From: Chloroflexota bacterium
Lineage (GTDB): Bacteria; Chloroflexota; Dehalococcoidia; Lucifugimonadales; UBA3495
Length of the DNA stretch: 64,000 nucleotides
Assembly (NCBI GenBank): GCA_028873965.1
Contig: JAPPMU010000052.1
Span: 1 to 64,000 of the forward strand
Reading direction: 5' to 3'
Positions within the stretch are counted from its first letter, which is position 1; each line of letters starts with the position of its first letter. Below the pieces are notes generated by a model. The model made no database searches and was not told where the DNA came from. It saw only the letters and a list, made by a program, of their open reading frames with translations. Both the position numbers and the translations under genes were made by a program. Positions 1 through 64,000 of the stretch are shown here, in pieces.

Positions 1-96
1 CCGCCTGCCATGTGCACCGCCATTAACCTTGGGGTCGCCATGTGCTGCCCCGGCCGCATGTCAACACCCGTCATGCGCACCCATTTTCCTCAGCCT

Positions 97-192
97 GTCA
101 TTGCGACCCCGCACTTGATGCGGGGGTGGCAATCTCGTTCCCGCGGCGGCGTTCGTTGCCTTGACGAGATTGCCACGCTGCGCTCGGAATGA
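97..192. repeat. Imperfect palindromic intergenic repeat (GTCATTGCGA...GTGGCAATCTCGTT...ACGAGATTGCCACGCTGCGCTCGGAATGA)
   Basis: Inverted arms read directly; same family as elements at about 25.2, 46.7, 57.4 and 58.5 kb. Confidence 0.8.
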
Positions 193-326
193 GAACACGG
201 GCGAAACTGGGTACGTGCGAGCCCCCGCAGGTTTCACATTTTTCAACCGCACTCCGGCACGGGACGCCCGCGAGCCGGCATCTCTACGCGCGCGTAACCT
301 CTGATTGTTGTGCTGCCGGTCTGCGA

Positions 327-332
327 TATAAT
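327..332 (+). promoter_or_regulatory. Putative -10 element TATAAT (followed by CGC)
   Basis: TATAATCGC about 25-30 nt upstream of cysC; motif recurs upstream of several other genes in the window. Confidence 0.5.
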
Positions 333-354
333 CGCCCGCGATAACTGATCTCTG

Positions 355-1008
355 GTGTGCGATATGGGCAACCAATCTGAAGTGTTCTGGCAGGACTACA
401 CGGTGTCCCGGCATGACCGGACCGCGCTGCTCAACCAGGAGCCTATGGTGCTCTGGTTCACCGGGCTGTCGGGCGCCGGCAAGACGACGCTGGCCAACTG
501 CCTGGCCAAGCGGCTGTACGACTGCGGCTACGCCACCTACGTGCTGGACGGCGACAACCTGCGCCACGGCCTCAACCGGGACCTGGACTTCAGTGTCGCG
601 GCGCGCCAAGAAAACGTGCGGCGCATGGCGGAAGTGGCCGGCCTCATGTACGACGCCGGCCTGATCACGCTGGCGGCCTGCATCTCGCCGTTCAAGGCGG
701 AGCGGGACTTTGCCCGGAGCCTGGTTCCCGCCGGCAGGTTCGTCGAGGTGTTCGTCGATACTCCGCTGGCCCTGTGTGAGGAACGGGATAACAAGGGCCT
801 CTATCGACGCGCCCGGGCCGGCGAAATCAGCAATTTCACCGGCATAGACTCGCCCTTTGAGCGCCCGGAGGAACCGGAGATCGCCATCAACACCAGCGGG
901 CGCTCGCCCGGTCAGTGCATCGAGACCATCATGGATTACCTGACTACGAGACGGCTCATTTCTCCAACTGAACCGGGTGCGCACAACACGACGAGACAGC
1001 GGGCGTAA
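355..1008 (+). CDS. cysC: Adenylylsulfate kinase (APS kinase)
   Basis: Walker A GLSGAGKTT, DGDNLRHGLNRDLDFS, SPFKAERDFAR, GLYRRARAGEISNFTGIDSPFE; alternative start at 364. Confidence 0.93.
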   Translation: MCDMGNQSEVFWQDYTVSRHDRTALLNQEPMVLWFTGLSGAGKTTLANCLAKRLYDCGYATYVLDGDNLRHGLNRDLDFSVAARQENVRRMAEVAGLMYDAGLITLAACISPFKAERDFARSLVPAGRFVEVFVDTPLALCEERDNKGLYRRARAGEISNFTGIDSPFERPEEPEIAINTSGRSPGQCIETIMDYLTTRRLISPTEPGAHNTTRQRA

Positions 1009-1088
1009 TGGCGGCGAATTTCCGACTGCCGCCAGGTTTTGAGCGTCCGGGAGCACCGGGTCGATTGGCAACACTCGCGGCCCGGCGG

Positions 1089-1094
1089 TATAAT
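1089..1094 (+). promoter_or_regulatory. Putative -10 element TATAAT upstream of ilvE
   Basis: TATAAT 38 nt upstream of the coding start. Confidence 0.45.
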
Positions 1095-1126
1095 AGCTCG
1101 AATTCTTTGCTCAAAGGGGGCATTAC

Positions 1127-2089
1127 GTGACTACCAATGGCCAGGCTTCCTTCAACGCCGATGAACTGCAGGTGTTTTTCCGTGGGCAGTTTGTACCAGC
1201 CAGCGAGGCCAGGGTAAGCGTAATGACCCACGCCCTCCACTACGGGACGGGCGTATTCGAGGGTATCCGCGGCAACTGGAACGAAGAGCAGGGCGCGATC
1301 AACATCTTCCGCATGCGGGAGCACTACGAGCGCCTGCTGGACGGATGTCGCATTCTCATGCTCGACATCCCCTACTCCGCCGATCAGCTCTGCGACATTA
1401 CCGTTGATCTGGTCGAGCGCAACCGCCACGATTCCGACATATACATCCGGCCGCTCGCCTACAAGAGCGAGGAACTGGTGGCCAACCTGAAGCTGCAGGA
1501 GCTGTCGTCGGACTTCACCTTGATTACGGTGCCCTTCGGCAATTATCTGGGTAGCGACCGGCTGCGCTGCTGCACGTCGTCGTGGCGTCGGGTGGACGAC
1601 CCGATGATCCCGGCGCGCATCAAGGCCTGCGGCATCTACATCAACAGCATTCTCGCCAAGACCGAGGCCACCATCGCCGGCTTCGATGAAGCCATCCTGC
1701 TCAACCACGACGGCCATGTGTCGGAAGGGTCCGGCGAGAACATCTTCATGGTCAAGAAAGGGGTCATCTACACCCCACCGCTGGAGGACAACGTTCTCGG
1801 CGGGATCACGCGCGACACCATCATGCAGTTGGCGTCCGCGGAGATGGGAATGGAAGTGCAGATGCGCACCATCGACCGCAGCGAATTGTACCTTGCCGAC
1901 GAGGTGTTCCTCAGCGGTACCGCCGCCCACCTGACCCCGGTCGTCGAGCTGGACTATCGACCCATCGCCGACGGCCAACCCGGACCGGTCACGACGCAAC
2001 TGCAGCGCATGTATTTCGACATCGTGGTCGGCAACAATCCCAAGTACCGGCACTGGTGCACCCAGGTAAGGCAGCCGGTAGCGGCCTAG
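1127..2089 (+). CDS. ilvE: Branched-chain amino acid aminotransferase (class IV PLP)
   Basis: HYGTGVFEGIRG, RPLAYKS, SEGSGENIFMVKKG, LGGITRDTI, FLSGTAAHLTPV. Confidence 0.93.
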   Translation: MTTNGQASFNADELQVFFRGQFVPASEARVSVMTHALHYGTGVFEGIRGNWNEEQGAINIFRMREHYERLLDGCRILMLDIPYSADQLCDITVDLVERNRHDSDIYIRPLAYKSEELVANLKLQELSSDFTLITVPFGNYLGSDRLRCCTSSWRRVDDPMIPARIKACGIYINSILAKTEATIAGFDEAILLNHDGHVSEGSGENIFMVKKGVIYTPPLEDNVLGGITRDTIMQLASAEMGMEVQMRTIDRSELYLADEVFLSGTAAHLTPVVELDYRPIADGQPGPVTTQLQRMYFDIVVGNNPKYRHWCTQVRQPVAA

Positions 2090-2116
2090 GGAGATCGCCC
2101 CGCCGGAGAAGCGGCG

Positions 2117-2785
2117 ATGCTCGGGCTGTTCGGCGCGGCCGCCCTGCTGGGCTACCTGCTGGGTAGCATTCCCACCGCCTATCTGGTGGTGCGCTGGGTC
2201 ACCAGGGGCGCGGTTGACATCCGTCGGGCTGGCGACGGCAACGCCGGGGCCAACAACGTCAACCGCGTCTGCGGCCGGCGGTGGGCCATCCTGGTCGGTG
2301 CGGTGGACATCGCCAAAGGCGTGGCAGCGGTGCTGGCGTTCAACCTGCTATCCCGTCTGGTCAACCCCACGCTGGGTGGCAGTCCTTCCGGTTTACCCGA
2401 CCCGCTGGCTCCGATCTTCGCCTTGACTCCGGCCGGGATGCTGGCCGGCGCCGCTGCCATGGCTGGTCAAATCTGGCCGATCTGGTTGAGATTCCGCGGC
2501 GGTCGCGGAGCGGCCACTGCTCTGGGCATTACCGGCGCCGCGCTGCCGGCCGCGGTGCTGATTATGGCATTGCCGTGCATCGCGGTCCTGGTACTCACCA
2601 GAAGCACCATTATCGCGCTGCCGTTCATTTATCTCACCTCGATGGTGCTGGCCCGGGCGATTCTCGGTGTCGGCTGGGGGCCTGTTGGCTACTGCCTGGG
2701 CGTTTTCATTGCCGTGGGAGCGGTGCACTTCTGGGCAGTGCGCTCGCGCCGGCCGGCCGGTGGAGCCACCCCCGGCCATGGATAG
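2117..2785 (+). CDS. plsY: Glycerol-3-phosphate acyltransferase PlsY
   Basis: YLLGSIPTAYLV, GDGNAGANNVNRVCG, FRGGRGAATALG; multi-TM. Confidence 0.88.
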   Translation: MLGLFGAAALLGYLLGSIPTAYLVVRWVTRGAVDIRRAGDGNAGANNVNRVCGRRWAILVGAVDIAKGVAAVLAFNLLSRLVNPTLGGSPSGLPDPLAPIFALTPAGMLAGAAAMAGQIWPIWLRFRGGRGAATALGITGAALPAAVLIMALPCIAVLVLTRSTIIALPFIYLTSMVLARAILGVGWGPVGYCLGVFIAVGAVHFWAVRSRRPAGGATPGHG

Positions 2786-2795
2786 AGCCCTTTCG

Positions 2796-3692
2796 TCACA
2801 GCGCCGCCAGCATGGTCGTACCGCCGACGATCATCAGGATGGCGACGCCCTTGGCTGCCAAAGCCCCGGGTCGCAGCGATTCCTGAAGCATCCCGAAGGT
2901 CCGCCAGCTAAGCAATGTGCCCACTACGAACACGAACAGCGGCCGCGTGGCCAGTATTGCCGACGCCAACGACACCGGCCCCAGGCTGAATGACCAGACG
3001 AACAGCATGATGGCCAGCTGAGGCAGCAGGCCCTCTCCAATCACGAAAGTTGCCAGGCCCGGACCGGAACGCAATCCGCGGAACAGCCTACGCCAGTTCT
3101 CTGGCTGTCCATACACCGCGAACGCCGGCACCATACCCAGCTCCTGCAATCCGAACACTTCCCACGGCGTCAGGTCGGTGAGGACCAGCTTGGCCAGGAA
3201 GAACGCCAGACCCAGGGTGATGGAACTGCCCACCAGCACCGTCAACCCCGGGGTCAGTTTCAGCAGTCCCCGGCCGAATCCTTCAATGGAAACCAGCCCG
3301 ACGCCGGCGATCACCAGCGCAATCGCCGCCCACTGCGGAGCCGTGATGGTCTCGCCCAGCACCGCCATCGCGAGCAGCGCTACCAGTATCGGGTTGGTCT
3401 GGCTCACCGCGACGGCTCGCGAGGCCTCGCCCAACTTGAGTCCCAGGAACAGCAGCAGCAACCCGGTGCCCAGGCTGACTCCCGACAAAAGACCGATGAC
3501 AACTGCCTGCGCCGGCGCCGCGACTGGCCAGCCCACGGAGATCAGGATTATCGCCGCGCATACCGATCGTGTAACGATCGAACCGGCGCCCAGTGCCCCA
3601 ACTCCCTCAAGGTAGTTGTCCAGCAGCCTTTTGTGGGCAATGTTCGCAAGGCCGAGCGAAGCGGCGCTGCAGATGGCCAGGAGGATCCACAC
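2796..3692 (-). CDS. EamA/DMT-superfamily transporter
   Basis: About 10 hydrophobic helices, duplicated EamA-like halves (VAVSQTNPILVALLAMAVLGE). Confidence 0.8.
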   Translation of the reverse strand: MWILLAICSAASLGLANIAHKRLLDNYLEGVGALGAGSIVTRSVCAAIILISVGWPVAAPAQAVVIGLLSGVSLGTGLLLLFLGLKLGEASRAVAVSQTNPILVALLAMAVLGETITAPQWAAIALVIAGVGLVSIEGFGRGLLKLTPGLTVLVGSSITLGLAFFLAKLVLTDLTPWEVFGLQELGMVPAFAVYGQPENWRRLFRGLRSGPGLATFVIGEGLLPQLAIMLFVWSFSLGPVSLASAILATRPLFVFVVGTLLSWRTFGMLQESLRPGALAAKGVAILMIVGGTTMLAAL

Positions 3693-3819
3693 GGGGTTCG
3701 CGATTACCTTGTGGTAGAGATTGCGCCGGAGGTCATCATTCCGATCAAAGCGAACGACGACGGCAGCCAGCCGACGCAGTATAACTTGCCCGCACGCGGG
3801 GTTTGCGCCGAGCCCCTGC

Positions 3820-3825
3820 TATAAT
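3820..3825 (+). promoter_or_regulatory. Putative -10 element TATAAT(CGCG)
   Basis: TATAATCGCGC 33 nt upstream of the arylsulfotransferase ORF. Confidence 0.5.
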
Positions 3826-3857
3826 CGCGCCGGATTTGAAATAGCGGAGGTACACGA

Positions 3858-4979
3858 ATGGGCTGGTCGATTCACCATCCAGTCGGACTGATCCATCACA
3901 CACCCGCAGCGTGCAATCGCGGCTACACGCTTTTTTCGACCACGCGCGGGGGCAAGGACGCTTACCTGATCGACATGCAGGGCAACGTCGTCCACCGGTG
4001 GCATTCTCCTGAGGGCATCCACTATTCCTACTTGCTGGACAACGGCAACCTGCTGTGCCGTACCTTACCGCCCGAGGACGCCGGCGGCATCGAGACGGTG
4101 GGCGGCTCGTCGGCCAGCATCATCGAACTGGACTGGGACAGCAACCTGGTCTGGGCCTACCGCAACAACACTCTTCACCATGATTACGAGCGGTTGCCCA
4201 ACGGCAATACCCTGTTGCTCATGTGGGATCCCATTCCGGAGGATCTGGTTGCGCAGGTACAGGGCGGATATGACGTGGATTTCGCTCCCGGGATGCTTGG
4301 CGACGTGGTTCGTGAGGTGACCCCAGACGGCGCGACCGTTTGGGAATGGAGGTCCTGGGAGCACCTGGATCCCAGCGAAGACGTTCTAGGTCCGCTGGAC
4401 GCCCGGCGGGAATGGACCCACGGGAATTGCCTGAACGTCACGCCCAACGGCGACCTGCTGGTGAGTTTCCGTTTGACCAACACCGTGGGCATCGTCGACC
4501 GCGCCACCGGAGCCTTCACCTGGAAGTGGGGCCCGGGCGAGATTGACCACCAGCATCATCCCACCTGGCTGGACAACGGACGGGTGCTGATCTTCGACAA
4601 CGGCTCCCACCGGCGGGGCGCCAGTTACTCCCGCGTCGTGGAAGTGGATCCGGCAACCAACGAGATCCATTGGCAGTACCAGGGAATGCCGGCCATCTCC
4701 TTCTACAGCTACAACATCAGCAGCGCGGAGCGGCAACCCAACGGAAACACGCTGATCTGCGAGGGGGCGCCGGGCCGCATGTTCGAGGTCACCCCTCGGG
4801 GCGAGATCGTCTGGGAGTACATCAACCCGTTCTTCCTCTATAGCGGCGCCGCCGGCGGTGGCGGCATGGAATACACCAACGCCACCTTCCGCTGCCACCG
4901 CTACAGCGCCGACCACCCGGCGCTCGTGGGGAAGGACCTGGACCCGAGGAGGCACGCGGCGCTGAATCGTATCCTATAA
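3858..4979 (+). CDS. Arylsulfotransferase (ASST) family protein
   Basis: Repeated beta-propeller motifs (GNVVHRWHSPEG, LPNGNTLLLMWD, GATVWEWRSWEHLDP, EWTHGNCLNVTPNGDLLVSFR, HHPTWLDNGRVLIFDNG). Confidence 0.8.
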   Translation: MGWSIHHPVGLIHHTPAACNRGYTLFSTTRGGKDAYLIDMQGNVVHRWHSPEGIHYSYLLDNGNLLCRTLPPEDAGGIETVGGSSASIIELDWDSNLVWAYRNNTLHHDYERLPNGNTLLLMWDPIPEDLVAQVQGGYDVDFAPGMLGDVVREVTPDGATVWEWRSWEHLDPSEDVLGPLDARREWTHGNCLNVTPNGDLLVSFRLTNTVGIVDRATGAFTWKWGPGEIDHQHHPTWLDNGRVLIFDNGSHRRGASYSRVVEVDPATNEIHWQYQGMPAISFYSYNISSAERQPNGNTLICEGAPGRMFEVTPRGEIVWEYINPFFLYSGAAGGGGMEYTNATFRCHRYSADHPALVGKDLDPRRHAALNRIL

Positions 4980-4997
4980 TGGTGTCATAAGGAGGAG

Positions 4998-6308
4998 ATG
5001 CATCTTCCTTTGTGCCAGGAACATAACCCGATGATCATCAATCGGATACAGGTGCTCAATTACGGATGCCTTCGGTACGTGGACGTGCCGATGGACCGCT
5101 TCCACGTGCTCATCGGCCCCAACGCCAGCGGCAAGAGCACGCTGATGGACGCAATCAAGTTCGTGTCCGACGTTGTGCGAGACGGGGTCAGTGCAGCGTG
5201 CGAGCGTCGCACCGCGAACTTTGCGGATTTGGTGTGGGGACGGCCGGAGGATCCCGAGGAGCAACGATTTGAAATCGCGCTGGAGTTCGAGCTACCTATT
5301 GAAGCACTCGAACTGTTGCCATCGCAACGCAATTACCGGACATTCCGGTACGAACTTTCAGTAGGGATCGATGTGCGAACAAGTCGGGTTTCCTTACTCA
5401 AAGAGAGGGGTGTGCTAAGGGTACAGACGGAGCAAAATCTCAAGCAATCGCTAATGTTCCCTGAACCTGATGTTCCTCCGCAGACTCTTACGGGCGCAAG
5501 GCCGAAAGGGCAACGGACGATATTTAGCAAAAGCGAAACTGGCCGGAGTAGATTCAATGACGAGACGATCAGGGAAACTGGTAGCGTCAACTGGAATTTG
5601 GGGCTAAATCTAAGTTCTGACCGCTCGGCTTTGTCGATTATGCCCGATCATGACGAAAAATACCCGGCTTCGACCCGGGCTATGGTATTTCTAAGGGATA
5701 AAGTGACCGTATTAGCGCTCAACAGTGAGCGGATGCGGCAAGCCAGTCGACCAGGTGTAGGCATTGACATGCTGCCTGACGGTTCGAACCTGCCGTGGGT
5801 CGCTGATGCGATGATCAGTCGTACGCCCGACCTGGCTGGTGAATGGATCGGTCATATCCAATGCGCTTTGTCGGGGCTCCACTCGGTAAAAATCATGGAC
5901 AGACCCGACGACCGCCACAAATACCTGATGCTGCAATATTCGCACGGGTTGGACGTGCCTTCATGGAAGGTCTCCGATGGTACTTTGCGCCTGATGGCCC
6001 TGACCATGCTCGCATATTCGCCTCAATCGTCTGGACTATACATGATTGAAGAGCCTGAAAATGGGATTCATCCAGGGGCGTTGCAAGACGTTTTCGATTC
6101 GTTGTCTTCAGTATACGAAGCGCAAGTCCTTTTGGCTAGTCATTCCCCAGAATTTGTGGCCATCGCGAATGTCCATCAGTTGCTGTGCTTCGGTAAAACT
6201 GATGCGGGTGTCGTCGATATCGTTCGTGGGAATTCGCATCCTCGCCTGAAAGATTGGCAATACGAGACCGATTTGGGGACCTTCTTCGCCTCGGGCATAC
6301 TCGCATGA
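4998..6308 (+). CDS. AAA (ABC/OLD-like) family ATPase, candidate defence ATPase
   Basis: Walker A LIGPNASGKSTLMDAIKF, Walker B LYMIEEPENGIHPGAL, D-loop/His switch VLLASHSPEFVAIA; alternative start at 5031 (MIINRIQVLNYG). Confidence 0.88.
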   Translation: MHLPLCQEHNPMIINRIQVLNYGCLRYVDVPMDRFHVLIGPNASGKSTLMDAIKFVSDVVRDGVSAACERRTANFADLVWGRPEDPEEQRFEIALEFELPIEALELLPSQRNYRTFRYELSVGIDVRTSRVSLLKERGVLRVQTEQNLKQSLMFPEPDVPPQTLTGARPKGQRTIFSKSETGRSRFNDETIRETGSVNWNLGLNLSSDRSALSIMPDHDEKYPASTRAMVFLRDKVTVLALNSERMRQASRPGVGIDMLPDGSNLPWVADAMISRTPDLAGEWIGHIQCALSGLHSVKIMDRPDDRHKYLMLQYSHGLDVPSWKVSDGTLRLMALTMLAYSPQSSGLYMIEEPENGIHPGALQDVFDSLSSVYEAQVLLASHSPEFVAIANVHQLLCFGKTDAGVVDIVRGNSHPRLKDWQYETDLGTFFASGILA

Positions 6309-6943
6309 ATGAAGCCTCTTTTTCGAAGGACCTCGTAGTGCTGGCTGCTGACGGAACAATTCAGCGCACCGTGCAGACCTTGTTGGAAGATCGGCAAGAT
6401 GCATTGGGCATATCTGCCCTGACCGTCGATATTCAAACCCATCGCCATCACGATTCGGGTTGCCGTTCTGCCCCCGGCGAAGTAATCAACCCGTTACGCA
6501 ACTTGTACCGGAAGGGGATGTTAATTTTCGATTTCCATGGCAGTGGAGAAACGCAACGTACTGCAGCGCAGTTGGAAGTTGATCTAGAGCAACAACTACA
6601 GAATGCAGGCTGGGGACATGACCGGATTGCAGTAGTGGCGATCGAGCCTGAGTTGGAAGCTTGGGTGTTTGGAGCCTCCGTTAGCGTTTTGGAAGGCCTT
6701 GTCGGTTGGTCTCAACCGCAAGGTATCAGCGACTGGTTAGAGCTAAATGGCTTTATCACTAGCGGGGAAACCAAGCCGAATGATCCACAGGCTGCTTTCG
6801 ATGGAATGCTTCAAATGCATCGGAAACGCCGCTCAAGAAAATTGTTCGCCGATCTCGCCCGCACCGTCAGTTTCTCCCGTTGCCAGGATCGCGCCTTCCA
6901 GAAATTCCGCGCCACGCTCCAACGTTGGTTCCCTGCCGAATGA
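6305..6943 (+). CDS. TOPRIM/DUF4276-like small partner protein of the AAA ATPase
   Basis: Start overlaps the upstream stop (ATGA, 6305-6308); acidic motifs VVLAADGTI, MLIFDFHGSGE, VAIEPELEAWVFG resemble TOPRIM/DUF4276/RloB-type proteins. Confidence 0.65.
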   Translation: MNEASFSKDLVVLAADGTIQRTVQTLLEDRQDALGISALTVDIQTHRHHDSGCRSAPGEVINPLRNLYRKGMLIFDFHGSGETQRTAAQLEVDLEQQLQNAGWGHDRIAVVAIEPELEAWVFGASVSVLEGLVGWSQPQGISDWLELNGFITSGETKPNDPQAAFDGMLQMHRKRRSRKLFADLARTVSFSRCQDRAFQKFRATLQRWFPAE

Positions 6944-6975
6944 AAAAGGCGGCGTCATCCGGACGCCGCCTTTTT
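6943..6975. terminator. Bidirectional intrinsic terminator
   Basis: AAAAAGGCGGCGT-CATCCGG-ACGCCGCCTTTTT perfect 13-bp stem between convergent genes. Confidence 0.9.
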
Positions 6976-7000
6976 GAACTCCATCCAATCTGAAATTCGT

Positions 7001-7690
7001 CTACGCCGGCCGCACCCGCATCTCCCGCAGGTCGTCGGCGATGATGAGCTGCGCCTCGGTCTGCTCCTGGATGTCCTCCGGGGACCAGCCGGGGGCATGC
7101 TCGCGCAGGACGAACCCGTCTTCGGTGATTTCGAACAGACCCAAGTCCGTAGCCAGCAGCTTGACCACTCCCGGCGCGGTGATGGGCAGATTGCATTGTT
7201 TGAGCACACGGGGCGCGCCGTTGCGCTGGTTGTGCTCCATGGCGATGAACACGCGCTTGGCGCAGGCGGCCAGGTCCATCGCGCCGCCGATCCCGCCGCC
7301 CTTGCGCACCGGAATGCGCCAGTTGGCGAAGTCTCCGTTTTCGGATACCTCGTACGCTCCCATCACCGTCACGTCCACCATGCCCTTCCTGATGATCCCG
7401 AACGAATCGGCGTGATGCACGATGGCCATGCCGGGCAGGGCAACCACGTTCTGGCCGCCGGCGTTGACCAGGTGCCTGTCTTCTTCCCCGGCAGGAGCCA
7501 GCGGACCAAATCCGATCACCCCGTTTTCGGAATGAAAGATGATCTCCTTGTCCGGCTCGCACTCCAGGTAGTTGGAGCAAAGAGTTGGCATACCCACGCC
7601 CAGGTTCACGATCCAACCGTCCTGGAACTCCATGGCAAGGCGGTCGCACATGGTTTGCCTGGAGAGGCGGGGCTTGTCCGCGGTAGTCAT
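7001..7690 (-). CDS. CoA-transferase subunit B (3-oxoacid CoA-transferase family)
   Basis: VNLGVGMPTL, FHSENGVIGFGP, GGIGGAMDLA; adjacent to subunit A. Confidence 0.88.
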   Translation of the reverse strand: MTTADKPRLSRQTMCDRLAMEFQDGWIVNLGVGMPTLCSNYLECEPDKEIIFHSENGVIGFGPLAPAGEEDRHLVNAGGQNVVALPGMAIVHHADSFGIIRKGMVDVTVMGAYEVSENGDFANWRIPVRKGGGIGGAMDLAACAKRVFIAMEHNQRNGAPRVLKQCNLPITAPGVVKLLATDLGLFEITEDGFVLREHAPGWSPEDIQEQTEAQLIIADDLREMRVRPA

Positions 7691-7757
7691 CGCAATACTC
7701 CTTGTGTTCTTGATCGCGTACCCGTTTCAGCGCCGACGCTGACCTGAACCGGCGTCT

Positions 7758-8456
7758 TCAGTCCCAAATCCCGTCTTCCGGGATCTTTACCAGTCGATCA
7801 ACGTAGATTCCCGGAACGTGCACGCAGTCCGGGTCAATCTCCCCAGGTTCAACGATGCTATCTTCCACCTCGACGACGGTGATATCGGCAGCCATGGCCA
7901 TCACGGGGTTGAAGTTGCGTTGGGTCAGGCGGAATTGCAGATTGCCGAAGGTGTCGGCCCGATACGCGCGAATGAGCGCAAAATCGGCCGGCAGGGGGTA
8001 TTCCAGCACGTAGGTGCGGCCGTTGATTTCCCGGTGCTCCTTGCCTTCCGCCAGCTCAGTGCCGACGCTGGCCGGCGTGTAGAAAGCGCCGATGCCAGCC
8101 GCGGCGGCCCGCATGCGTTCGGCCAGCGTCCCTTGCGGGACCAGTTCTGCATCCAGCTCATCGTCGTTGTACATCTGGACGAAGGGCGTGATCTGCGACG
8201 GGTGAGTCGGCGCGGTGAACGCGCAGATCATCTTCTTGACCTGGCGGGCTTCGATCAACGTACCGACGTCCACGCGGTCGTCCAGTGAACCCGCATTGTT
8301 GGAAATGCCGGTTAGGTCCTTGACCCCCAGCCGGTGCACTGCGGCCAGGAGGTTGCGGGCCAGGCCCACGTTGCCAAAACCGGGCGACATGAAAGTCATG
8401 CCGTCTTTCATGTCGGCAACGGCGGAGTCGAAATCGGGGAAAACCTTGTTCTTCAT
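7758..8456 (-). CDS. CoA-transferase subunit A (3-oxoacid CoA-transferase family)
   Basis: DGMTFMSPGFGNVGLARNLL, PQGTLAERMRAAAAGIGAFYTPASVGTELAEGKE. Confidence 0.88.
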   Translation of the reverse strand: MKNKVFPDFDSAVADMKDGMTFMSPGFGNVGLARNLLAAVHRLGVKDLTGISNNAGSLDDRVDVGTLIEARQVKKMICAFTAPTHPSQITPFVQMYNDDELDAELVPQGTLAERMRAAAAGIGAFYTPASVGTELAEGKEHREINGRTYVLEYPLPADFALIRAYRADTFGNLQFRLTQRNFNPVMAMAADITVVEVEDSIVEPGEIDPDCVHVPGIYVDRLVKIPEDGIWD

Positions 8457-8575
8457 TGGGGTGGGCTCCCATTCCTGGTGTCGCCGCCGGTAGCCGGCGA
8501 CGATGCCGCCGTCGCCAAAGGCGCGACGGATGCGGCCATTATACTAGCAACATAACCTGTGGCAACGCGCCTGGC

Positions 8576-9439
8576 TCAGCGCAACAATTGATCCCCGCAG
8601 CTGGTGCAAAATGTGGCGTCAAGCCGGTTGCCATTCCCGCAGTAACTACAGTATAGCGCGGCAATCTCACTCCGCCCCGACGCAGTTGCTGTACCACAAA
8701 AACGACAGTAGCGGCTAACAATGCTGATACGTCGCCGGCAGGCGGGGCAGTCCATGCGTGGATAGTTGCGGCGGTAACGGAACGGGGAAACGCGTCGCGC
8801 CCAAGTGAAACGTCCCACCGCCCAGGCTACTCCCAAGGTAACCAGAACGACTGCCGCCGGCCAAAACGTAAATACCACCACATTGAATATGCCATGAACC
8901 AACGCGCCAGCTGAGATGCCTGCCAGCGTTTGCCAACTCTGGCGTCGCCCGGCTTGCACCTGCCGTCCCAGCGCATAACCCCAGAAGCTGCCAAAAACGA
9001 CGTGCGCTGCGGTGCTCAAAGGAGCACGTCCCACCATGACAAGGGGGCCGTAGGACAGCACGTAGAAAAGGTTTTCCAGCGATGCGAAGCCGAGGCTGGC
9101 GGCGGCGCTGTACACCAACCCGTCGCCCGGTTCGTCAAAATACGCAGAACGATATGCCAGCAAGCGGACGGCCAGAAACTTACAGAACTCCTCCACTGGC
9201 CCGACCACAAGCAACATTCCGGTGGCGATGGTAGCCAGGCTCGCTGATTTGAGCTGAGTTGGGTCGTCCACAAAAACAGTGTTGAGAGCGCCAGCCGGCA
9301 GGGTTGAAGCCATACCCATCAGAAATGTGAATACCAGCAGCTGTCGGGGTCCCGGGCGAAACACTCCCCGGCGGATAAAGAACCACAGCCAGAAAATGCC
9401 GGGAGCGAAGGCGAGTAATGGAAACAGGAGTAGCTCCAA
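8576..9439 (-). CDS. PrsW-family intramembrane metalloprotease with C-terminal double zinc ribbon
   Basis: Multi-TM; GPVEEFCKFLAVR (EExxK-like), GFASLENLFYVL, HVVFGSFWGYALG; C-terminal CPACRRRISIVSRYCRFCG and CSYCGNGNRLDATFCTSCG. Confidence 0.8.
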   Translation of the reverse strand: MELLLFPLLAFAPGIFWLWFFIRRGVFRPGPRQLLVFTFLMGMASTLPAGALNTVFVDDPTQLKSASLATIATGMLLVVGPVEEFCKFLAVRLLAYRSAYFDEPGDGLVYSAAASLGFASLENLFYVLSYGPLVMVGRAPLSTAAHVVFGSFWGYALGRQVQAGRRQSWQTLAGISAGALVHGIFNVVVFTFWPAAVVLVTLGVAWAVGRFTWARRVSPFRYRRNYPRMDCPACRRRISIVSRYCRFCGTATASGRSEIAALYCSYCGNGNRLDATFCTSCGDQLLR

Positions 9440-9448
9440 TCTGACCGC

Positions 9449-10429
9449 CTATTTACGTATCACCACAGTATCGCAAATCAAGTCGTGCAACCCTCGTTGA
9501 TCGCTCCGCAACGCGATCATCAAATAGCCGACGCCGAAAATTAACATGGATAGAATTCCAGCGAAGTATCTAGCCAAGGCGCGTCCGGGTCCAACTTTTG
9601 AACCGTCTGGTCGAAGAACGTACACGCCCAGCAAACGCTTCCCTATAGTTGTAGCCCAAACCGAAACAGCCGCTGTGTAGTACAGGACGCTCACCACGAG
9701 GCTCAGCAAGTCCACCCAATGCAATCCCGTGTCAGAGGCAAAGTATTCGTCAAACCCCGGCCATGCTGCGATAAAGACCATTTGGACAGCGGTCAGTACA
9801 ACGAGGTCGATTAGCCATCCCCAGAAACGTCTCCCGAACCCTGCCCGTTGGCTGGCATGATCTACCACGCTTCGGGTTGCCGCCGATTCCAAATCATCCA
9901 GAGGAAGGCCGCAAGAGAAACAGAACAAGGACCCTGGTTCGCTGATACGGTTGCAGCGTGGACAGGCGACGGTGGAACCAGATGAGGAAGGCTGATGCAG
10001 GTCAGCCGTGTCAGCCACAGTGTCATTTGTAGGAATTGATGACGACGCCGATGGTTTAACCGGGTTGGGCTTGAGGCGTTGAGCCAATGACTTGATGCTA
10101 AGGGAGGAGTATGTGGCTAAGGCCTTGGCTCCACGGGCAGTGACTATGCTGCCTCGTTTGATCCGAGGCGCAGAATACGCAGCCACATCAATACTGAGAG
10201 TTTTCAGATCAACGCCGATGTCCCTGATGCCAGTTTCCCGCGCCTTACCGCGCGGCGTAACCGTATGGGAATTTGATACTGGCAGAGAGTTGCCGCATCG
10301 GTGACAGAAGCGACTTTCCGGAGGGTTGTCAGCGCGGCAATCAGGGCAGACCAATGGCATCCGCGTTCCGCAAAGGTTGCAGAAAATGGCGGAGGCCACG
10401 GCGATTTCTAGACAGTTGGGGCATTGCAT
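9449..10429 (-). CDS. Multi-zinc-ribbon protein with C-terminal RDD domain
   Basis: Three CxxC-CxxC zinc ribbons, then AGFGRRFWGWLIDLVVLTAVQ...TIGKRLLGVYVLRPDG (RDD). Confidence 0.82.
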   Translation of the reverse strand: MQCPNCLEIAVASAIFCNLCGTRMPLVCPDCRADNPPESRFCHRCGNSLPVSNSHTVTPRGKARETGIRDIGVDLKTLSIDVAAYSAPRIKRGSIVTARGAKALATYSSLSIKSLAQRLKPNPVKPSASSSIPTNDTVADTADLHQPSSSGSTVACPRCNRISEPGSLFCFSCGLPLDDLESAATRSVVDHASQRAGFGRRFWGWLIDLVVLTAVQMVFIAAWPGFDEYFASDTGLHWVDLLSLVVSVLYYTAAVSVWATTIGKRLLGVYVLRPDGSKVGPGRALARYFAGILSMLIFGVGYLMIALRSDQRGLHDLICDTVVIRK

Positions 10430-10495
10430 AGGCTAACTCGCTAGGACACCCTGGTATCCAGTCGCACTCGTTTGGTGTGATCAGTCAGCAGTTGC

Positions 10496-11395
10496 CTAAC
10501 CTTGCAACCTCAGCGGCGCAATGGGGTTGGCGTCTTGCGGCGGCAGCGCGAGGTCCCCGGTGCGGCCTCGCCAGCGGTCGGCCAGGGGCCAGGACAAGAG
10601 CGTCGGCGGTTCGACGTCCTGCGCAGCCTCGGCGACTCCCGCAATGCCAGCGTCCTGGTCGTCGTCGGGGTTGTCGGCGTCCGGACGCCACGGCCACGGG
10701 AGATGCCGTCTCCAGGGATCCGAACCTCCGTACCCGTTGGCTTCGGCCACCACTGCCATCACCTGGTGGGGACGGTACACGCGGTGGGTCGGTCGCTCCG
10801 CCAGTATCGCCTCCTGGTCTATGGTTGCCCACAGGGCGGCGACGGAGGTCGCGCCGACGCTGCGGGCGCAGATGATGTCCTGCGGCCCGTCCCCCACGTA
10901 CATGGCATCGCTCGGATCAACGGCCATCGTTTGCAGGACGTCCAGCAACCCGTCGGGTGCCGGTTTGTAGGGTCGCGCGTCGGTCTTGAAATTTGCGTAC
11001 TCGACCAGCGGGGCCAGCCCGGACTCTCGCAACTCGATCTCCCCGAAGTACGGGATCTTGTCCGACAGGATGCCCACCCGTATTCCACGTCGCCGGAACG
11101 CGTGCAACAGCGTGGCAACTCCCGGGTACAGGTAGCGGCGATGCCCGTCAATGGCGTGGTAGTGGCTCAGGTAAACGGGAAGGATGCCCTCCAGCTCGTC
11201 CTGGGCCTCGGGATGGGTGCCGAAAAACCACAGGAGGTGTTGGTGAAATGGGCGATGGAATTCGGCGGCGACCGCCTCGGCGGTGGGCGCAACCATGCCC
11301 AGTTCCCTCGCGGTGCTTTCCATTAGTCCCAAGTGGATGCCCCAGCTGTTCCACAGGGTCAGATCCCAGTCGAAAACCACCGCCTGCATTGCCAC
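10496..11395 (-). CDS. HAD-family hydrolase
   Basis: VVFDWDLTLWNS, VGILSDK, YVGDGPQDIICARSVGATSVAALWA. Confidence 0.85.
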   Translation of the reverse strand: MAMQAVVFDWDLTLWNSWGIHLGLMESTARELGMVAPTAEAVAAEFHRPFHQHLLWFFGTHPEAQDELEGILPVYLSHYHAIDGHRRYLYPGVATLLHAFRRRGIRVGILSDKIPYFGEIELRESGLAPLVEYANFKTDARPYKPAPDGLLDVLQTMAVDPSDAMYVGDGPQDIICARSVGATSVAALWATIDQEAILAERPTHRVYRPHQVMAVVAEANGYGGSDPWRRHLPWPWRPDADNPDDDQDAGIAGVAEAAQDVEPPTLLSWPLADRWRGRTGDLALPPQDANPIAPLRLQG

Positions 11396-11450
11396 CTCCC
11401 GTGGTTGGGCCAGGCTCTGACGGATACCTTCGCGAATACGGAAAGCGCGT

Positions 11451-12254
11451 TTAACAGTGACCCGGGTGGCTCTGACCCCCGCCCTGGTAGTCGATAGCGC
11501 TGGGCATCACGGTGGTGCCGGGGTGCTCCGCTCGCCCGAGTTTGACAGTGACCGCGCCGCTGGCGTAGTGCAGCACGCCGCTGACCTCCAGGGTGGGCGA
11601 GTCGGCGAGATAAGTGATGTCGCCGTTGGATTCCACTCGGAAGGGCCGGTCGTGGCCGGGATAAATGGTATTGGCGGCGGCGACGATTTTCTGGATGCTG
11701 GCCCTGGCGTCGGCCTCGCTCCAGAAGATGATCGCCGGCGTGCCCCGGCCAATCGCCCCGGCATCCGACATGGCGTCGCCGCCGATGCACACCGCGCCGG
11801 CCTCCGTTTCCACGACGACGCTGATGTGGCCACGGGTATGTCCGGGCGTCTCGATGATCCTAACCCCGGGCTCCAGTTCCGTTTCGCCGCTGACCGCGTT
11901 GACCTTCTGCTGCAGCAGGGTGTCGGCGAAGTACCTCGCGGTGGCCAGGTCGCCGACCCGGGGGTTGCGGCTGTATTCTAGCTCGTCGGCGTGGATCACG
12001 ATTTCCGCGTTGGGGAAGAGATCGGTATTCTGGGAATGGTCCCAGTGCGCGTGGGTTAAAATCACCCGGCCAATGTCGTCCGTGGAAATGCCATGCGCGG
12101 CCAGCTCGTCGACCAGCATGTTGCGACGGCCAAAGTGCGCCACGTCCACAATGGACAGCACCTCGCCGCGGATCAGAGTAACGGTACACAAGCCCAACCG
12201 CGTCTGGTCGGTGTTGATGGAGTATCCGCCCATGATGATTTCCAGTTCCGGCAT
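11451..12254 (-). CDS. MBL-fold metallo-hydrolase
   Basis: LTHAHWDHSQNTDLFP, IETPGHTRGHISVVVE, GGDAMSD. Confidence 0.9.
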   Translation of the reverse strand: MPELEIIMGGYSINTDQTRLGLCTVTLIRGEVLSIVDVAHFGRRNMLVDELAAHGISTDDIGRVILTHAHWDHSQNTDLFPNAEIVIHADELEYSRNPRVGDLATARYFADTLLQQKVNAVSGETELEPGVRIIETPGHTRGHISVVVETEAGAVCIGGDAMSDAGAIGRGTPAIIFWSEADARASIQKIVAAANTIYPGHDRPFRVESNGDITYLADSPTLEVSGVLHYASGAVTVKLGRAEHPGTTVMPSAIDYQGGGQSHPGHC

Positions 12255-12362
12255 AATGTCCCTCCGCCAGAATTTGCGGCGCGCTGCTGAACAGCCCGGC
12301 CGGCGCGATTATAGCACCGCGCCCGGCGCAGCTCAGCGAACCCGAAGCCCTTCTGCTCTCTG

Positions 12363-13895
12363 ATGGCCCCTCCGGTCGAAATCGTCCTGCTGAACGGGAA
12401 GATCCTCGCCGGGGAAGGCAGCCCGAGCGCGCTGGCCGTGGCCGGCCGGAAAGTTCTGGCGGTGGGCGACGAACGGGAAATCCGGGGATTGGCTACGCCG
12501 GACACGACTGTGCTGGACTGCGGCGGCCGCAGGGTCATCCCGGGCATCGTGGACGCACATTGCCACGTGTTGGCCGCTGCTGCCACCAGCCGGTGGGTCG
12601 ATTGTCGTCCGACGGCGATGCCCGATGTCGACGCGGTAATTGACGCGCTGCGTGAAGCCCCAGGTTCCGCTGATGATTGGATACGCGGCTACGGATACGA
12701 TGACTCTCCCGCAGGCCGGGGCCGGCACTTGACCCGGCACGATCTGGACCGGGTTTCTATATCGCGGCCGGTCCGGGTGGACCATCGCTCCGGGCATGCG
12801 TGCGCGCTCAACAGCCGCGCGCTGGCGTCCGTCGGGATCGACCGCCGGACGTCGGACCCGCCCGGGAGCGTGATTGTGAGAGATCACGAGGGGGAGCCCA
12901 CCGGACTGCTCCTGGAAATGGCCGACTGGTTGCGTGAACGCTTGGGAGTATCCGACGATGCCTCTTTCGAGGATGTGCAAGGCGCCGTGCGCGAGTTCGG
13001 CGACAAGTTGCTGGCCTATGGCATCACGGCCGTCACGGATGCCGGGCCGAGCAATGGCCTCGACCGTTGGCGGTATTTCCGGAGAGTGTCCGGTGACGGC
13101 ACGCTGCCCCTGCAGCTGACCATGATGGTCGGCTTCGACCGGTTGGATGAAATGCTGCACGCCGGGTTGGGCTACGGCGCCACCGCCAACGATGGCCGGC
13201 TGACTGTGAGTCACGCCAAGATTATGCTCACCGCGTCCACCGGGCAACTGCGACCGGATCCTGCGCAGCTAACTGAGATGGTGGCTCACGCCCACCGGCT
13301 GGGCTTCCCGGTGGCGATCCACGCGGTGGAGCGGGATGCCGTCGTCGCGGCCGCGCTGGCCATCGGCGACGCGCGGCCGCTCATTGCCGACGATGGCAGC
13401 CGGGTTCGGGACCGCATCGAGCACTGCGCCGAATGTCCTCCGGACGTGCTCGCGTTGGTGGCCCAAAGCGGAGCGATGGCTGTCCCGAATCCCGGGTTTT
13501 TGCACTACGACGGCGAGCGATACCTCCGCACTGTTGCAGCCGACCTGCTGCCTCACCTCTACCCGATGGGCGCGTTGCTCGCCCGTGGAATCCGAACTCG
13601 CCTGGGCTCCGACGCACCGGTGGTCGAACCAAACCCGTGGGCGGCAATGGCGGCCGCGGTGTCACGGCAATCGGCCGGCGGCGTTGATCTTGGTGGCGAG
13701 GTGGTGAAGTCGGTGGCGCAAGCGCTGACCCTGCACTCCGGCACGCAGCGCATTGCGGCGGGGATGCCGGCGGACCTGGCGGTGGTGGATCCCGATCCGT
13801 TCGCGGTTTCGACGGCGAATTTACCCGAGGTTCGTTCCGTGGCGACCATCGTGGCCGGAGGGTTGGTTTGGCGCGACGGGCGACCTAGTCAATAA
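12363..13895 (+). CDS. Amidohydrolase family protein (YtcJ-like)
   Basis: VIPGIVDAHCHVL, FPVAIHAVERDAV, RIEHCAECPPD, RLGSDAPVVEPNPW. Confidence 0.9.
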   Translation: MAPPVEIVLLNGKILAGEGSPSALAVAGRKVLAVGDEREIRGLATPDTTVLDCGGRRVIPGIVDAHCHVLAAAATSRWVDCRPTAMPDVDAVIDALREAPGSADDWIRGYGYDDSPAGRGRHLTRHDLDRVSISRPVRVDHRSGHACALNSRALASVGIDRRTSDPPGSVIVRDHEGEPTGLLLEMADWLRERLGVSDDASFEDVQGAVREFGDKLLAYGITAVTDAGPSNGLDRWRYFRRVSGDGTLPLQLTMMVGFDRLDEMLHAGLGYGATANDGRLTVSHAKIMLTASTGQLRPDPAQLTEMVAHAHRLGFPVAIHAVERDAVVAAALAIGDARPLIADDGSRVRDRIEHCAECPPDVLALVAQSGAMAVPNPGFLHYDGERYLRTVAADLLPHLYPMGALLARGIRTRLGSDAPVVEPNPWAAMAAAVSRQSAGGVDLGGEVVKSVAQALTLHSGTQRIAAGMPADLAVVDPDPFAVSTANLPEVRSVATIVAGGLVWRDGRPSQ

Positions 13896-14247
13896 CCACG
13901 TCGCCGCCTTCCCACATTTGCACGGTCAGTGTGCTGCCTTGGAACAGATTTGTACCTAACAGGAACTGGTTTTCCGATTCCATAACGTAGACGCCACGGT
14001 AATCTCCGTTCCAAATCACCGTGGCCACGTAAAAATTGCACTTGACTATCTGACCATCAGCCAGCGTCATCTCGGTCTGGCCGGCGGGAGTGAAACCCAG
14101 TTGTCCTATGAATTCAACGCCAAGTGTCAGGTCACTGTCAAATCCGGTATCGACGACTACTTCCCGGCGCCACCGATAGCCGTTGATGTCCAAAATTGCG
14201 ACAGGCACAATGGGCTCCAGGTCTTGATTGACGAACCCGGCAATCAC
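13885..14247 (-). CDS. Clan AA retropepsin-like aspartic protease
   Basis: VVVDTGFDSDLTL (DTG) and FLLGTNLF motif. Confidence 0.7.
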   Translation of the reverse strand: MIAGFVNQDLEPIVPVAILDINGYRWRREVVVDTGFDSDLTLGVEFIGQLGFTPAGQTEMTLADGQIVKCNFYVATVIWNGDYRGVYVMESENQFLLGTNLFQGSTLTVQMWEGGDVVID

Positions 14248-14513
14248 AATCTACTCCCATAGTGCCCGCCCATTTTCACGGCTGCCGGATAACCGATGCG
14301 AAAGACAAAAAACAGAGTCGGCAGCGGGTGCCGTTGCCGCAACTTTTCGTTGGCGTCTCTGAACCGGTCTCCAATCGCATAGTCGCCCGTCTCGACTTCC
14401 AGGGCCAAATAGCGACCGTGTTCGTGCGGTTCCAGCTTGTGCCGCAACCCTGCGTCGTAGATGGCGTGGGCGCGGGTCGCCAGATCATCGCGCTGGCGTT
14501 TGTCGGTAGCCAT
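14244..14513 (-). CDS. Small conserved hypothetical protein coupled to the retropepsin-like gene
   Basis: 4-bp overlap with downstream ORF; 89 aa, HEHGRYLALEVETGDYAIGD. Confidence 0.65.
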   Translation of the reverse strand: MATDKRQRDDLATRAHAIYDAGLRHKLEPHEHGRYLALEVETGDYAIGDRFRDANEKLRQRHPLPTLFFVFRIGYPAAVKMGGHYGSRL

Positions 14514-14602
14514 GACAATCTCCTTCCCTTTATCAGGGTTGGCACGGAGTAGCCGGCCCCGGCAGCGACGCCGGAGCCGATAATCCCGAGAGCTTGCCGC
14601 AA

Positions 14603-15490
14603 TTAGTGCCCCACGCGGTCCTGGAATTCCCGCTCGGTGGTCGCTGCCTCCACCGCCTGGTATTCGGGCAGGCTGATCAGGGCCTCCACCTCGGCGCGAC
14701 GCTGGGCAACCTCTGCCGCGCCGATGCCGATGTGGCCGGTGTCGCGCAAGCTGGTGTATGCGTTCTGGATGCCCTGCACCGCTGCGATGGCCGGCGTGGT
14801 GGCGTAGATGATGACCTTGTAGCCCAGCTCCTCGTATTCCTGCACCGTGATGTCGTCGGTGCCTGCGATGACCAGCAGCGGCACGTCGGGTACGCCGGCG
14901 CGGAAGGTCGCCAGGTCCTCACGCTGGCGGACGCCCCGGGGCATCACCACGTCCACGCCCAGGTCGCGCAGGGCGTTGCCGCGACTGATAGCATCCTCCA
15001 TGTCGCCCTCCACGGCGGTGAAGGAATCGGTGCGGCCGATGATCAGGAAGTCGGGGTCGCTGCGGGCTTCCAGCGCATAGCGCATCTTTTCCAGGAACTC
15101 GTCGATGGGGATCACGTGCTCCAGGCCGGCGTGGTAGGACGCGCGCTTGGGGAACACCTGGTCCTCGATGTGGATGCCGCAGATGCCGGCGCGCTCGAAG
15201 GTGCGCACCGTGTGCATGGTATGCACCGGATCGCCGTAGCCGGCGCCGGCGTCGCAGATCACCGGCAGCGGCACCGATTTCGCCACCCGCTGGGCAACGT
15301 CGACCTGCTCGGTCAGCGTCATCAGCGGCTCGGTGACGGCCAGGTGGGCGCCGCTCATGTAGCCGCCCACGTACACGGTGTCGAACCCCAGCGACTGCAC
15401 CACGCGCGCCGACATCGGGTCGTAGGCGCCGGGGGCCACAATCGTTTCGCCGGCGGTCAGTCGGTTTTTCAGGTCGGAACGCAGAGACAT
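14603..15490 (-). CDS. Isocitrate lyase/PEP mutase family protein
   Basis: APGAYDPMSARVVQSLGFDTVYVGGYM, DAGAGYGDP, GICGIHIEDQVFPKRASYHAG, IIGRTDSF. Confidence 0.9.
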   Translation of the reverse strand: MSLRSDLKNRLTAGETIVAPGAYDPMSARVVQSLGFDTVYVGGYMSGAHLAVTEPLMTLTEQVDVAQRVAKSVPLPVICDAGAGYGDPVHTMHTVRTFERAGICGIHIEDQVFPKRASYHAGLEHVIPIDEFLEKMRYALEARSDPDFLIIGRTDSFTAVEGDMEDAISRGNALRDLGVDVVMPRGVRQREDLATFRAGVPDVPLLVIAGTDDITVQEYEELGYKVIIYATTPAIAAVQGIQNAYTSLRDTGHIGIGAAEVAQRRAEVEALISLPEYQAVEAATTEREFQDRVGH

Positions 15491-15608
15491 TTGAGTACAC
15501 CTCCGATCAGGCAGGAATGGTGGTCAGATTCGTGCCGCCCAGCGTACCATACCGGGGCTCCACGCATGGGCCGGGTAGGAGCGCGACCACCGGGTTGCCC
15601 GCTCTGGG

Positions 15609-16433
15609 CTAGATGGGGAAAGCCCGCTCCAGCGCCTGCCGCTGATCCGTCGTCAGGCTCCAGCCGGAGGCTTCGCAGTTGGCCGCGGTTCTCTCAACGC
15701 TGTTGGATTTGGGGATGGCGATGATCCCCGTCTGGTCGGCTACCCAATTCAGCGCGACCTGTGCCGCCGTTTTCCCAACCTCGCCGGCGACTTCCTCCAA
15801 TACGTCGTTGTCGCGGTTCCGGCCCAACGCCCGGCGCAGACGACCGCCCCGATTGCCCACCAGGGCGCCTTCATGCAGAGGCGAGTACGCGATCACCGTC
15901 ATATTGTTTCGGCGGCAGTAGGGGATCACGTCGCGCTCGGCGCTGCGGCGGCGCAGGTTGTACAGGATCTGGTTGGAGACGATGGGCACGTTGGGCATGG
16001 CCGCCTGGGCTTCCCGCATCTCGTCCACCGAAAAATTGCTGACGCCCACGTGCGCCACCGCGCCATCGGATACCAGGCGATCCATGGCGCGCATGGTTTC
16101 GGCAACGGGCACCCTGGGGTTGGGCCAGTGGATTTGGTACAGGTCAATGCGGTCCACAGCCAGCAGACGCAGGCTTTGCTCGGCGGCCCTGAGCACCTCG
16201 TCGTAGCGCAGATGGCTGCCCAGCACCTTGGTCGCCACGATGACCTGGTCTCGAATCCCGGCTATCGCCTCGCCCACCGCGGCCTCGGTGCGGTACATCT
16301 CCGCGGTATCGATCAGGTTTGCGCCCAGCTCGACCCCGCGCCGCAATGGTTCGGGACCGCCGGTGTACCGCCAGGTTCCAAGCCCGATCTCGGGTACCAT
16401 CAGGCTCGACGATCCCAACCGTTCGTAATTCAT
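15609..16433 (-). CDS. Aldo/keto reductase
   Basis: GLGTWRYTGG, LIDTAEMYRTEAAVGEAI, DRIDLYQIHWPNP, VAHVGVSNFS, IPKSNSVERTAAN. Confidence 0.92.
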   Translation of the reverse strand: MNYERLGSSSLMVPEIGLGTWRYTGGPEPLRRGVELGANLIDTAEMYRTEAAVGEAIAGIRDQVIVATKVLGSHLRYDEVLRAAEQSLRLLAVDRIDLYQIHWPNPRVPVAETMRAMDRLVSDGAVAHVGVSNFSVDEMREAQAAMPNVPIVSNQILYNLRRRSAERDVIPYCRRNNMTVIAYSPLHEGALVGNRGGRLRRALGRNRDNDVLEEVAGEVGKTAAQVALNWVADQTGIIAIPKSNSVERTAANCEASGWSLTTDQRQALERAFPI

Positions 16434-16475
16434 GCCGACTGCTTCCTTATGCGATTGCGGGATTCACCGCAGAGA

Positions 16476-18326
16476 CTATGGGGTAACGTCGAACTGCACC
16501 TCGGCGACCTTGCGGCCGTCCTCGTACACGTACGCCCAGTACCGCCCCGGCGCCCAGCGCAACGGGGCGGTTGGGCCTACCGACAGCCACTGAGTGCCGC
16601 CGGCAAACCGTGACTCGAACCGCACGGGCACTCGACGTCGGCTATTGGTGAAACCATCCTCAAAATACTCGACCACCTCGAATTGCAGTTGTTTGGGATC
16701 ACCGGAGATCGAGTAGGAGTATTTGAGCGTCAGGTACAGCCAACCTTCTACGTCCGACGCCGAAATCCTGTTGATCGGCTGACCCTCCACGCTCAACGCG
16801 ACGTATGCCTGGTCAACCCGTCCGTTGACTGTCGGCAGGGTTGGATCTACCGGGGCCGGATCGGGAACTCCTTCGACCACGGTGGATGCCCGACCCCGGT
16901 ACCATTGGTCCCAGATGTGTTCCAGATCCGGCTGCATCAGCATGCCTCCGGCCCGGAGCCATTCCACACGGATATCGCTCTCCGTGAAATCGCGCTGCGA
17001 CGGATAGGAGGGGTCTCCCGCCAGCCTGGCGTACAGCGCCCGCCAGGCCTGTAGGAACCGTTCCTCGCCCAATTGGCGGTACAGCGCCAGCAACAGCCGC
17101 TCGCCCAGGTAGTAGTTGCACCGCCACAAGCCGGGATCCTCCTGCGCCTCTTCCGGGTCGTCCGGTGACCGTAGTTCGAGTTCGCTGAGGGACGAGGCGC
17201 CGTCGCAGGGATAGTTGGTCGACTCCAGGGGAGCGCCTCCGGTGACGTGTCGTGCGTAAGTCGCGGCGAAATCCGCCCCGCCCTCGGAATGCCAGACGGG
17301 CTTCGCATACAGGTAATAGTGTGCGATCTCGTGAAAAACGGCGTGCGGGGCAAATTCCGGTTTGGAGTTGTCGTCGATCTCCGGCAACAACGTGACGTGC
17401 GTCTGGTAGTTGGTGCCGGCCGCCGCTCCCGCAACGTAGTCGGTGACGTGTATCACGATGGCCGGGGTCGGAAAGTCGGCGTCGAACATGCCCTCGAAAA
17501 CGGGCACCGCCGCCTGAGCCACCGCCATCACCGGCGAACCGGCCGGCGCGGGCCCGGAGCGTACTATCGCGATGGGAACAATCGACCCGCTCCGGCTGGT
17601 AGTGGCTCCCAGTTCCACGTTGAGGGTTCCGGGGTTGGCCACTATCGCATCGAATTCGGGCGACAGGAACCGGGAACGTTCGTAGAGTACCGCCACAATC
17701 GCGGCTTCGGCGGTGGTCAGTCCGTCGAGGAACCAGTCCGCGCTGGCGAGCTGCGCCAACCGATCCGGCCGGTCCTGCGCCATTCGTTGCAGCGACAATA
17801 ACGCGGGCAGATCCATTGGTCGCAGGCCGTCTTGGAATTCGTCCGATGCCAGCAATGCGCTCAAGACCTCTGGTGCGCTCAGCCCCACGTTGACCATGCG
17901 CTCGGCGGCGTTAAATTCGTCCGCGGTCTGCAAACCGTCGGCAATCCAGCTGATGCCGCTAATCTGCGCGATTACATCGGGATTGGCCTGTTCCGCGAAT
18001 CCCCAGTTGCGCGCCTCGGAGAGGCTGAACGCTGAAGGCTCCGGGGTCGCTGTGGGAGATTGGCGGGGTATCGCCGTGGCCGGAATCACCCGCGGCGACC
18101 GGGCGTTTGCCGGCCGCGCGGTGGGTGCAGCGGTGGCCGGCGGCTGAGTCGCAGTGGGTGCCGGCTCGGTTTCCTGGGAGGCGGCGACTCTCGCCAGGGC
18201 CGCGTCGATGGTCGCTTGCAGGTCAGCAGTGGGGGAATCGGTTGCCGGGCCGCTGCCAAAAAAGCAGCCGACGGAGGCAATCGCCCCCATCAAGCCAAGA
18301 ACCAACCAGGTCGGTGGGTAACGCAT
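16476..18326 (-). CDS. Secreted lipoprotein with gluzincin-type (peptidase MA-like) metalloprotease domain
   Basis: N-terminal TM/lipobox (ASVGC), low-complexity TP-rich linker, zinc motif HEIAHYY followed by WHSEGGADFAA. Confidence 0.7.
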   Translation of the reverse strand: MRYPPTWLVLGLMGAIASVGCFFGSGPATDSPTADLQATIDAALARVAASQETEPAPTATQPPATAAPTARPANARSPRVIPATAIPRQSPTATPEPSAFSLSEARNWGFAEQANPDVIAQISGISWIADGLQTADEFNAAERMVNVGLSAPEVLSALLASDEFQDGLRPMDLPALLSLQRMAQDRPDRLAQLASADWFLDGLTTAEAAIVAVLYERSRFLSPEFDAIVANPGTLNVELGATTSRSGSIVPIAIVRSGPAPAGSPVMAVAQAAVPVFEGMFDADFPTPAIVIHVTDYVAGAAAGTNYQTHVTLLPEIDDNSKPEFAPHAVFHEIAHYYLYAKPVWHSEGGADFAATYARHVTGGAPLESTNYPCDGASSLSELELRSPDDPEEAQEDPGLWRCNYYLGERLLLALYRQLGEERFLQAWRALYARLAGDPSYPSQRDFTESDIRVEWLRAGGMLMQPDLEHIWDQWYRGRASTVVEGVPDPAPVDPTLPTVNGRVDQAYVALSVEGQPINRISASDVEGWLYLTLKYSYSISGDPKQLQFEVVEYFEDGFTNSRRRVPVRFESRFAGGTQWLSVGPTAPLRWAPGRYWAYVYEDGRKVAEVQFDVTP

Positions 18327-18372
18327 GATCGAAAGTATAGAGTTCCCAGGGGCCGCGTGCTATCAGGTACGT

Positions 18373-18378
18373 TATAAT
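18373..18378 (+). promoter_or_regulatory. Putative -10 element TATAAT(CGCCG)
   Basis: TATAATCGCC upstream of the SDR gene. Confidence 0.5.
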
Positions 18379-18431
18379 CGCCGTCATTGGGTTCAAGACG
18401 TAACGAAAACTTCTCCAGGAGAGTTGCAGAC

Positions 18432-19184
18432 ATGGGCAAACTGGACGGCAGGGTAGCACTGATAACCGGCTCGGGCCGCAACATCGGCCGGGCCACGGCG
18501 TTGATGATGGCCGCGGAAGGAGCCAACATTGTAGTCAACGCGCGCAGCAACCGCGACGAGGCGGAGGCCACCGCGGCGGCCGTCGAGGAATTGGGCGTCA
18601 AGGCCCTGCCCGTCCTCGCCGACGTGTCCCAAAAGGACCAGGTTGACGCCATGATCGACGCCGCCATGTCAACCTTTGGGAGCATCGACATCCTGGTCAA
18701 CAACGCCGCCATCCGCCCGCACAAACCATTCACCGAAGTGACGGTGGAAGACTGGGAACACGTGCGCGGGGTGGTGCTGGACGGTTCCTTTTACACCACG
18801 CGCGGCGTTATCCAGCAGATGGTGGACAACAATTTCGGTCGCATCGTGTTCCTCACGGGGGATGGAGCCTTTCGGGGAAGCCCGCTGCGGGCTCACGTCT
18901 CGGCGGCCAAGATGGGCATAGTGGGCATGGCCCGCAGCCTCGCCTCCGAGTTCGCCGGCAACAACATTCGCGTCAACGTCGTGTCCCCGGGAAGCATCGA
19001 CACCAGCCGCGCCAACCCCGAATGGTACGCTGGCCGGGTTCCCGACGCTTCCGCCGTTCCCCTGGGGCGACAGGGTAAGCCCGACGAAATCGCGTCGACG
19101 GTCACCTTCCTCTGCACGGATGACGGCGGTTTCATCACCGGCCAGACTATCCACGTGAACGGCGGCCAGGGGTTCTTCGGCTGA
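18432..19184 (+). CDS. SDR-family oxidoreductase
   Basis: GRVALITGSGRNIGRATAL, NNAAIR, HVSAAKMGIVGMARSLA (atypical catalytic triad order), CTDDGGFITGQTIHVNGGQGFFG; start chosen after CCAGGAGAG. Confidence 0.88.
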   Translation: MGKLDGRVALITGSGRNIGRATALMMAAEGANIVVNARSNRDEAEATAAAVEELGVKALPVLADVSQKDQVDAMIDAAMSTFGSIDILVNNAAIRPHKPFTEVTVEDWEHVRGVVLDGSFYTTRGVIQQMVDNNFGRIVFLTGDGAFRGSPLRAHVSAAKMGIVGMARSLASEFAGNNIRVNVVSPGSIDTSRANPEWYAGRVPDASAVPLGRQGKPDEIASTVTFLCTDDGGFITGQTIHVNGGQGFFG

Positions 19185-19247
19185 GCCACTGCCCGGCGTG
19201 GAATTCCGGCCCAAAATGTCCCCGCAATGCGGCCGTGCGCGCTCATG

Positions 19248-19284
19248 AAAAAACGGCTCCAAAACCGGAGCCGTTCGTTTTTTC
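19248..19284. terminator. Bidirectional intrinsic terminator
   Basis: AAAAAACGGCTCC-AAAACC-GGAGCCGTT..TTTTTT between SDR (+) and tRNA (-). Confidence 0.85.
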
Positions 19285-19290
19285 AAAAAG

Positions 19291-19365
19291 TGGAGCGGAA
19301 GACGGGATTCGAACCCGCGACCTTCTCCTTGGCAAGGAGACGCTCTACCACTGAGCCACTTCCGC
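19291..19365 (-). tRNA. tRNA-Gly (anticodon GCC), CCA encoded
   Basis: Reverse strand GCGGAAGTGGCTCAGTGGTAGAGCGTCTCCTTGCCAAGGAGAAGGTCGCGGGTTCGAATCCCGTCTTCCGCTCCA folds as a cloverleaf; TTCGAAT T-loop. Confidence 0.96.
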
Positions 19366-19586
19366 CGGATGCACATTGCTTCTTGTGATCGTACCATATG
19401 CCCCGAACGAATGTAAAGGAATACAGCGCAAAACTTGCTGTGCTCGCACCCTCAAAAAATGCGGTCTGACAATGGCGCACGCGCGGGCTCATGGTCAACT
19501 TGACCCCCTATTTGCCCTGTGCTTTACTTGCCCAACCATCGGCCCGAGTTCCGCCGGCGGGACACGACCGATCCCAGAGGGTAGCC

Positions 19587-20636
19587 ATGCACTTCGGCAT
19601 GTTCATGCAGTTCGAGACCCGTCCGGGTGGGAGCCAGGCCGCAGCATTCGCCGAGGGGTTTGAACTGGTCGATACCGCCGAAGAATGCGGTCTGGACGGC
19701 GCCTGGCTGGCCGAAATGCACTTCACGCCCGACCGGTCGGTGCTGTCGTCTCCCATCACCATTGCCAGCAGCATCGCGACGCGGACGCGGCGGCTGCGCA
19801 TCGGTATGGCGGTGTACGTGCTGCCGCTGAACAACCCGCTGCGGATCGCCGAGGAAGTCGCCACCGTCGACCAGATCAGCCAGGGCCGGTTCGATTTCGG
19901 CATCGGGCGCAGCGGGTTCGCCCGCTCGTATGACATATACAGCGTGCCCTACGATGAGAGTCGCGACCGTTTCCGCGAAGCGCTTGACATCATCCTGCAG
20001 GCCTGGGAAGGCGAGCCGTTCTCCTACGATGGCAGCTACTACCAGGTGGCCAACGCCACCGTTGCGCCCCTGCCCTACCAGCGTCCCCATCCGCCCTTCC
20101 GGATGGCCGCCACCACCGCCGAAACCTTTCCCCGCGCCGGAACTGATGGCTACCCGATTTTCGTCGGTCTGCGCGGCATGGACATCCCGGAACTGCGGGA
20201 CAACCTCAAGCAATACCGGGCAGCGTGGAAGGCAGCGGGACACCCGGGCCAAGGGGACGTTTCCCTGCGCGTTCCGGTGTACGTGGGCCTGACTGAAACC
20301 GGCGCGATAGAGGAACCCTTCGAGAGCATCCAGGCTTACTTCGGTCGCATGGGCCGCCTCTACGCCGCCGATTCCGGTTCGGCCGGAATCCAGGCCACGG
20401 AACTCCGCGACCAGCGCGCCTCCCGTCTCTCTGCCCTGTCGTATGATGACATCCTGTCCACCAAGGTCGCTTTCGGCACTCCCGCCGGGTTGGTGGACCG
20501 TTTCACCGAACTGCGCGAGGATCTCGGGCTGGACGGCGTCGTCGCGGAGCTCAACGCCGGTGGCATGATCCCCCACGAAGTCGTCATGCGGAACATCCGT
20601 CTGCTGACCGAAAAGGTCATGCCGGCGTTCCGGTAA
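19587..20636 (+). CDS. LLM-class flavin-dependent oxidoreductase
   Basis: MHFGMFMQFETRPG, GAWLAEMHF, RIGMAVYVLPLNNPLRIAEEVATVDQISQGRFDFGIGRSGF. Confidence 0.9.
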   Translation: MHFGMFMQFETRPGGSQAAAFAEGFELVDTAEECGLDGAWLAEMHFTPDRSVLSSPITIASSIATRTRRLRIGMAVYVLPLNNPLRIAEEVATVDQISQGRFDFGIGRSGFARSYDIYSVPYDESRDRFREALDIILQAWEGEPFSYDGSYYQVANATVAPLPYQRPHPPFRMAATTAETFPRAGTDGYPIFVGLRGMDIPELRDNLKQYRAAWKAAGHPGQGDVSLRVPVYVGLTETGAIEEPFESIQAYFGRMGRLYAADSGSAGIQATELRDQRASRLSALSYDDILSTKVAFGTPAGLVDRFTELREDLGLDGVVAELNAGGMIPHEVVMRNIRLLTEKVMPAFR

Positions 20637-20676
20637 CCTGCCCCGCCGCAATCCCATTGGAGAGGTGACCCGATCC

Positions 20677-21666
20677 ATGAAAGTCGCTATCCTCGATGAC
20701 TATCAGAGCGTGGCCTCCAGCATGGCCGATTGGTCGAGCCTGCCTGGGAGCATGGAAGTCACCTTCTTCAGCGACCACCTCGCGGACGAGGATGCGCTGG
20801 CCGCGCGCCTTGCCGACTTTGACATCGTGATGGGCATGCGGGAGCGCACCGCATTTCCGCGTTCGCTGCTGGAACGGCTTCCCGCGCTGCGCTGCCTGAT
20901 CACCACCGGCGCCCGCAACGCCTCGTTCGACACCGACGCAGCCACCGACCTGGGCATCACCGTCTGCGGCACGCCCGGCGAGGGCGAGGGTCCCACCGAG
21001 CTGACCTGGGGCCTGATAATCGGCCTGATGCGCCGCATTGCCGAGGAGGATCGGGCCACTCGCGATCAGGGCAAGTGGGGCATCCACGTGGGCCACGGCC
21101 TGCGTGGCAAGACGCTGGCGCTGCTGGGGCTGGGACACATCGGTTCTTTGGTGGCTCGCGTCGGCAACGCCTTCGACATGCGGGTCATCGCGTGGAGCCA
21201 GAACCTGACGGCCGAGCGGGCCGCCGAGTGCAATGCGACCCTGGTTGACAAGGACACCCTCTTCACGGAGGGAGATGTGGTGTCCGTTCACGTTCGCCTC
21301 AGCGACCGAACGCGGGGCCTGGTGGGCGCCCACGAGATCGGCCTGATGAAACCGTCGGCGATCCTGGTGAACATCTCCCGCGGCCCCATTGTCGACGAGG
21401 CGGCGCTGGTGGACGCTCTGGAACGCAAGGCCATCGGCGGCGCCGCGCTGGACACTTTCGACGTCGAGCCGCTGCCGGCTGATCATCCCTTTCTCACCCT
21501 GGACAACACGCTCATCACCCCGCACGTCGGATACGTCACCCAGGAAGGTTATCGCGCCTTCTACAGCGGCGTGGTTGAGAACATCCGCGCCTTCGCCTCC
21601 GGCGAGGCAATTCGGGTAATCAATCCCGACGTGTTCCAGTCGCCCAATCTGCGCGGCCCGGCCTGA
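20677..21666 (+). CDS. D-2-hydroxyacid dehydrogenase family protein
   Basis: LALLGLGHIGSLVARV, ILVNISRGPIVDEAALVDAL, ALDTFDVEPLPADHPF, TPHVGYVTQEGY. Confidence 0.92.
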   Translation: MKVAILDDYQSVASSMADWSSLPGSMEVTFFSDHLADEDALAARLADFDIVMGMRERTAFPRSLLERLPALRCLITTGARNASFDTDAATDLGITVCGTPGEGEGPTELTWGLIIGLMRRIAEEDRATRDQGKWGIHVGHGLRGKTLALLGLGHIGSLVARVGNAFDMRVIAWSQNLTAERAAECNATLVDKDTLFTEGDVVSVHVRLSDRTRGLVGAHEIGLMKPSAILVNISRGPIVDEAALVDALERKAIGGAALDTFDVEPLPADHPFLTLDNTLITPHVGYVTQEGYRAFYSGVVENIRAFASGEAIRVINPDVFQSPNLRGPA

Positions 21667-21696
21667 CGCCGGTCGCCCGTTCAGGAGAATAGTTCA

Positions 21697-22668
21697 ATGA
21701 AAGCCCTGCGCATCGAGGAATACGGCAGTGTCGAGGTCTTGGAGTGGAAGGACACGCCGGAACCTACGCCCAGCCCGCACCAGGTGCTCATCAAGGTCGA
21801 CGCGGCCGGCGTCAACTATGCAGACATCATGCGCCGCCAGGGAAATTACCCGGGGCCCGACCTGCCGGCCACGCTGGGCTTGGAAGCGGCGGGAACCATC
21901 ACCGCCCTGGGTTCGGATGTGACCGACGGCCGCCTGGAGGTTGGCCAAAGGGTCATGGCCATGGGGCCGCAGGGCCAGGCGGAATACGTCGCGGTCAATC
22001 ACAACTTCGTTTTTCCGTACCCGGATGGCATCGATCCGATCCACGCCGGGGGTATGCCGATAACCTTCCTGACCTCCTACCACCTGCTGAAGACGCGCGG
22101 CCAGATGCATCCGGGCGACACCGTGCTGATCCAGGCCGGCGCCTCCGGCGTGGGCACCGTGGCCATACAGCTGGCCAAGGAGTGGGGAGCCCGGGTGGTC
22201 GCGACGGCCTCGACCCAGGACAAGCTGGACCTGTGCCGCTCCCTGGGCGCGGACGTCACCATCAACTATACCGAGGCGGATTTCGAGGACGAGGTTCGGG
22301 ACCTGACCGACGGCCGAGGCGTCGCGTTGGTGCTGGAATGCGTGGGCGGCCCGGTGCTGGAAAAGTCGGTGCGCTGCGTCGCCTCCTACGGGCGGCTGGT
22401 CAGCTACGGCAACGCCAGCGGCCAGCCGGCCAACCTGTCGGCCGCCGACATCACCACCCTGAACCGCACGGTGATCGGGTTCAGCATGGGACGTTCGCCC
22501 ATCGGCTCCCTGGACCACCAGGGGGCGATGAACGACCTGGTGCCAATGATCATGGATGGACGGCTCAAGCTGGTCGTAGACCGTGTCATCCCGATGTCGG
22601 AAGCGGGCGGCGCCCATCTGCACCTTGCCTCGCGCGGCACCCGCGGCAAGGTGATCCTGACCCCATGA
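21697..22668 (+). CDS. Quinone oxidoreductase / zinc-binding-type MDR dehydrogenase
   Basis: ILVKVDAAGVNYADIMRRQG-type motif, LGLEAAGTITALG, VLIQAGASGVGTVAIQLAK. Confidence 0.9.
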   Translation: MKALRIEEYGSVEVLEWKDTPEPTPSPHQVLIKVDAAGVNYADIMRRQGNYPGPDLPATLGLEAAGTITALGSDVTDGRLEVGQRVMAMGPQGQAEYVAVNHNFVFPYPDGIDPIHAGGMPITFLTSYHLLKTRGQMHPGDTVLIQAGASGVGTVAIQLAKEWGARVVATASTQDKLDLCRSLGADVTINYTEADFEDEVRDLTDGRGVALVLECVGGPVLEKSVRCVASYGRLVSYGNASGQPANLSAADITTLNRTVIGFSMGRSPIGSLDHQGAMNDLVPMIMDGRLKLVVDRVIPMSEAGGAHLHLASRGTRGKVILTP

Positions 22669-23504
22669 GTTCCGCCGCCGAGCGCTACGCGGCTGTCCAC
22701 GACGCGGCCCTGGCGGCGGGCCGTTTCGCCGACCACCGCCGCCGGGCTGACCACTGGGCCGACCTTGCGGAATTGTTCCGCGTGAATCCCTATCGCCCGT
22801 GGGATAAAAACCTGCACGCAATCGCCGGCTACCTGCAGACGACGGACGTGCTGCTCGATGTGGGCGGCGGAGCCGGCCGGGTGTCCCTTCCGCTGGCCGG
22901 ACAGGTGCATGAGGTGGTGTTGGTGGAGCCGTCTGATAGTATGCGCGGCCAATTTATTGCGTCCCGCGACGAGGCCGGCATAACCAACGCGCGCGTTTCT
23001 CCCGACTGGTGGCTGGACTCGACTGAAACCGGCGACGTTGCCATCACGTCGGACGTGGTCTACTTCGTTCGCGACATCGAGCCGTTCGTCGCCAAGCTGC
23101 ACAACTCCGCCTCGCGACGGGTGATCATATGCATCTGGCGACCCACGCCCGGCGACATGGACAACGAGCTGCGGCGCATCCTCTACGACGAACAACCTGC
23201 TCCCTGGCCAGGGCTGCCCGAGCTGGCGACCGTGCTATGGGAAATGGGTCTTCTGCCTGACATACAGGTCATCCCCCAAGCGCCGTGGTGGATCCCCGAA
23301 GCCGCCGGAGGGTTGTCCGACACGGAGGCCGTGGAGCTCGCGATGGCTCGGCTGGAACGCGACGACGAGCCCACCCGTCGCCAGGTCCAGGACAACTTTG
23401 ACCGCCTGTTCGAGCGCGGCCCGAATGGATTGAGCCCGCGCTGGCTCAGCGGGGCGCGGGAAGTGATGATCACGTGGCCGACCCACGGCGTACAACTGGT
23501 TTGA
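22665..23504 (+). CDS. Class I SAM-dependent methyltransferase
   Basis: LLDVGGGAGRVSLPLAGQVHEVVLVEPSDSM; 4-bp overlap with upstream gene. Confidence 0.8.
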   Translation: MSSAAERYAAVHDAALAAGRFADHRRRADHWADLAELFRVNPYRPWDKNLHAIAGYLQTTDVLLDVGGGAGRVSLPLAGQVHEVVLVEPSDSMRGQFIASRDEAGITNARVSPDWWLDSTETGDVAITSDVVYFVRDIEPFVAKLHNSASRRVIICIWRPTPGDMDNELRRILYDEQPAPWPGLPELATVLWEMGLLPDIQVIPQAPWWIPEAAGGLSDTEAVELAMARLERDDEPTRRQVQDNFDRLFERGPNGLSPRWLSGAREVMITWPTHGVQLV

Positions 23505-23535
23505 GCGGGAGCAATCGATTGCAGGGGAGTCCTCA

Positions 23536-24528
23536 ATGGAGCGTATCGGAGTAGCCTTTGCCGGGGGCGGCATGACGCCTCCGGAAATCGTAGAGTGTGT
23601 CCAACTGGCCGAGGAACTTGGCTACGAATCCGCCTGGGTCGCCGAAGGCCACGGCGGGGACCAGTTTTCCATCCTCACCGCGTGCGCCCTGGCGACTTCA
23701 CGCATCCGCCTGGGAACCAGCATCAGCAGCGTTTTCGTTCGCAGCGCTCCGACCATTGCGATGGCGGCCGCGTGCGTGGACCATTTTTCCAACGGCCGGT
23801 TTATCCTGGGACTGGGCAGCAGCCACAAGGTTCAGGTTGAGCCCGAGCACGGCCTGGAGTTTTCCGGCGCTATCCCCCGGGTGCGCGACACCGTGGACAT
23901 CGTGCGACGCTTGCTGCGCGACGGCGTGTTGACCGGCTACGAAGGCGAGGCCATCAGCATCGCGACATTCGATCTGCACTTCCCGACCTTCCGGCCGGAA
24001 ATGCCCATCTACCTGGCGGCGGTTTTCCCGAAGATGCTTGAGATCGCCGGCGAGATCAGCCAGGGGGTCCTGCTCACCTGGTGCACCCCGGAACACGCGC
24101 GGACCGCCAGCCGGCATATCGCTGACGGCGCAGCTCACGCCGGTGTCGCGCCGGAATCTGTTGAGGTGGCGACGCTGGTTTCGGTATCCGCGCCGGGCGC
24201 CGACGATGGGGGCATGCGCCGGGTGGCTGCGACCTATGCCGGACGGTTCCCGAGGTACCGCCGACTGATGGCCGAGGCCGGCTTTGCGGGTGAGATCGAG
24301 GAGGTGCGCCGGGCCTGGCGCTTGGGCGACATCGCGCTGGCCGAGCGTCTCGTACCGGAAGGGCTGATCGACCGCATGTCGCTGCCCACGGACGCCGGAG
24401 CCAGGCGGGAAAGATTGGCCGAATACCGGGAAGCGGGCCTCACCTTGCCCATAATCGCTCCCCGGGTATCCGGTCCCAACGCCGGCGCGACCGCGAAACG
24501 GATAATCCGCGATAACGCGCCGGCTTAA
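23536..24528 (+). CDS. LLM-class flavin-dependent oxidoreductase
   Basis: GYESAWVAEGHGGDQFSILTACALATSRIRLGTSISSVFVRSAPTIAMAAACVDHFSNGRFILGLGSS. Confidence 0.9.
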   Translation: MERIGVAFAGGGMTPPEIVECVQLAEELGYESAWVAEGHGGDQFSILTACALATSRIRLGTSISSVFVRSAPTIAMAAACVDHFSNGRFILGLGSSHKVQVEPEHGLEFSGAIPRVRDTVDIVRRLLRDGVLTGYEGEAISIATFDLHFPTFRPEMPIYLAAVFPKMLEIAGEISQGVLLTWCTPEHARTASRHIADGAAHAGVAPESVEVATLVSVSAPGADDGGMRRVAATYAGRFPRYRRLMAEAGFAGEIEEVRRAWRLGDIALAERLVPEGLIDRMSLPTDAGARRERLAEYREAGLTLPIIAPRVSGPNAGATAKRIIRDNAPA

Positions 24529-24549
24529 CGTTCCGAAAGGTTTGGCGGA

Positions 24550-24918
24550 TTATTCGTCCGCCGGCAGCCAGGGCGACCACAGGGTGATGGGAATGGTCAC
24601 CGAGATGCGGGGCTGGTTGCCAACAACTGCGGTGGTGTGCCCCTGGCCCGTGAGGTCGTCGGCCATCAGCACGTCGCCGGCCCCGAAGCGGCGCTTGGTG
24701 CCATCGCCGATGCCCACCTCCATTTCGCCAGCCAGCGTGATGACGTACTGGCGGCGCGGAGCCGTATGCCAGTCGGAAAAGTAACCTGGCTCAAATCGAC
24801 GGAAGTTCACGCCCGGCGTGACCTGCATGCCGCTGTGGATCGCGCGATCGCCCGGCAGGTCGAGGTCTTGAAAGTGGGTCTGGCCGTCATCGCCGGTATA
24901 AATGCGCACAAATACCAT
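24550..24918 (-). CDS. Cupin-domain protein
   Basis: WHTAPRRQYVITLAGEMEVGIGDGTKRRFGAGDVLMADDLTGQGH. Confidence 0.8.
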   Translation of the reverse strand: MVFVRIYTGDDGQTHFQDLDLPGDRAIHSGMQVTPGVNFRRFEPGYFSDWHTAPRRQYVITLAGEMEVGIGDGTKRRFGAGDVLMADDLTGQGHTTAVVGNQPRISVTIPITLWSPWLPADE

Positions 24919-25192
24919 GGAAAGTGCCTCCTGGGTTCAAAATCACGCTGAGGGCATAGGCTGGGCGAACCCATGCCTGCCGTCAGACCTCCGACATTCT
25001 AGCGCATTGCGCTGTGGATGGTGACGGGGTTGCGACGGGCGGGAGAGGGGTCCATTCAGGAAGCCGGCAGGCTGCCATTCCATGCGCGGTGGATTACTGT
25101 CTTCGCCAGCAATCGCCGGACGCGCCCATACGAGCCAACATTCCGCCAACGCCACCTCAACCGGCCCCGGCTTTCCTTGCGCACGGCACGAG

Positions 25193-25343
25193 CGTAACTG
25201 TTCAGGTTGTTGTCATTGCGAGGCGCTTGCGCCGTGGCAATCTCGCCCTCGTGCCGGAACAGGCTCCGGAACGATCCCCCACTCCAACGAGATTGCCGCG
25301 CTGCGCTCGCAATGACAGTCCCCCACAACCCTGAACAGTTACG
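25193..25343. repeat. MITE-like element with perfect 14-bp terminal inverted repeats
   Basis: CGTAACTGTTCAGG ... CCTGAACAGTTACG, internal GTCATTGCGAGGCGCTTGCGCCGTGGCAATCTC...GAGATTGCCGCGCTGCGCTCGCAATGAC. Confidence 0.85.
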
Positions 25344-25465
25344 CACGAGCATACGCACTTGTATCAGGAGCCGGGATTGGGTAAAATCGTCGCCTGCTGT
25401 TCCCGAGTAACCGTGCGGACCTTATGCCCGGCGGAGGGAGCCAATCCACACGGAGGAAAGGGTGA

Positions 25466-25855
25466 TTGGATGTACTAGGTACTCACGTGCTCCTGGAACT
25501 TAGAAACTGCGATCCCCAATTGCTTGACGACCTGGCCCATATTCGGCAGGAAATGCTGCGGGCGGCATCGTCAGTAGAAGCCCATGTCGTTGGGGAATCG
25601 TTTCACCAGTTTACGCCCCAGGGCGTAACGGGCATTCTGTCCATCGCCGAATCCCACATTTCCATCCATACTTGGCCGGAGCACGGCTACGCGGCGGCGG
25701 ACATCTTCACCTGCGGCGACCATACCATGCCGGAACGCGCGGCGGCGGTGATAATTGAAGCGCTGCGTTGCCGGGACCCAGAGATCACGCAGATCCGCCG
25801 CGGGCTCACGGGCGCGCGTGTTGTAGCGCTGCAACCGGCGCACCACCTCAACTGA
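25466..25855 (+). CDS. speD: S-adenosylmethionine decarboxylase proenzyme
   Basis: AESHISIHTWPEHGYAAADIFTCG pyruvoyl cleavage region; TTG start after GGAGGAAAG. Confidence 0.9.
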   Translation: MDVLGTHVLLELRNCDPQLLDDLAHIRQEMLRAASSVEAHVVGESFHQFTPQGVTGILSIAESHISIHTWPEHGYAAADIFTCGDHTMPERAAAVIIEALRCRDPEITQIRRGLTGARVVALQPAHHLN

Positions 25856-25954
25856 CGCCTGCTCACGCTCGAAACGGAGTAACGGCCGGTCTGCCGGCCG
25901 CTGTAGCAGAGTCTGTCTGCGCCCAGCAGATCCCCGCTTGCCGAAGGAGCTCCG

Positions 25955-26884
25955 ATGGCCAGCTATCCTATGGAAGAGATCACCGGCAAGTGGGTGATCG
26001 AGACCGTGATGCCCGACCTGGCAATCATGCTGAAGGTCGACGACGTCCTCTATTCGGGTCACACGGGGTATCAACGAGTGGAAGTGGTCCATTCCGAGGT
26101 GTACGGACGCAGCCTGATCCTGGACGGGAAGACGCAGTCAACCGAGCGGGACGAGCACATTTACCACGAATCCCTGGTTCATCCGGCCATGCTGATGCAT
26201 CCGGATCCACGTCGGGTTTTTATCGGCGGTGGCGGTGAAGGCGGAACATTGCGGGAAACGCTGTCACACCGGCCGGTGGAAAAGGTAACAATGGTCGATC
26301 TGGACCAGCAGGTGGTCGAGCTCTGCCGTAAGCACCTGCCCCAGCATCACCGGGGAGCGTTTGACGACGGACGCACCGAGTTGGTGTTTGACGATGCCCG
26401 CGGATATCTCCAGTCTACCGACCAGTCGTTCGACGTGATGATCATGGACCTGGTCGATCCCCTGGAAGGCGGGCCTGCGTATCTCCTGTACACCGAGGAA
26501 TACTACGAAATCGCCCGCGCGCGGTTGAACCCGGGGGGAATTCTGGTAACGCAGTCGGGCCCGGCCGGGTTCCTGAGCCTCCACGAGTGTTTCACCACCA
26601 TATACAAAACGCTGGACAGCACCTTCAACCACAGCGCCCCATACCAGGTCCACGTTCCGTCCTTCATCACGCTGTGGGGGTTTACTGTCGCATCGAACAC
26701 TCCGTTGCCTGACCTGACCGCATCCGACGTGGACCGCCGCATCGAAGAGCGGGTCACGAAGACGTTGCGGCACTACGACGGGCAGAGCCACGAGGCCATG
26801 TTCTCCCTGCCCAGGCACATCCGGGACGGCATCGCCACTGAGACCCGGATCAACCGGGACGATTCCCCGGTCTTCATGGTGTAG
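25955..26884 (+). CDS. speE: Spermidine synthase (polyamine aminopropyltransferase)
   Basis: GYQRVEVVHSEVYGRSLILDGKTQSTERDEHIYHESLVHPAM, FIGGGGEGGTLRE, DLVDPLEGGPAYLLYTEEYYE. Confidence 0.95.
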   Translation: MASYPMEEITGKWVIETVMPDLAIMLKVDDVLYSGHTGYQRVEVVHSEVYGRSLILDGKTQSTERDEHIYHESLVHPAMLMHPDPRRVFIGGGGEGGTLRETLSHRPVEKVTMVDLDQQVVELCRKHLPQHHRGAFDDGRTELVFDDARGYLQSTDQSFDVMIMDLVDPLEGGPAYLLYTEEYYEIARARLNPGGILVTQSGPAGFLSLHECFTTIYKTLDSTFNHSAPYQVHVPSFITLWGFTVASNTPLPDLTASDVDRRIEERVTKTLRHYDGQSHEAMFSLPRHIRDGIATETRINRDDSPVFMV

Positions 26885-26908
26885 GCACGGGTAAATCCGG
26901 CCCGTGCT

Positions 26909-27388
26909 ATGATGCGGATAACGGAACTGCCGCAGGCAATTTATCGGGCTATCAATGGGTGGCGGGTGTGGGTGACGCTGCTTTTCCTGGCGTCGCTGAT
27001 CCTCAACGAGGCTGCGCTGGGAATCCGGGAAGGGCAGACGATTGTAGAAGCCCTGACGCGCATTTCGTACCTGCGAATGCTGCTGCTGGCCTTCGTGTGC
27101 GGTGTAATCGCTCAAGCCGCCATCGGCATAGTGCCATTCACTATAGGAGTAGTCATGACGATGATAGATTTCGCCCTGCGTCGTCGCCGCGAGTGGCGCG
27201 AGGAGGGTCGTGAGGAGGGCCGTGGAGAGGGCCGCGAGGAGGGGCGTGCCGCGGAACGGCGCAGAGTCATTGCCGCTATTATGGCGGCCCCCGGTCTGAC
27301 CGATGCGGCCAAGTTGCAGGCCATCGCCGCAATCAATGGCGCGGAAGACGAGGAAAACGAATACCAGTTTCCGCACCGCCAGGGTTAA
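26909..27388 (+). CDS. Small membrane protein with charged EGREEGR-repeat tail
   Basis: Two hydrophobic segments then RRREWREEGREEGRGEGREEGRAAERRR. Confidence 0.65.
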   Translation: MMRITELPQAIYRAINGWRVWVTLLFLASLILNEAALGIREGQTIVEALTRISYLRMLLLAFVCGVIAQAAIGIVPFTIGVVMTMIDFALRRRREWREEGREEGRGEGREEGRAAERRRVIAAIMAAPGLTDAAKLQAIAAINGAEDEENEYQFPHRQG

Positions 27389-27401
27389 TGATACTCCGCC
27401 A

Positions 27402-27902
27402 TTACCCCTGAGCCGCGGCCAGTTCCGGGAACCTTTCCAGGGATAGGACCTCGCCGGCCGCCTCCCATCTGTCCACGAGATTCCGGATTGAATCGGGCAC
27501 GCGTCTGGTCTGGCCGGTGTCGGCGTGGAAGCCGACGTAAATGGCCTCGATGGTGGTGAGCGGAGCGTCGTCAGGGCCTCCGCCTCCGTCACCGGCGAAA
27601 ATGGCTACTTCCAAAACCAGGCTGGTGTTGCCGATGCGAGCGACCCGAGCCCGTAGGTCCAGCATCTCGTCCACCCGGACCGGCGCCTGGTACTCGATGG
27701 TGACCTTGGCCACGGTGCTGTCGAAGTATCCCGCCGCCGCGACGCGGTAGATGCTGAACCCCAGGTTGCGGAAGTACTCAGCCTGGGCGATTTCCAGCCA
27801 GCCCAGGTAGCTGCCGTTGAAGGCGATCCCCTGCGCGTCGCACTCCTGCCAGCGCACGCGCACGTCGACGCCGAAACGGTAGTCCGAACGTAGTTGCGTC
27901 AT
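27402..27902 (-). CDS. Acyl-CoA thioesterase (4HBT/YbgC-like hotdog fold)
   Basis: DVRVRWQECDAQGIAFNGSYLGWLEIAQAEYFR; ORF extends to 27920 with an alternative upstream start. Confidence 0.88.
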   Translation of the reverse strand: MTQLRSDYRFGVDVRVRWQECDAQGIAFNGSYLGWLEIAQAEYFRNLGFSIYRVAAAGYFDSTVAKVTIEYQAPVRVDEMLDLRARVARIGNTSLVLEVAIFAGDGGGGPDDAPLTTIEAIYVGFHADTGQTRRVPDSIRNLVDRWEAAGEVLSLERFPELAAAQG

Positions 27903-27903
27903 A

Positions 27904-28659
27904 TCAGTCCGGAGTTCCACTCCATCCCAGGCTGGCTAGGAAAACGCGGTCGGAATTGGTCAGGGGTGCGGTGTCGAGCAAATCCGGCCGCAGGCGTAGC
28001 GTCCGTTCCAGGGATTGCCGCCGCCGCCACCGTTCAATGTCGGCGTGGTTGCCTGACCTCAGGACCTCGGGTACGGCCATACCGCGAAACTCGGGCGGGC
28101 GCGTATAAAGCGGGTGTTGCAACAAACCCGAGGTGATGCTGTCGTGCTCCACGTTCTCCGCCGAGCCCACCACCTCCGGCACAAAGCGGGACACCGCGTC
28201 AATAATGACCATAGCTGCCAGCTCTCCGCCGGTGAGCACGTAATCGCCGATGGAAACTTCGTGGGTGATCAAACCTTCCCGGATGCGCTCGTCAACGCCG
28301 GCGTAATGCCCGCAGACGAGGATCATACCCGGCGCGCTGGCAAACTCATTCACCAGGTCCTGGTTGAGAATGGCGCCCTGCGGAGAGGTGAGGGCGACGG
28401 GTGTCGCCGTCCGCTCCGCGGCAGGGATGTCGGCCCGGACAGCGTCCACGGCGGCGAACACCGGGTCCGGTTTCATCACCATTCCCGGTCCCCCGCCGAA
28501 CTGGTAGTCGTCGGCGGTCCCGTGCCGATCAGTGGCAAACTCCCGGACGTCGACCGTTTCAAGCGAAATCAACCCATTCCGGATTGCCCTGCCCAGTACG
28601 CTGTAGTCTGCCATGAACCGGAATGTGTCCGGGAACAGCGTGAGGACGGCGAAGCGCAT
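27904..28659 (-). CDS. trmD: tRNA (guanine-N1)-methyltransferase
   Basis: MRFAVLTLFPDTFR, FATDRHGTADDYQFGGGPGMVMKPDPVFAAVDA, LVCGHYAGVDERIREGLITHEVSIGDYVLTGGELAAMVIIDAVSRFVP. Confidence 0.97.
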   Translation of the reverse strand: MRFAVLTLFPDTFRFMADYSVLGRAIRNGLISLETVDVREFATDRHGTADDYQFGGGPGMVMKPDPVFAAVDAVRADIPAAERTATPVALTSPQGAILNQDLVNEFASAPGMILVCGHYAGVDERIREGLITHEVSIGDYVLTGGELAAMVIIDAVSRFVPEVVGSAENVEHDSITSGLLQHPLYTRPPEFRGMAVPEVLRSGNHADIERWRRRQSLERTLRLRPDLLDTAPLTNSDRVFLASLGWSGTPD

Positions 28660-28738
28660 CGAGCCTCCAGCCGGGTCATACTTCGCTGGTCGCAGTGGGC
28701 TGCACCGCCAGCGGGAGTTGGTCCAACCCGTTACGGAA

Positions 28739-29992
28739 CTACGCCGGCTGCAACTCCCGCGCCGTCAGGCGGTTGGTGTACGCCTCCCCGCCCTTCATAA
28801 TCAGGAGCAAGCGCTCGCGGTCGCGCAGTATCGAGATATTCTGCAACGGGTCGCCGTCCACCACCAGCACGTCGGCCTGCTTGCCGACCTCGATGGTGCC
28901 AACTTCTTTGCCGAGGCCGCAGCACTCAGCGGCATAGCCCGTCGCGGCCTGGATGGCCAGCATGTTGCTCATGCCCTTTTCAACCATCAACTCCAGTTCG
29001 CGGGCGTTGTCACCGTGCACGAAACCGCCGGCATCGGTGCCGGCCACGATGCGCACGCCTTCCTTGATGGCCAGCTCGGTGCTCTGGATGTGGATGTCCA
29101 TCAGCGCCTGCGCCCTCACCTTGATGTGGGGAGCGCTGACCGTGCTGTGGAAGTCGTACACCTCGAACGTCGGGGTGAAGAAGGTCCCCTGGTCGGCCAT
29201 CATCTTGAGCATATCGGGGTCGGTGGCGAGATAACAGCCGTGCTCGATGGAGCCCGCCCCCGCCTTGATGGCGATGGGCAGTCCGGTACCGCCTACGGCG
29301 TGGCAAAGGGTGCTGCGTCCCAGGGCTGCCGCCTCGTCAACCAGCGCCCTGGCCTCGTCCAGCGCGTAGGCCTGGTCCAGCGGCCCGTTGCCAGGCCGGC
29401 CGGAGGCTCCGCCGGTGGTGGCGAATTTGATCTGGTCGGCTCCGCAACGGACCAACTCGCGAACCTTGGCCCGCACGCCGTCCACGCCGTCGGCCACTCC
29501 GTCGGGCGAGAGAGGATCGTGCCCCAGGATTACCTTGCGGTGGCCGCTCCCGCTGACCTTGTCCTCAATCCCGCCGGTGGGGGACATGATGTTGACCGAA
29601 ATGATCAGGCGCGGGCCCCTGATTAGACCCTGCTCCACGGCCATCTTGAACCCGGCGTCCAGTCCGCCGGCGTCGCGCACCGTGGTGTAGCCGGCGGCCA
29701 GCGTGTCTTCGATGACCTGGGCGGTCCGGATGCTGAACAGCGACAGCGGCTCATCCATGCCCCACCGGCCGGTCAGGCCGTAGCCGCCCGAGGCCAGGTG
29801 GTCGTGGACGTCGATGAGCCCGGGCATTATGGTGCGACCGCTGGCATCCAGTACCTCGGCGCCTTCGGGGACGGGCACTGCGGCCTGGGGGCCCACCTCT
29901 AGTATGCGATCACCGTCGATCAGCACCGCGGCGTTTTCGACCACGGGTCCGCCCGAGCCGTCGATGAGATTTCCTCCAACTATTGCCAGCAT
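28739..29992 (-). CDS. Metal-dependent amidohydrolase (imidazolonepropionase/prolidase-like)
   Basis: IMPGLIDVHDHLASGG, TTVRDAGG, LCHAVGGTGLPIAIKAGAGSIEHGCYL, VAGTDAGGFVHGDNA, GTIEVGKQADVLVVDGDPL. Confidence 0.92.
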   Translation of the reverse strand: MLAIVGGNLIDGSGGPVVENAAVLIDGDRILEVGPQAAVPVPEGAEVLDASGRTIMPGLIDVHDHLASGGYGLTGRWGMDEPLSLFSIRTAQVIEDTLAAGYTTVRDAGGLDAGFKMAVEQGLIRGPRLIISVNIMSPTGGIEDKVSGSGHRKVILGHDPLSPDGVADGVDGVRAKVRELVRCGADQIKFATTGGASGRPGNGPLDQAYALDEARALVDEAAALGRSTLCHAVGGTGLPIAIKAGAGSIEHGCYLATDPDMLKMMADQGTFFTPTFEVYDFHSTVSAPHIKVRAQALMDIHIQSTELAIKEGVRIVAGTDAGGFVHGDNARELELMVEKGMSNMLAIQAATGYAAECCGLGKEVGTIEVGKQADVLVVDGDPLQNISILRDRERLLLIMKGGEAYTNRLTARELQPA

Positions 29993-30159
29993 GATCGACC
30001 TCTCATTTTTGCCGAACGCGCAGCTTATCGGATAGCCCATCTATGGCGACGGGGTGCCGCTGCGGTGAAGGGATGCTAATTTGGGCTCCACCTGATGTCA
30101 AGAAACATAAGCCGTGCAACTGGTCCACCGGCGCGGGGTACTACGGTGGCCGTTTACGA

Positions 30160-30165
30160 TATAAT
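30160..30165 (+). promoter_or_regulatory. Putative -10 element TATAAT(TGCGCC)
   Basis: TATAAT about 35 nt upstream of the TolB-like gene. Confidence 0.45.
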
Positions 30166-30199
30166 TGCGCCATCGCCATAACCTTCAGCGGAACGAATA

Positions 30200-31231
30200 A
30201 TGATGATATTGGTCGCGAGGGTTTCTCGTCTTTTCAGCCTACCGTTGTGTTTAGCCGCGGCGCTGTCTTTGGTCGGTTGCTTTGCCGGAAAATTGGTGGG
30301 CGGGGATCTCCCGGCCATTGCCTATATAGTTTCTGACAAAAATGGCTCCCACGTGTGGATCCAAATGCCTGAAGGAAGCGAGGCGTCGCGCATATCCTCC
30401 CTGAGCGTTGACGCGAAAACCCCGCGGTGGTCGCCGGACCAGTCCAAGATAGCGTGGATATCAGTCGGCAATAAGACGGAACTGATACTTTACGACGTGG
30501 ACAGCGAAGGGGTCACGTCTCTGGTCTCGAATATAGACGCCGAACAGCCGCCGATCTGGGCTCCTGATTCGGACCGCATTGCGTACGTGTCGGATGATGA
30601 TGGCGAGCCCGACATTTATATGGTGACGCTGGAGGATAATCAGAAGACGCGGCTGACCTTCAGTCCCGAAAGGGAGCTAGTCGGAGACTGGTCTCCCGAC
30701 GGGGAGTGGCTGGTTTTCACGGAACGCGGAAATGAGGGACTTTTCCTGCGTAATCCCGACGGGGTCAACCGAATTGAATTGACCGCTGGGCCCGACTCCG
30801 ATCCGGTCTGGTCACCAAAGGGCGACCGCATAGCCTTCCTGCGCAGCGCAGATGGCGCCCGGGACGTTTATGTGCTCCGTCCGACCAACTCGGACAACTG
30901 GGCAGATGACACCGACGAGGTGGCCGTGGCCGACGACGAGCACGACGAGTTCTCCGCATCCTGGTCGGAGGACGGCAGGCGGTTGGCGTTTGTGGTGCGC
31001 TTCGATGACCAGTCCGAGATTTTCTCCGTCTTGGTGGACGGCTCGGAGCGGCAACAGTTGACCCAGAACATGGAGGACGACCTGATGCCGGTTTGGTCGG
31101 CCGGCGAAGACCGCATTGCGTTCGTCTCCTACGCCTACGGCAACGCGGAGATACTGTACATGAACGCCGACGGCACTGGCCAGATGCGGCTGACCGTCAA
31201 CGACGGCATGGACACCCACCCCGACTGGTAG
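30200..31231 (+). CDS. TolB-like beta-propeller (PD40) lipoprotein
   Basis: Lipobox LSLVGC; repeated WSPDQSKIAWIS, WAPDSDRIAYVSDDDGEPDIYMV, WSPKGDRIAFLRSADG motifs. Confidence 0.88.
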   Translation: MMILVARVSRLFSLPLCLAAALSLVGCFAGKLVGGDLPAIAYIVSDKNGSHVWIQMPEGSEASRISSLSVDAKTPRWSPDQSKIAWISVGNKTELILYDVDSEGVTSLVSNIDAEQPPIWAPDSDRIAYVSDDDGEPDIYMVTLEDNQKTRLTFSPERELVGDWSPDGEWLVFTERGNEGLFLRNPDGVNRIELTAGPDSDPVWSPKGDRIAFLRSADGARDVYVLRPTNSDNWADDTDEVAVADDEHDEFSASWSEDGRRLAFVVRFDDQSEIFSVLVDGSERQQLTQNMEDDLMPVWSAGEDRIAFVSYAYGNAEILYMNADGTGQMRLTVNDGMDTHPDW

Positions 31232-31257
31232 GAGCCCCGATCTCCTGCCCTGGTTCC

Positions 31258-31863
31258 ATGTCTCACTCCGCTCCGGATCTTGACCCCGCCGATGTGGGCC
31301 CGCTGCTCGGCGGCCTCAGCGCGCCGCTGGCAGCCATATCGACACGCGCGGGAGACGTCAGCAACGCGCAGATCGCGGTAGCCATCACCGCCGCTTCAAT
31401 AGTCCCCCAGCGGCCGCGGCTGATCGTCCAGATCTACCACACCAACTTCACCCACGGGCTGATCGCCTCCGCCGGGGTCATGGCGATCAACTTCCTGGAA
31501 ACCTCCCAGCTGCCGCTTATCTGGCAACTGGGGATGCGCTCGGGCCGCGACGGCGACAAGCTTGAGGGCGTAACTTTTACGACCGGCGCCACAGGCAGCC
31601 CCCTGCTTGAGGGATGCTTCGGTTTCCTCGATTGCCGCGTGGTCAATGCCATGGACGGCGGCGACATGACCGCGTTCCTGGTTGAGGCAGTGGCCGCCCG
31701 GACCAATGGCGGCGAGCGGATGACCTGGCGGGAGGCCAGGCCGCGACTGCCCCGTCGGTGGGCTGACGAGTGGGATCGCAAGATCTCCGGGGAGATCGAT
31801 GTTTCACTGAACACCATGGGCGCGATTGACCCGGCGGCGTGGGCCGGCCGCCCAGATCCCTGA
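31258..31863 (+). CDS. Flavin reductase-like FMN-binding protein
   Basis: AAISTRAGDVSNAQIAVAITAASIVPQRPRLIVQIYHTNFTHGLI...FAINFL-like pattern. Confidence 0.65.
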   Translation: MSHSAPDLDPADVGPLLGGLSAPLAAISTRAGDVSNAQIAVAITAASIVPQRPRLIVQIYHTNFTHGLIASAGVMAINFLETSQLPLIWQLGMRSGRDGDKLEGVTFTTGATGSPLLEGCFGFLDCRVVNAMDGGDMTAFLVEAVAARTNGGERMTWREARPRLPRRWADEWDRKISGEIDVSLNTMGAIDPAAWAGRPDP

Positions 31864-31881
31864 AATCGCTGGAATGCTACA

Positions 31882-32310
31882 ATGCGTTCATCGGATCTGC
31901 CCAATGAACTGGTTGACCGCGGCATCCATTGGCAAATCGCCGGCTTCCTGCTGGTTGCTTGCGCCAGCTTAGCGATCCTGGCTGAATTTGCCGGTTCGGA
32001 TCACCGGGCGTTCATCTATTTCGAGATCGCGGTGACCAAGCTGTACTGGGCCTTGGTGATACCCTTGGCAGGCCTGTTTGACGGAGCGCGCAAAATGTTT
32101 GAGAAGATGTCGGAAATCCGGGCCAAGCGCCGCCAAAGGTGGCTTGATGAAGGGAGACGCGAGGGACAGCGCGAGGGCCGCCTCCAGGAGCGTGAGCGGG
32201 TGCGTGCTGAAGTGCAGCGGCTCGGAGCCGCCCTTTCGCCGGAAGTTGTGGCATCTCTGCTCGATGAACCGGACAATCCCAGCGAGCAAAGGGACGCGCA
32301 AAGTGTTTGA
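31882..32310 (+). CDS. Small membrane protein with charged EGR-repeat tail
   Basis: Hydrophobic N-terminal half then RRQRWLDEGRREGQREGRLQERERV. Confidence 0.65.
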   Translation: MRSSDLPNELVDRGIHWQIAGFLLVACASLAILAEFAGSDHRAFIYFEIAVTKLYWALVIPLAGLFDGARKMFEKMSEIRAKRRQRWLDEGRREGQREGRLQERERVRAEVQRLGAALSPEVVASLLDEPDNPSEQRDAQSV

Positions 32311-32314
32311 GAGG

Positions 32315-32473
32315 ATGTCGGAAATCCGGGCCAAGCGCCGGCAAATGTGGCTTGACGAGGGCCGCCGCCAGGAGCGTGAAACTTTGCGTAAAGAGTTGCG
32401 TCGGCTGGGCGTGACGCTGCCGCAGGAAGCTATCGACTACCTGGACGGCAAGAGCAACGAGAGTGAGCGATAA
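32315..32473 (+). pseudogene. Partial out-of-frame duplicate of the upstream EGR-tail gene
   Basis: MSEIRAKRRQMWLDEGRRQERE duplicates MSEIRAKRRQRWLDEGRREGQRE with DNA offset 208 (not a multiple of 3). Confidence 0.6.
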
Positions 32474-33626
32474 CATGGACGCTGACGTAACGGATATTGT
32501 CACCCGCATCCACGACACGCCGCAGCAATCGGTGCTGGCCGTGGCCGGCGCCGGAAACTATGCCCTTGCATGGCTCCTGGGGGTCGGCGGAGCGTCACGC
32601 ACTGTCCTGGAGACCCGAGTGCCCTACGGGTACTTGGCGATGACCGACTTTCTCGGCGGGTATGCTCCCGAGCAAACGGTGTCAGCCGACACCGCGCGAC
32701 GGATGGCCCGGGCCGCGTGGGCTCGAGGTATGTCGCTGCGCGAGCAGGACGCGCCCATCGTCGGGCTGGCGTGCACCGCGACCATTGCCACGGACCGTAC
32801 CAAGCGTGGTGACCACCGCGCGTTCATCGCCACTTGGGACGACGACTCTGCGACCACCGATTCCCTCGTCCTCGAAAAAGGTTTGCGGGACCGCGCCGGC
32901 GAAGAGGATGTGGTCAGCCGGCTGGTCATCGCCGCCATCGCGCGAGCCTGCGGGGTGTCGGCAGAACTCGACCTGGGACTTGTCTCGTCGGAACGCCTGG
33001 TGACCGAAACTGCCCGACACGCCGACCCGGTGCAACGCCTGCTGGACGACGACGCCCGTTGGGTCACTGCTCATCCCGACGGGCGGATGGTTGTGGACGG
33101 AGATGCGCCGCGGGCACTGCTCGCCGGTTCGTTCAACCCGCTTCACGCCGGTCACACGGAGTTGGCCGAGGTGGCAGGCCGTGTGCTGGGCGTTCCGGTC
33201 GCCTACGAACTTTCGGTGTCCAACGTGGATAAGCCGCCCCTGGCCGCCTCAGAGGTACACCGCCGCCTGGAGCAGTTCAAAGGCGTGGGCACGGTGGCGC
33301 TCACCCGAGCGGAGACCTTCGTCAAAAAGTCGGAGTTTTTCCCCGGGTGCGGATTTGCTATAGGCTGGGATACCGTGACCCGGTTGCTCCAACCGCGATA
33401 CTACGGCGACTCCGAAACCGCGATGCTTACGGCCTTGGCCGAGATGTGGGGACGTGGCAGCCGGTTTGCCGTAGGCGGGCGCACCGATGACGGCGGCGCC
33501 TTCCGGTCCCTTTCGGACGTGAATATTCCAGACGGGTTCCGGCCCATGTTCACGGAAATACCCGAAGCCGACTTCCGGCGCGACGTGTCTTCTACGGCTA
33601 TTCGGGAGAGCCTGGGCCTCAATTGA
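32463..33626 (+). CDS. CinA-like domain fused to nucleotidyltransferase (NMNAT/cytidylyltransferase-like)
   Basis: N-terminal CinA-like VLAVAGAGNYALAWLLGVGGASRTVLETRVPYG...GLACTATIATDR; C-terminal LLAGSFNPLHAGHTELAEVA and SSTAIRESLG. Confidence 0.8.
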   Translation: MSDNMDADVTDIVTRIHDTPQQSVLAVAGAGNYALAWLLGVGGASRTVLETRVPYGYLAMTDFLGGYAPEQTVSADTARRMARAAWARGMSLREQDAPIVGLACTATIATDRTKRGDHRAFIATWDDDSATTDSLVLEKGLRDRAGEEDVVSRLVIAAIARACGVSAELDLGLVSSERLVTETARHADPVQRLLDDDARWVTAHPDGRMVVDGDAPRALLAGSFNPLHAGHTELAEVAGRVLGVPVAYELSVSNVDKPPLAASEVHRRLEQFKGVGTVALTRAETFVKKSEFFPGCGFAIGWDTVTRLLQPRYYGDSETAMLTALAEMWGRGSRFAVGGRTDDGGAFRSLSDVNIPDGFRPMFTEIPEADFRRDVSSTAIRESLGLN

Positions 33627-33686
33627 CACTGGTTAGGGCCGTTGCTACGATGAATCGGCCCCGAACCTCAGATTTTCGAACTCGCC

Positions 33687-34100
33687 ATGTTTAGCCCGAT
33701 GCTGCTTCAAACTTTCAACCCGGCCGACTACGCCGGCAACTGGCTGGCGGTGGTGATCGCCATCGCCATCGCCTTGGCTGCTATCGGCGCAATGTTCGCC
33801 GGCTCGCAGTTGTTGTCGGCCCGGCGTCGTTCGGCCGTCAAACTGACGACCTACGAGTGTGGGATACCACCGACGCCCTTTGCGTGGTCGAACATCAACA
33901 TCCGCTTCTACATCTTCGCCATCCTGTTCCTGATATTCGACGTGGAAGCGGTATTCCTGTTCCCGTGGGCAGTGGTGTTCATACAGGAAAAAGTCGCCGG
34001 CAACCCGATACCGTTCTACGCGATGCTGTTGTTCCTGGCCATGCTGTTCTTCGCGGTCATTTACGGTTGGCGTAAGGGGGTCCTGGATTGGCAGAAGTAA
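33687..34100 (+). CDS. nuoA: NADH-quinone oxidoreductase subunit A
   Basis: [43 protein letters not shown]. Confidence 0.96.
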
Positions 34101-34711
34101 ACCCGGCGTCGCTATCGGGCGGTCTGCCCGAAGATCAGGCGCCGTCCTCGCTGGCGATGCCGCCCCGTCCCACTGAAATCGTCCTCGGTTCCGGGAATAG
34201 ACCCGGCCCGAGCCTGCTCAACCAGGCCACCGACGGGCGCGTGCCCGGCGTAATCACGGCCACCACCGAGCAACTGTTTGCCATGGCGCGCAAGTCGTCG
34301 CTGTGGACGCTGAGCTTCGGGTTGGCCTGCTGCGCCATTGAGATGATCTCAACCTACATGGCCCACCACGATTTCGACCGTTTCGGCGTGGTGACCTGGC
34401 CGTCGCCTCGCCAGTCCGACGTCATGATAGTGGCCGGCACGGTGGTCAAGAAGATGGCGGAGCCCATCCGGCTGCTCTACGAGCAGATGCCGGAGCCGAA
34501 ATGGGTCATCGCCATGGGAAGTTGCGCCACCAACGGCGGGCCCTACTACCGGTCCTACTCCGTTGTGATGGGCGTCGACCACATCATCCCCGTGGACGTG
34601 TACGTGCCCGGGTGCCCGCCTCGCCCTGAGGCGCTGCTGTACGGCATCCTGAAACTCCAGGAAAAGATTATGGCCGACGCGGGAGACGGCAATGCCGCGG
34701 CCTCGGCGTAA
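34088..34711 (+). CDS. nuoB: NADH-quinone oxidoreductase subunit B
   Basis: [67 protein letters not shown]. Confidence 0.97.
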
Positions 34712-35222
34712 CGCGCCTGAGGCGGACGCGGAGCCGCCGCCGGACCCCATCGAGTTGTTGGCGCCCGCCCGGCGGGAGACGCTGGACCGCGCCGTGACGA
34801 TTCTGGCCGACTACTCCCCGTCACCTGGAGCCTTGGGTGATTTGCCCCAGGTGATCGTGCCCGCCGAACACATCGAGTCGGCTTGCTCTGCGTGCCGGGA
34901 CGACGTTTCGCTCGATTGCCGGATGCTGCTGTGCCTGGCTTGCGTGGACTACGAGGAGCGTTTCGAGCTGGTCTATTTCCTCCAGTCCCTGGGCCGGGAA
35001 CAATCGCTGGTGGTGAAGACTGAAGTGTCCTACGACAACCCGGTGCTGCCTTCGGTGTGTGCGGTCTGGCCGGCCGCGGACTGGTACGAGCGCGAAGCGC
35101 ACGACCTGTTCGGCGTCGCGTTCGATGGGCATCCCGACCTGTCCCCCCTTCTGCTGTACCCGGAGTTCGATGGATACCCAGGTCGCAGATCCTATGATTT
35201 CTATGAGTACCGGGAGTTCTAG
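34692..35222 (+). CDS. nuoC: NADH-quinone oxidoreductase subunit C
   Basis: [41 protein letters not shown]; overlaps nuoB end. Confidence 0.92.
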
Positions 35223-35533
35223 TGACCGCAGCCCAGGAAATCGACCCGGTCGCCACGGAAGATGAGACTTCCGTGGAGTTGATAGCGCGCGTGGTATCCA
35301 GCGACGGCCAGTTTCTCGCCACTGTGGACGGCCTTGAATTGCAGAGCACCGGACGCACCCGGGAAGCCGCAGAAAACGGGTTGGTACAGGCGGTGCGGGG
35401 TTGGCTGGAGCGTCAGGACACGGTCGGCCGCCTGGGTCAGGCTCTCGGTAGAGATGACTTGACCGAAGAAACTGAAATCGTGCTGCGGTTCGCGTACGAC
35501 GAGACTTCGGGCGAGCAACCAGCGGGCGGGTAG
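35222..35533 (+). CDS. HicB-like small protein
   Basis: FLATVDGLELQSTGRTREAAENGLVQAVRGWLE resembles the HicB antitoxin fold; between nuoC and nuoD. Confidence 0.5.
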   Translation: MTAAQEIDPVATEDETSVELIARVVSSDGQFLATVDGLELQSTGRTREAAENGLVQAVRGWLERQDTVGRLGQALGRDDLTEETEIVLRFAYDETSGEQPAGG

Positions 35534-35536
35534 TTC

Positions 35537-35839
35537 ATGGATCGGATCGTGTACGAAATCGAAGCAATGCGGGTCGCTTCCGGTTGGGAAGCGCGGTGCC
35601 CGGAGCTTGAAGTGACGGCGTACGGAGACACCCAGGACGACGCGCGCACCGCGCTCCGGCGGCAGGTGTCTGACTACCTGGAAGACTGCGAGGAAATGGG
35701 CGTCCTGGAGGAAGTGCTCATTGAAGCCGGCTTCTACGACAACGGAGAAGCCTGGATGAGCGCCCGCGTGGAACCGCCGCAACCCAGCCTGCGCTTCATC
35801 GGCTCGCCGTTTCCGGAAACCCGCGATCCATCGGCCTGA
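35537..35839 (+). CDS. HicB-like small protein
   Basis: YEIEAMRVASGWEARCPELEVTAYGDTQDDARTALRRQVSDYLE; between nuoC and nuoD. Confidence 0.55.
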   Translation: MDRIVYEIEAMRVASGWEARCPELEVTAYGDTQDDARTALRRQVSDYLEDCEEMGVLEEVLIEAGFYDNGEAWMSARVEPPQPSLRFIGSPFPETRDPSA

Positions 35840-35870
35840 AAACCTGGCACCATTCGGGCTCTGACCAACC

Positions 35871-37022
35871 ATGACTGATCCAACCGCCATGACTGCCCAG
35901 GTGTTCGACGGCGCCCGCGAGGGCACCCAGCCGGTGGAAATGCTGCTCAATATGGGGCCGCAGCACCCGTCCACCCACGGCGTGTTCCGCATGGTGCTCT
36001 GGGTGGATGGCGAGAAGGTGGTCGACGTTGAGCCGCACATCGGTTACCTGCACCGCGGATCCGAAAAGCTGTGTGAAGGCGAGCAGTACCACCAGGTGGT
36101 CACTCTGTTCGACCGGCTCGATTACATCGGCAACTTCAACAACGAGCTGGCGTACTGTATGGCCGTCGAAAAGCTCATGGGCCTGGAGGTGCCGGAGCGG
36201 GTCGAGTACATCCGCGTGATCCTGTGCGAGCTGAACCGCGTCGCCAGCCACCTGCTCTACGTGGGCACCATGGGCCTCGACGCGGGCGCCATGACCCCGG
36301 TGATGTTCTCCTTCCGCGGCCGGGAGCGGGTTCAGGCGCTTTTCGAAGCCGTGTCCGGCGCACGCATGATGCACAATTATTTCCGCATCGGTGGCCTCAA
36401 GGAGGACGTCCCGGACAATTTCCGGCAACTGGTCGACGAACTGATGCCGCTGCTGCGGGAGGACGTGGAGCAGAGCGACCGCATACTGACCTTCAACGAA
36501 ATCTTCCTGTCCCGCCTTAAAGACGTGAGCCCGATTGGCGCCGACGAGGCCATCGCCCTGGGTCTCACCGGTCCCCTGCTGCGCGCCTGCGGGTACGAGT
36601 ACGACGTCCGCAAGGCGCAGCCCTATTCCATCTACGACCGGTTCGACTTTGAGGTCCCGGTGGGGCTGGACGGAGACTGCTGGGACCGCCACTGGGTGCG
36701 GGTCCAGGAGATGTACCAGTCCCTGCGGATCGTCGAACAGGCGATGGAGCAACTGCCCGAAGGCCCGGTTGCATCTTCGCTGGGCCGCCGCCTGATCCGC
36801 CCGCCCGCCGGCGAGGCCTACGTCCGCGCCGAGAACCCGCGAGGCGAGATCGGCGTGTACCTGGTCAGCGACGGCACCGACCGGCCCTATCGTGTCAAGG
36901 TGCGCCCGCCGTCCTTCTGCAACCTCTCCGCCCTGCGGAGGCTGCTCGCGGACACCTGGCTGGCGGATAGCGTGGTCGTGCTGGGTTCGCTGGACATCGT
37001 GCTGGGCGAGGTGGACCGGTGA
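35871..37022 (+). CDS. nuoD: NADH-quinone oxidoreductase subunit D
   Basis: NMGPQHPSTHGVFRMVLWVDGEKVVDVEPHIGYLHRGSEKL, HYxxDR-like Q site motifs, DIVLGEVDR. Confidence 0.97.
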   Translation: MTDPTAMTAQVFDGAREGTQPVEMLLNMGPQHPSTHGVFRMVLWVDGEKVVDVEPHIGYLHRGSEKLCEGEQYHQVVTLFDRLDYIGNFNNELAYCMAVEKLMGLEVPERVEYIRVILCELNRVASHLLYVGTMGLDAGAMTPVMFSFRGRERVQALFEAVSGARMMHNYFRIGGLKEDVPDNFRQLVDELMPLLREDVEQSDRILTFNEIFLSRLKDVSPIGADEAIALGLTGPLLRACGYEYDVRKAQPYSIYDRFDFEVPVGLDGDCWDRHWVRVQEMYQSLRIVEQAMEQLPEGPVASSLGRRLIRPPAGEAYVRAENPRGEIGVYLVSDGTDRPYRVKVRPPSFCNLSALRRLLADTWLADSVVVLGSLDIVLGEVDR

Positions 37023-38128
37023 ATTTCCTCATCAGCCTGGGTTGGAGCGCGCTGGGGCTGGCGATCATGTTCGCCGTCCTGTCGGTGGTCGTCCTGTCCA
37101 TGGTGTGGCTCGAACGCAAGGCGCTGGGTCGCCTGCAGCTGCGCTACGGGCCGACCCGCACCGGGCTGTTCGGATTGATGCAGCCCATCGCCGACGCGGT
37201 AAAGCTCATCATCAAGGAAGACATCATCCCCGACGACTCGGAAAAGGCAATCTTCTGGATTGCCCCGGTGATCGTCGTCGTGTCGGCCTTCGTCATCTGG
37301 GTGACCATACCCGGCGGAGACAACGTGGTGATCCGTCACCTGCCGCTGGGCCTGTTTTACATCATCGCCTTCGCCGTGATCGGCATTCTGGGGCTGGTGC
37401 TGGCCGGCTGGGGGTCCGCGAACAAGTACGGCATCATGGGCGGGTTGCGGTCGGCCGCCCAGCTGATCTCCTACGAAATCCCCGTGGTGCTGGTGGCCGC
37501 CGCAGTGGCGATCCTGGCCCAATCCCTGGACATGCGGGAAATCGTGGCGCAGCAATCCACCTATCCTTATTTGTTGGTGCTGCCCCTGGGCTTTATGGTC
37601 TTTTTCATCGCCGGCTTGGCCGAGGTGGGACGCACCCCCTTCGACATCTATCACGCGGAGAGCGAGGTGGTAGGCGGCCCGTTTGTGGAGTACAGCGGCG
37701 CCCACTGGTCGGTGTTCTTCCTGGCCGAATACATCAACACCTTCGCCATCGCCGCGTTGACGACTCTGCTGTTTCTGGGCGGCTGGGGCGGCCCGGCCCT
37801 CCCCGACGTGGTGTGGTTCCTGCTCAAGACCTACGCCGTGGTCTTGGTGGTGTTCTGGGTACGGGGAACCTTCCCGCGTCTCCGCATCGACCAATTGATG
37901 GCCTTCGCGTGGAAGGTTATGGTCCCACTGTCGTTCTACACGGTAATCATTGCCGCCGTGTACAAGTTTTACGACCTGCCCTGGTGGAGCCTGACCATCA
38001 TGTCCGCGGCCGGTCTGGCGGTGGCGGGTTGGATCATCTACCGCCGGATGACCGGCCCGGCCCGACGGGTCGCGGAAGTCCAACGGCAACTCGCCGCGCG
38101 GCGTGCGGCGACCGGGGCACGCACGTAG
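37019..38128 (+). CDS. nuoH: NADH-quinone oxidoreductase subunit H
   Basis: ERKALGRLQLRYGPTRTGLFGLMQPIADAVKLIIKEDIIP, AEVGRTPFDIYHAESEVVGG. Confidence 0.97.
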   Translation: MNFLISLGWSALGLAIMFAVLSVVVLSMVWLERKALGRLQLRYGPTRTGLFGLMQPIADAVKLIIKEDIIPDDSEKAIFWIAPVIVVVSAFVIWVTIPGGDNVVIRHLPLGLFYIIAFAVIGILGLVLAGWGSANKYGIMGGLRSAAQLISYEIPVVLVAAAVAILAQSLDMREIVAQQSTYPYLLVLPLGFMVFFIAGLAEVGRTPFDIYHAESEVVGGPFVEYSGAHWSVFFLAEYINTFAIAALTTLLFLGGWGGPALPDVVWFLLKTYAVVLVVFWVRGTFPRLRIDQLMAFAWKVMVPLSFYTVIIAAVYKFYDLPWWSLTIMSAAGLAVAGWIIYRRMTGPARRVAEVQRQLAARRAATGART

Positions 38129-38175
38129 CCGCGTATGCTGGTATCATATCGGCAGTTTTGTGAGGCGTTCCAACC

Positions 38176-38760
38176 ATGACCACCCGGACGCGGAAAATCA
38201 CCGTCGAGGAGTTTTGGGAGATGGCTGACACCGGTCATCGCTACGAACTCATTGATGGAGAACTGGTCGATATGGATGGAGCTCCGCCGCACGGCAACGT
38301 CACCGGCGAAATCTACATGCTGATCAGGCTGCACGTCAGGGCTTCCGGGTTGCCCCTGAACGTTGGCGTTACCACCGGGTTCAGAATGAACCCCTACACG
38401 CTGCGCTTCCCCGACGTGCAGGTAACAACCGAGGAGCGCATGGCGGCCTACGACGCATCCGCCGGCGGCTGGCCCCACTTCGCGCCCGATGTGGCGATTG
38501 AGGTGGTGTCTCCCAGCAACACCCCGGCAGAGTTGACCCGCAAAGCCGCGGAATATTTCGCCAATGGAACGCGAGCCATGTGGATCGTAGACCCGGGTCC
38601 CCGCTCCGTGATCATCCGCCGCCCGGGTGCCGCCGATGTGGTGTTTGGAGCGGGAGATACGCTCACTGGAGATCCGGAGATCTTTGGTTTTTCCTGCGCT
38701 GTGGCCGATATTTTCGCGGTGTTGGACCGGCCCGTCAGCCCCGCGCCCGAGGACACGTAG
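38176..38760 (+). CDS. Uma2-family (PD-(D/E)XK-like) endonuclease
   Basis: RYELIDGELVDM, PDVAIEVVSPSNTPAELTRKAAEYFANGTRAMWIVDP. Confidence 0.88.
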   Translation: MTTRTRKITVEEFWEMADTGHRYELIDGELVDMDGAPPHGNVTGEIYMLIRLHVRASGLPLNVGVTTGFRMNPYTLRFPDVQVTTEERMAAYDASAGGWPHFAPDVAIEVVSPSNTPAELTRKAAEYFANGTRAMWIVDPGPRSVIIRRPGAADVVFGAGDTLTGDPEIFGFSCAVADIFAVLDRPVSPAPEDT

Positions 38761-38762
38761 CC

Positions 38763-39287
38763 ATGCTTGAAAGCCTGAAAGGGATGATGCTTACCCTCGC
38801 GTCGACGGTCTCGGGATTGCGCCGGCCGGTGACCCAGCAGTATCCCAAGCAGGCGACGCCGGTGCGTCCGCGCTTCATGGGGTTCCCGGCGCTCACCTGG
38901 GACGGGGAAATCAGCGAGCCCTACTGCACCGGCTGCATGGTCTGCATCCGCAACTGCCCGACGCAGTGCATGTCGGCCAGCATGATGGACAACCCCAAGC
39001 ACGCCGACGGGGAAAGCAGCCGCCGCAAGATCGTCGATTACTTTGAAATCAATTTGAACCGTTGTATATTGTGCGGCATCTGCGTCGAGTATTGTAATTT
39101 CGACGCCATCGTCATGAGCCACGAGCACGAGATGAGCACCTACGCGCGTAACGGGGATCGGGTCGATCTCCCGGCGCTGCTGCAGATCGGCAAGAAATAT
39201 CAGGACGATACGGCCTGGATTCCGCCAACCGTGCTGGCCAAGCAGAAAGCCGACGCGGCCAAAGCGGCCGCTGAATCCGAGTCCTGA
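38763..39287 (+). CDS. nuoI: NADH-quinone oxidoreductase subunit I
   Basis: CTGCMVCIRNCPTQC and CILCGICVEYCNFDAIVMSHEHE 4Fe-4S motifs. Confidence 0.95.
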   Translation: MLESLKGMMLTLASTVSGLRRPVTQQYPKQATPVRPRFMGFPALTWDGEISEPYCTGCMVCIRNCPTQCMSASMMDNPKHADGESSRRKIVDYFEINLNRCILCGICVEYCNFDAIVMSHEHEMSTYARNGDRVDLPALLQIGKKYQDDTAWIPPTVLAKQKADAAKAAAESES

Positions 39288-39300
39288 GCCGAGGCCAATC

Positions 39301-39606
39301 GTGCCCAGAGAAGACGAACGCTACCGCAATCTGTCGCCGCGACACCCGCAGTATTGCACCTGCGTCGAGTGCGTGGAGAATCGTAAGTCGGGAGGGGATG
39401 GTTCGGTCTCCGGCAAGGTTGGCGGACTGGTGGGCAAGATTGCCGGCAAGGCTGCCAAAGCCGGAAAAATAGGCAAGGGCAAAAAGCGCGGCAAGACCGG
39501 CGGCTCAGGCAAAGCCCGCGGCCGGACGCAGGCGATATCCGAACCGGTGCGCAAGCATAAGGCCGACTGCGACTGCGCGACCTGTACGCTCCTCAAGTCT
39601 ATTTAG
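39301..39606 (+). CDS. Small Lys/Gly-rich protein with paired HxxxCxCxxC motifs
   Basis: HPQYCTCVEC near N-terminus and HKADCDCATC near C-terminus, separated by a basic linker; between nuoI and nuoJ. Confidence 0.7.
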   Translation: MPREDERYRNLSPRHPQYCTCVECVENRKSGGDGSVSGKVGGLVGKIAGKAAKAGKIGKGKKRGKTGGSGKARGRTQAISEPVRKHKADCDCATCTLLKSI

Positions 39607-39765
39607 GCGTTGGTCTAACGAGCTTCCAGGGCCGGTGCGCCTATCCGATAATGCCGACGCCGAAACCAAACCCTCACCACCGGAGCCGCCAGCGGGGCGG
39701 CTCGTACTTTGGCAGTGTGCCGGGTATCTTTGAACAGAACCCGGTGAGCGGGGACGCATAGACCC

Positions 39766-40284
39766 GTGGCGCTGGCCCTTTTCGCAATCGTAGCCATTTT
39801 TACCCTCGGCGGGGCCGTGGGTGTCGTGGCGACTCGCAACGTCGTGCACGCGGCGCTGTTCCTGCTTCTGTCTCTGTTGGGCGCGGCCGGCGCGTACCTG
39901 CTGCTGTTCGCCGAGTTCCTGGCGCTGGTGCAGGTGCTCATATACGGCGGCGCGGTGATCATCGTCGTGCTGTTTGCGGTCATGCTGACCCGTTCCTCGG
40001 AGTACCCGCGCATCACCGACAACCGGCAATGGCCCCTGGGATTGATCACGGCCGCGGTGCTGGCGGGGGTGCTGGGCGCGGCTTTCTGGCTGGCTCCCGA
40101 CGTTGTGGCGGAGCCGCAGGCGCCCGCATTCACCGACCTGGGCGCTTCCCTGTTCACCAAGTGGGCTTTGCCCTTTGAGATCGCCTCCCTGGTGCTGCTG
40201 GTCGCCCTCATCGGAGCCATCATCATCGCCCGAACACAGAGCGCGACTACGCAGGTCGACGCCCCCCTGGAAGGCGAGGGTTAG
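39766..40284 (+). CDS. nuoJ: NADH-quinone oxidoreductase subunit J
   Basis: TRNVVHAALFLLLSLLGAAGAYLLLFAEFLALVQVLIYGGAVIIVVLFAVML. Confidence 0.95.
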   Translation: MALALFAIVAIFTLGGAVGVVATRNVVHAALFLLLSLLGAAGAYLLLFAEFLALVQVLIYGGAVIIVVLFAVMLTRSSEYPRITDNRQWPLGLITAAVLAGVLGAAFWLAPDVVAEPQAPAFTDLGASLFTKWALPFEIASLVLLVALIGAIIIARTQSATTQVDAPLEGEG

Positions 40285-40291
40285 CCCCAGG

Positions 40292-40612
40292 ATGGTGCCT
40301 CTCCTGTACTTCCAGCTCCTGGGCGCCGCCCTGTTCGGCATCGGGTTCTACGGGGTACTCGCGCGTCGAAGCGCGGTGCTCATCGTGCTGTCCATCGAGT
40401 TGATGCTGAACGCCGTCAACATCAACCTGATCGCGGCGGCCTCGTACCTGAACGGTACGGGACGCTTCTCCGCATTCGACGGGCAGATCATCGCGATCTT
40501 TGTCATCACGGTGGCGGCGGCGGAGGTCGGCCTGGCCTTCGCGATCATCCTGCGGATGTATCGCAACCGCGGAACCGTCAACGTGGACGAAATCAACCTG
40601 CTCAAGTGGTGA
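40292..40612 (+). CDS. nuoK: NADH-quinone oxidoreductase subunit K
   Basis: GAALFGIGFYGVLARRSAVLIVLSIELMLNAVNINLIAAASY...AAAEVGLAFAIILRMYRNRGTVNVDEINLLKW. Confidence 0.96.
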   Translation: MVPLLYFQLLGAALFGIGFYGVLARRSAVLIVLSIELMLNAVNINLIAAASYLNGTGRFSAFDGQIIAIFVITVAAAEVGLAFAIILRMYRNRGTVNVDEINLLKW

Positions 40613-40613
40613 C

Positions 40614-42551
40614 ATGCCGCTGGCATTCCTGATCCCAGTCTTCTCCTTCGCCGCCTGCCCGCTGATCATCCTGTTTCAGCGCTGGCTGCCGTTGCGCGGC
40701 GCGCCGCTGGCTATCCTGGCCATTGGCGGCGGTTTCGTCGTGTGGGCGCTGACGACGGTGAGCTTTCTGGGCGCGTCCGCCGCCGACCCGGCCTGCGAAG
40801 TCAGCGGCATCACCGGCGCTCTCACCTGCCACTTCTCCACTTCGTGGTTCGAGGCGGGGCTGCCCGGCGTGGCCGCGACCGTTGACCAGGCAATCCACCT
40901 GGATTGGGGCATCATCATCGACCCGCTGACGGTGGTGCTCCTGGGACTGATCACCTTCGTCGCCCTGGGCGTCCAGCTGTATTCGCTGGAGTACATGAAG
41001 GGCGACCCGCGCTTCGGCTGGTACTTCGCGTGGCAGGCCCTGTTCGTGGCGGCAATGCTGACGCTGGCGCTGGCCGACAACTTCCTGCTGCTGTACATCG
41101 CGTGGGAGCTGGTGGGCTTGTGCTCCTACCTGCTGATCGGGTTCTGGTTCGAGAACCCCGGCCCGCGCGAGGCCGCCAAGAAAGCGTTCGTGGTCACCCG
41201 CATCGGAGACGTCGGGCTGCTGGTGGGCATCCTGCTGCTGTGGGTCAACGTAGGCAGTTTCAGCATGACCGACGCGTTCGCCGCCGCCGCATCCGGTGAG
41301 TTGGGCAGCGGCGTCACCACCGCCGCGGCCATCCTGCTGCTGCTGGGGGCAATGGGCAAGTCGGCGCAGTTCCCCTTCCACGTATGGCTTCCCGACGCCA
41401 TGGAGGGCCCGACGCCGGTCAGCGCACTGATCCACGCCGCCACCATGGTGATCGCCGGCGTCTACCTGGTAGCCCGCGCCTATCCCATCTTTGCGGCGTC
41501 TCCCGAAGCGATGATGATCGTGGCCATCGTCGGGATGATCACCGCCCTGGGCGCGGCAACCATCGCCTTGGTGTCCACGGACCTCAAGCGGATCCTGGCG
41601 TACTCCACCGTGTCGCATCTCGGTTTGATGATGCTGTCGCTGGGCGCGTTCGGCTGGACGGCGGCGGTGTTCCACCTGATGGCCCACGGGTTCGCCAAGG
41701 CCCTGCTGTTCCTCGGCGCCGGCAGCGTGATGCACGGCGTTGGCGCCCACGGCGACGTGGACATTCGTCGCGTCGGCGGGTTGCGTCGTGCCATGCCGGT
41801 GACGGCCGTCGCGTTTTCTATCGGCGCGCTGTCCCTGGGCGGCATACCGATCCTGTCCGGATTCTGGAGCAAGGACGAGATACTGCTGGCGGTGGAGCAC
41901 AACCTGCCGGTCATATTCATCGTGCTTACCATGCTGACCGCGTTCCTGAGCGCCCTGTACATGGCGCGCGCCATGTTCGTCGTGTTCTTCGGCCCCGAGG
42001 GCGAGGATAGCCACCACGCCCACGAATCGCCGCTGCTCATGACCGGCGTGTTGTCCGTTCTGGCGGTGCTGGCCGTTGGCTTTGGATGGATCGCTTTCAA
42101 CTGGCCGGGTAGCTTCGACGGCTTCGGCAGTTTCGTGTTTTACGACCACGCGGAAAAATTCCACTTTGGCCCGGTGCTCGGCGCGATCTCGATCATTCTG
42201 GCCGTCGGCGCTTTCGTGCTGGCATGGCTGGTCTACGTCCGCCGGTCCGTCTCTCATGAACCGTGGCGGGCGCGTTTCGCCGCCGTTCTCCGGGTGGTGG
42301 AGCGCCGGTATTACGTGGACGAGGCGTACCAGTGGACCATTGATCGCGTGGTGCTGACGGTTTCCGCGGCGTTGGCATTCTTCGACCGTGCCGTGGTGAA
42401 CGACGTCGCGGTCAACGGTCCCGCGGATGTCGTGCGCAAGGCCGGCGTCGCGTTGCGGCTCCACGTCACCGGACACGTTTACTCCTATGCCCTGGCCGTG
42501 GCTCTCGGCGTGATCGGCTTGGCGATTTTCTGGTGGCTACGGTCCGTTTAG
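40614..42551 (+). CDS. nuoL: NADH-quinone oxidoreductase subunit L
   Basis: WELVGLCSYLLIGFWF, AQFPFHVWLPDAMEGPTPVSALIHAATMVIAGVYLVAR. Confidence 0.97.
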   Translation: MPLAFLIPVFSFAACPLIILFQRWLPLRGAPLAILAIGGGFVVWALTTVSFLGASAADPACEVSGITGALTCHFSTSWFEAGLPGVAATVDQAIHLDWGIIIDPLTVVLLGLITFVALGVQLYSLEYMKGDPRFGWYFAWQALFVAAMLTLALADNFLLLYIAWELVGLCSYLLIGFWFENPGPREAAKKAFVVTRIGDVGLLVGILLLWVNVGSFSMTDAFAAAASGELGSGVTTAAAILLLLGAMGKSAQFPFHVWLPDAMEGPTPVSALIHAATMVIAGVYLVARAYPIFAASPEAMMIVAIVGMITALGAATIALVSTDLKRILAYSTVSHLGLMMLSLGAFGWTAAVFHLMAHGFAKALLFLGAGSVMHGVGAHGDVDIRRVGGLRRAMPVTAVAFSIGALSLGGIPILSGFWSKDEILLAVEHNLPVIFIVLTMLTAFLSALYMARAMFVVFFGPEGEDSHHAHESPLLMTGVLSVLAVLAVGFGWIAFNWPGSFDGFGSFVFYDHAEKFHFGPVLGAISIILAVGAFVLAWLVYVRRSVSHEPWRARFAAVLRVVERRYYVDEAYQWTIDRVVLTVSAALAFFDRAVVNDVAVNGPADVVRKAGVALRLHVTGHVYSYALAVALGVIGLAIFWWLRSV

Positions 42552-42594
42552 GGTTTACTGGCGTGATGCAAAATCTCTGTCCCCGCGCCACCTG

Positions 42595-42670
42595 GTCATT
42601 CCCGCGAAAGCGGGAATCCATAGCGCCTTTGCTCGACAGAACTCTGGATTCCGGCCTTCGCCGGAATGAC
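42595..42670. repeat. Palindromic intergenic repeat between nuoL and nuoM
   Basis: GTCATTCCCGCGAAAGCGGGAATCCA ... TGGATTCCGGCCTTCGCCGGAATGAC. Confidence 0.88.
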
Positions 42671-42684
42671 GATCGCTACACTCG

Positions 42685-44202
42685 ATGATGGCTAATTTCG
42701 ACCAGGTATCCCTGCTGCTGTTGGTGCTGGTGCCGCTGGCCGGCGCGGTGCTGGCCATGGCGCTGCCCAAAGACCGGCCTCGGGATGCCTGGCAGTTCGC
42801 GATCTTTGTGGCCGCGGTGTCCTTCGTCATCTCGGTCATCGTGTTCCTGCGCTACGACTACGGAGCCGGCGGCGTCCAGATGGTGCGGGCGTACGACTGG
42901 ATCGGGCACCCGGTCAACATAACGCTGCACTTCGGGCTGAACGGCATCGGCGCGCCGCTGGTGCTGCTCAACGGCATCGTGCTTCTCGGCGCGGTCCTCA
43001 TCAGCCAGACCATCACCCGACGTACCCGGGACTTCTTCGTGCTGCTGCTGGCGCTGGGCGCCGGCGTGTACGGCGTGTTCGTAGTGCGCGACCTGTTCTT
43101 CCTGTTCTTCTTCTACGAGTTGGCCGTGCTGCCCATGTACCTGCTCATCGGCGTTTGGGGCAGCAGCACCGACTTCGGCACCTTCCTGCGCACCAAGGAA
43201 TACGGCGCGATGAAGCTGATGCTGATGCTGGTGGCCGGCAGCATCCTGATCTGGATCGGGATCCTGGCGCTGTACGTGGCATCGTCGCAGGCGGGAGACC
43301 CTACCTTCAACATCGACAAACTGGCCGCGCTCCAGCAGAGCGGAGCGGTGTCGCGCGTGACGCAGATGTGGGTGTTCCCCTTCTTCGCGGTGGGATTTGG
43401 CACCCTGGCGGGTTTGTGGCCCTTCCACACCTGGTCGCCGGACGGCCACGTGGCCGCGCCCACCGGCGTCAGCATGCTGCACGCCGGCGTGCTGATGAAG
43501 CTGGGCGCATTCGGCATCATCCAGGTGGGCATGCTGCTGACCCCGCTGGGCGCCGAGGTGTGGATGCCGGTGCTCATCGGGTTGGGCACGGTGAACGTCA
43601 TTTACGGCGCGATTTCCGCCCTGTCGCAGAACGACCTCAAGTACGTCATTGGCTATTCCAGCGTCAGCCACATGGGTTACGTGCTCATGGGCATCGCCAC
43701 GCTGCACCCGGTGGGTCTGGCCGGCGCGGTGCTCCAGATGTTCTCCCACGGCATAATGACGGCCCTGATGTTTGCCATGGTGGGAGCCATTTACGAGCGG
43801 GCCCACATCCGCGACAGCATGATCCTCAACGGCCTGATCAAGCGCATGGGCACCACCACCTTCTTCTTCGCCATCGCCGGCTTGGCATCGCTGGGCCTGC
43901 CCGGATTGAGCGGGTTCATCGCCGAGTTTATGGTCTTCACCGGTGCCTTCCGTACCTACCTGCCGCTGGCCGTACTGGGCGTCATTGGCGCGGCGATCAC
44001 GGCTGTCTATATCCTGCGTCTCCTGGCCCGCTCCTTCTTCGGCGAGGGCGATCCGCAGTGGGCCCACCTGACCGACGCCAGCCCGGTGGAAAAGGGCGTG
44101 GGTGCGGCCTTCGTCCTGATCCTCATCGCGGTGGGCGTCTGGCCGGCGCCGCTGCTGCGCGTCATCAACACCGGTGTCGAAGGCGCCTTGTCGGTTTTCT
44201 AG
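42685..44202 (+). CDS. nuoM: NADH-quinone oxidoreductase subunit M
   Basis: FFYELAVLPMYLLIGVWG, GLWPFHTWSPDGHVAAPTGVSMLHAGVLMKLGAFG, YSSVSHMGYVLMG. Confidence 0.97.
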   Translation: MMANFDQVSLLLLVLVPLAGAVLAMALPKDRPRDAWQFAIFVAAVSFVISVIVFLRYDYGAGGVQMVRAYDWIGHPVNITLHFGLNGIGAPLVLLNGIVLLGAVLISQTITRRTRDFFVLLLALGAGVYGVFVVRDLFFLFFFYELAVLPMYLLIGVWGSSTDFGTFLRTKEYGAMKLMLMLVAGSILIWIGILALYVASSQAGDPTFNIDKLAALQQSGAVSRVTQMWVFPFFAVGFGTLAGLWPFHTWSPDGHVAAPTGVSMLHAGVLMKLGAFGIIQVGMLLTPLGAEVWMPVLIGLGTVNVIYGAISALSQNDLKYVIGYSSVSHMGYVLMGIATLHPVGLAGAVLQMFSHGIMTALMFAMVGAIYERAHIRDSMILNGLIKRMGTTTFFFAIAGLASLGLPGLSGFIAEFMVFTGAFRTYLPLAVLGVIGAAITAVYILRLLARSFFGEGDPQWAHLTDASPVEKGVGAAFVLILIAVGVWPAPLLRVINTGVEGALSVF

Positions 44203-44211
44203 TGATCGACA

Positions 44212-45108
44212 GTGTATCCGAATACCAAAATCGGGCGCATGAGGAGAGCCGCGACGGTCAGTGCGACCGCCGTAGCGCTGTTGGTCACCGCTTGCAACAC
44301 TCCGGCACCGGTTGTCGAATACGTAGAGGTCACTAGAGTGATCGAGCGAACCGTAGAGGTTCCGGTCACCGTTCTCGTTACTCCAATTCCGTCCCCAGAC
44401 ACGGCTTCACCGCTGTTGACACCCGAGCCCTCAAACGCCTTTCCCTCCACATCATCGGACGGGGTGGAACTGGATTCCATGCAGGTAATATTCATGAACT
44501 ACGGCGACCATTTACGAGCGCAGGCATCCCCTCGTTTCCGCCTGAACGCCCCTGATCTGGACGTGTTTGTTGACCTGGACCTGATCGTTGATGATGGAGA
44601 ACGTTGCAATACCGCTCGAATTTACTGGGGCGGTGAGGGACCGGAGCCCATATGCGACTTGCCATTCCGCGGCCATGCGACAGTTCAGCGCGTTTCGCTC
44701 CAGACTCCGCAGGGCGACCTGCATTGCGAAAGAGATGATTTCTCGGATCCCCAGGCCACGTTTTTCAACTGCACTCGCTCATCGTCAGACACTCCACTGG
44801 TGGATATGGGGATCCATTTTATAAATTACGGCAACTACTTGCGAGCATACGCTGACTCCCATTTCCACTTGGATACACCCGACCTGGACATTTTTGTTGA
44901 TCTGGCACTAGTCGTAGATGATGGGGAGCGCTGCGATACCGCTCGAATTTACTGGAGTAGTGAAGAACCGGAGGTCATTTGCGACCTGGCATTCCGCAGT
45001 CATACTACGGTTCAGCGCGTTTCGCTCGAGACCCCACGGGGTAACCTCCAGTGCGAACGGGATGATTTCTCGGATGCGTATTTCACGTCTTTCTCCTGCC
45101 GGCGCTAG
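44212..45108 (+). CDS. Lipoprotein-like protein with two tandem copies of an about 100-aa domain
   Basis: Signal/lipobox-like LLVTAC; (F)NYGxxLRA...PDLDxFVDLxLxVDDGERCxTARIYWxxExPExICDLxFRxHxTVQRVSLxTPxGxLxCERDDFSD occurs twice. Confidence 0.75.
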   Translation: MYPNTKIGRMRRAATVSATAVALLVTACNTPAPVVEYVEVTRVIERTVEVPVTVLVTPIPSPDTASPLLTPEPSNAFPSTSSDGVELDSMQVIFMNYGDHLRAQASPRFRLNAPDLDVFVDLDLIVDDGERCNTARIYWGGEGPEPICDLPFRGHATVQRVSLQTPQGDLHCERDDFSDPQATFFNCTRSSSDTPLVDMGIHFINYGNYLRAYADSHFHLDTPDLDIFVDLALVVDDGERCDTARIYWSSEEPEVICDLAFRSHTTVQRVSLETPRGNLQCERDDFSDAYFTSFSCRR

Positions 45109-45161
45109 CATTAGCCATTATGACGCAGTCTAACCTCAGCGCGCTCTAGGTACCCACACCA

Positions 45162-46718
45162 ATGCCCACCGAACTCACCTCAAATCTCCACCTGCTGACG
45201 CCTGAGTTCGTCCTCACGGCGCTGGCCTTCCTGGTGTTCACGGTGGATCTCTTCCTGCCGGAGCGCCACAAGGAGTGGCTGGCCGGCCTGTCGGTGGTCA
45301 GCCTGATCGCCGTCATGGTCATCGCGCTGGTGATGCGGCCGGCGGGATCAGTGGAGCTCTACGGCGGCTTGATCGTCATTGACAGTTTCGGGCTGTTCTT
45401 CAAGATATTCTTCCTGGCCATCGGCGTGGGCATCATCGCCCTGTCCGTGGAGTACGGGCGCGACCGGCTGGAGCATCGCGGCGAGTTTTACGGGCTGCTG
45501 CTGTTCTCCATCCTGGGTATGAACTTGATGGCGATGTCGCGCGAACTGCTCACCGCGTACATCGCGCTGGAACTGCTGTCCTTCAGCCTCTACGTAATGG
45601 TTGCCTACGGTTTGCGCGAGGCCCGCTCCAACGAGGCCGGTATCAAGTACATCATCATCGGCGCGTTGTCCTCGGCCATCATGCTCTACGGGCTGAGCAA
45701 CATCTACGCGGCCCTGGGCACCACCTTCTTCGCCGGCATTGCCGAGGAGCTGGCGTCGCCGGGCACGGTGAGCCCGGTGCTGTGGGTGGGTGTGGCGCTG
45801 CTGGTGGTGGGCCTGGGGTTCAAGCTTTCGGCGGTGCCCTTCCACATGTGGGCTCCCGACGCCTACGAGGGAGCGCCCCTGCCGGTGACGGCGTACCTGG
45901 CCATCGGGTCCAAGGCCGCCGCGTTCGCGCTGACCCTGCGCTTGTTCGCGGAGGCCATCGCGCCCGCCGCCGCGCGGTGGGACGAGTGGCAACTGGTCAT
46001 CGCGGTGCTGGCCGCTATCACCATGCTGCTGGGCAACCTGGTGGCCCTGGCGCAGCGGAACCTGAAGCGGCTGATGGCCTACAGCAGCATCGGCCACGTG
46101 GGTTATGCGTTGGCCGGCATCGCCGTGCTGGGCAGCGACTTTGCCCTGGCCGCCAAGTCGGTGGTGTTCTACCTGGTGGTGTATGCCGTGACCAACCTGG
46201 TTGTGTTCGCCGGCATTACCGCCTACTACAACCGCACCGGACAGGACAACATCGCGGACCTGGCGGGCCTGGCCGACCGTCAGCCGTTCGTCGCCGCGGC
46301 TATCGCCATCGGCCTGTTCTCCCTGGCCGGGCTGCCCATATTCGCCGGCTTCACTGCCAAGTTCTACCTCTTCGCAGCGGTGGCCGATGGTGGTTTCTTG
46401 TGGTTGGCCGGCGTCGCCATTTTCGCCAGCCTGATCTCCCTGTACTACTACCTGCAAGTGCTTCGACAGATGTACATCGAGCGGCCGGCCAATCCCGGCC
46501 ATGAGGTCTACGAGCACGCACCCGCCGAAGATCACGGGGAGGCCCACGGCCACGGCGATCACGACGAACCGCCCGTTGCTCCGATGCCCCGTCCGTCCCT
46601 GCTGCTCACGGCCACCATGGGCGTCGGCCTGCTGGTGGTGACCTGGCTGGGCGTGTACCCGGCGCCGCTGCTGAGCCTGATCGACGCGGCCAGCGCGGCC
46701 ATCGTGCCGCAGGGGTGA
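45162..46718 (+). CDS. nuoN: NADH-quinone oxidoreductase subunit N
   Basis: LELLSFSLYVMVAY, FKLSAVPFHMWAPDAYEGAPLPVTAYLAIGSKAAAFAL, YSSIGHVGYALAGIA. Confidence 0.97.
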   Translation: MPTELTSNLHLLTPEFVLTALAFLVFTVDLFLPERHKEWLAGLSVVSLIAVMVIALVMRPAGSVELYGGLIVIDSFGLFFKIFFLAIGVGIIALSVEYGRDRLEHRGEFYGLLLFSILGMNLMAMSRELLTAYIALELLSFSLYVMVAYGLREARSNEAGIKYIIIGALSSAIMLYGLSNIYAALGTTFFAGIAEELASPGTVSPVLWVGVALLVVGLGFKLSAVPFHMWAPDAYEGAPLPVTAYLAIGSKAAAFALTLRLFAEAIAPAAARWDEWQLVIAVLAAITMLLGNLVALAQRNLKRLMAYSSIGHVGYALAGIAVLGSDFALAAKSVVFYLVVYAVTNLVVFAGITAYYNRTGQDNIADLAGLADRQPFVAAAIAIGLFSLAGLPIFAGFTAKFYLFAAVADGGFLWLAGVAIFASLISLYYYLQVLRQMYIERPANPGHEVYEHAPAEDHGEAHGHGDHDEPPVAPMPRPSLLLTATMGVGLLVVTWLGVYPAPLLSLIDAASAAIVPQG

Positions 46719-46728
46719 GCGGGCTTTG

Positions 46729-46889
46729 CGTAACTGTTCAGGATTCAGGAAGTTGTCATTGCGAGGCGCTTGCGCCGTGGCAATCTCAACACGGTATCAA
46801 CATCGTCTGCCCCGACGGATTCGCTTGCCCCAACGAGATTGCTGCGCTGCGCTCGTAATGACATTTGCCAGCAACCCTGAACAGTTGCG
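46729..46889. repeat. MITE-like element with 14-bp terminal inverted repeats (13/14)
   Basis: CGTAACTGTTCAGG ... CCTGAACAGTTGCG; internal sequence related to 25193-25343. Confidence 0.85.
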
Positions 46890-46986
46890 GTTTTGCGCCA
46901 AAGATGGACAAACACCCCATGACCCGCAAAACTGGAGTCGTGACCAGGCGCAAAGCAATCAACAGATCATCCCCAGGAGAAGGACC

Positions 46987-47343
46987 ATGGGAACGGTAGA
47001 AGTGAATATAGGAGTTGGTGATCCCCAGGGACGGCAGTTCGAGGAACTCGAGGTCACGGTCGATACCGGCTCAACCTACACGGCGGTGCCCCGAGCGATG
47101 CTGCAAAGGCTGGGGGTGCCGGTGGAAAGGTCCCTCCCCTCCAAGACGGCCGACGGCCGAATCGTTCCCGTCGACATCGGATTCACGACCATACGGCTGG
47201 AGGGCCTGAGGTTCCCCACGCCGGTCATATTCGCTGAAGAGGACGAACCCAGCCTCCTGGGCGTAGTTTCACTGGAGGAGGCAGCGCTTGCCGTGGACCC
47301 CTTGGAGGGACGACTGATACCCACCCATCTGCTGCGGCGCTGA
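46987..47343 (+). CDS. Clan AA retropepsin-like aspartic protease
   Basis: LEVTVDTGSTYTAVPRAMLQRLGV; SLLGVVSLEEAALAVDP. Confidence 0.75.
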   Translation: MGTVEVNIGVGDPQGRQFEELEVTVDTGSTYTAVPRAMLQRLGVPVERSLPSKTADGRIVPVDIGFTTIRLEGLRFPTPVIFAEEDEPSLLGVVSLEEAALAVDPLEGRLIPTHLLRR

Positions 47344-47385
47344 CCGGGGAAATGGGAACCAGAAGCCGCCGTAATCGGAGGAATC

Positions 47386-48359
47386 GTGAAATCACTGAAA
47401 CTGGTTCTTCCCGTGCTGGTGATGGCGACCGCTTTTCTTGTGGCAGGTAGTATGCCCTTGCTCAATCCAGCTCGCCGGCTACCGGCAACATTGCCGTCCG
47501 TGATGGGATAAATCCGGGGGAGGCTGTGGTGTCCTGGGACGCCGTGCCCGGAGCCACGCACTACCGAATCGGCTACGTCAACATGGTTACGGATTACCCA
47601 CTTGCCAAAGCCAGCGTGACCGGCGATTGGATCAATGCGTTCATCTATGTTGACGAAAACGCCCGCAACATCCCGGTTGCCAACGGGCGGGCGGAATATA
47701 CGGTGCGCCGTTTGCAGCAGGACGCCCGCCATGCCTTCACGGTTTTGACCAGCAGCAACTTCGTCGATACCGGCGCAGCTGGGAGCGTTACCAGCGAATT
47801 TTCCTGGCCGAGTAATCCCCGCTGGACTTTTCATACGGTAGCTGATCGAGGTGGTGCTACGGCGCCCGGTCCTGGCATTGATTTCGTCAGCATGTATCCG
47901 AACTGTGACGCGGCGCGCGCGCATTACCCCGGCGGAGTAAGACAGGGCAGCCCGATTTATCGTCCAGTGCTTGACCGGGATGGGGATGGCGTTGCTTGCG
48001 AGCCGGCATCGACAGTGCCCTCGGGGAATTACTTGCCCATTCAGGACATTGGAACGTTCAGCGGCATTGGTGACAACACGAACAATGTGATCAGATTAGA
48101 CGCTGGGATCTATCGCTTTACTACCACACGCCAGAACACAGACAGGAACGTATTCGTTGACATAGTAGAACTGAGCACCGGCAGCGAAAGGTCCGTGGGA
48201 ATTTACGGAAGAGGCGATAGCGGGGGCTCGGAACTCGAGACGATTTACAACGATGGCAGCAGTTTCAGACTGCAAGTCGGAGATTACATACTGGCTGTTG
48301 ACGCCAGCGACAGCACTCAAGACTGGACTGTCACGATCGAACTGATACAAGCACATTAG
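47386..48359 (+). pseudogene. Secreted FN3-like/excalibur-domain protein, apparently frameshifted near the signal peptide
   Basis: GTG at 47386 encodes a signal peptide (MKSLKLVLPVLVMATAFLVAGS) stopping at 47511; the next frame reads ALAQSSSPATGNIAVRDGINPGEAVVSWDAVPGATHYRIGY...NCDAARAHYPGGVRQGSPIYRPVLDRDGDGVACEP. Confidence 0.65.
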
Positions 48360-48473
48360 CGGAACGTTTCGCCACAACGACGTTGCGAGGCCGGGCTTGT
48401 CGTTCTGTGAGTAGAAATCCGCCGTCAGAGATTTGCACCCCTTTGTATAGCCGGCGTACCATGGTTGTGTTCA

Positions 48474-48623
48474 AATTGCCCCGCACGGGTGGGGATTTGC
48501 CTACTCTGGTAAGGCGGCCCCGCTACAGTTGCCGGTTGCCCCGTCCGTGCGGGGATTTCCCCCTTTGCGATCCCGAGAACCCCCACCTGGTTCAGGTCGC
48601 CTCGCACTTGCGGGGATTCGCCG
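48474..48623. CRISPR. Degenerate 3-repeat type I-E-like CRISPR remnant (no cas genes in window)
   Basis: 29-nt units at 48474, 48534 and 48595 (periods 60 and 61): AATTGCCCCGCACGGGTGGGGATTTGCCT / GGTTGCCCCGTCCGTGCGGGGATTTCCCC / GGTCGCCTCGCACTTGCGGGGATTCGCCG. Confidence 0.5.
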
Positions 48624-48711
48624 CAGCATCCTGACGGTACAGGCGGACATGGTTCTCGCCTTTTTGTGTATCGCGTTTTCGTTTGAATCGACGCCCGGCC
48701 GGAGGCCCCTG

Positions 48712-48936
48712 ATGTCCACCAAAAAGATAGAACGCATCCCCGTTCGCGTCGCGCCCCGCGAAGTGTTCATCGCCGAGAAGCATGCCATCGTCGCGGAGTA
48801 CGAGCGGCGCTACGAAATGTCCAGCGAAGAAATGGCCGCCCTGGTTGACAACGACGCCGTCGTGCCCACCATTGAGATGATGACTTGGTATCAAGCCTAC
48901 GACGTGCTGCAATTCCTCCTCGAAACGACCCCATGA
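48712..48936 (+). CDS. Small hypothetical protein
   Basis: 74-aa ORF, KIERIPVRVAPREVFIAEKHAIVAEYERRYEMSSEEMAALVDN; composition looks coding. Confidence 0.5.
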   Translation: MSTKKIERIPVRVAPREVFIAEKHAIVAEYERRYEMSSEEMAALVDNDAVVPTIEMMTWYQAYDVLQFLLETTP

Positions 48937-48989
48937 CATTGACGCGACCTCGCTGTGAAATTAGACTATGTGTAATCAAGGTATGGTTT

Positions 48990-49385
48990 ATGAAGCTGGT
49001 TGACCGAGCCATTGAAGGAAAATACTGGATCGTCTATTACTTGGTTTACGTGATCAGCATAGGCATTTGTGTTCGTATTTTTCGCGCGGAAATCTTCGGA
49101 ACTGATATTCAGAAAATTGACAGGCTGTTTCTGCTGGCGGCCATCGTCGGTTTATCGGCTGGAATTGCCGTCCTGGCAGTGATCCTTGTGGAGGTGACAG
49201 TTCGTATGGTACTTCTGATACCCAGCGCCTGGCGCAAAGCGAAAGGCGAGGGACGGGAAGAGGAGCGCAAGCGCGTCAAGAACATCATCGCCGAGCACGG
49301 AAAGCGGGATCCCACGACGGGAGCGCTGACCATCAGCGCGGAGGGTGAACGCTTGCTCAACGACCCCGACCGGCCTTCTCAATAG
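48990..49385 (+). CDS. Small two-TM membrane protein with EGREEERKR tail
   Basis: Hydrophobic helices followed by KAKGEGREEERKRVKNIIAEHGKRDPTTGALTISAEGERLL. Confidence 0.65.
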   Translation: MKLVDRAIEGKYWIVYYLVYVISIGICVRIFRAEIFGTDIQKIDRLFLLAAIVGLSAGIAVLAVILVEVTVRMVLLIPSAWRKAKGEGREEERKRVKNIIAEHGKRDPTTGALTISAEGERLLNDPDRPSQ

Positions 49386-49460
49386 TTGCCGGGAAAGCTC
49401 GACAACTACGGCTCGGTGGTTGGCTATTGACCATCGGGCCGTTTGCTTTGTCCAACTGAC

Positions 49461-49490
49461 AAGGCCCCTGCCGCCGGCAGCGGGGGCCTT
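49461..49490. terminator. Intrinsic terminator hairpin
   Basis: AAGGCCCCTGCCGCCGGCAGCGGGGGCCTT. Confidence 0.7.
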
Positions 49491-49560
49491 TCAATCTGCT
49501 ACCATAACCCTTGGTTCCCCCAACGCAGGGACAACCGATTCATAACGGAGTGCGAACGCA

Positions 49561-50097
49561 ATGATAATCGCAGTTATCGGCAACTATGACCCACCGCCCC
49601 ATGTGTACGCGCTGGCAGAAGGCGTAGGCAAGGAACTGGCCCGCCGCGGCATCACGCTGGTCTGCGGCGGTCTGACCGGCGTGATGGAAGCGGTGTGCAA
49701 GGGGGCGAAGTCCGAGAACGGCACCACCATCGGGATACTGCCTGGCGGATCACCGCACACCGCCAACGAGTGGGTGGACTTCCCCGTCGCCACCAACATG
49801 GGGTTCGCGCGGAACGTGGCGGTGGTCAGCACCGGCCAGGCAGTCATCGCCGTCGGTGGAGCCTTCGGCACCCTGTCGGAGATCGCCTACGCGCTGAGCT
49901 ACGGCATCCCCGTGGTCTCGCTGCACAGCTGGCCGCTGACCCTGCGCGGCGACGGACTGCCCGTGGGCGAGAATTACATAATGGCTGACGATCCCGCCGA
50001 CGCGGTGGACAAGGCGGTCGCCGCGGCCCTGGCGCGTACCGACGAGACCCAAACCGTCGCCTTCTCCGAACCCCTGCCGGAGGTGCCCAATGGCTGA
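49561..50097 (+). CDS. LOG/TIGR00725-type nucleotide-binding (lysine decarboxylase-like) protein
   Basis: [47 protein letters not shown]. Confidence 0.88.
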
Positions 50098-51394
50098 TGC
50101 CACCATCGCGTCGGTGATCGGCCGGGAAGCGCTGGACTCTCGGGGCAACCCCACGGTCGAAGCAGAGGTGACCCTGAGCGACGGCAGCGTCGGCCTGGCC
50201 CTGGTACCATCGGGCGCAAGCACCGGCAGCTACGAGGCCCTGGAGCTTCGCGACGGCGACCGGACCCGGTTCCGCGGCGGCGGCACGCTGACCGCCGTGG
50301 GTAACGTCAACGACCGCATTGGCCCCGCGCTGGCCGGAGCGTCGCCGTTCGACCAGGCGGCCGTTGACCAACGGTTGAACGAGATGGACGGCACCGGCGA
50401 CAAGAGCGGTCTGGGCGCCAACGCCGTGCTGGCCGTATCCATGGCAACGGCCCGGGCCGCCGCGGCGTCGGCCACCGGGGGATCCCTGTGGCGACACCTG
50501 TCCGATGGCGGCGAGGTGAGCCTGCCGGTGCCGCTGCTGAACATCCTCAACGGCGGCCGGCACGCTTCCAACTCCGCCGACGTGCAGGAGTTCATGGTCG
50601 CCCCCGCCGGGTTCGATCGCTTTTCCGACGCGCTGCGCGCCGGAGTGGAGATCTATCAGGCGTTGAAATCCATCCTGAGGAACGGCGGCCACAACCTGAA
50701 CGTTGGCGACGAGGGCGGATTCGCCCCAACGCTGCCGTCCAACCGCGACGCCATCGAGGTGGTGCTTCAGGCCATCGAATCGGCCGGATACCGGCCGGGC
50801 GAGCAGGTCCACATCGCCCTGGACGTGGCGGCGTCGGAACTGTGGGACGCCGAGGCGTCGAACTACCGTCTGGAGCGGGAAGGAATGTCGCTCAGCGCCG
50901 GGGAACTGGTGGACCTGTACGCCCAGTGGTGCGCCGAGTATCCCATCATCAGCATTGAAGACGGCCTTTTCGAGGATGACTGGGACGGTTGGTCAACCAT
51001 GACCGCGCGCCTGGGCGAGTCCGTTCAATTGGTCGGCGACGACCTGCTGGTGACCAACATCGGCCGGCTCCGGCGCGGCATCTCCGACCGGGCCGGCAAC
51101 GCCATCCTGCTCAAGCCCAACCAGATCGGCACGCTCTCCGAGACTGCCGCTGCGCTGGGTATGGCGCGCGACGCCGGCTGGACGGCGGTCATGAGCCACC
51201 GCTCCGGCGAAACCGAGGACACCACCATCGCCGACTTGGCCGTCGCCTGGAACGTGCGCCAGATCAAGACCGGCGCGCCGGCACGGTCCGAACGCGTGGC
51301 CAAGTACAACCGCCTGCTGCGGATTGAGGCGGAGCTGGGCGATGCGGTGCGGTACGCCGGCCGCGAGGTTTACGGAAGGCTCGGCTCCCGGTAG
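50090..51394 (+). CDS. eno: Enolase (phosphopyruvate hydratase)
   Basis: [86 protein letters not shown]. Confidence 0.97.
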
Positions 51395-51447
51395 TCCGGT
51401 GGGTTCTCTTGGCGTGTCCGGCCGGCCCGAATCCTCATTTTCGGTGG

Positions 51448-51453
51448 TATAAT
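51448..51453 (+). promoter_or_regulatory. Putative -10 element TATAAT(CGCGG) upstream of gap
   Basis: TATAATCGCGG in the eno-gap intergenic region. Confidence 0.5.
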
Positions 51454-51578
51454 CGCGGCGCCGGCGGGGTTGAATTGACCGCGAGAATCTCGCGACCGCC
51501 AGCCGGACAATACGCGTACCGCACGCTTTGCCCGCCACCATGTTTGGCCACGATTGAACTGAGGGGAGGCATTCCACG

Positions 51579-52586
51579 ATGGCGACGCGCATCGGTATCA
51601 ATGGGTTCGGGCGGATCGGGCGGTTGGTCGCCCGGGCGGCGCTTTCGCCTACCTACCACGACCGCCTGGACCTGGCCGCCGTAAACGGTCTGGGAGATCC
51701 CGATACTGCCGCGCATTTGTTCAAGTACGACAGCACCTACGGGCCTTACGCCGGAACCGTGGGCACCGACAACGGCAACCTGGTCATCGATGGCAAGCCC
51801 ATACGCATGTTCCAGGAATCCGATCCGGCGAACATCCCCTGGTCCGAGATGGGCGTCGACATTGTCGTGGAATGCACCGGCCGCTTCACCGACGCCGCCA
51901 AAGCGGCGGCCCACATCGACAGCGGCGGCGCGGACAAGGTGATCATCTCCGCTCCGGCTCGTGGCGCTGACGCCACCATTGTCCTGGGGGTCAACGACGA
52001 GGCCTATAAGGGCGACGAGCACCGGATCATTTCCAACGCCTCCTGCACCACCAACTGCTTCGCGCCCATGGTCAAGGTGCTCCACGATGCTTTTGGCGTC
52101 GAGCGCGGCCTGATGTCCACCATCCACGCTTACACCAACGACCAGAGCATCCTGGACCGCAACCACCGGGACCTGCGTCGGGCCCGGGCCGCCGCCCAGA
52201 ACATCATCCCCACCAGTACCGGGGCCGCCCGTTCTGTGGGCGTGGTGCTGCCCGAATTGAACGGCAAGCTCCACGGCATAGCCTACCGCATCCCTACGTC
52301 CATCGGGTCAGCCACCGACTTCGTGGCTGACCTCAAGCAGAACGTCACCAAGGACGAGGTCAACGCCGCCTTCAGGGCCGCCGCCGAGGGCCCCCTGAAG
52401 GGCATCCTGGAATACACTGAGGACCCCATCGTCAGCTCGGACATCCGCGGCAACACCCATAGCTGCATCTTCGACGGACTGAGCACCATGGTCCTGGATG
52501 ACAGCATGGTCAAGATCCTGGGCTGGTACGACAACGAGTGGGGATACTCCTGCCGCACCGCCGACCTGTGCTGCCTGATTTCATAG
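51579..52586 (+). CDS. gap: Glyceraldehyde-3-phosphate dehydrogenase
   Basis: RIGINGFGRIGRLVAR, ISNASCTTNCFAPMVKVLHDAFGVERGLMSTIHAYTNDQ, WYDNEWGYSCRTADL. Confidence 0.97.
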   Translation: MATRIGINGFGRIGRLVARAALSPTYHDRLDLAAVNGLGDPDTAAHLFKYDSTYGPYAGTVGTDNGNLVIDGKPIRMFQESDPANIPWSEMGVDIVVECTGRFTDAAKAAAHIDSGGADKVIISAPARGADATIVLGVNDEAYKGDEHRIISNASCTTNCFAPMVKVLHDAFGVERGLMSTIHAYTNDQSILDRNHRDLRRARAAAQNIIPTSTGAARSVGVVLPELNGKLHGIAYRIPTSIGSATDFVADLKQNVTKDEVNAAFRAAAEGPLKGILEYTEDPIVSSDIRGNTHSCIFDGLSTMVLDDSMVKILGWYDNEWGYSCRTADLCCLIS

Positions 52587-52602
52587 CAATTCCTGGCAGT
52601 TG

Positions 52603-55600
52603 ATGCGCTCGCTGCCCATGGACCCCCACCGGCTTCGCCTCTTCGCCCCCCTGCGTAGGCTGTGGGGGCCTAATTTTCTGCTGCCGGTACTGCTGATCGC
52701 CGCGTTGGCCCTCCGCCTGTATGGCATTGACTGGGATCACGGCCACGGATTCCACCCGGACGAGCGGTCTTTCTACCTGCGCGCCGACGACATGTTCCGC
52801 GTGCTCACCGAGGCGCCGGGACACGAGACCTGGCTTGCCCAGTGGCCCGAGATGCGGGTCGGCCTGCCCGACGTTGAAACCGCGCTGTCGGCGGAACGCA
52901 GCCCCCTCAACCCCCACTGGTTCCCCCTGGGCAGCGCCCTGATCTACGCCTTGGTGCTGATCCGGTCGGTGGCCGAACTATTCACCGATTGGGGCGCAAT
53001 GGATATGCGGTTCGCCGGCCGCACGCTGGCCGCCCTAGCCGACACCGGGTCGGTGGCCCTGATGTTCGTCATCGGACGGCGGATGTACGGCGCATGGACG
53101 GGCTTGCTTGCCGCCGCTCTCACGACATTTGCCGTCATCCACATCCAGCACGCCCATTTCTACCGGCCGGAACCTTTCACCGTGCTCACTTCGCTGGCGG
53201 CGCTGTGGGCGATGCTCGGGTTAATGGACACTCGACGCATCCGCGATGCCGCCCTGCTGGGCCTGCTGGTCGGCCTGGCCATGGCTCCCAAGGTGTCGGT
53301 AGCTCCCATCCTCGCTCCGCTGGCGCTAGTGTTCCTCTGGACCTGGAAGGACCGCGCCGGCGGCCGGTGGGCCGACCTCACGGTATGGTCGGCCGTGAGA
53401 TTCGCGCCGATGGTTGTGCTCGCCGGTCTGCTGGCGTTGGCGGCATTTTTCATCACCACTCCTTACGCCTTCCTGGATTTGGGCACGTTTGTTGCGGACA
53501 TCCGGGCCCAGGCCGAAATGGCCCGGGAGGCCGGCCACTGGCCGTTCACCTGGCAGTACGCCGACACGCCGGCTTTCTGGTACCAGATCCGGCAGACCTC
53601 GATCTGGGGCCTGGGGCTGCCGTTGGGAATCGTCGCCTGGCTGGCCGCTCCGTTCACCGCCTGGCTGGCATGGCGCGGCGGACATTTGCAGCGGTTTGAC
53701 CTCCTGCTGCTGGCCTGGGCGGTGCCGGCGTTTGTGTTCCTGGAGTTGTTCGAGGTCAAGTTCCTGCGCTACGTTTTCCCGCTGATGCCTTTCTACGTGC
53801 TCATGGGAGCGCGGATGCTGGTGGCTGCCGTGGAATGGGCGCAGGGCCGGCGGAGAGCCGACCGAGAGCGTTCCGGCGACTTGCCCGACGACGCGCCGTT
53901 TTCTGAGGAGTGGCACGCGACCCCGCCCACCATTGGCGACGACCTGATCTTCGATGAGCCGCTATTCGGCGACGACGCGCCGTTTTCTGAGGAGTGGCAC
54001 GCGACGCCTCCCACCGGTGGCATGGTGGTTTCGGCGACGGGCCGGCCGATGGAACCCGACGCGCTGCCCGATCAGCACTCATCGCGTTGGCAGACGGTCG
54101 TGGCGGCGAGCCGTCGGTACGCCTATCCGGCCAGCATTGCCGTTCTGGTCATCGTTGTTGCGTCCACCATCCTTTACGCTCTGGCTTTCTCCAGTATCTA
54201 CGGCCGGCCCCACACTGCGGTCGCCGCCGCGGAGTGGATCAACGCCAATGTCCCATCAAGCTCGTCCATCATCAACGGCGGCTCCTATTGGGATGAGCGC
54301 ATTCCCGACCTGGGCAGGTACGACGTCTGGACCTTCGCGGCCTACCATCCCGACAGCGACCGCAGCAAGATTCCCGAGTTGGCCGGACGGCTGTCATCGA
54401 GCGATTACCTGGTCTTTTATTCCAACCGCGCCTACGGGTCGGTGGCCCGATTGTCCGACGAGTACCCGCAGAGCTCCGCGTTCCTTCGCCTGCTGTTCGC
54501 CGGAGACCTGGGCTACCGGCTGGAGCGATCATTCTCTTCCTATCCCTCACTGGCCGGCTTCGAGTTGCGCGACGACCCCTACACGCGGGCCGGCCTCCCC
54601 GTGCCGGTTCGCATCGAGAACGGCGCGGCGGGATCGGGGGGCGGCATCGGGCTGAACCTGGGGTACGCCGACGAGAACGTCATCGGATACGACCACCCGC
54701 AGGTGTTGGTATTCCGCGACGTCGATAGGTTGCCTTCCAGCGAAATCAGGTCTCGCATCGACGACGCGTCTCCCGTTACCGAGGACACTGCGCCGCTGAT
54801 GCTCTCGCCGCAAGACCTGGATACCCAACAGGAAGGCGGCACCTGGTCGGATGTGTTTCGTCCGGATGGTTGGCCCAACCGCGTCCCGTGGCTCAGCTGG
54901 TTCCTGGCCTTGGAGCTGATCTGCCTGATCGCGTTCCCGCTGACCTGGTGGGTTCTCCGCCCGCTGCACGACCGGGGCCTCCTGTTCTCCCGCGTGGTGG
55001 GGCTGCTCCTGGTGGTGTGGGTGGCATGGCTGTTGGTCAACTCCGGCGCAGTGCAGTTCTCGATTGCCGCCATAAGTCTGGCCATGGTGATCGTGGCGAT
55101 ACCGTCGGCCGCGGTCCTGGCGGTCAGTTGGCGAGATATTGCCGGATGGCTGCGGGAACACTGGCGCATGGTCATCGCCGCCGAGGCGCTGTTCGTGCTG
55201 GCGTACCTGGCTTTCGTGCTGATCCGGGCGGCCAATCCCGACCTGTGGCACCCGTGGCGCGGCGGCGAGAAGCCCATGGAACTCGCCTATTTCACCGCCG
55301 TGACCCGCTCCACGGTGCTGCCGCCCTACGATCCCTGGTTCGCTGGCGGGTACCTGAACTACTACTACTGGGGCTACTTCATCCTGTCCATTCCCACCCG
55401 TCTGACCGGCATCCCGCCGGCGACGGCGTTCAACCTGGCCGTGCCGACCCTGTTCGCTCTGACCGCCACCGGGGCCGGCGCGCTTGCGTACTACTTCGTC
55501 AAAGCCGCTTGCGGCGTCCGTGCAGATTTCCTGCCAACCGATCAGCCGGCACGTAGCACTGGCCGGGAAGTTCCGTGGGGCAACTTGCGACGATGGCTGC

Positions 55601-57330
55601 CCGGTAGCGCGGCGGTGGTCGGTCTCGTCAGCGCCGTGATGGTGGCGGTTGCGGGCAACTTGGACGGAGTAGTCCAGCTGTTTCACATCCTGTCTGCTCG
55701 CATGAACGGGATACCCGTAACCCTGTCGGCCTTCGATTTCTGGCGAAGCAGCAGAGCCATACCGGAGATCCCCAACTTTGAACCCAACGCTCTGGTGCCG
55801 TGGCTGCAGACGCGCAATCAAGTCGATCTGGGATTTCACATCACCGAGTTCCCGTATTTCACCTTCCTGTTCGCCGACCTCCACGCCCACATGATGACCA
55901 TGCCCTTCGCGCTACTGGCGGTGGCCTTGGGGTTCGCCGCCCTGCTCGGAGTGTCGCGCAGCGGGCCGAAGAGCATCTGGACCTGGGTGTGCGTCGCGCT
56001 GATGGGCCTGGCGGTGGGCAGCCTGTGGACCATCAACTCCTGGGAATATCCCGCATACGCCCTGCTCATGGTCGGGTTCGCGGCGTCCGCCGCATGGTTG
56101 ATGCCGGGCAATCTCAAGGTGCGGTTGGCGCTGGGGATTGCCCTCGCATTGTTGGCCGCTGCGGTCAGCTACGTCGCTTTCCTGCCGTTCCACGGCGCGA
56201 CGGAAACGTTCGGCACGGGCATAGAACCCACCCGGTGGCGTACCCCGTTGATCAATTACCTGCTGATCCACGCGCTGCCGCTGCTGGCGGCGGTGGCCCT
56301 GCTTTCGGCGACCCTGCCGAGAGCAGTCGTTCCCTTGCTGGCCAGGCTCAGAGCCGCGACTCCGGTTCCAGCGGCGCACCAGTGGCTCATGGTGGGTGTG
56401 GTGGTTGGGATTGCATTGGCGTGCTGCTTCTGGGCTGCCGGGTTCCTGACCGCCGGCGTGCTCATGGTCCTGCTGACGCTGACCGGTTGGTCGCTGGCAA
56501 CGACGTTGCTCGACGGCCGTGAGCCGGCCACCCGATCCGACGTGGCGGCGCTGGGTATGCTGACGGTTGCCCTGGCCATTGGCATCGGGGTTGACTTCGT
56601 CCGCGTCGAAGGGGACATCGCGCGCATGAACACGGTGTTCAAGTACTACCTGGTGGCGTGGCTGTTGTTCGGTGTAGCCGGAGCCTACGGTTTCTGGCGC
56701 GGCTGGACCGCGTGGCGGATCCGTCAGACTATGCTCGGTAGTACCGTTCGATTATCGTTCGCGGCCCTCGTTTGTGTCGTGGCCGTTGGGGTGATGATCT
56801 ATCCGGTGCTGGCGACGCCGGTGCGTATCCAGGACCGCTTCCACTCCACGCCGTTGACCCTGGACGGCGCGGCGTGGATGCCGGACGCCGTGCACTGGGA
56901 GCGCGACGAGCCCATCGAAATCCGCTGGGACGCCGACGCCATCCGGTGGCTGCAGGACAACGTGTCCGGGTCGCCGGTGATCCTGGAGGCGCATGGCGAC
57001 CAGTACCGGTGGAACGGCCGCATGTCGGTGTACACCGGCTTGCCCACGGTGATCGGCTGGCCGTGGCACCAGACCCAGCAGCGCAACGACTGGGACCTGA
57101 TCCAGCGCCGCGCGCGGGACGTGTCCAGCATCTACAACACCCTCAGCAAGAACGCGGCGCTGGAACTGATTGACCAGTACGGCGTGCGCTACATCGTCGT
57201 GGGCGACCTGGAGCGGATCTACTACCTCCCCCACGGCATCGAGAAATTCGACCGGATGGTTGAGGACGGCACCCTCGAATTGGCCTACGCTAACCACGGA
57301 ACGACCATTTATCGAGTCACGACGCGGTGA
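52603..57330 (+). CDS. Giant membrane protein: N-terminal GT39/ArnT-like glycosyltransferase fused to C-terminal DUF2298 (YYY) domain
   Basis: N-terminal DWDHGHGFHPDERSFYLRA (GT-C acidic loop) plus multi-TM; C-terminal NYYYWGYFILSIPTRLTGIPPATAFNLAVPTLFAL, EFPYFTFLFADLHAHMMTMPFALLAVAL; alternative starts 52600-52618. Confidence 0.85.
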   Translation: MRSLPMDPHRLRLFAPLRRLWGPNFLLPVLLIAALALRLYGIDWDHGHGFHPDERSFYLRADDMFRVLTEAPGHETWLAQWPEMRVGLPDVETALSAERSPLNPHWFPLGSALIYALVLIRSVAELFTDWGAMDMRFAGRTLAALADTGSVALMFVIGRRMYGAWTGLLAAALTTFAVIHIQHAHFYRPEPFTVLTSLAALWAMLGLMDTRRIRDAALLGLLVGLAMAPKVSVAPILAPLALVFLWTWKDRAGGRWADLTVWSAVRFAPMVVLAGLLALAAFFITTPYAFLDLGTFVADIRAQAEMAREAGHWPFTWQYADTPAFWYQIRQTSIWGLGLPLGIVAWLAAPFTAWLAWRGGHLQRFDLLLLAWAVPAFVFLELFEVKFLRYVFPLMPFYVLMGARMLVAAVEWAQGRRRADRERSGDLPDDAPFSEEWHATPPTIGDDLIFDEPLFGDDAPFSEEWHATPPTGGMVVSATGRPMEPDALPDQHSSRWQTVVAASRRYAYPASIAVLVIVVASTILYALAFSSIYGRPHTAVAAAEWINANVPSSSSIINGGSYWDERIPDLGRYDVWTFAAYHPDSDRSKIPELAGRLSSSDYLVFYSNRAYGSVARLSDEYPQSSAFLRLLFAGDLGYRLERSFSSYPSLAGFELRDDPYTRAGLPVPVRIENGAAGSGGGIGLNLGYADENVIGYDHPQVLVFRDVDRLPSSEIRSRIDDASPVTEDTAPLMLSPQDLDTQQEGGTWSDVFRPDGWPNRVPWLSWFLALELICLIAFPLTWWVLRPLHDRGLLFSRVVGLLLVVWVAWLLVNSGAVQFSIAAISLAMVIVAIPSAAVLAVSWRDIAGWLREHWRMVIAAEALFVLAYLAFVLIRAANPDLWHPWRGGEKPMELAYFTAVTRSTVLPPYDPWFAGGYLNYYYWGYFILSIPTRLTGIPPATAFNLAVPTLFALTATGAGALAYYFVKAACGVRADFLPTDQPARSTGREVPWGNLRRWLPGSAAVVGLVSAVMVAVAGNLDGVVQLFHILSARMNGIPVTLSAFDFWRSSRAIPEIPNFEPNALVPWLQTRNQVDLGFHITEFPYFTFLFADLHAHMMTMPFALLAVALGFAALLGVSRSGPKSIWTWVCVALMGLAVGSLWTINSWEYPAYALLMVGFAASAAWLMPGNLKVRLALGIALALLAAAVSYVAFLPFHGATETFGTGIEPTRWRTPLINYLLIHALPLLAAVALLSATLPRAVVPLLARLRAATPVPAAHQWLMVGVVVGIALACCFWAAGFLTAGVLMVLLTLTGWSLATTLLDGREPATRSDVAALGMLTVALAIGIGVDFVRVEGDIARMNTVFKYYLVAWLLFGVAGAYGFWRGWTAWRIRQTMLGSTVRLSFAALVCVVAVGVMIYPVLATPVRIQDRFHSTPLTLDGAAWMPDAVHWERDEPIEIRWDADAIRWLQDNVSGSPVILEAHGDQYRWNGRMSVYTGLPTVIGWPWHQTQQRNDWDLIQRRARDVSSIYNTLSKNAALELIDQYGVRYIVVGDLERIYYLPHGIEKFDRMVEDGTLELAYANHGTTIYRVTTR
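53886..54005 (+). repeat. Exact 36-bp direct repeat within the GT/DUF2298 gene
   Basis: CGACGACGCGCCGTTTTCTGAGGAGTGGCACGCGAC at 53886-53921 and 53970-54005, 84-bp period. Confidence 0.95.
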
Positions 57331-57389
57331 GCGTTCCAGTGATCGCTTTCCGCCGTATCCCCTCATGCGTACCCAGTCTCGCCCGAAGT

Positions 57390-57480
57390 GTCATTGCGAG
57401 CGAAGCGTGGCAATCTCGTTGATGGAGGAGCGATTCTTCGGGTGACGAGATCGCCACGTCGCTTCGCTCCTCGTGATGAC
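57390..57480. repeat. Palindromic intergenic repeat
   Basis: GTCATTGCGAGCGAAGCGTGGCAATCTCGTT...GACGAGATCGCCACGTCGCTTCGCTCCTCGTGATGAC. Confidence 0.85.
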
Positions 57481-57613
57481 AAAATAGTCACGCGCGAGGC
57501 GGTGAGCGTTCAGGGGAATGCTATCCACCGTGTGCCGCGTTGACTCGTCCAATAGACATGCACGAACCTCTGGTACGATGCCTTCAAATCATTTTTCGAC
57601 TGCGAGGTGCCCC

Positions 57614-58420
57614 GTGCTCTTTCCGGACCCATCGACCGACCGGCTGCTGGCCAATCTCGAATCGGGACAACCGTCCCTGTGTGCTTACGTGTTCAGTCAC
57701 CCGAACTTGGTGGAAGTGGCCGGGCTGGCGGGCATGGACTGCTTCATGGCCGACATGATGTTCACCGCTCACGATTGGGACAACATCGCCCACCTGATCC
57801 GGGCGGCCCGGGGTACGGGCATCTCCCCCATGATCCGGGTGCAGGCGTTTCCGTGGGCCACCGGCACCGACCGGCGCACCGTTTCCGACGCGGCCCGGGC
57901 CTTTGCTCTTGGCGCTACCGCCGTCACGGTTTCGGTGGGCTCCAAAGAGGAGGTCCAGGAACTGATGGGCCTGCGGGACGACTGGCACCGCCTGATACAT
58001 CTCCGCCGTTTCGATACCGCCGAAGACTTCCCGGAATTCAACCGTAAAACCAGAGAGGGGACTTTGGTGGTGCCAACCGTGGAGAGCGAGGGCGGTCTGC
58101 GAGATTTGGACGACATCCTGGCCATCGACGGTATCAGGTTGGTGTGGCTGGCCGCCGGCGACGTGACCAAGATCCTGGGCGTGCCGTTCAAGTACGAAGA
58201 CCCCAAGGTCATGCGTCTGTTGGAGAATGCCGTAAAGACTGCGGAGAGTCACGGCGCGGCCATCATGTACAACATGGGCCTGGACTCGCCGGACTTCGAC
58301 GCCATGGCTGCCTCGGCCCGACGCTATTTCGATGTCGGGGTGCGTGTGGTCGGCCTGGGCGCCATGGAGTGGCACGCGCAGATGGCCCTGCAGCAAATCC
58401 GCCGCGGCGCCATCGGGTAG
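57614..58420 (+). CDS. HpcH/HpaI aldolase/citrate lyase family protein
   Basis: CAYVFSHPNLVEVAGLAGMDCFMADMMFTAHDWDNIAHLIRAARGTGISPMIRV; GTG start inferred. Confidence 0.85.
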   Translation: MLFPDPSTDRLLANLESGQPSLCAYVFSHPNLVEVAGLAGMDCFMADMMFTAHDWDNIAHLIRAARGTGISPMIRVQAFPWATGTDRRTVSDAARAFALGATAVTVSVGSKEEVQELMGLRDDWHRLIHLRRFDTAEDFPEFNRKTREGTLVVPTVESEGGLRDLDDILAIDGIRLVWLAAGDVTKILGVPFKYEDPKVMRLLENAVKTAESHGAAIMYNMGLDSPDFDAMAASARRYFDVGVRVVGLGAMEWHAQMALQQIRRGAIG

Positions 58421-58460
58421 AGCGTCAATGGGGTGCCACCGCCTCACGCATACCTGGTTT

Positions 58461-58574
58461 GTCATCGCGAGGTGCGAAGCCGCTCGTGGTGAGCCTGTCG
58501 AACCACGTGGCGAGATCGGAGCGTGTGCAACGGCCCCTCCGGCAACGAGATTGCCACGCTGCGCTCGTAATGAC
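58461..58574. repeat. Palindromic intergenic repeat
   Basis: GTCATCGCGAGG...GTGGCGAGATCGG...CAACGAGATTGCCACGCTGCGCTCGTAATGAC. Confidence 0.75.
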
Positions 58575-58639
58575 ATCTTGAAAGAAAGCGGGCGCGCATG
58601 GGGGCAAACGCCGTTTTGACCGTGCTGTGAGGCTTACCC

Positions 58640-58645
58640 TATAAT
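58640..58645 (+). promoter_or_regulatory. Putative -10 element TATAAT(CGC)
   Basis: TATAATCGC about 65 nt upstream of the Gfo/Idh/MocA gene. Confidence 0.45.
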
Positions 58646-58710
58646 CGCTTGCGCCGCGCCATCACTTTCATACCCTGGCGCGCTGCCAAGTATCTTCAGG
58701 AGGTACCACT

Positions 58711-59745
58711 GTGGCAATCGAATCCGTCCGCGTCGGCCTGATCGGCGCCGGCCGCAATACTCGCGATCGACACATTCCGGGGTTCAACGACACCCCCCGC
58801 GTGGAGATCGGCGCCGTCGCCAACCGGTCCCGCGAGTCGGGCCAGCGAGTTGCCGACGCCTTCAACATTCCCACCGTGTACGACAATTGGGAAGAGCTGC
58901 TGGAAGACGAGAGCCTGGACGCGGTTTGCATCGGCACCTGGCCCTATATGCACCGTACCCTGACCATGGCGTCGCTGGCGGCCGGGAAGCATGTGCTCTG
59001 CGAGGCGCGGATGGCCATGAGTGCCGCCGAAGCCCACGAGATGCTGGCCGCGTCTCAGGCTTCCCCCAACCTGGTTGCCCAGATCGTGCCTTCGCCGATG
59101 AGCTTCGGCATCGACGACCTGCTGATCCGCCTGATTTCCGAGGGCTTCCTGGGCGACCTGGTATCCGTGGACGTCCAGTCGCAGACCGGCTTTGCCGACC
59201 GCGATTCCACGCTCCACTGGCGCCAGGACCGCGACATGAGCGGCTTCAACATCCTGAATATGGGCATCTGGTACGAAGCGATGATCCGTTGGGTCGGCCG
59301 CGCCACCCAGGTCATGGCCATGAGCCAGATTACGGTTCCCCACCGCAAGGATGACGACGGCAACTGGCGTTCGGTGACCGTGCCGGACACCGTTGACATC
59401 CTGTGCCGCCTGGCCAACGGCGCCAACGCCCATCTCCGGTTCAGCGCCTGCGCCGGCCTGTCTCCTGGCAACTCGGTCTGGCTCCATGGAACCGACGGCA
59501 CGATCCACGTCGACAACCAGATGCGCGTCTATGGCGGAAAGCGCGGCGACTCCGAGTTGCAGGAAATTGCCAATCCCCCGGAGAGCCGCTACTCGTGGGC
59601 CGTCGAGCAGGAATTCATCGCCTCGATCCGCGACGGGGCCCCGGTGATGCGCACCCCGTTCAACATCGGTGTCCATTACATGGAGTGGACCGAAGCCGTG
59701 ACCGTAAGCGCGCAAACCGGCGAGGCTGTGCACCTGCCCTTGTAG
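58711..59745 (+). CDS. Gfo/Idh/MocA-family oxidoreductase
   Basis: VRVGLIGAGRNTRDRHIPGFND, GKHVLCEARMAMSAAEAHEM. Confidence 0.9.
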   Translation: MAIESVRVGLIGAGRNTRDRHIPGFNDTPRVEIGAVANRSRESGQRVADAFNIPTVYDNWEELLEDESLDAVCIGTWPYMHRTLTMASLAAGKHVLCEARMAMSAAEAHEMLAASQASPNLVAQIVPSPMSFGIDDLLIRLISEGFLGDLVSVDVQSQTGFADRDSTLHWRQDRDMSGFNILNMGIWYEAMIRWVGRATQVMAMSQITVPHRKDDDGNWRSVTVPDTVDILCRLANGANAHLRFSACAGLSPGNSVWLHGTDGTIHVDNQMRVYGGKRGDSELQEIANPPESRYSWAVEQEFIASIRDGAPVMRTPFNIGVHYMEWTEAVTVSAQTGEAVHLPL

Positions 59746-59773
59746 TCTGGCCGTTTGCCTCAGTGAATCTGTC

Positions 59774-59796
59774 GGGGCAGCCTTCGCAGCTGCCCC
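59774..59796. terminator. Possible terminator hairpin
   Basis: GGGGCAGCCTTCGCAGCTGCCCC; only a weak T-tract follows. Confidence 0.4.
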
Positions 59797-60067
59797 GCAG
59801 GCGTTTTAATCCGTTGCGGGGGGTTCGACAAGCAAAAACTCTTTGACTTCCGGCGTGAGTGGGAGCTTTGCCACACTGGTTGCCTCGTCGCGTACTCCAC
59901 AACGCCAGTTCGCCTCGGCAATGCGGACGCTGTAGAGGCGCAACCCTTCACGCCGCCCCTTATCCCGCTCCTTGGCCGGAGCTTTCGCCTTGGCCGCCCT
60001 TCTGATTTTGGTTGCTCCCGGTGTCTCGGTGCCAACGCCGGACCGGATCGATTCCCCTGACCGATGG

Positions 60068-60934
60068 TCAACTGTTCGGAGGCGCGCCCTCCGGCTCCGC
60101 CTGCCGGGTGTAGCTGTCGATGGCGCGCCGGGATGCGGCCTGGTAGATGCGCTGCAGGGCGGGAACGAATTCCTGCTCGCCCTGCCAGAAGGGGAACCGG
60201 CCCAGCTGCCGGGGCAGCGCCGCCGGGGCGTCGGGCGTCGTGAAAGCGCCGGTGAGATCGCATTCCGCCAGCCGATGCGCGGGATTGGCCCAGAAGTCGT
60301 CTGGGTCCGCCGGCAGGGGTTCCGGGGGAGCCGGCGGCCCGTCCAGGGTCTGGGCGGACTGGCGAAAGTCATCACCCAGCAGCTCCTCCCGCTCCATGCC
60401 CCGCAGCCGGAAGATCAAGAACGGGTCCCGGTCGAACTCCTCCCCCAGCAGCAGGTAGACTGCGGCGACGTGTTTGCATGGGTTGGACCAGTCGGGACAG
60501 GTGCAGTCGGTTTCGAGATCGTCCTCGCTGTCGGGAAACATGGACAGCCCCCGGACACGGAAGGCGTCCTCGATGTTGTCGGGCATCCGTCCCGATATCA
60601 GGCTGGCGGCGATGATGGGTTGCTGGGCGAACTCCTCCCGGAGCGCTTCCCAGTCGCCCGCGCTGATGGTGTCCACCTCGATGGTCACGCGGTAGGGAGT
60701 CTTGCGCGACCCCTGAACCAGCGCGTTCACCACGCCCTGCTCCACGTCTACGGAAAGGACCTGACCCCGCCGGGCGTAGGAGCGGCCCCGGCTGAGGCGG
60801 GCGCCGATGCGGAAGTTTTCAAGGGTCTGCAGCCACCTCTGGGCCCACCAGCTGGAGCCGAAGTCGCCGCGCCTGGACTGGGCCCGGATGCCTCCCCTGG
60901 CCCGGATGGTGGGTCGATAGTCGTAGTACACCAT
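60068..60934 (-). CDS. SWIM zinc-finger protein
   Basis: FGSSWWAQRWLQTLE, TDCTCPDWSNPCKHVAAVYLLLGEEFDRDPFLIFRLRG (CxCx-n-CxH). Confidence 0.9.
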   Translation of the reverse strand: MVYYDYRPTIRARGGIRAQSRRGDFGSSWWAQRWLQTLENFRIGARLSRGRSYARRGQVLSVDVEQGVVNALVQGSRKTPYRVTIEVDTISAGDWEALREEFAQQPIIAASLISGRMPDNIEDAFRVRGLSMFPDSEDDLETDCTCPDWSNPCKHVAAVYLLLGEEFDRDPFLIFRLRGMEREELLGDDFRQSAQTLDGPPAPPEPLPADPDDFWANPAHRLAECDLTGAFTTPDAPAALPRQLGRFPFWQGEQEFVPALQRIYQAASRRAIDSYTRQAEPEGAPPNS

Positions 60935-60966
60935 GGCGTTGAGTTTCCTTTGGGTTGGACGGGCGG

Positions 60967-63900
60967 TCAGTCGTCGGCGTGGTCCAGGCTGAGGGCCAGC
61001 ACCTCACGCAGCTCGGCATTGGACAATTCGGTGAGCCACCTCTCGGAGTTGCCGCCCACCACCCGCTCGGCGGTATCGCCCTTGGCCTCGATCATGGCGT
61101 CGATGTGGTCCTCCAGGGTGCCGGCGCAGATGAGCTTGTGGACGTGGACGTCTTTGGTCTGGCCGATGCGGAAGGCCCGGTCCGTGGCTTGGTTCTCCAC
61201 GGCCGGGTTCCACCAGCGGTCATAGTGGATCACGTGGTTGGCACGGGGCAGGTTTAGGCCGGAGCCGCCCGCCCGGAGGGAGAGAACGAACACCTGCGGC
61301 CCGTGGGGATCGTTTTGGAACCGCTCCACCATGCCGTCCCGCACGCGGCGCGACACGCCGCCGTGGAGAAAGGGCGTCTCGATGCCGAAGTTCTCCTGCA
61401 CGTACCGCTGGATGATGGCGCCCATCTCGGCGAACTGGCTGAACACCAGCGCGCGGTCTCCGTTGGGGATGATCTCGTCCAGCAGCTGGTGCAGACGTTC
61501 CATCTTGCCGGAGCGTCCGGCGATGGGGGAGTTGTCGGCCAGGAGCTGACGCGGATGGTTGCACGCCTGCTTCAGCTTGGTGAGGGTGTCCAGGATGGAC
61601 CCCCGGCGCTGGATGCCCTCCTGCTGCTCCATGCGGGCTTCCGCCTCTCGCAGCACTGCTTCGTAGAGGGTCACCTGCTCACGGGTCAGGCTGCAGTATT
61701 GCTTGGTCTCATGCTTGTCGGGCAGGTCGTCGATGATGGACCGGTCGGTCTTGACCCGGCGCAGGATGAACGGGCCGGTGGCCTTCTGGAGCCGGCTGGC
61801 GGCGGCCGCGTCGTGGTTGGCCTGGATGGGGACAAAGTAGTTGCGCTTGAACTGGGCCTGGGTGCCCAGCAAGCCGGGATTCAGAAACTCCATGATGGAC
61901 CACAGGTCGCCCACGTGGTTCTCCACCGGGGTTCCGGTAAGGGCAACGCGGTAGTCGGCGGGCAGGTTCCTGGCGGCCTGGGCCTGCCGGGATACCGGGT
62001 TCTTGATGTTCTGCGCTTCGTCCAGTATCACGGCGCGCCACGGCACGTCGCTGAGGAATTTGGCATCGCGCAGCATGGTTCCGTAGCTGGTGACGATGAT
62101 CTGGTGGTTCGAGGCTGTCTTGTGGAAGCGGACGCCGCGTTTTCGCCCTGGGCCGTGGTGGAGCATCACGTTGAGGTCGGGGGTGAACTTCGCTGATTCC
62201 CGCTGCCAGTTGTACATCAGCGAGGTGGGGCACACCAGCAGGTTGGGCCGTTCGTTGCCCTCCTCCTCGTCAAGCTGCAGGGCCGCCAGGGTCTGGATGG
62301 TTTTGCCCAAGCCCATGTCGTCCGCCAGGCAGGCGCCCAGGCCCCACTGGCGCAGGAAGGTCAGCCAGGCGTAGCCCGCCTCCTGATAGGGACGCAGCGA
62401 GCCTTGGAACGATGCGGGAGCGTCCGGCCTTTCGATCTGCGTCTTCCCGTCCAGCTGTTCCATCAGCCGGGCGATCCAATCGTCGGTCTGCAGGGAGACG
62501 TTGTCGTCCGCCGCCCGGTCGTCGGCGTCGAGGCTGATATGGATAGCGTCCCGGACGCTGACCTGCTGCTTGTTGCTCCAGAAGTCGGCGGCCTCGCGGA
62601 TTTCGTCGGCGTTGATTTCCACCCACTGCCCCCGCAGACGCACCAGGGGCGTCTTCAGCTCCGCCAGCTCTGCCAGTTCTTCGGGTGTTATCGTCTGGTC
62701 GCCCAGCGCGACCATCACGTCCAGGTCCAGCATGGTGGACAGGCTGATGTGGCCGCCCCCCTGCATGGACGGTGTTTTGACCCTGGCGCGGATGGCGGGC
62801 CGGGTTCTGGAGCCGCGACGGGTCCACCACGCGGGGAGCAGTACCCCGAAACCGGCCTGCTGCAGGGCCGGAGCCTCGGCGTTCAGGAATTGGTGGGCCC
62901 CCGCTGTGGGCAGCTTCTGGCCGGCGGGCCGCTTGCCGTGCAGGCTCGCGGCGATGGGCGGACACAGGTTGGCAGCCTGGGCCAGGGACGACAGCAGGAA
63001 CTCCCTGGGGCTGAAATCGGGGTTGCGGGCGTCCCTGCGCCGGCGCTTCCAGACGGTTTCGGCGGGCAGCAGCAGGCTGTGGTCGTCGTGGGGCTGGAGC
63101 AGGTAGCGGAGATACCAGTCGCCCTGGCCGATGGCCGGAGCCTCGTCATCCGCCGGTTCCGGCGGCTCCTCCAGCCGGATGCAGAGACGATAGGGCGCGT
63201 TGGCAGCGGCAGCGATGGGACGATGCCACTCCGACACCTGCTGGCGCAACTGTTGCAGCTGAACCAGAGGCGCGTCGATGATCCCATCGGCGGAGCTGAG
63301 GGAGTGGAGCCAGGCGTCGTGAGCCGAATCGACCCCGCCGTTCGCGGCATCGGGACCCAGGGCGCCTCGGACCAGGTGATCCACCGTGACGTCGAGGAAG
63401 GCTCTCAGTACGGTCGATGCGGCCGGCGTGGGAGGTTGCGGGGCCGCGGCGTTGGTTACCGAGCGGGCCGACGGTGGCATCAGACTGGCCAGTTGGGCCA
63501 GCCGGTGAGCGTCATCTCCGATGAACAGCGGCTTCCATGTCGCAATGACCCTATCGCCGCGTCCGGTCACAGTGGGCAGGTACTGCTGCCGCGTCGCCAG
63601 CGAGAGGCCGAACCGGTAGGCCCGATACCAGTAGGCGACCTCCGGCCCCAGGATAACACCGGGTTTCAGCACGGGCCGGTCCTGGCAGCTCTGCAGGAAC
63701 TCGGCGGCTGCTCCGGCGTCCAGCCGAATTGCGGACACCCGCCAAGGCCGGATGCGGGGCTTGGCCCGGGACTTGGGGGCGTCGCCGGCCAGCGGGCTTG
63801 ACGGCAGGGGAGTGTTTCCCTTGCTGGGCAGCCAAACGGTTGCCTCGCCGGCCATGATGTCGTAGTCAGGCAGATCGATGGCCTCAAGCAGCAGGTCGAT

Positions 63901-64000
63901 ATCGGCGCAGCCGGGATGCCGGTCCGCGTTGGTTTGGTCCTGCCTCGCGGCGGAGTCCTCGCCCCACAGGACCAGCCGCTCCTCGAGTTGTGCGGTGTGG
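60967..64000 (-). CDS. SNF2/DEAD-box helicase, 5' end beyond the window edge
   Basis: LADDMGLGKTIQTLAALQ, ILDEAQNIKNP, LTGTPVENHVGDLWSIMEFLNPGLLG, RVKTDRSIIDDLPDKHE, FLHGGVSRRVRDGMVERFQ, DRAFRIGQTKDVHVHKLICAGTLEDHID; the frame stays open upstream of 63855 to the edge. Confidence 0.95.
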   Translation of the reverse strand, partial: HTAQLEERLVLWGEDSAARQDQTNADRHPGCADIDLLLEAIDLPDYDIMAGEATVWLPSKGNTPLPSSPLAGDAPKSRAKPRIRPWRVSAIRLDAGAAAEFLQSCQDRPVLKPGVILGPEVAYWYRAYRFGLSLATRQQYLPTVTGRGDRVIATWKPLFIGDDAHRLAQLASLMPPSARSVTNAAAPQPPTPAASTVLRAFLDVTVDHLVRGALGPDAANGGVDSAHDAWLHSLSSADGIIDAPLVQLQQLRQQVSEWHRPIAAAANAPYRLCIRLEEPPEPADDEAPAIGQGDWYLRYLLQPHDDHSLLLPAETVWKRRRRDARNPDFSPREFLLSSLAQAANLCPPIAASLHGKRPAGQKLPTAGAHQFLNAEAPALQQAGFGVLLPAWWTRRGSRTRPAIRARVKTPSMQGGGHISLSTMLDLDVMVALGDQTITPEELAELAELKTPLVRLRGQWVEINADEIREAADFWSNKQQVSVRDAIHISLDADDRAADDNVSLQTDDWIARLMEQLDGKTQIERPDAPASFQGSLRPYQEAGYAWLTFLRQWGLGACLADDMGLGKTIQTLAALQLDEEEGNERPNLLVCPTSLMYNWQRESAKFTPDLNVMLHHGPGRKRGVRFHKTASNHQIIVTSYGTMLRDAKFLSDVPWRAVILDEAQNIKNPVSRQAQAARNLPADYRVALTGTPVENHVGDLWSIMEFLNPGLLGTQAQFKRNYFVPIQANHDAAAASRLQKATGPFILRRVKTDRSIIDDLPDKHETKQYCSLTREQVTLYEAVLREAEARMEQQEGIQRRGSILDTLTKLKQACNHPRQLLADNSPIAGRSGKMERLHQLLDEIIPNGDRALVFSQFAEMGAIIQRYVQENFGIETPFLHGGVSRRVRDGMVERFQNDPHGPQVFVLSLRAGGSGLNLPRANHVIHYDRWWNPAVENQATDRAFRIGQTKDVHVHKLICAGTLEDHIDAMIEAKGDTAERVVGGNSERWLTELSNAELREVLALSLDHADD

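Follow-up and report, generated by a model that had tools for sequence, protein, structure and literature searches.

Free-standing homologues of the MADS proteins MAD3 and MAD4 at a variable slot in a Chloroflexota genus

In the defence system PARIS, the ABC ATPase AriA keeps the TOPRIM nuclease AriB sequestered until a phage protein triggers its release, upon which AriB cleaves tRNA (PMC11455837; PMC12409363). Modules combining an OLD-type ABC ATPase with a TOPRIM protein are also nested in BREX-related systems, Hma among them, where they have been proposed to act as backup suicidal effectors (PMC12839542); candidates embedded in Hma carry the label HEC, for Hma-embedded candidate (PMC12988326). 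For the OLD nuclease of Burkholderia pseudomallei (BpOLD), the catalytic residues are E400, E404, D455, D457, T506, E508 and K562 (PMC6755086). Here we describe a gene pair within a 64,000-nucleotide stretch of a Chloroflexota genome (the window). Its components are already known as MAD3 and MAD4 from the eight-gene system MADS, and the pair represents a variant that stands on its own.

The gene pair and the assignment of its proteins

The two genes and their surroundings are laid out as follows:

3858..4979, + strand: arylsulfotransferase-like gene, left flank; a neighbour conserved in most genus members (name from sequence reading)
4980..7000, no strand: exchange slot, holding MAD3–MAD4, an AAA_15 + DUF3226 pair or neither, depending on the genus member
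5031..6308, + strand: mad3 homologue, ABC/OLD-type ATPase (AAA_21/AAA_15), 425 aa; alternative start at 4998
6305..6943, + strand: mad4 homologue, TOPRIM-like putative nuclease effector, 212 aa
6942..6976, no strand: bidirectional terminator-like hairpin, AAAAAGGCGGCGTC-ATCCG-GACGCCGCCTTTTT, separating mad4 from the convergent CoA-transferase gene
7001..7690, − strand: CoA-transferase subunit B, right flank; 95–99% identical genus-wide (name from sequence reading)
7758..8456, − strand: CoA-transferase subunit A, right flank (name from sequence reading)

The open reading frames overlap by ATGA, as the sequence-only reading of this DNA had described. That reading began the module at 4998, where the Shine–Dalgarno-like sequence is better (AAGGAGG); the pair stands, but 5031 is the likelier start of mad3 because homologues begin at an MII/MIT motif. 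The 2-kb slot has 53.2% GC versus 63.3% for the whole window, a value lower than in all 621 comparable windows, and GC3 is 0.54–0.60 in mad3 and mad4 versus 0.78–0.84 in the flanking genes. This bears out the earlier remark that the second half of the module (about 5.3–6.9 kb) is less GC-rich, the initial 270 nt of mad3 being nearer the background at 59% GC. The hairpin previously taken for a bidirectional terminator closing the module has 14 pairs with A/T runs on either side and folds strongly on both strands (−25.2 and −25.9 kcal/mol; z of −5.2 and −4.8, with no shuffle equally good). A scan for promoters and terminators gave nothing above shuffles, its rule missing hairpins with the T run inside the stem. 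At the far end of the window (60068–63855), a SWIM zinc-finger-like protein adjoins, by eye, a SNF2-helicase-like protein.

The first protein passes the NCBIfam MAD3 model narrowly (NF047739, 423.9 bits against a cut-off of 420) and the second passes the MAD4 model (NF047734, 177.8 bits against 160), which all 20 MAD4 proteins in our alignment (A3) likewise match. In Pfam the ATPase belongs to AAA_21 (6e-32), also matching AAA_15, and its best PADLOC match is HEC-01A (PDLC04182, 5e-43). For MAD4, the sole Pfam match is DUF4276 at 0.086, below the cut-off, and PADLOC gives weak matches to HEC-01B (PDLC04209, 1.3e-3) and to mad4. Two earlier claims give way to these matches: the partner, said to lack a named effector match, is MAD4, and the supposedly undescribed defence system consists of MAD3 and MAD4 of MADS, related to the Hma-embedded candidate HEC-01. 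The ABC/OLD-type ATPase motifs that had been called complete in the first frame (Walker A GPNASGKST, signature-like SDGTLRL, Walker B MIEEPENGIHP and H-switch ASHSP) are invariant or nearly so across 18 homologues.

An AlphaFold model of MAD4 (pLDDT 92.5, pTM 0.88) has a single PDB match at probability 1.00 in Foldseek: 6nk8, the TOPRIM-containing C-terminal region of BpOLD, at remote similarity (E 1.6e-3, TM 0.48/0.51). With the AAA_21 match of its neighbour, this agrees with the proposal of a two-gene ATPase and TOPRIM-like module. The partner's acidic motifs, thought reminiscent of TOPRIM, are conserved as well: among the 20 aligned proteins, D16 is kept in 18, D76 and E116 in all and E118 in 19, while position 78 is D, E or H in 19, position 20 is E in 11, Q in 3 and K in 3, and K157 is kept throughout. 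The order of acidic and lysine residues matches that of OLD TOPRIM domains, a correspondence by order and topology, not by residue-level superposition. The Asp in place of the first Glu (18 of 20) is a genuine deviation from the usual TOPRIM pattern and, because of it and of the D/E/H at the second Asp of the DxD motif, catalysis by MAD4 is not assured. As modelled, MAD4 appears to have an OLD-TOPRIM-like fold with a metal-site-like constellation, in which D16, E/Q20, D76-x-(D/E/H)78, E116/E118 and K157 are the candidate catalytic residues. A fold and candidate residues are thereby assigned to a protein whose family model has no functional description.

The slot and its contents among relatives

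The gene order arylsulfotransferase-like gene, slot, CoA-transferase B and CoA-transferase A is conserved in most members of the genus, and some have extra SDR and lipoprotein-like genes at the slot. In the window, an SDR gene (18387–19184) lies about 12 kb from the slot and adjoins a lipoprotein-like gene (16476–18326); in several congeners an SDR gene is at or near the slot. Among 14 genomes, the slot holds MAD3–MAD4 in four (G000, the window's genome, and G002, G006 and G008), an AAA_15/21 ATPase with a DUF3226 protein in seven (G001, G003, G005, G007, G010, G012 and G013) and neither pair in three. Two more genera of the family have the same slot, occupied by MAD3–MAD4 in G022 and by the DUF3226 pair in G025, whose own MAD3–MAD4 is located away from it; across 60 relatives, 13 of the 23 copies of both modules are in this one place. 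Since single-contig chromosomes (G003, G006 and G010) show both slot states, assembly artefacts do not explain the variation.

The alternative pair matches PADLOC's PDC-M38. The model of its DUF3226 protein is an OLD TOPRIM domain (6njw, probability 1.00) with canonical residues (E22, D79-A-D81, E136 and K171), and profile–profile comparison detected no sequence similarity between this protein and MAD4. The two pairs have opposite orientations: MAD3–MAD4 converges on the CoA-transferase genes, whereas the DUF3226 pair lies head to tail downstream of them with a gap of about 15–20 nt. The ATPase alleles compared for this pair are about 40–62% identical between congeners in which CoA-transferase B is about 95–99% identical to that of the window (L049, L051, L055, L056, L047, L048 and L053). 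The idea that in three genomes the DUF3226 pair had decayed to a remnant without an intact ATPase does not hold, as tblastn shows these ATPases to be intact.

In a DNA tree of the CoA-transferase genes, G006, which has MAD3–MAD4, groups as sister to G003, which has the DUF3226 pair (100/99). G000 belongs to a 100/100 clade in which all four other members have the DUF3226 pair. On this tree the slot contents are scattered like shuffled labels, and its well-supported branches force at least three changes of the MAD3–MAD4 label. The CoA-transferase proteins of the four MAD3–MAD4 congeners are 93–98% identical (pS 0.36–0.65), and their MAD3 and MAD4 proteins 64–71% and 50–55% identical at near-saturated synonymous divergence (pS 0.69–0.85). 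Over all comparisons, pS is 0.36–0.67 in the CoA-transferase flanks and 0.68–0.85 in the pair, the arylsulfotransferase of G022 being left out of the divergence figures. From the phylogeny of the flanks and the near-saturated synonymous divergence, we infer repeated exchange at the slot. The five slot alleles of MAD3–MAD4, from two genera, form one deep clade (100/100) in a tree read without the placement of the L075 MAD3, and dN/dS is about 0.1–0.25 for the pair where estimable. The pattern fits an old allele family exchanged among relatives, presumably by recombination in the flanks.

A genome scan found 20 MAD4 loci in about ten phylum-level groups, with a MAD3 frame directly upstream in every one. 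These loci were drawn with one conserved sequence pattern, some of them from short contigs, which makes proportions rough. The horizontal acquisition suggested earlier is in keeping with this spread, with the scatter on the flank tree and with the pS values, which together mark the module as mobile. In the scan, the pairs are usually free-standing and once nested in Hma. Homologues embedded in housekeeping operons across the phylum had been named as a sign against defence; among the loci examined, the neighbours are unrelated and mostly metabolic (BshC, QueA, cytidylate kinase and acyl-CoA dehydrogenase, among others), and the module does not belong to any conserved housekeeping operon. Most free-standing copies examined sit among ordinary genes, not defence islands, and the pairs L074 and L075 have an nSTAND-like and a Schlafen-like neighbour, respectively. 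In L074, from Pirellulaceae, a stop interrupts the MAD4 reading frame (L074:10001–10606). Within the phylum, MAD4 is over cut-off in 5 of 399 genomes; it was found in one plasmid record and was absent from the phage records searched.

Relation to MADS and Hma

A plasmid of Piscinibacter gummiphilus (L104:10408–27474) carries a complete mad1–mad8 operon, annotated there generically, in which all eight proteins are over the NCBIfam cut-offs and mad3–mad4 lie between the methylase gene mad2 and the S-subunit gene mad5. This record was the positive control for a genome-wide MADS search with the NCBIfam models, which were used because the PADLOC models for mad2, mad3 and mad5 match most control genomes and are uninformative genome-wide. 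With the control passed, not one of the 21 pair-carrying genomes searched, among them that of the window and several incomplete drafts, had MAD2 or MAD7 over cut-off; weaker MAD2-like methylases do occur. In the window's genome, MAD7 has no match at E 1e-10 (657.5 bits in the control plasmid), and the best MAD2 match, on contig C65, reaches 563.7 bits against a cut-off of 720. The C65 locus (L109:3661–6370) is restriction-modification-like, with an S-subunit-like gene and an N6-adenine methylase that by eye has an apparent N-terminal nuclease-like domain. No mad1, mad2 or mad5–mad8 adjoins the window pair, whose neighbours are other genes. As the eight-gene operon is missing and mad2 and mad7 are below cut-off genome-wide, the locus is not a MADS system. 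HmaC was not found in the window's genome; in a Verrucomicrobia draft (L068:1309–13950), an Hma system has a MAD3–MAD4 pair nested between its HmaB and HmaC.

Proposed function and comparison with known systems

We favor, with a probability of roughly 0.6, the reading that MAD3–MAD4 is a free-standing module working like PARIS and OLD-type systems, in which the MAD3 ATPase would restrain and sense and the MAD4 TOPRIM nuclease would be the effector. By this analogy, MAD3, an OLD-family ABC ATPase, would bind and restrain MAD4 and sense infection, and a trigger would cause MAD3 to release or activate MAD4. MAD4 would then act as a two-metal TOPRIM-fold nuclease on host tRNA, other RNA or DNA, and the cleavage would halt infection, probably at a cost to the cell. 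We infer the nuclease activity, the inhibition by MAD3, the trigger, the substrate and the antiphage effect, with MAD3 as the probable sensor that holds back MAD4, the probable effector. That the slot is shared with a different pair of the same design suggests a self-contained, swappable defence module. We put at about even odds a wider proposition in two parts. In it, MAD3–MAD4 would be an independent two-gene immune system, mostly free-standing, which MADS and Hma took up as a cassette, and the family's CoA-transferase slot would be a site of allelic exchange at which two unrelated modules of OLD-type ATPase and TOPRIM protein substitute for one another through recombination across the conserved flanking genes.

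Instead, the pair could serve a restriction-modification system encoded at another genomic locus, in an auxiliary or guarding role like the one it would have inside MADS and Hma. The nesting itself, the two-gene methylase and S-subunit-like locus on C65 and the backup-effector role proposed for OLD-ABC and TOPRIM proteins in BREX-related systems (PMC12839542) all speak for such a role, which we nevertheless consider unlikely: there is no physical linkage in the window's genome, and the MAD2 model is without a match at E 1e-20 in G002, G022 and the majority of the other genomes whose pair is free-standing. A function outside defence, such as DNA repair, chromosome maintenance or selfish toxin–antitoxin persistence at a neutral insertion site, is improbable. 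It would sit well with the metabolic flanks and with the many homologues among ordinary genes, and some OLD ATPases have cellular roles, one from an archaeon being reported to function in the cell cycle (PMC12796447), but presence is patchy, divergence is much deeper than in the flanks, and the pair alternates with a different ATPase and TOPRIM pair and is nested in two defence systems. Most improbable is a non-functional leftover of a former complete MADS, for although both proteins pass the MADS equivalog cut-offs and the pair sits between mad2 and mad5 in the complete operon, the frames are intact with conserved motifs, the five slot alleles have stayed intact in two genera as a deep clade, at dN/dS of about 0.1–0.25 where estimable, most homologues in other phyla are likewise free-standing, and the 21-genome search put neither mad2 nor mad7 over its cut-off.

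If the free-standing defence module is real, two of the eight MADS subunits form a self-contained unit and MADS and Hma become directly dissectable; the slot offers a naturally replicated site where two analogous modules alternate. The components are known. In the literature and libraries searched, no joint description turned up of the exchange slot, the TOPRIM assignment with its altered first residue and the pair's free-standing state, and the primary description of MADS may already mention free-standing pairs.

Among described systems, the pair shares with MADS the equivalog matches and the gene order and overlap of the Piscinibacter mad3–mad4, but its proteins are 33% (MAD3) and 28% (MAD4) identical to those of that operon and the other mad genes are not adjoining. 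The window ATPase is of the HEC-01A type (5e-43), and the homologous L068 pair lies inside Hma, whereas the match to HEC-01B is weak (1.3e-3 for the window partner and 4.8e-8 for that of L068) and the window pair has no Hma around it. Like PARIS, it has two genes, encoding an OLD-type ABC ATPase and a separate TOPRIM protein, although MAD4 has no DUF4435/AriB match in Pfam or PADLOC. With OLD nucleases and GajA of Gabija, it has in common the ATPase family, the TOPRIM-like fold and the order of the catalytic constellation; it differs in encoding ATPase and TOPRIM as separate frames and in the change of the first Glu to Asp, and downstream, where Gabija has the UvrD-like helicase GajB, lies a CoA-transferase gene. 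PDC-M38, the ATPase and DUF3226 pair, has a partner without detectable sequence relation to MAD4 and the opposite orientation to the CoA-transferase genes, but shares with MAD3–MAD4 the slot, the general architecture and the OLD-TOPRIM fold.
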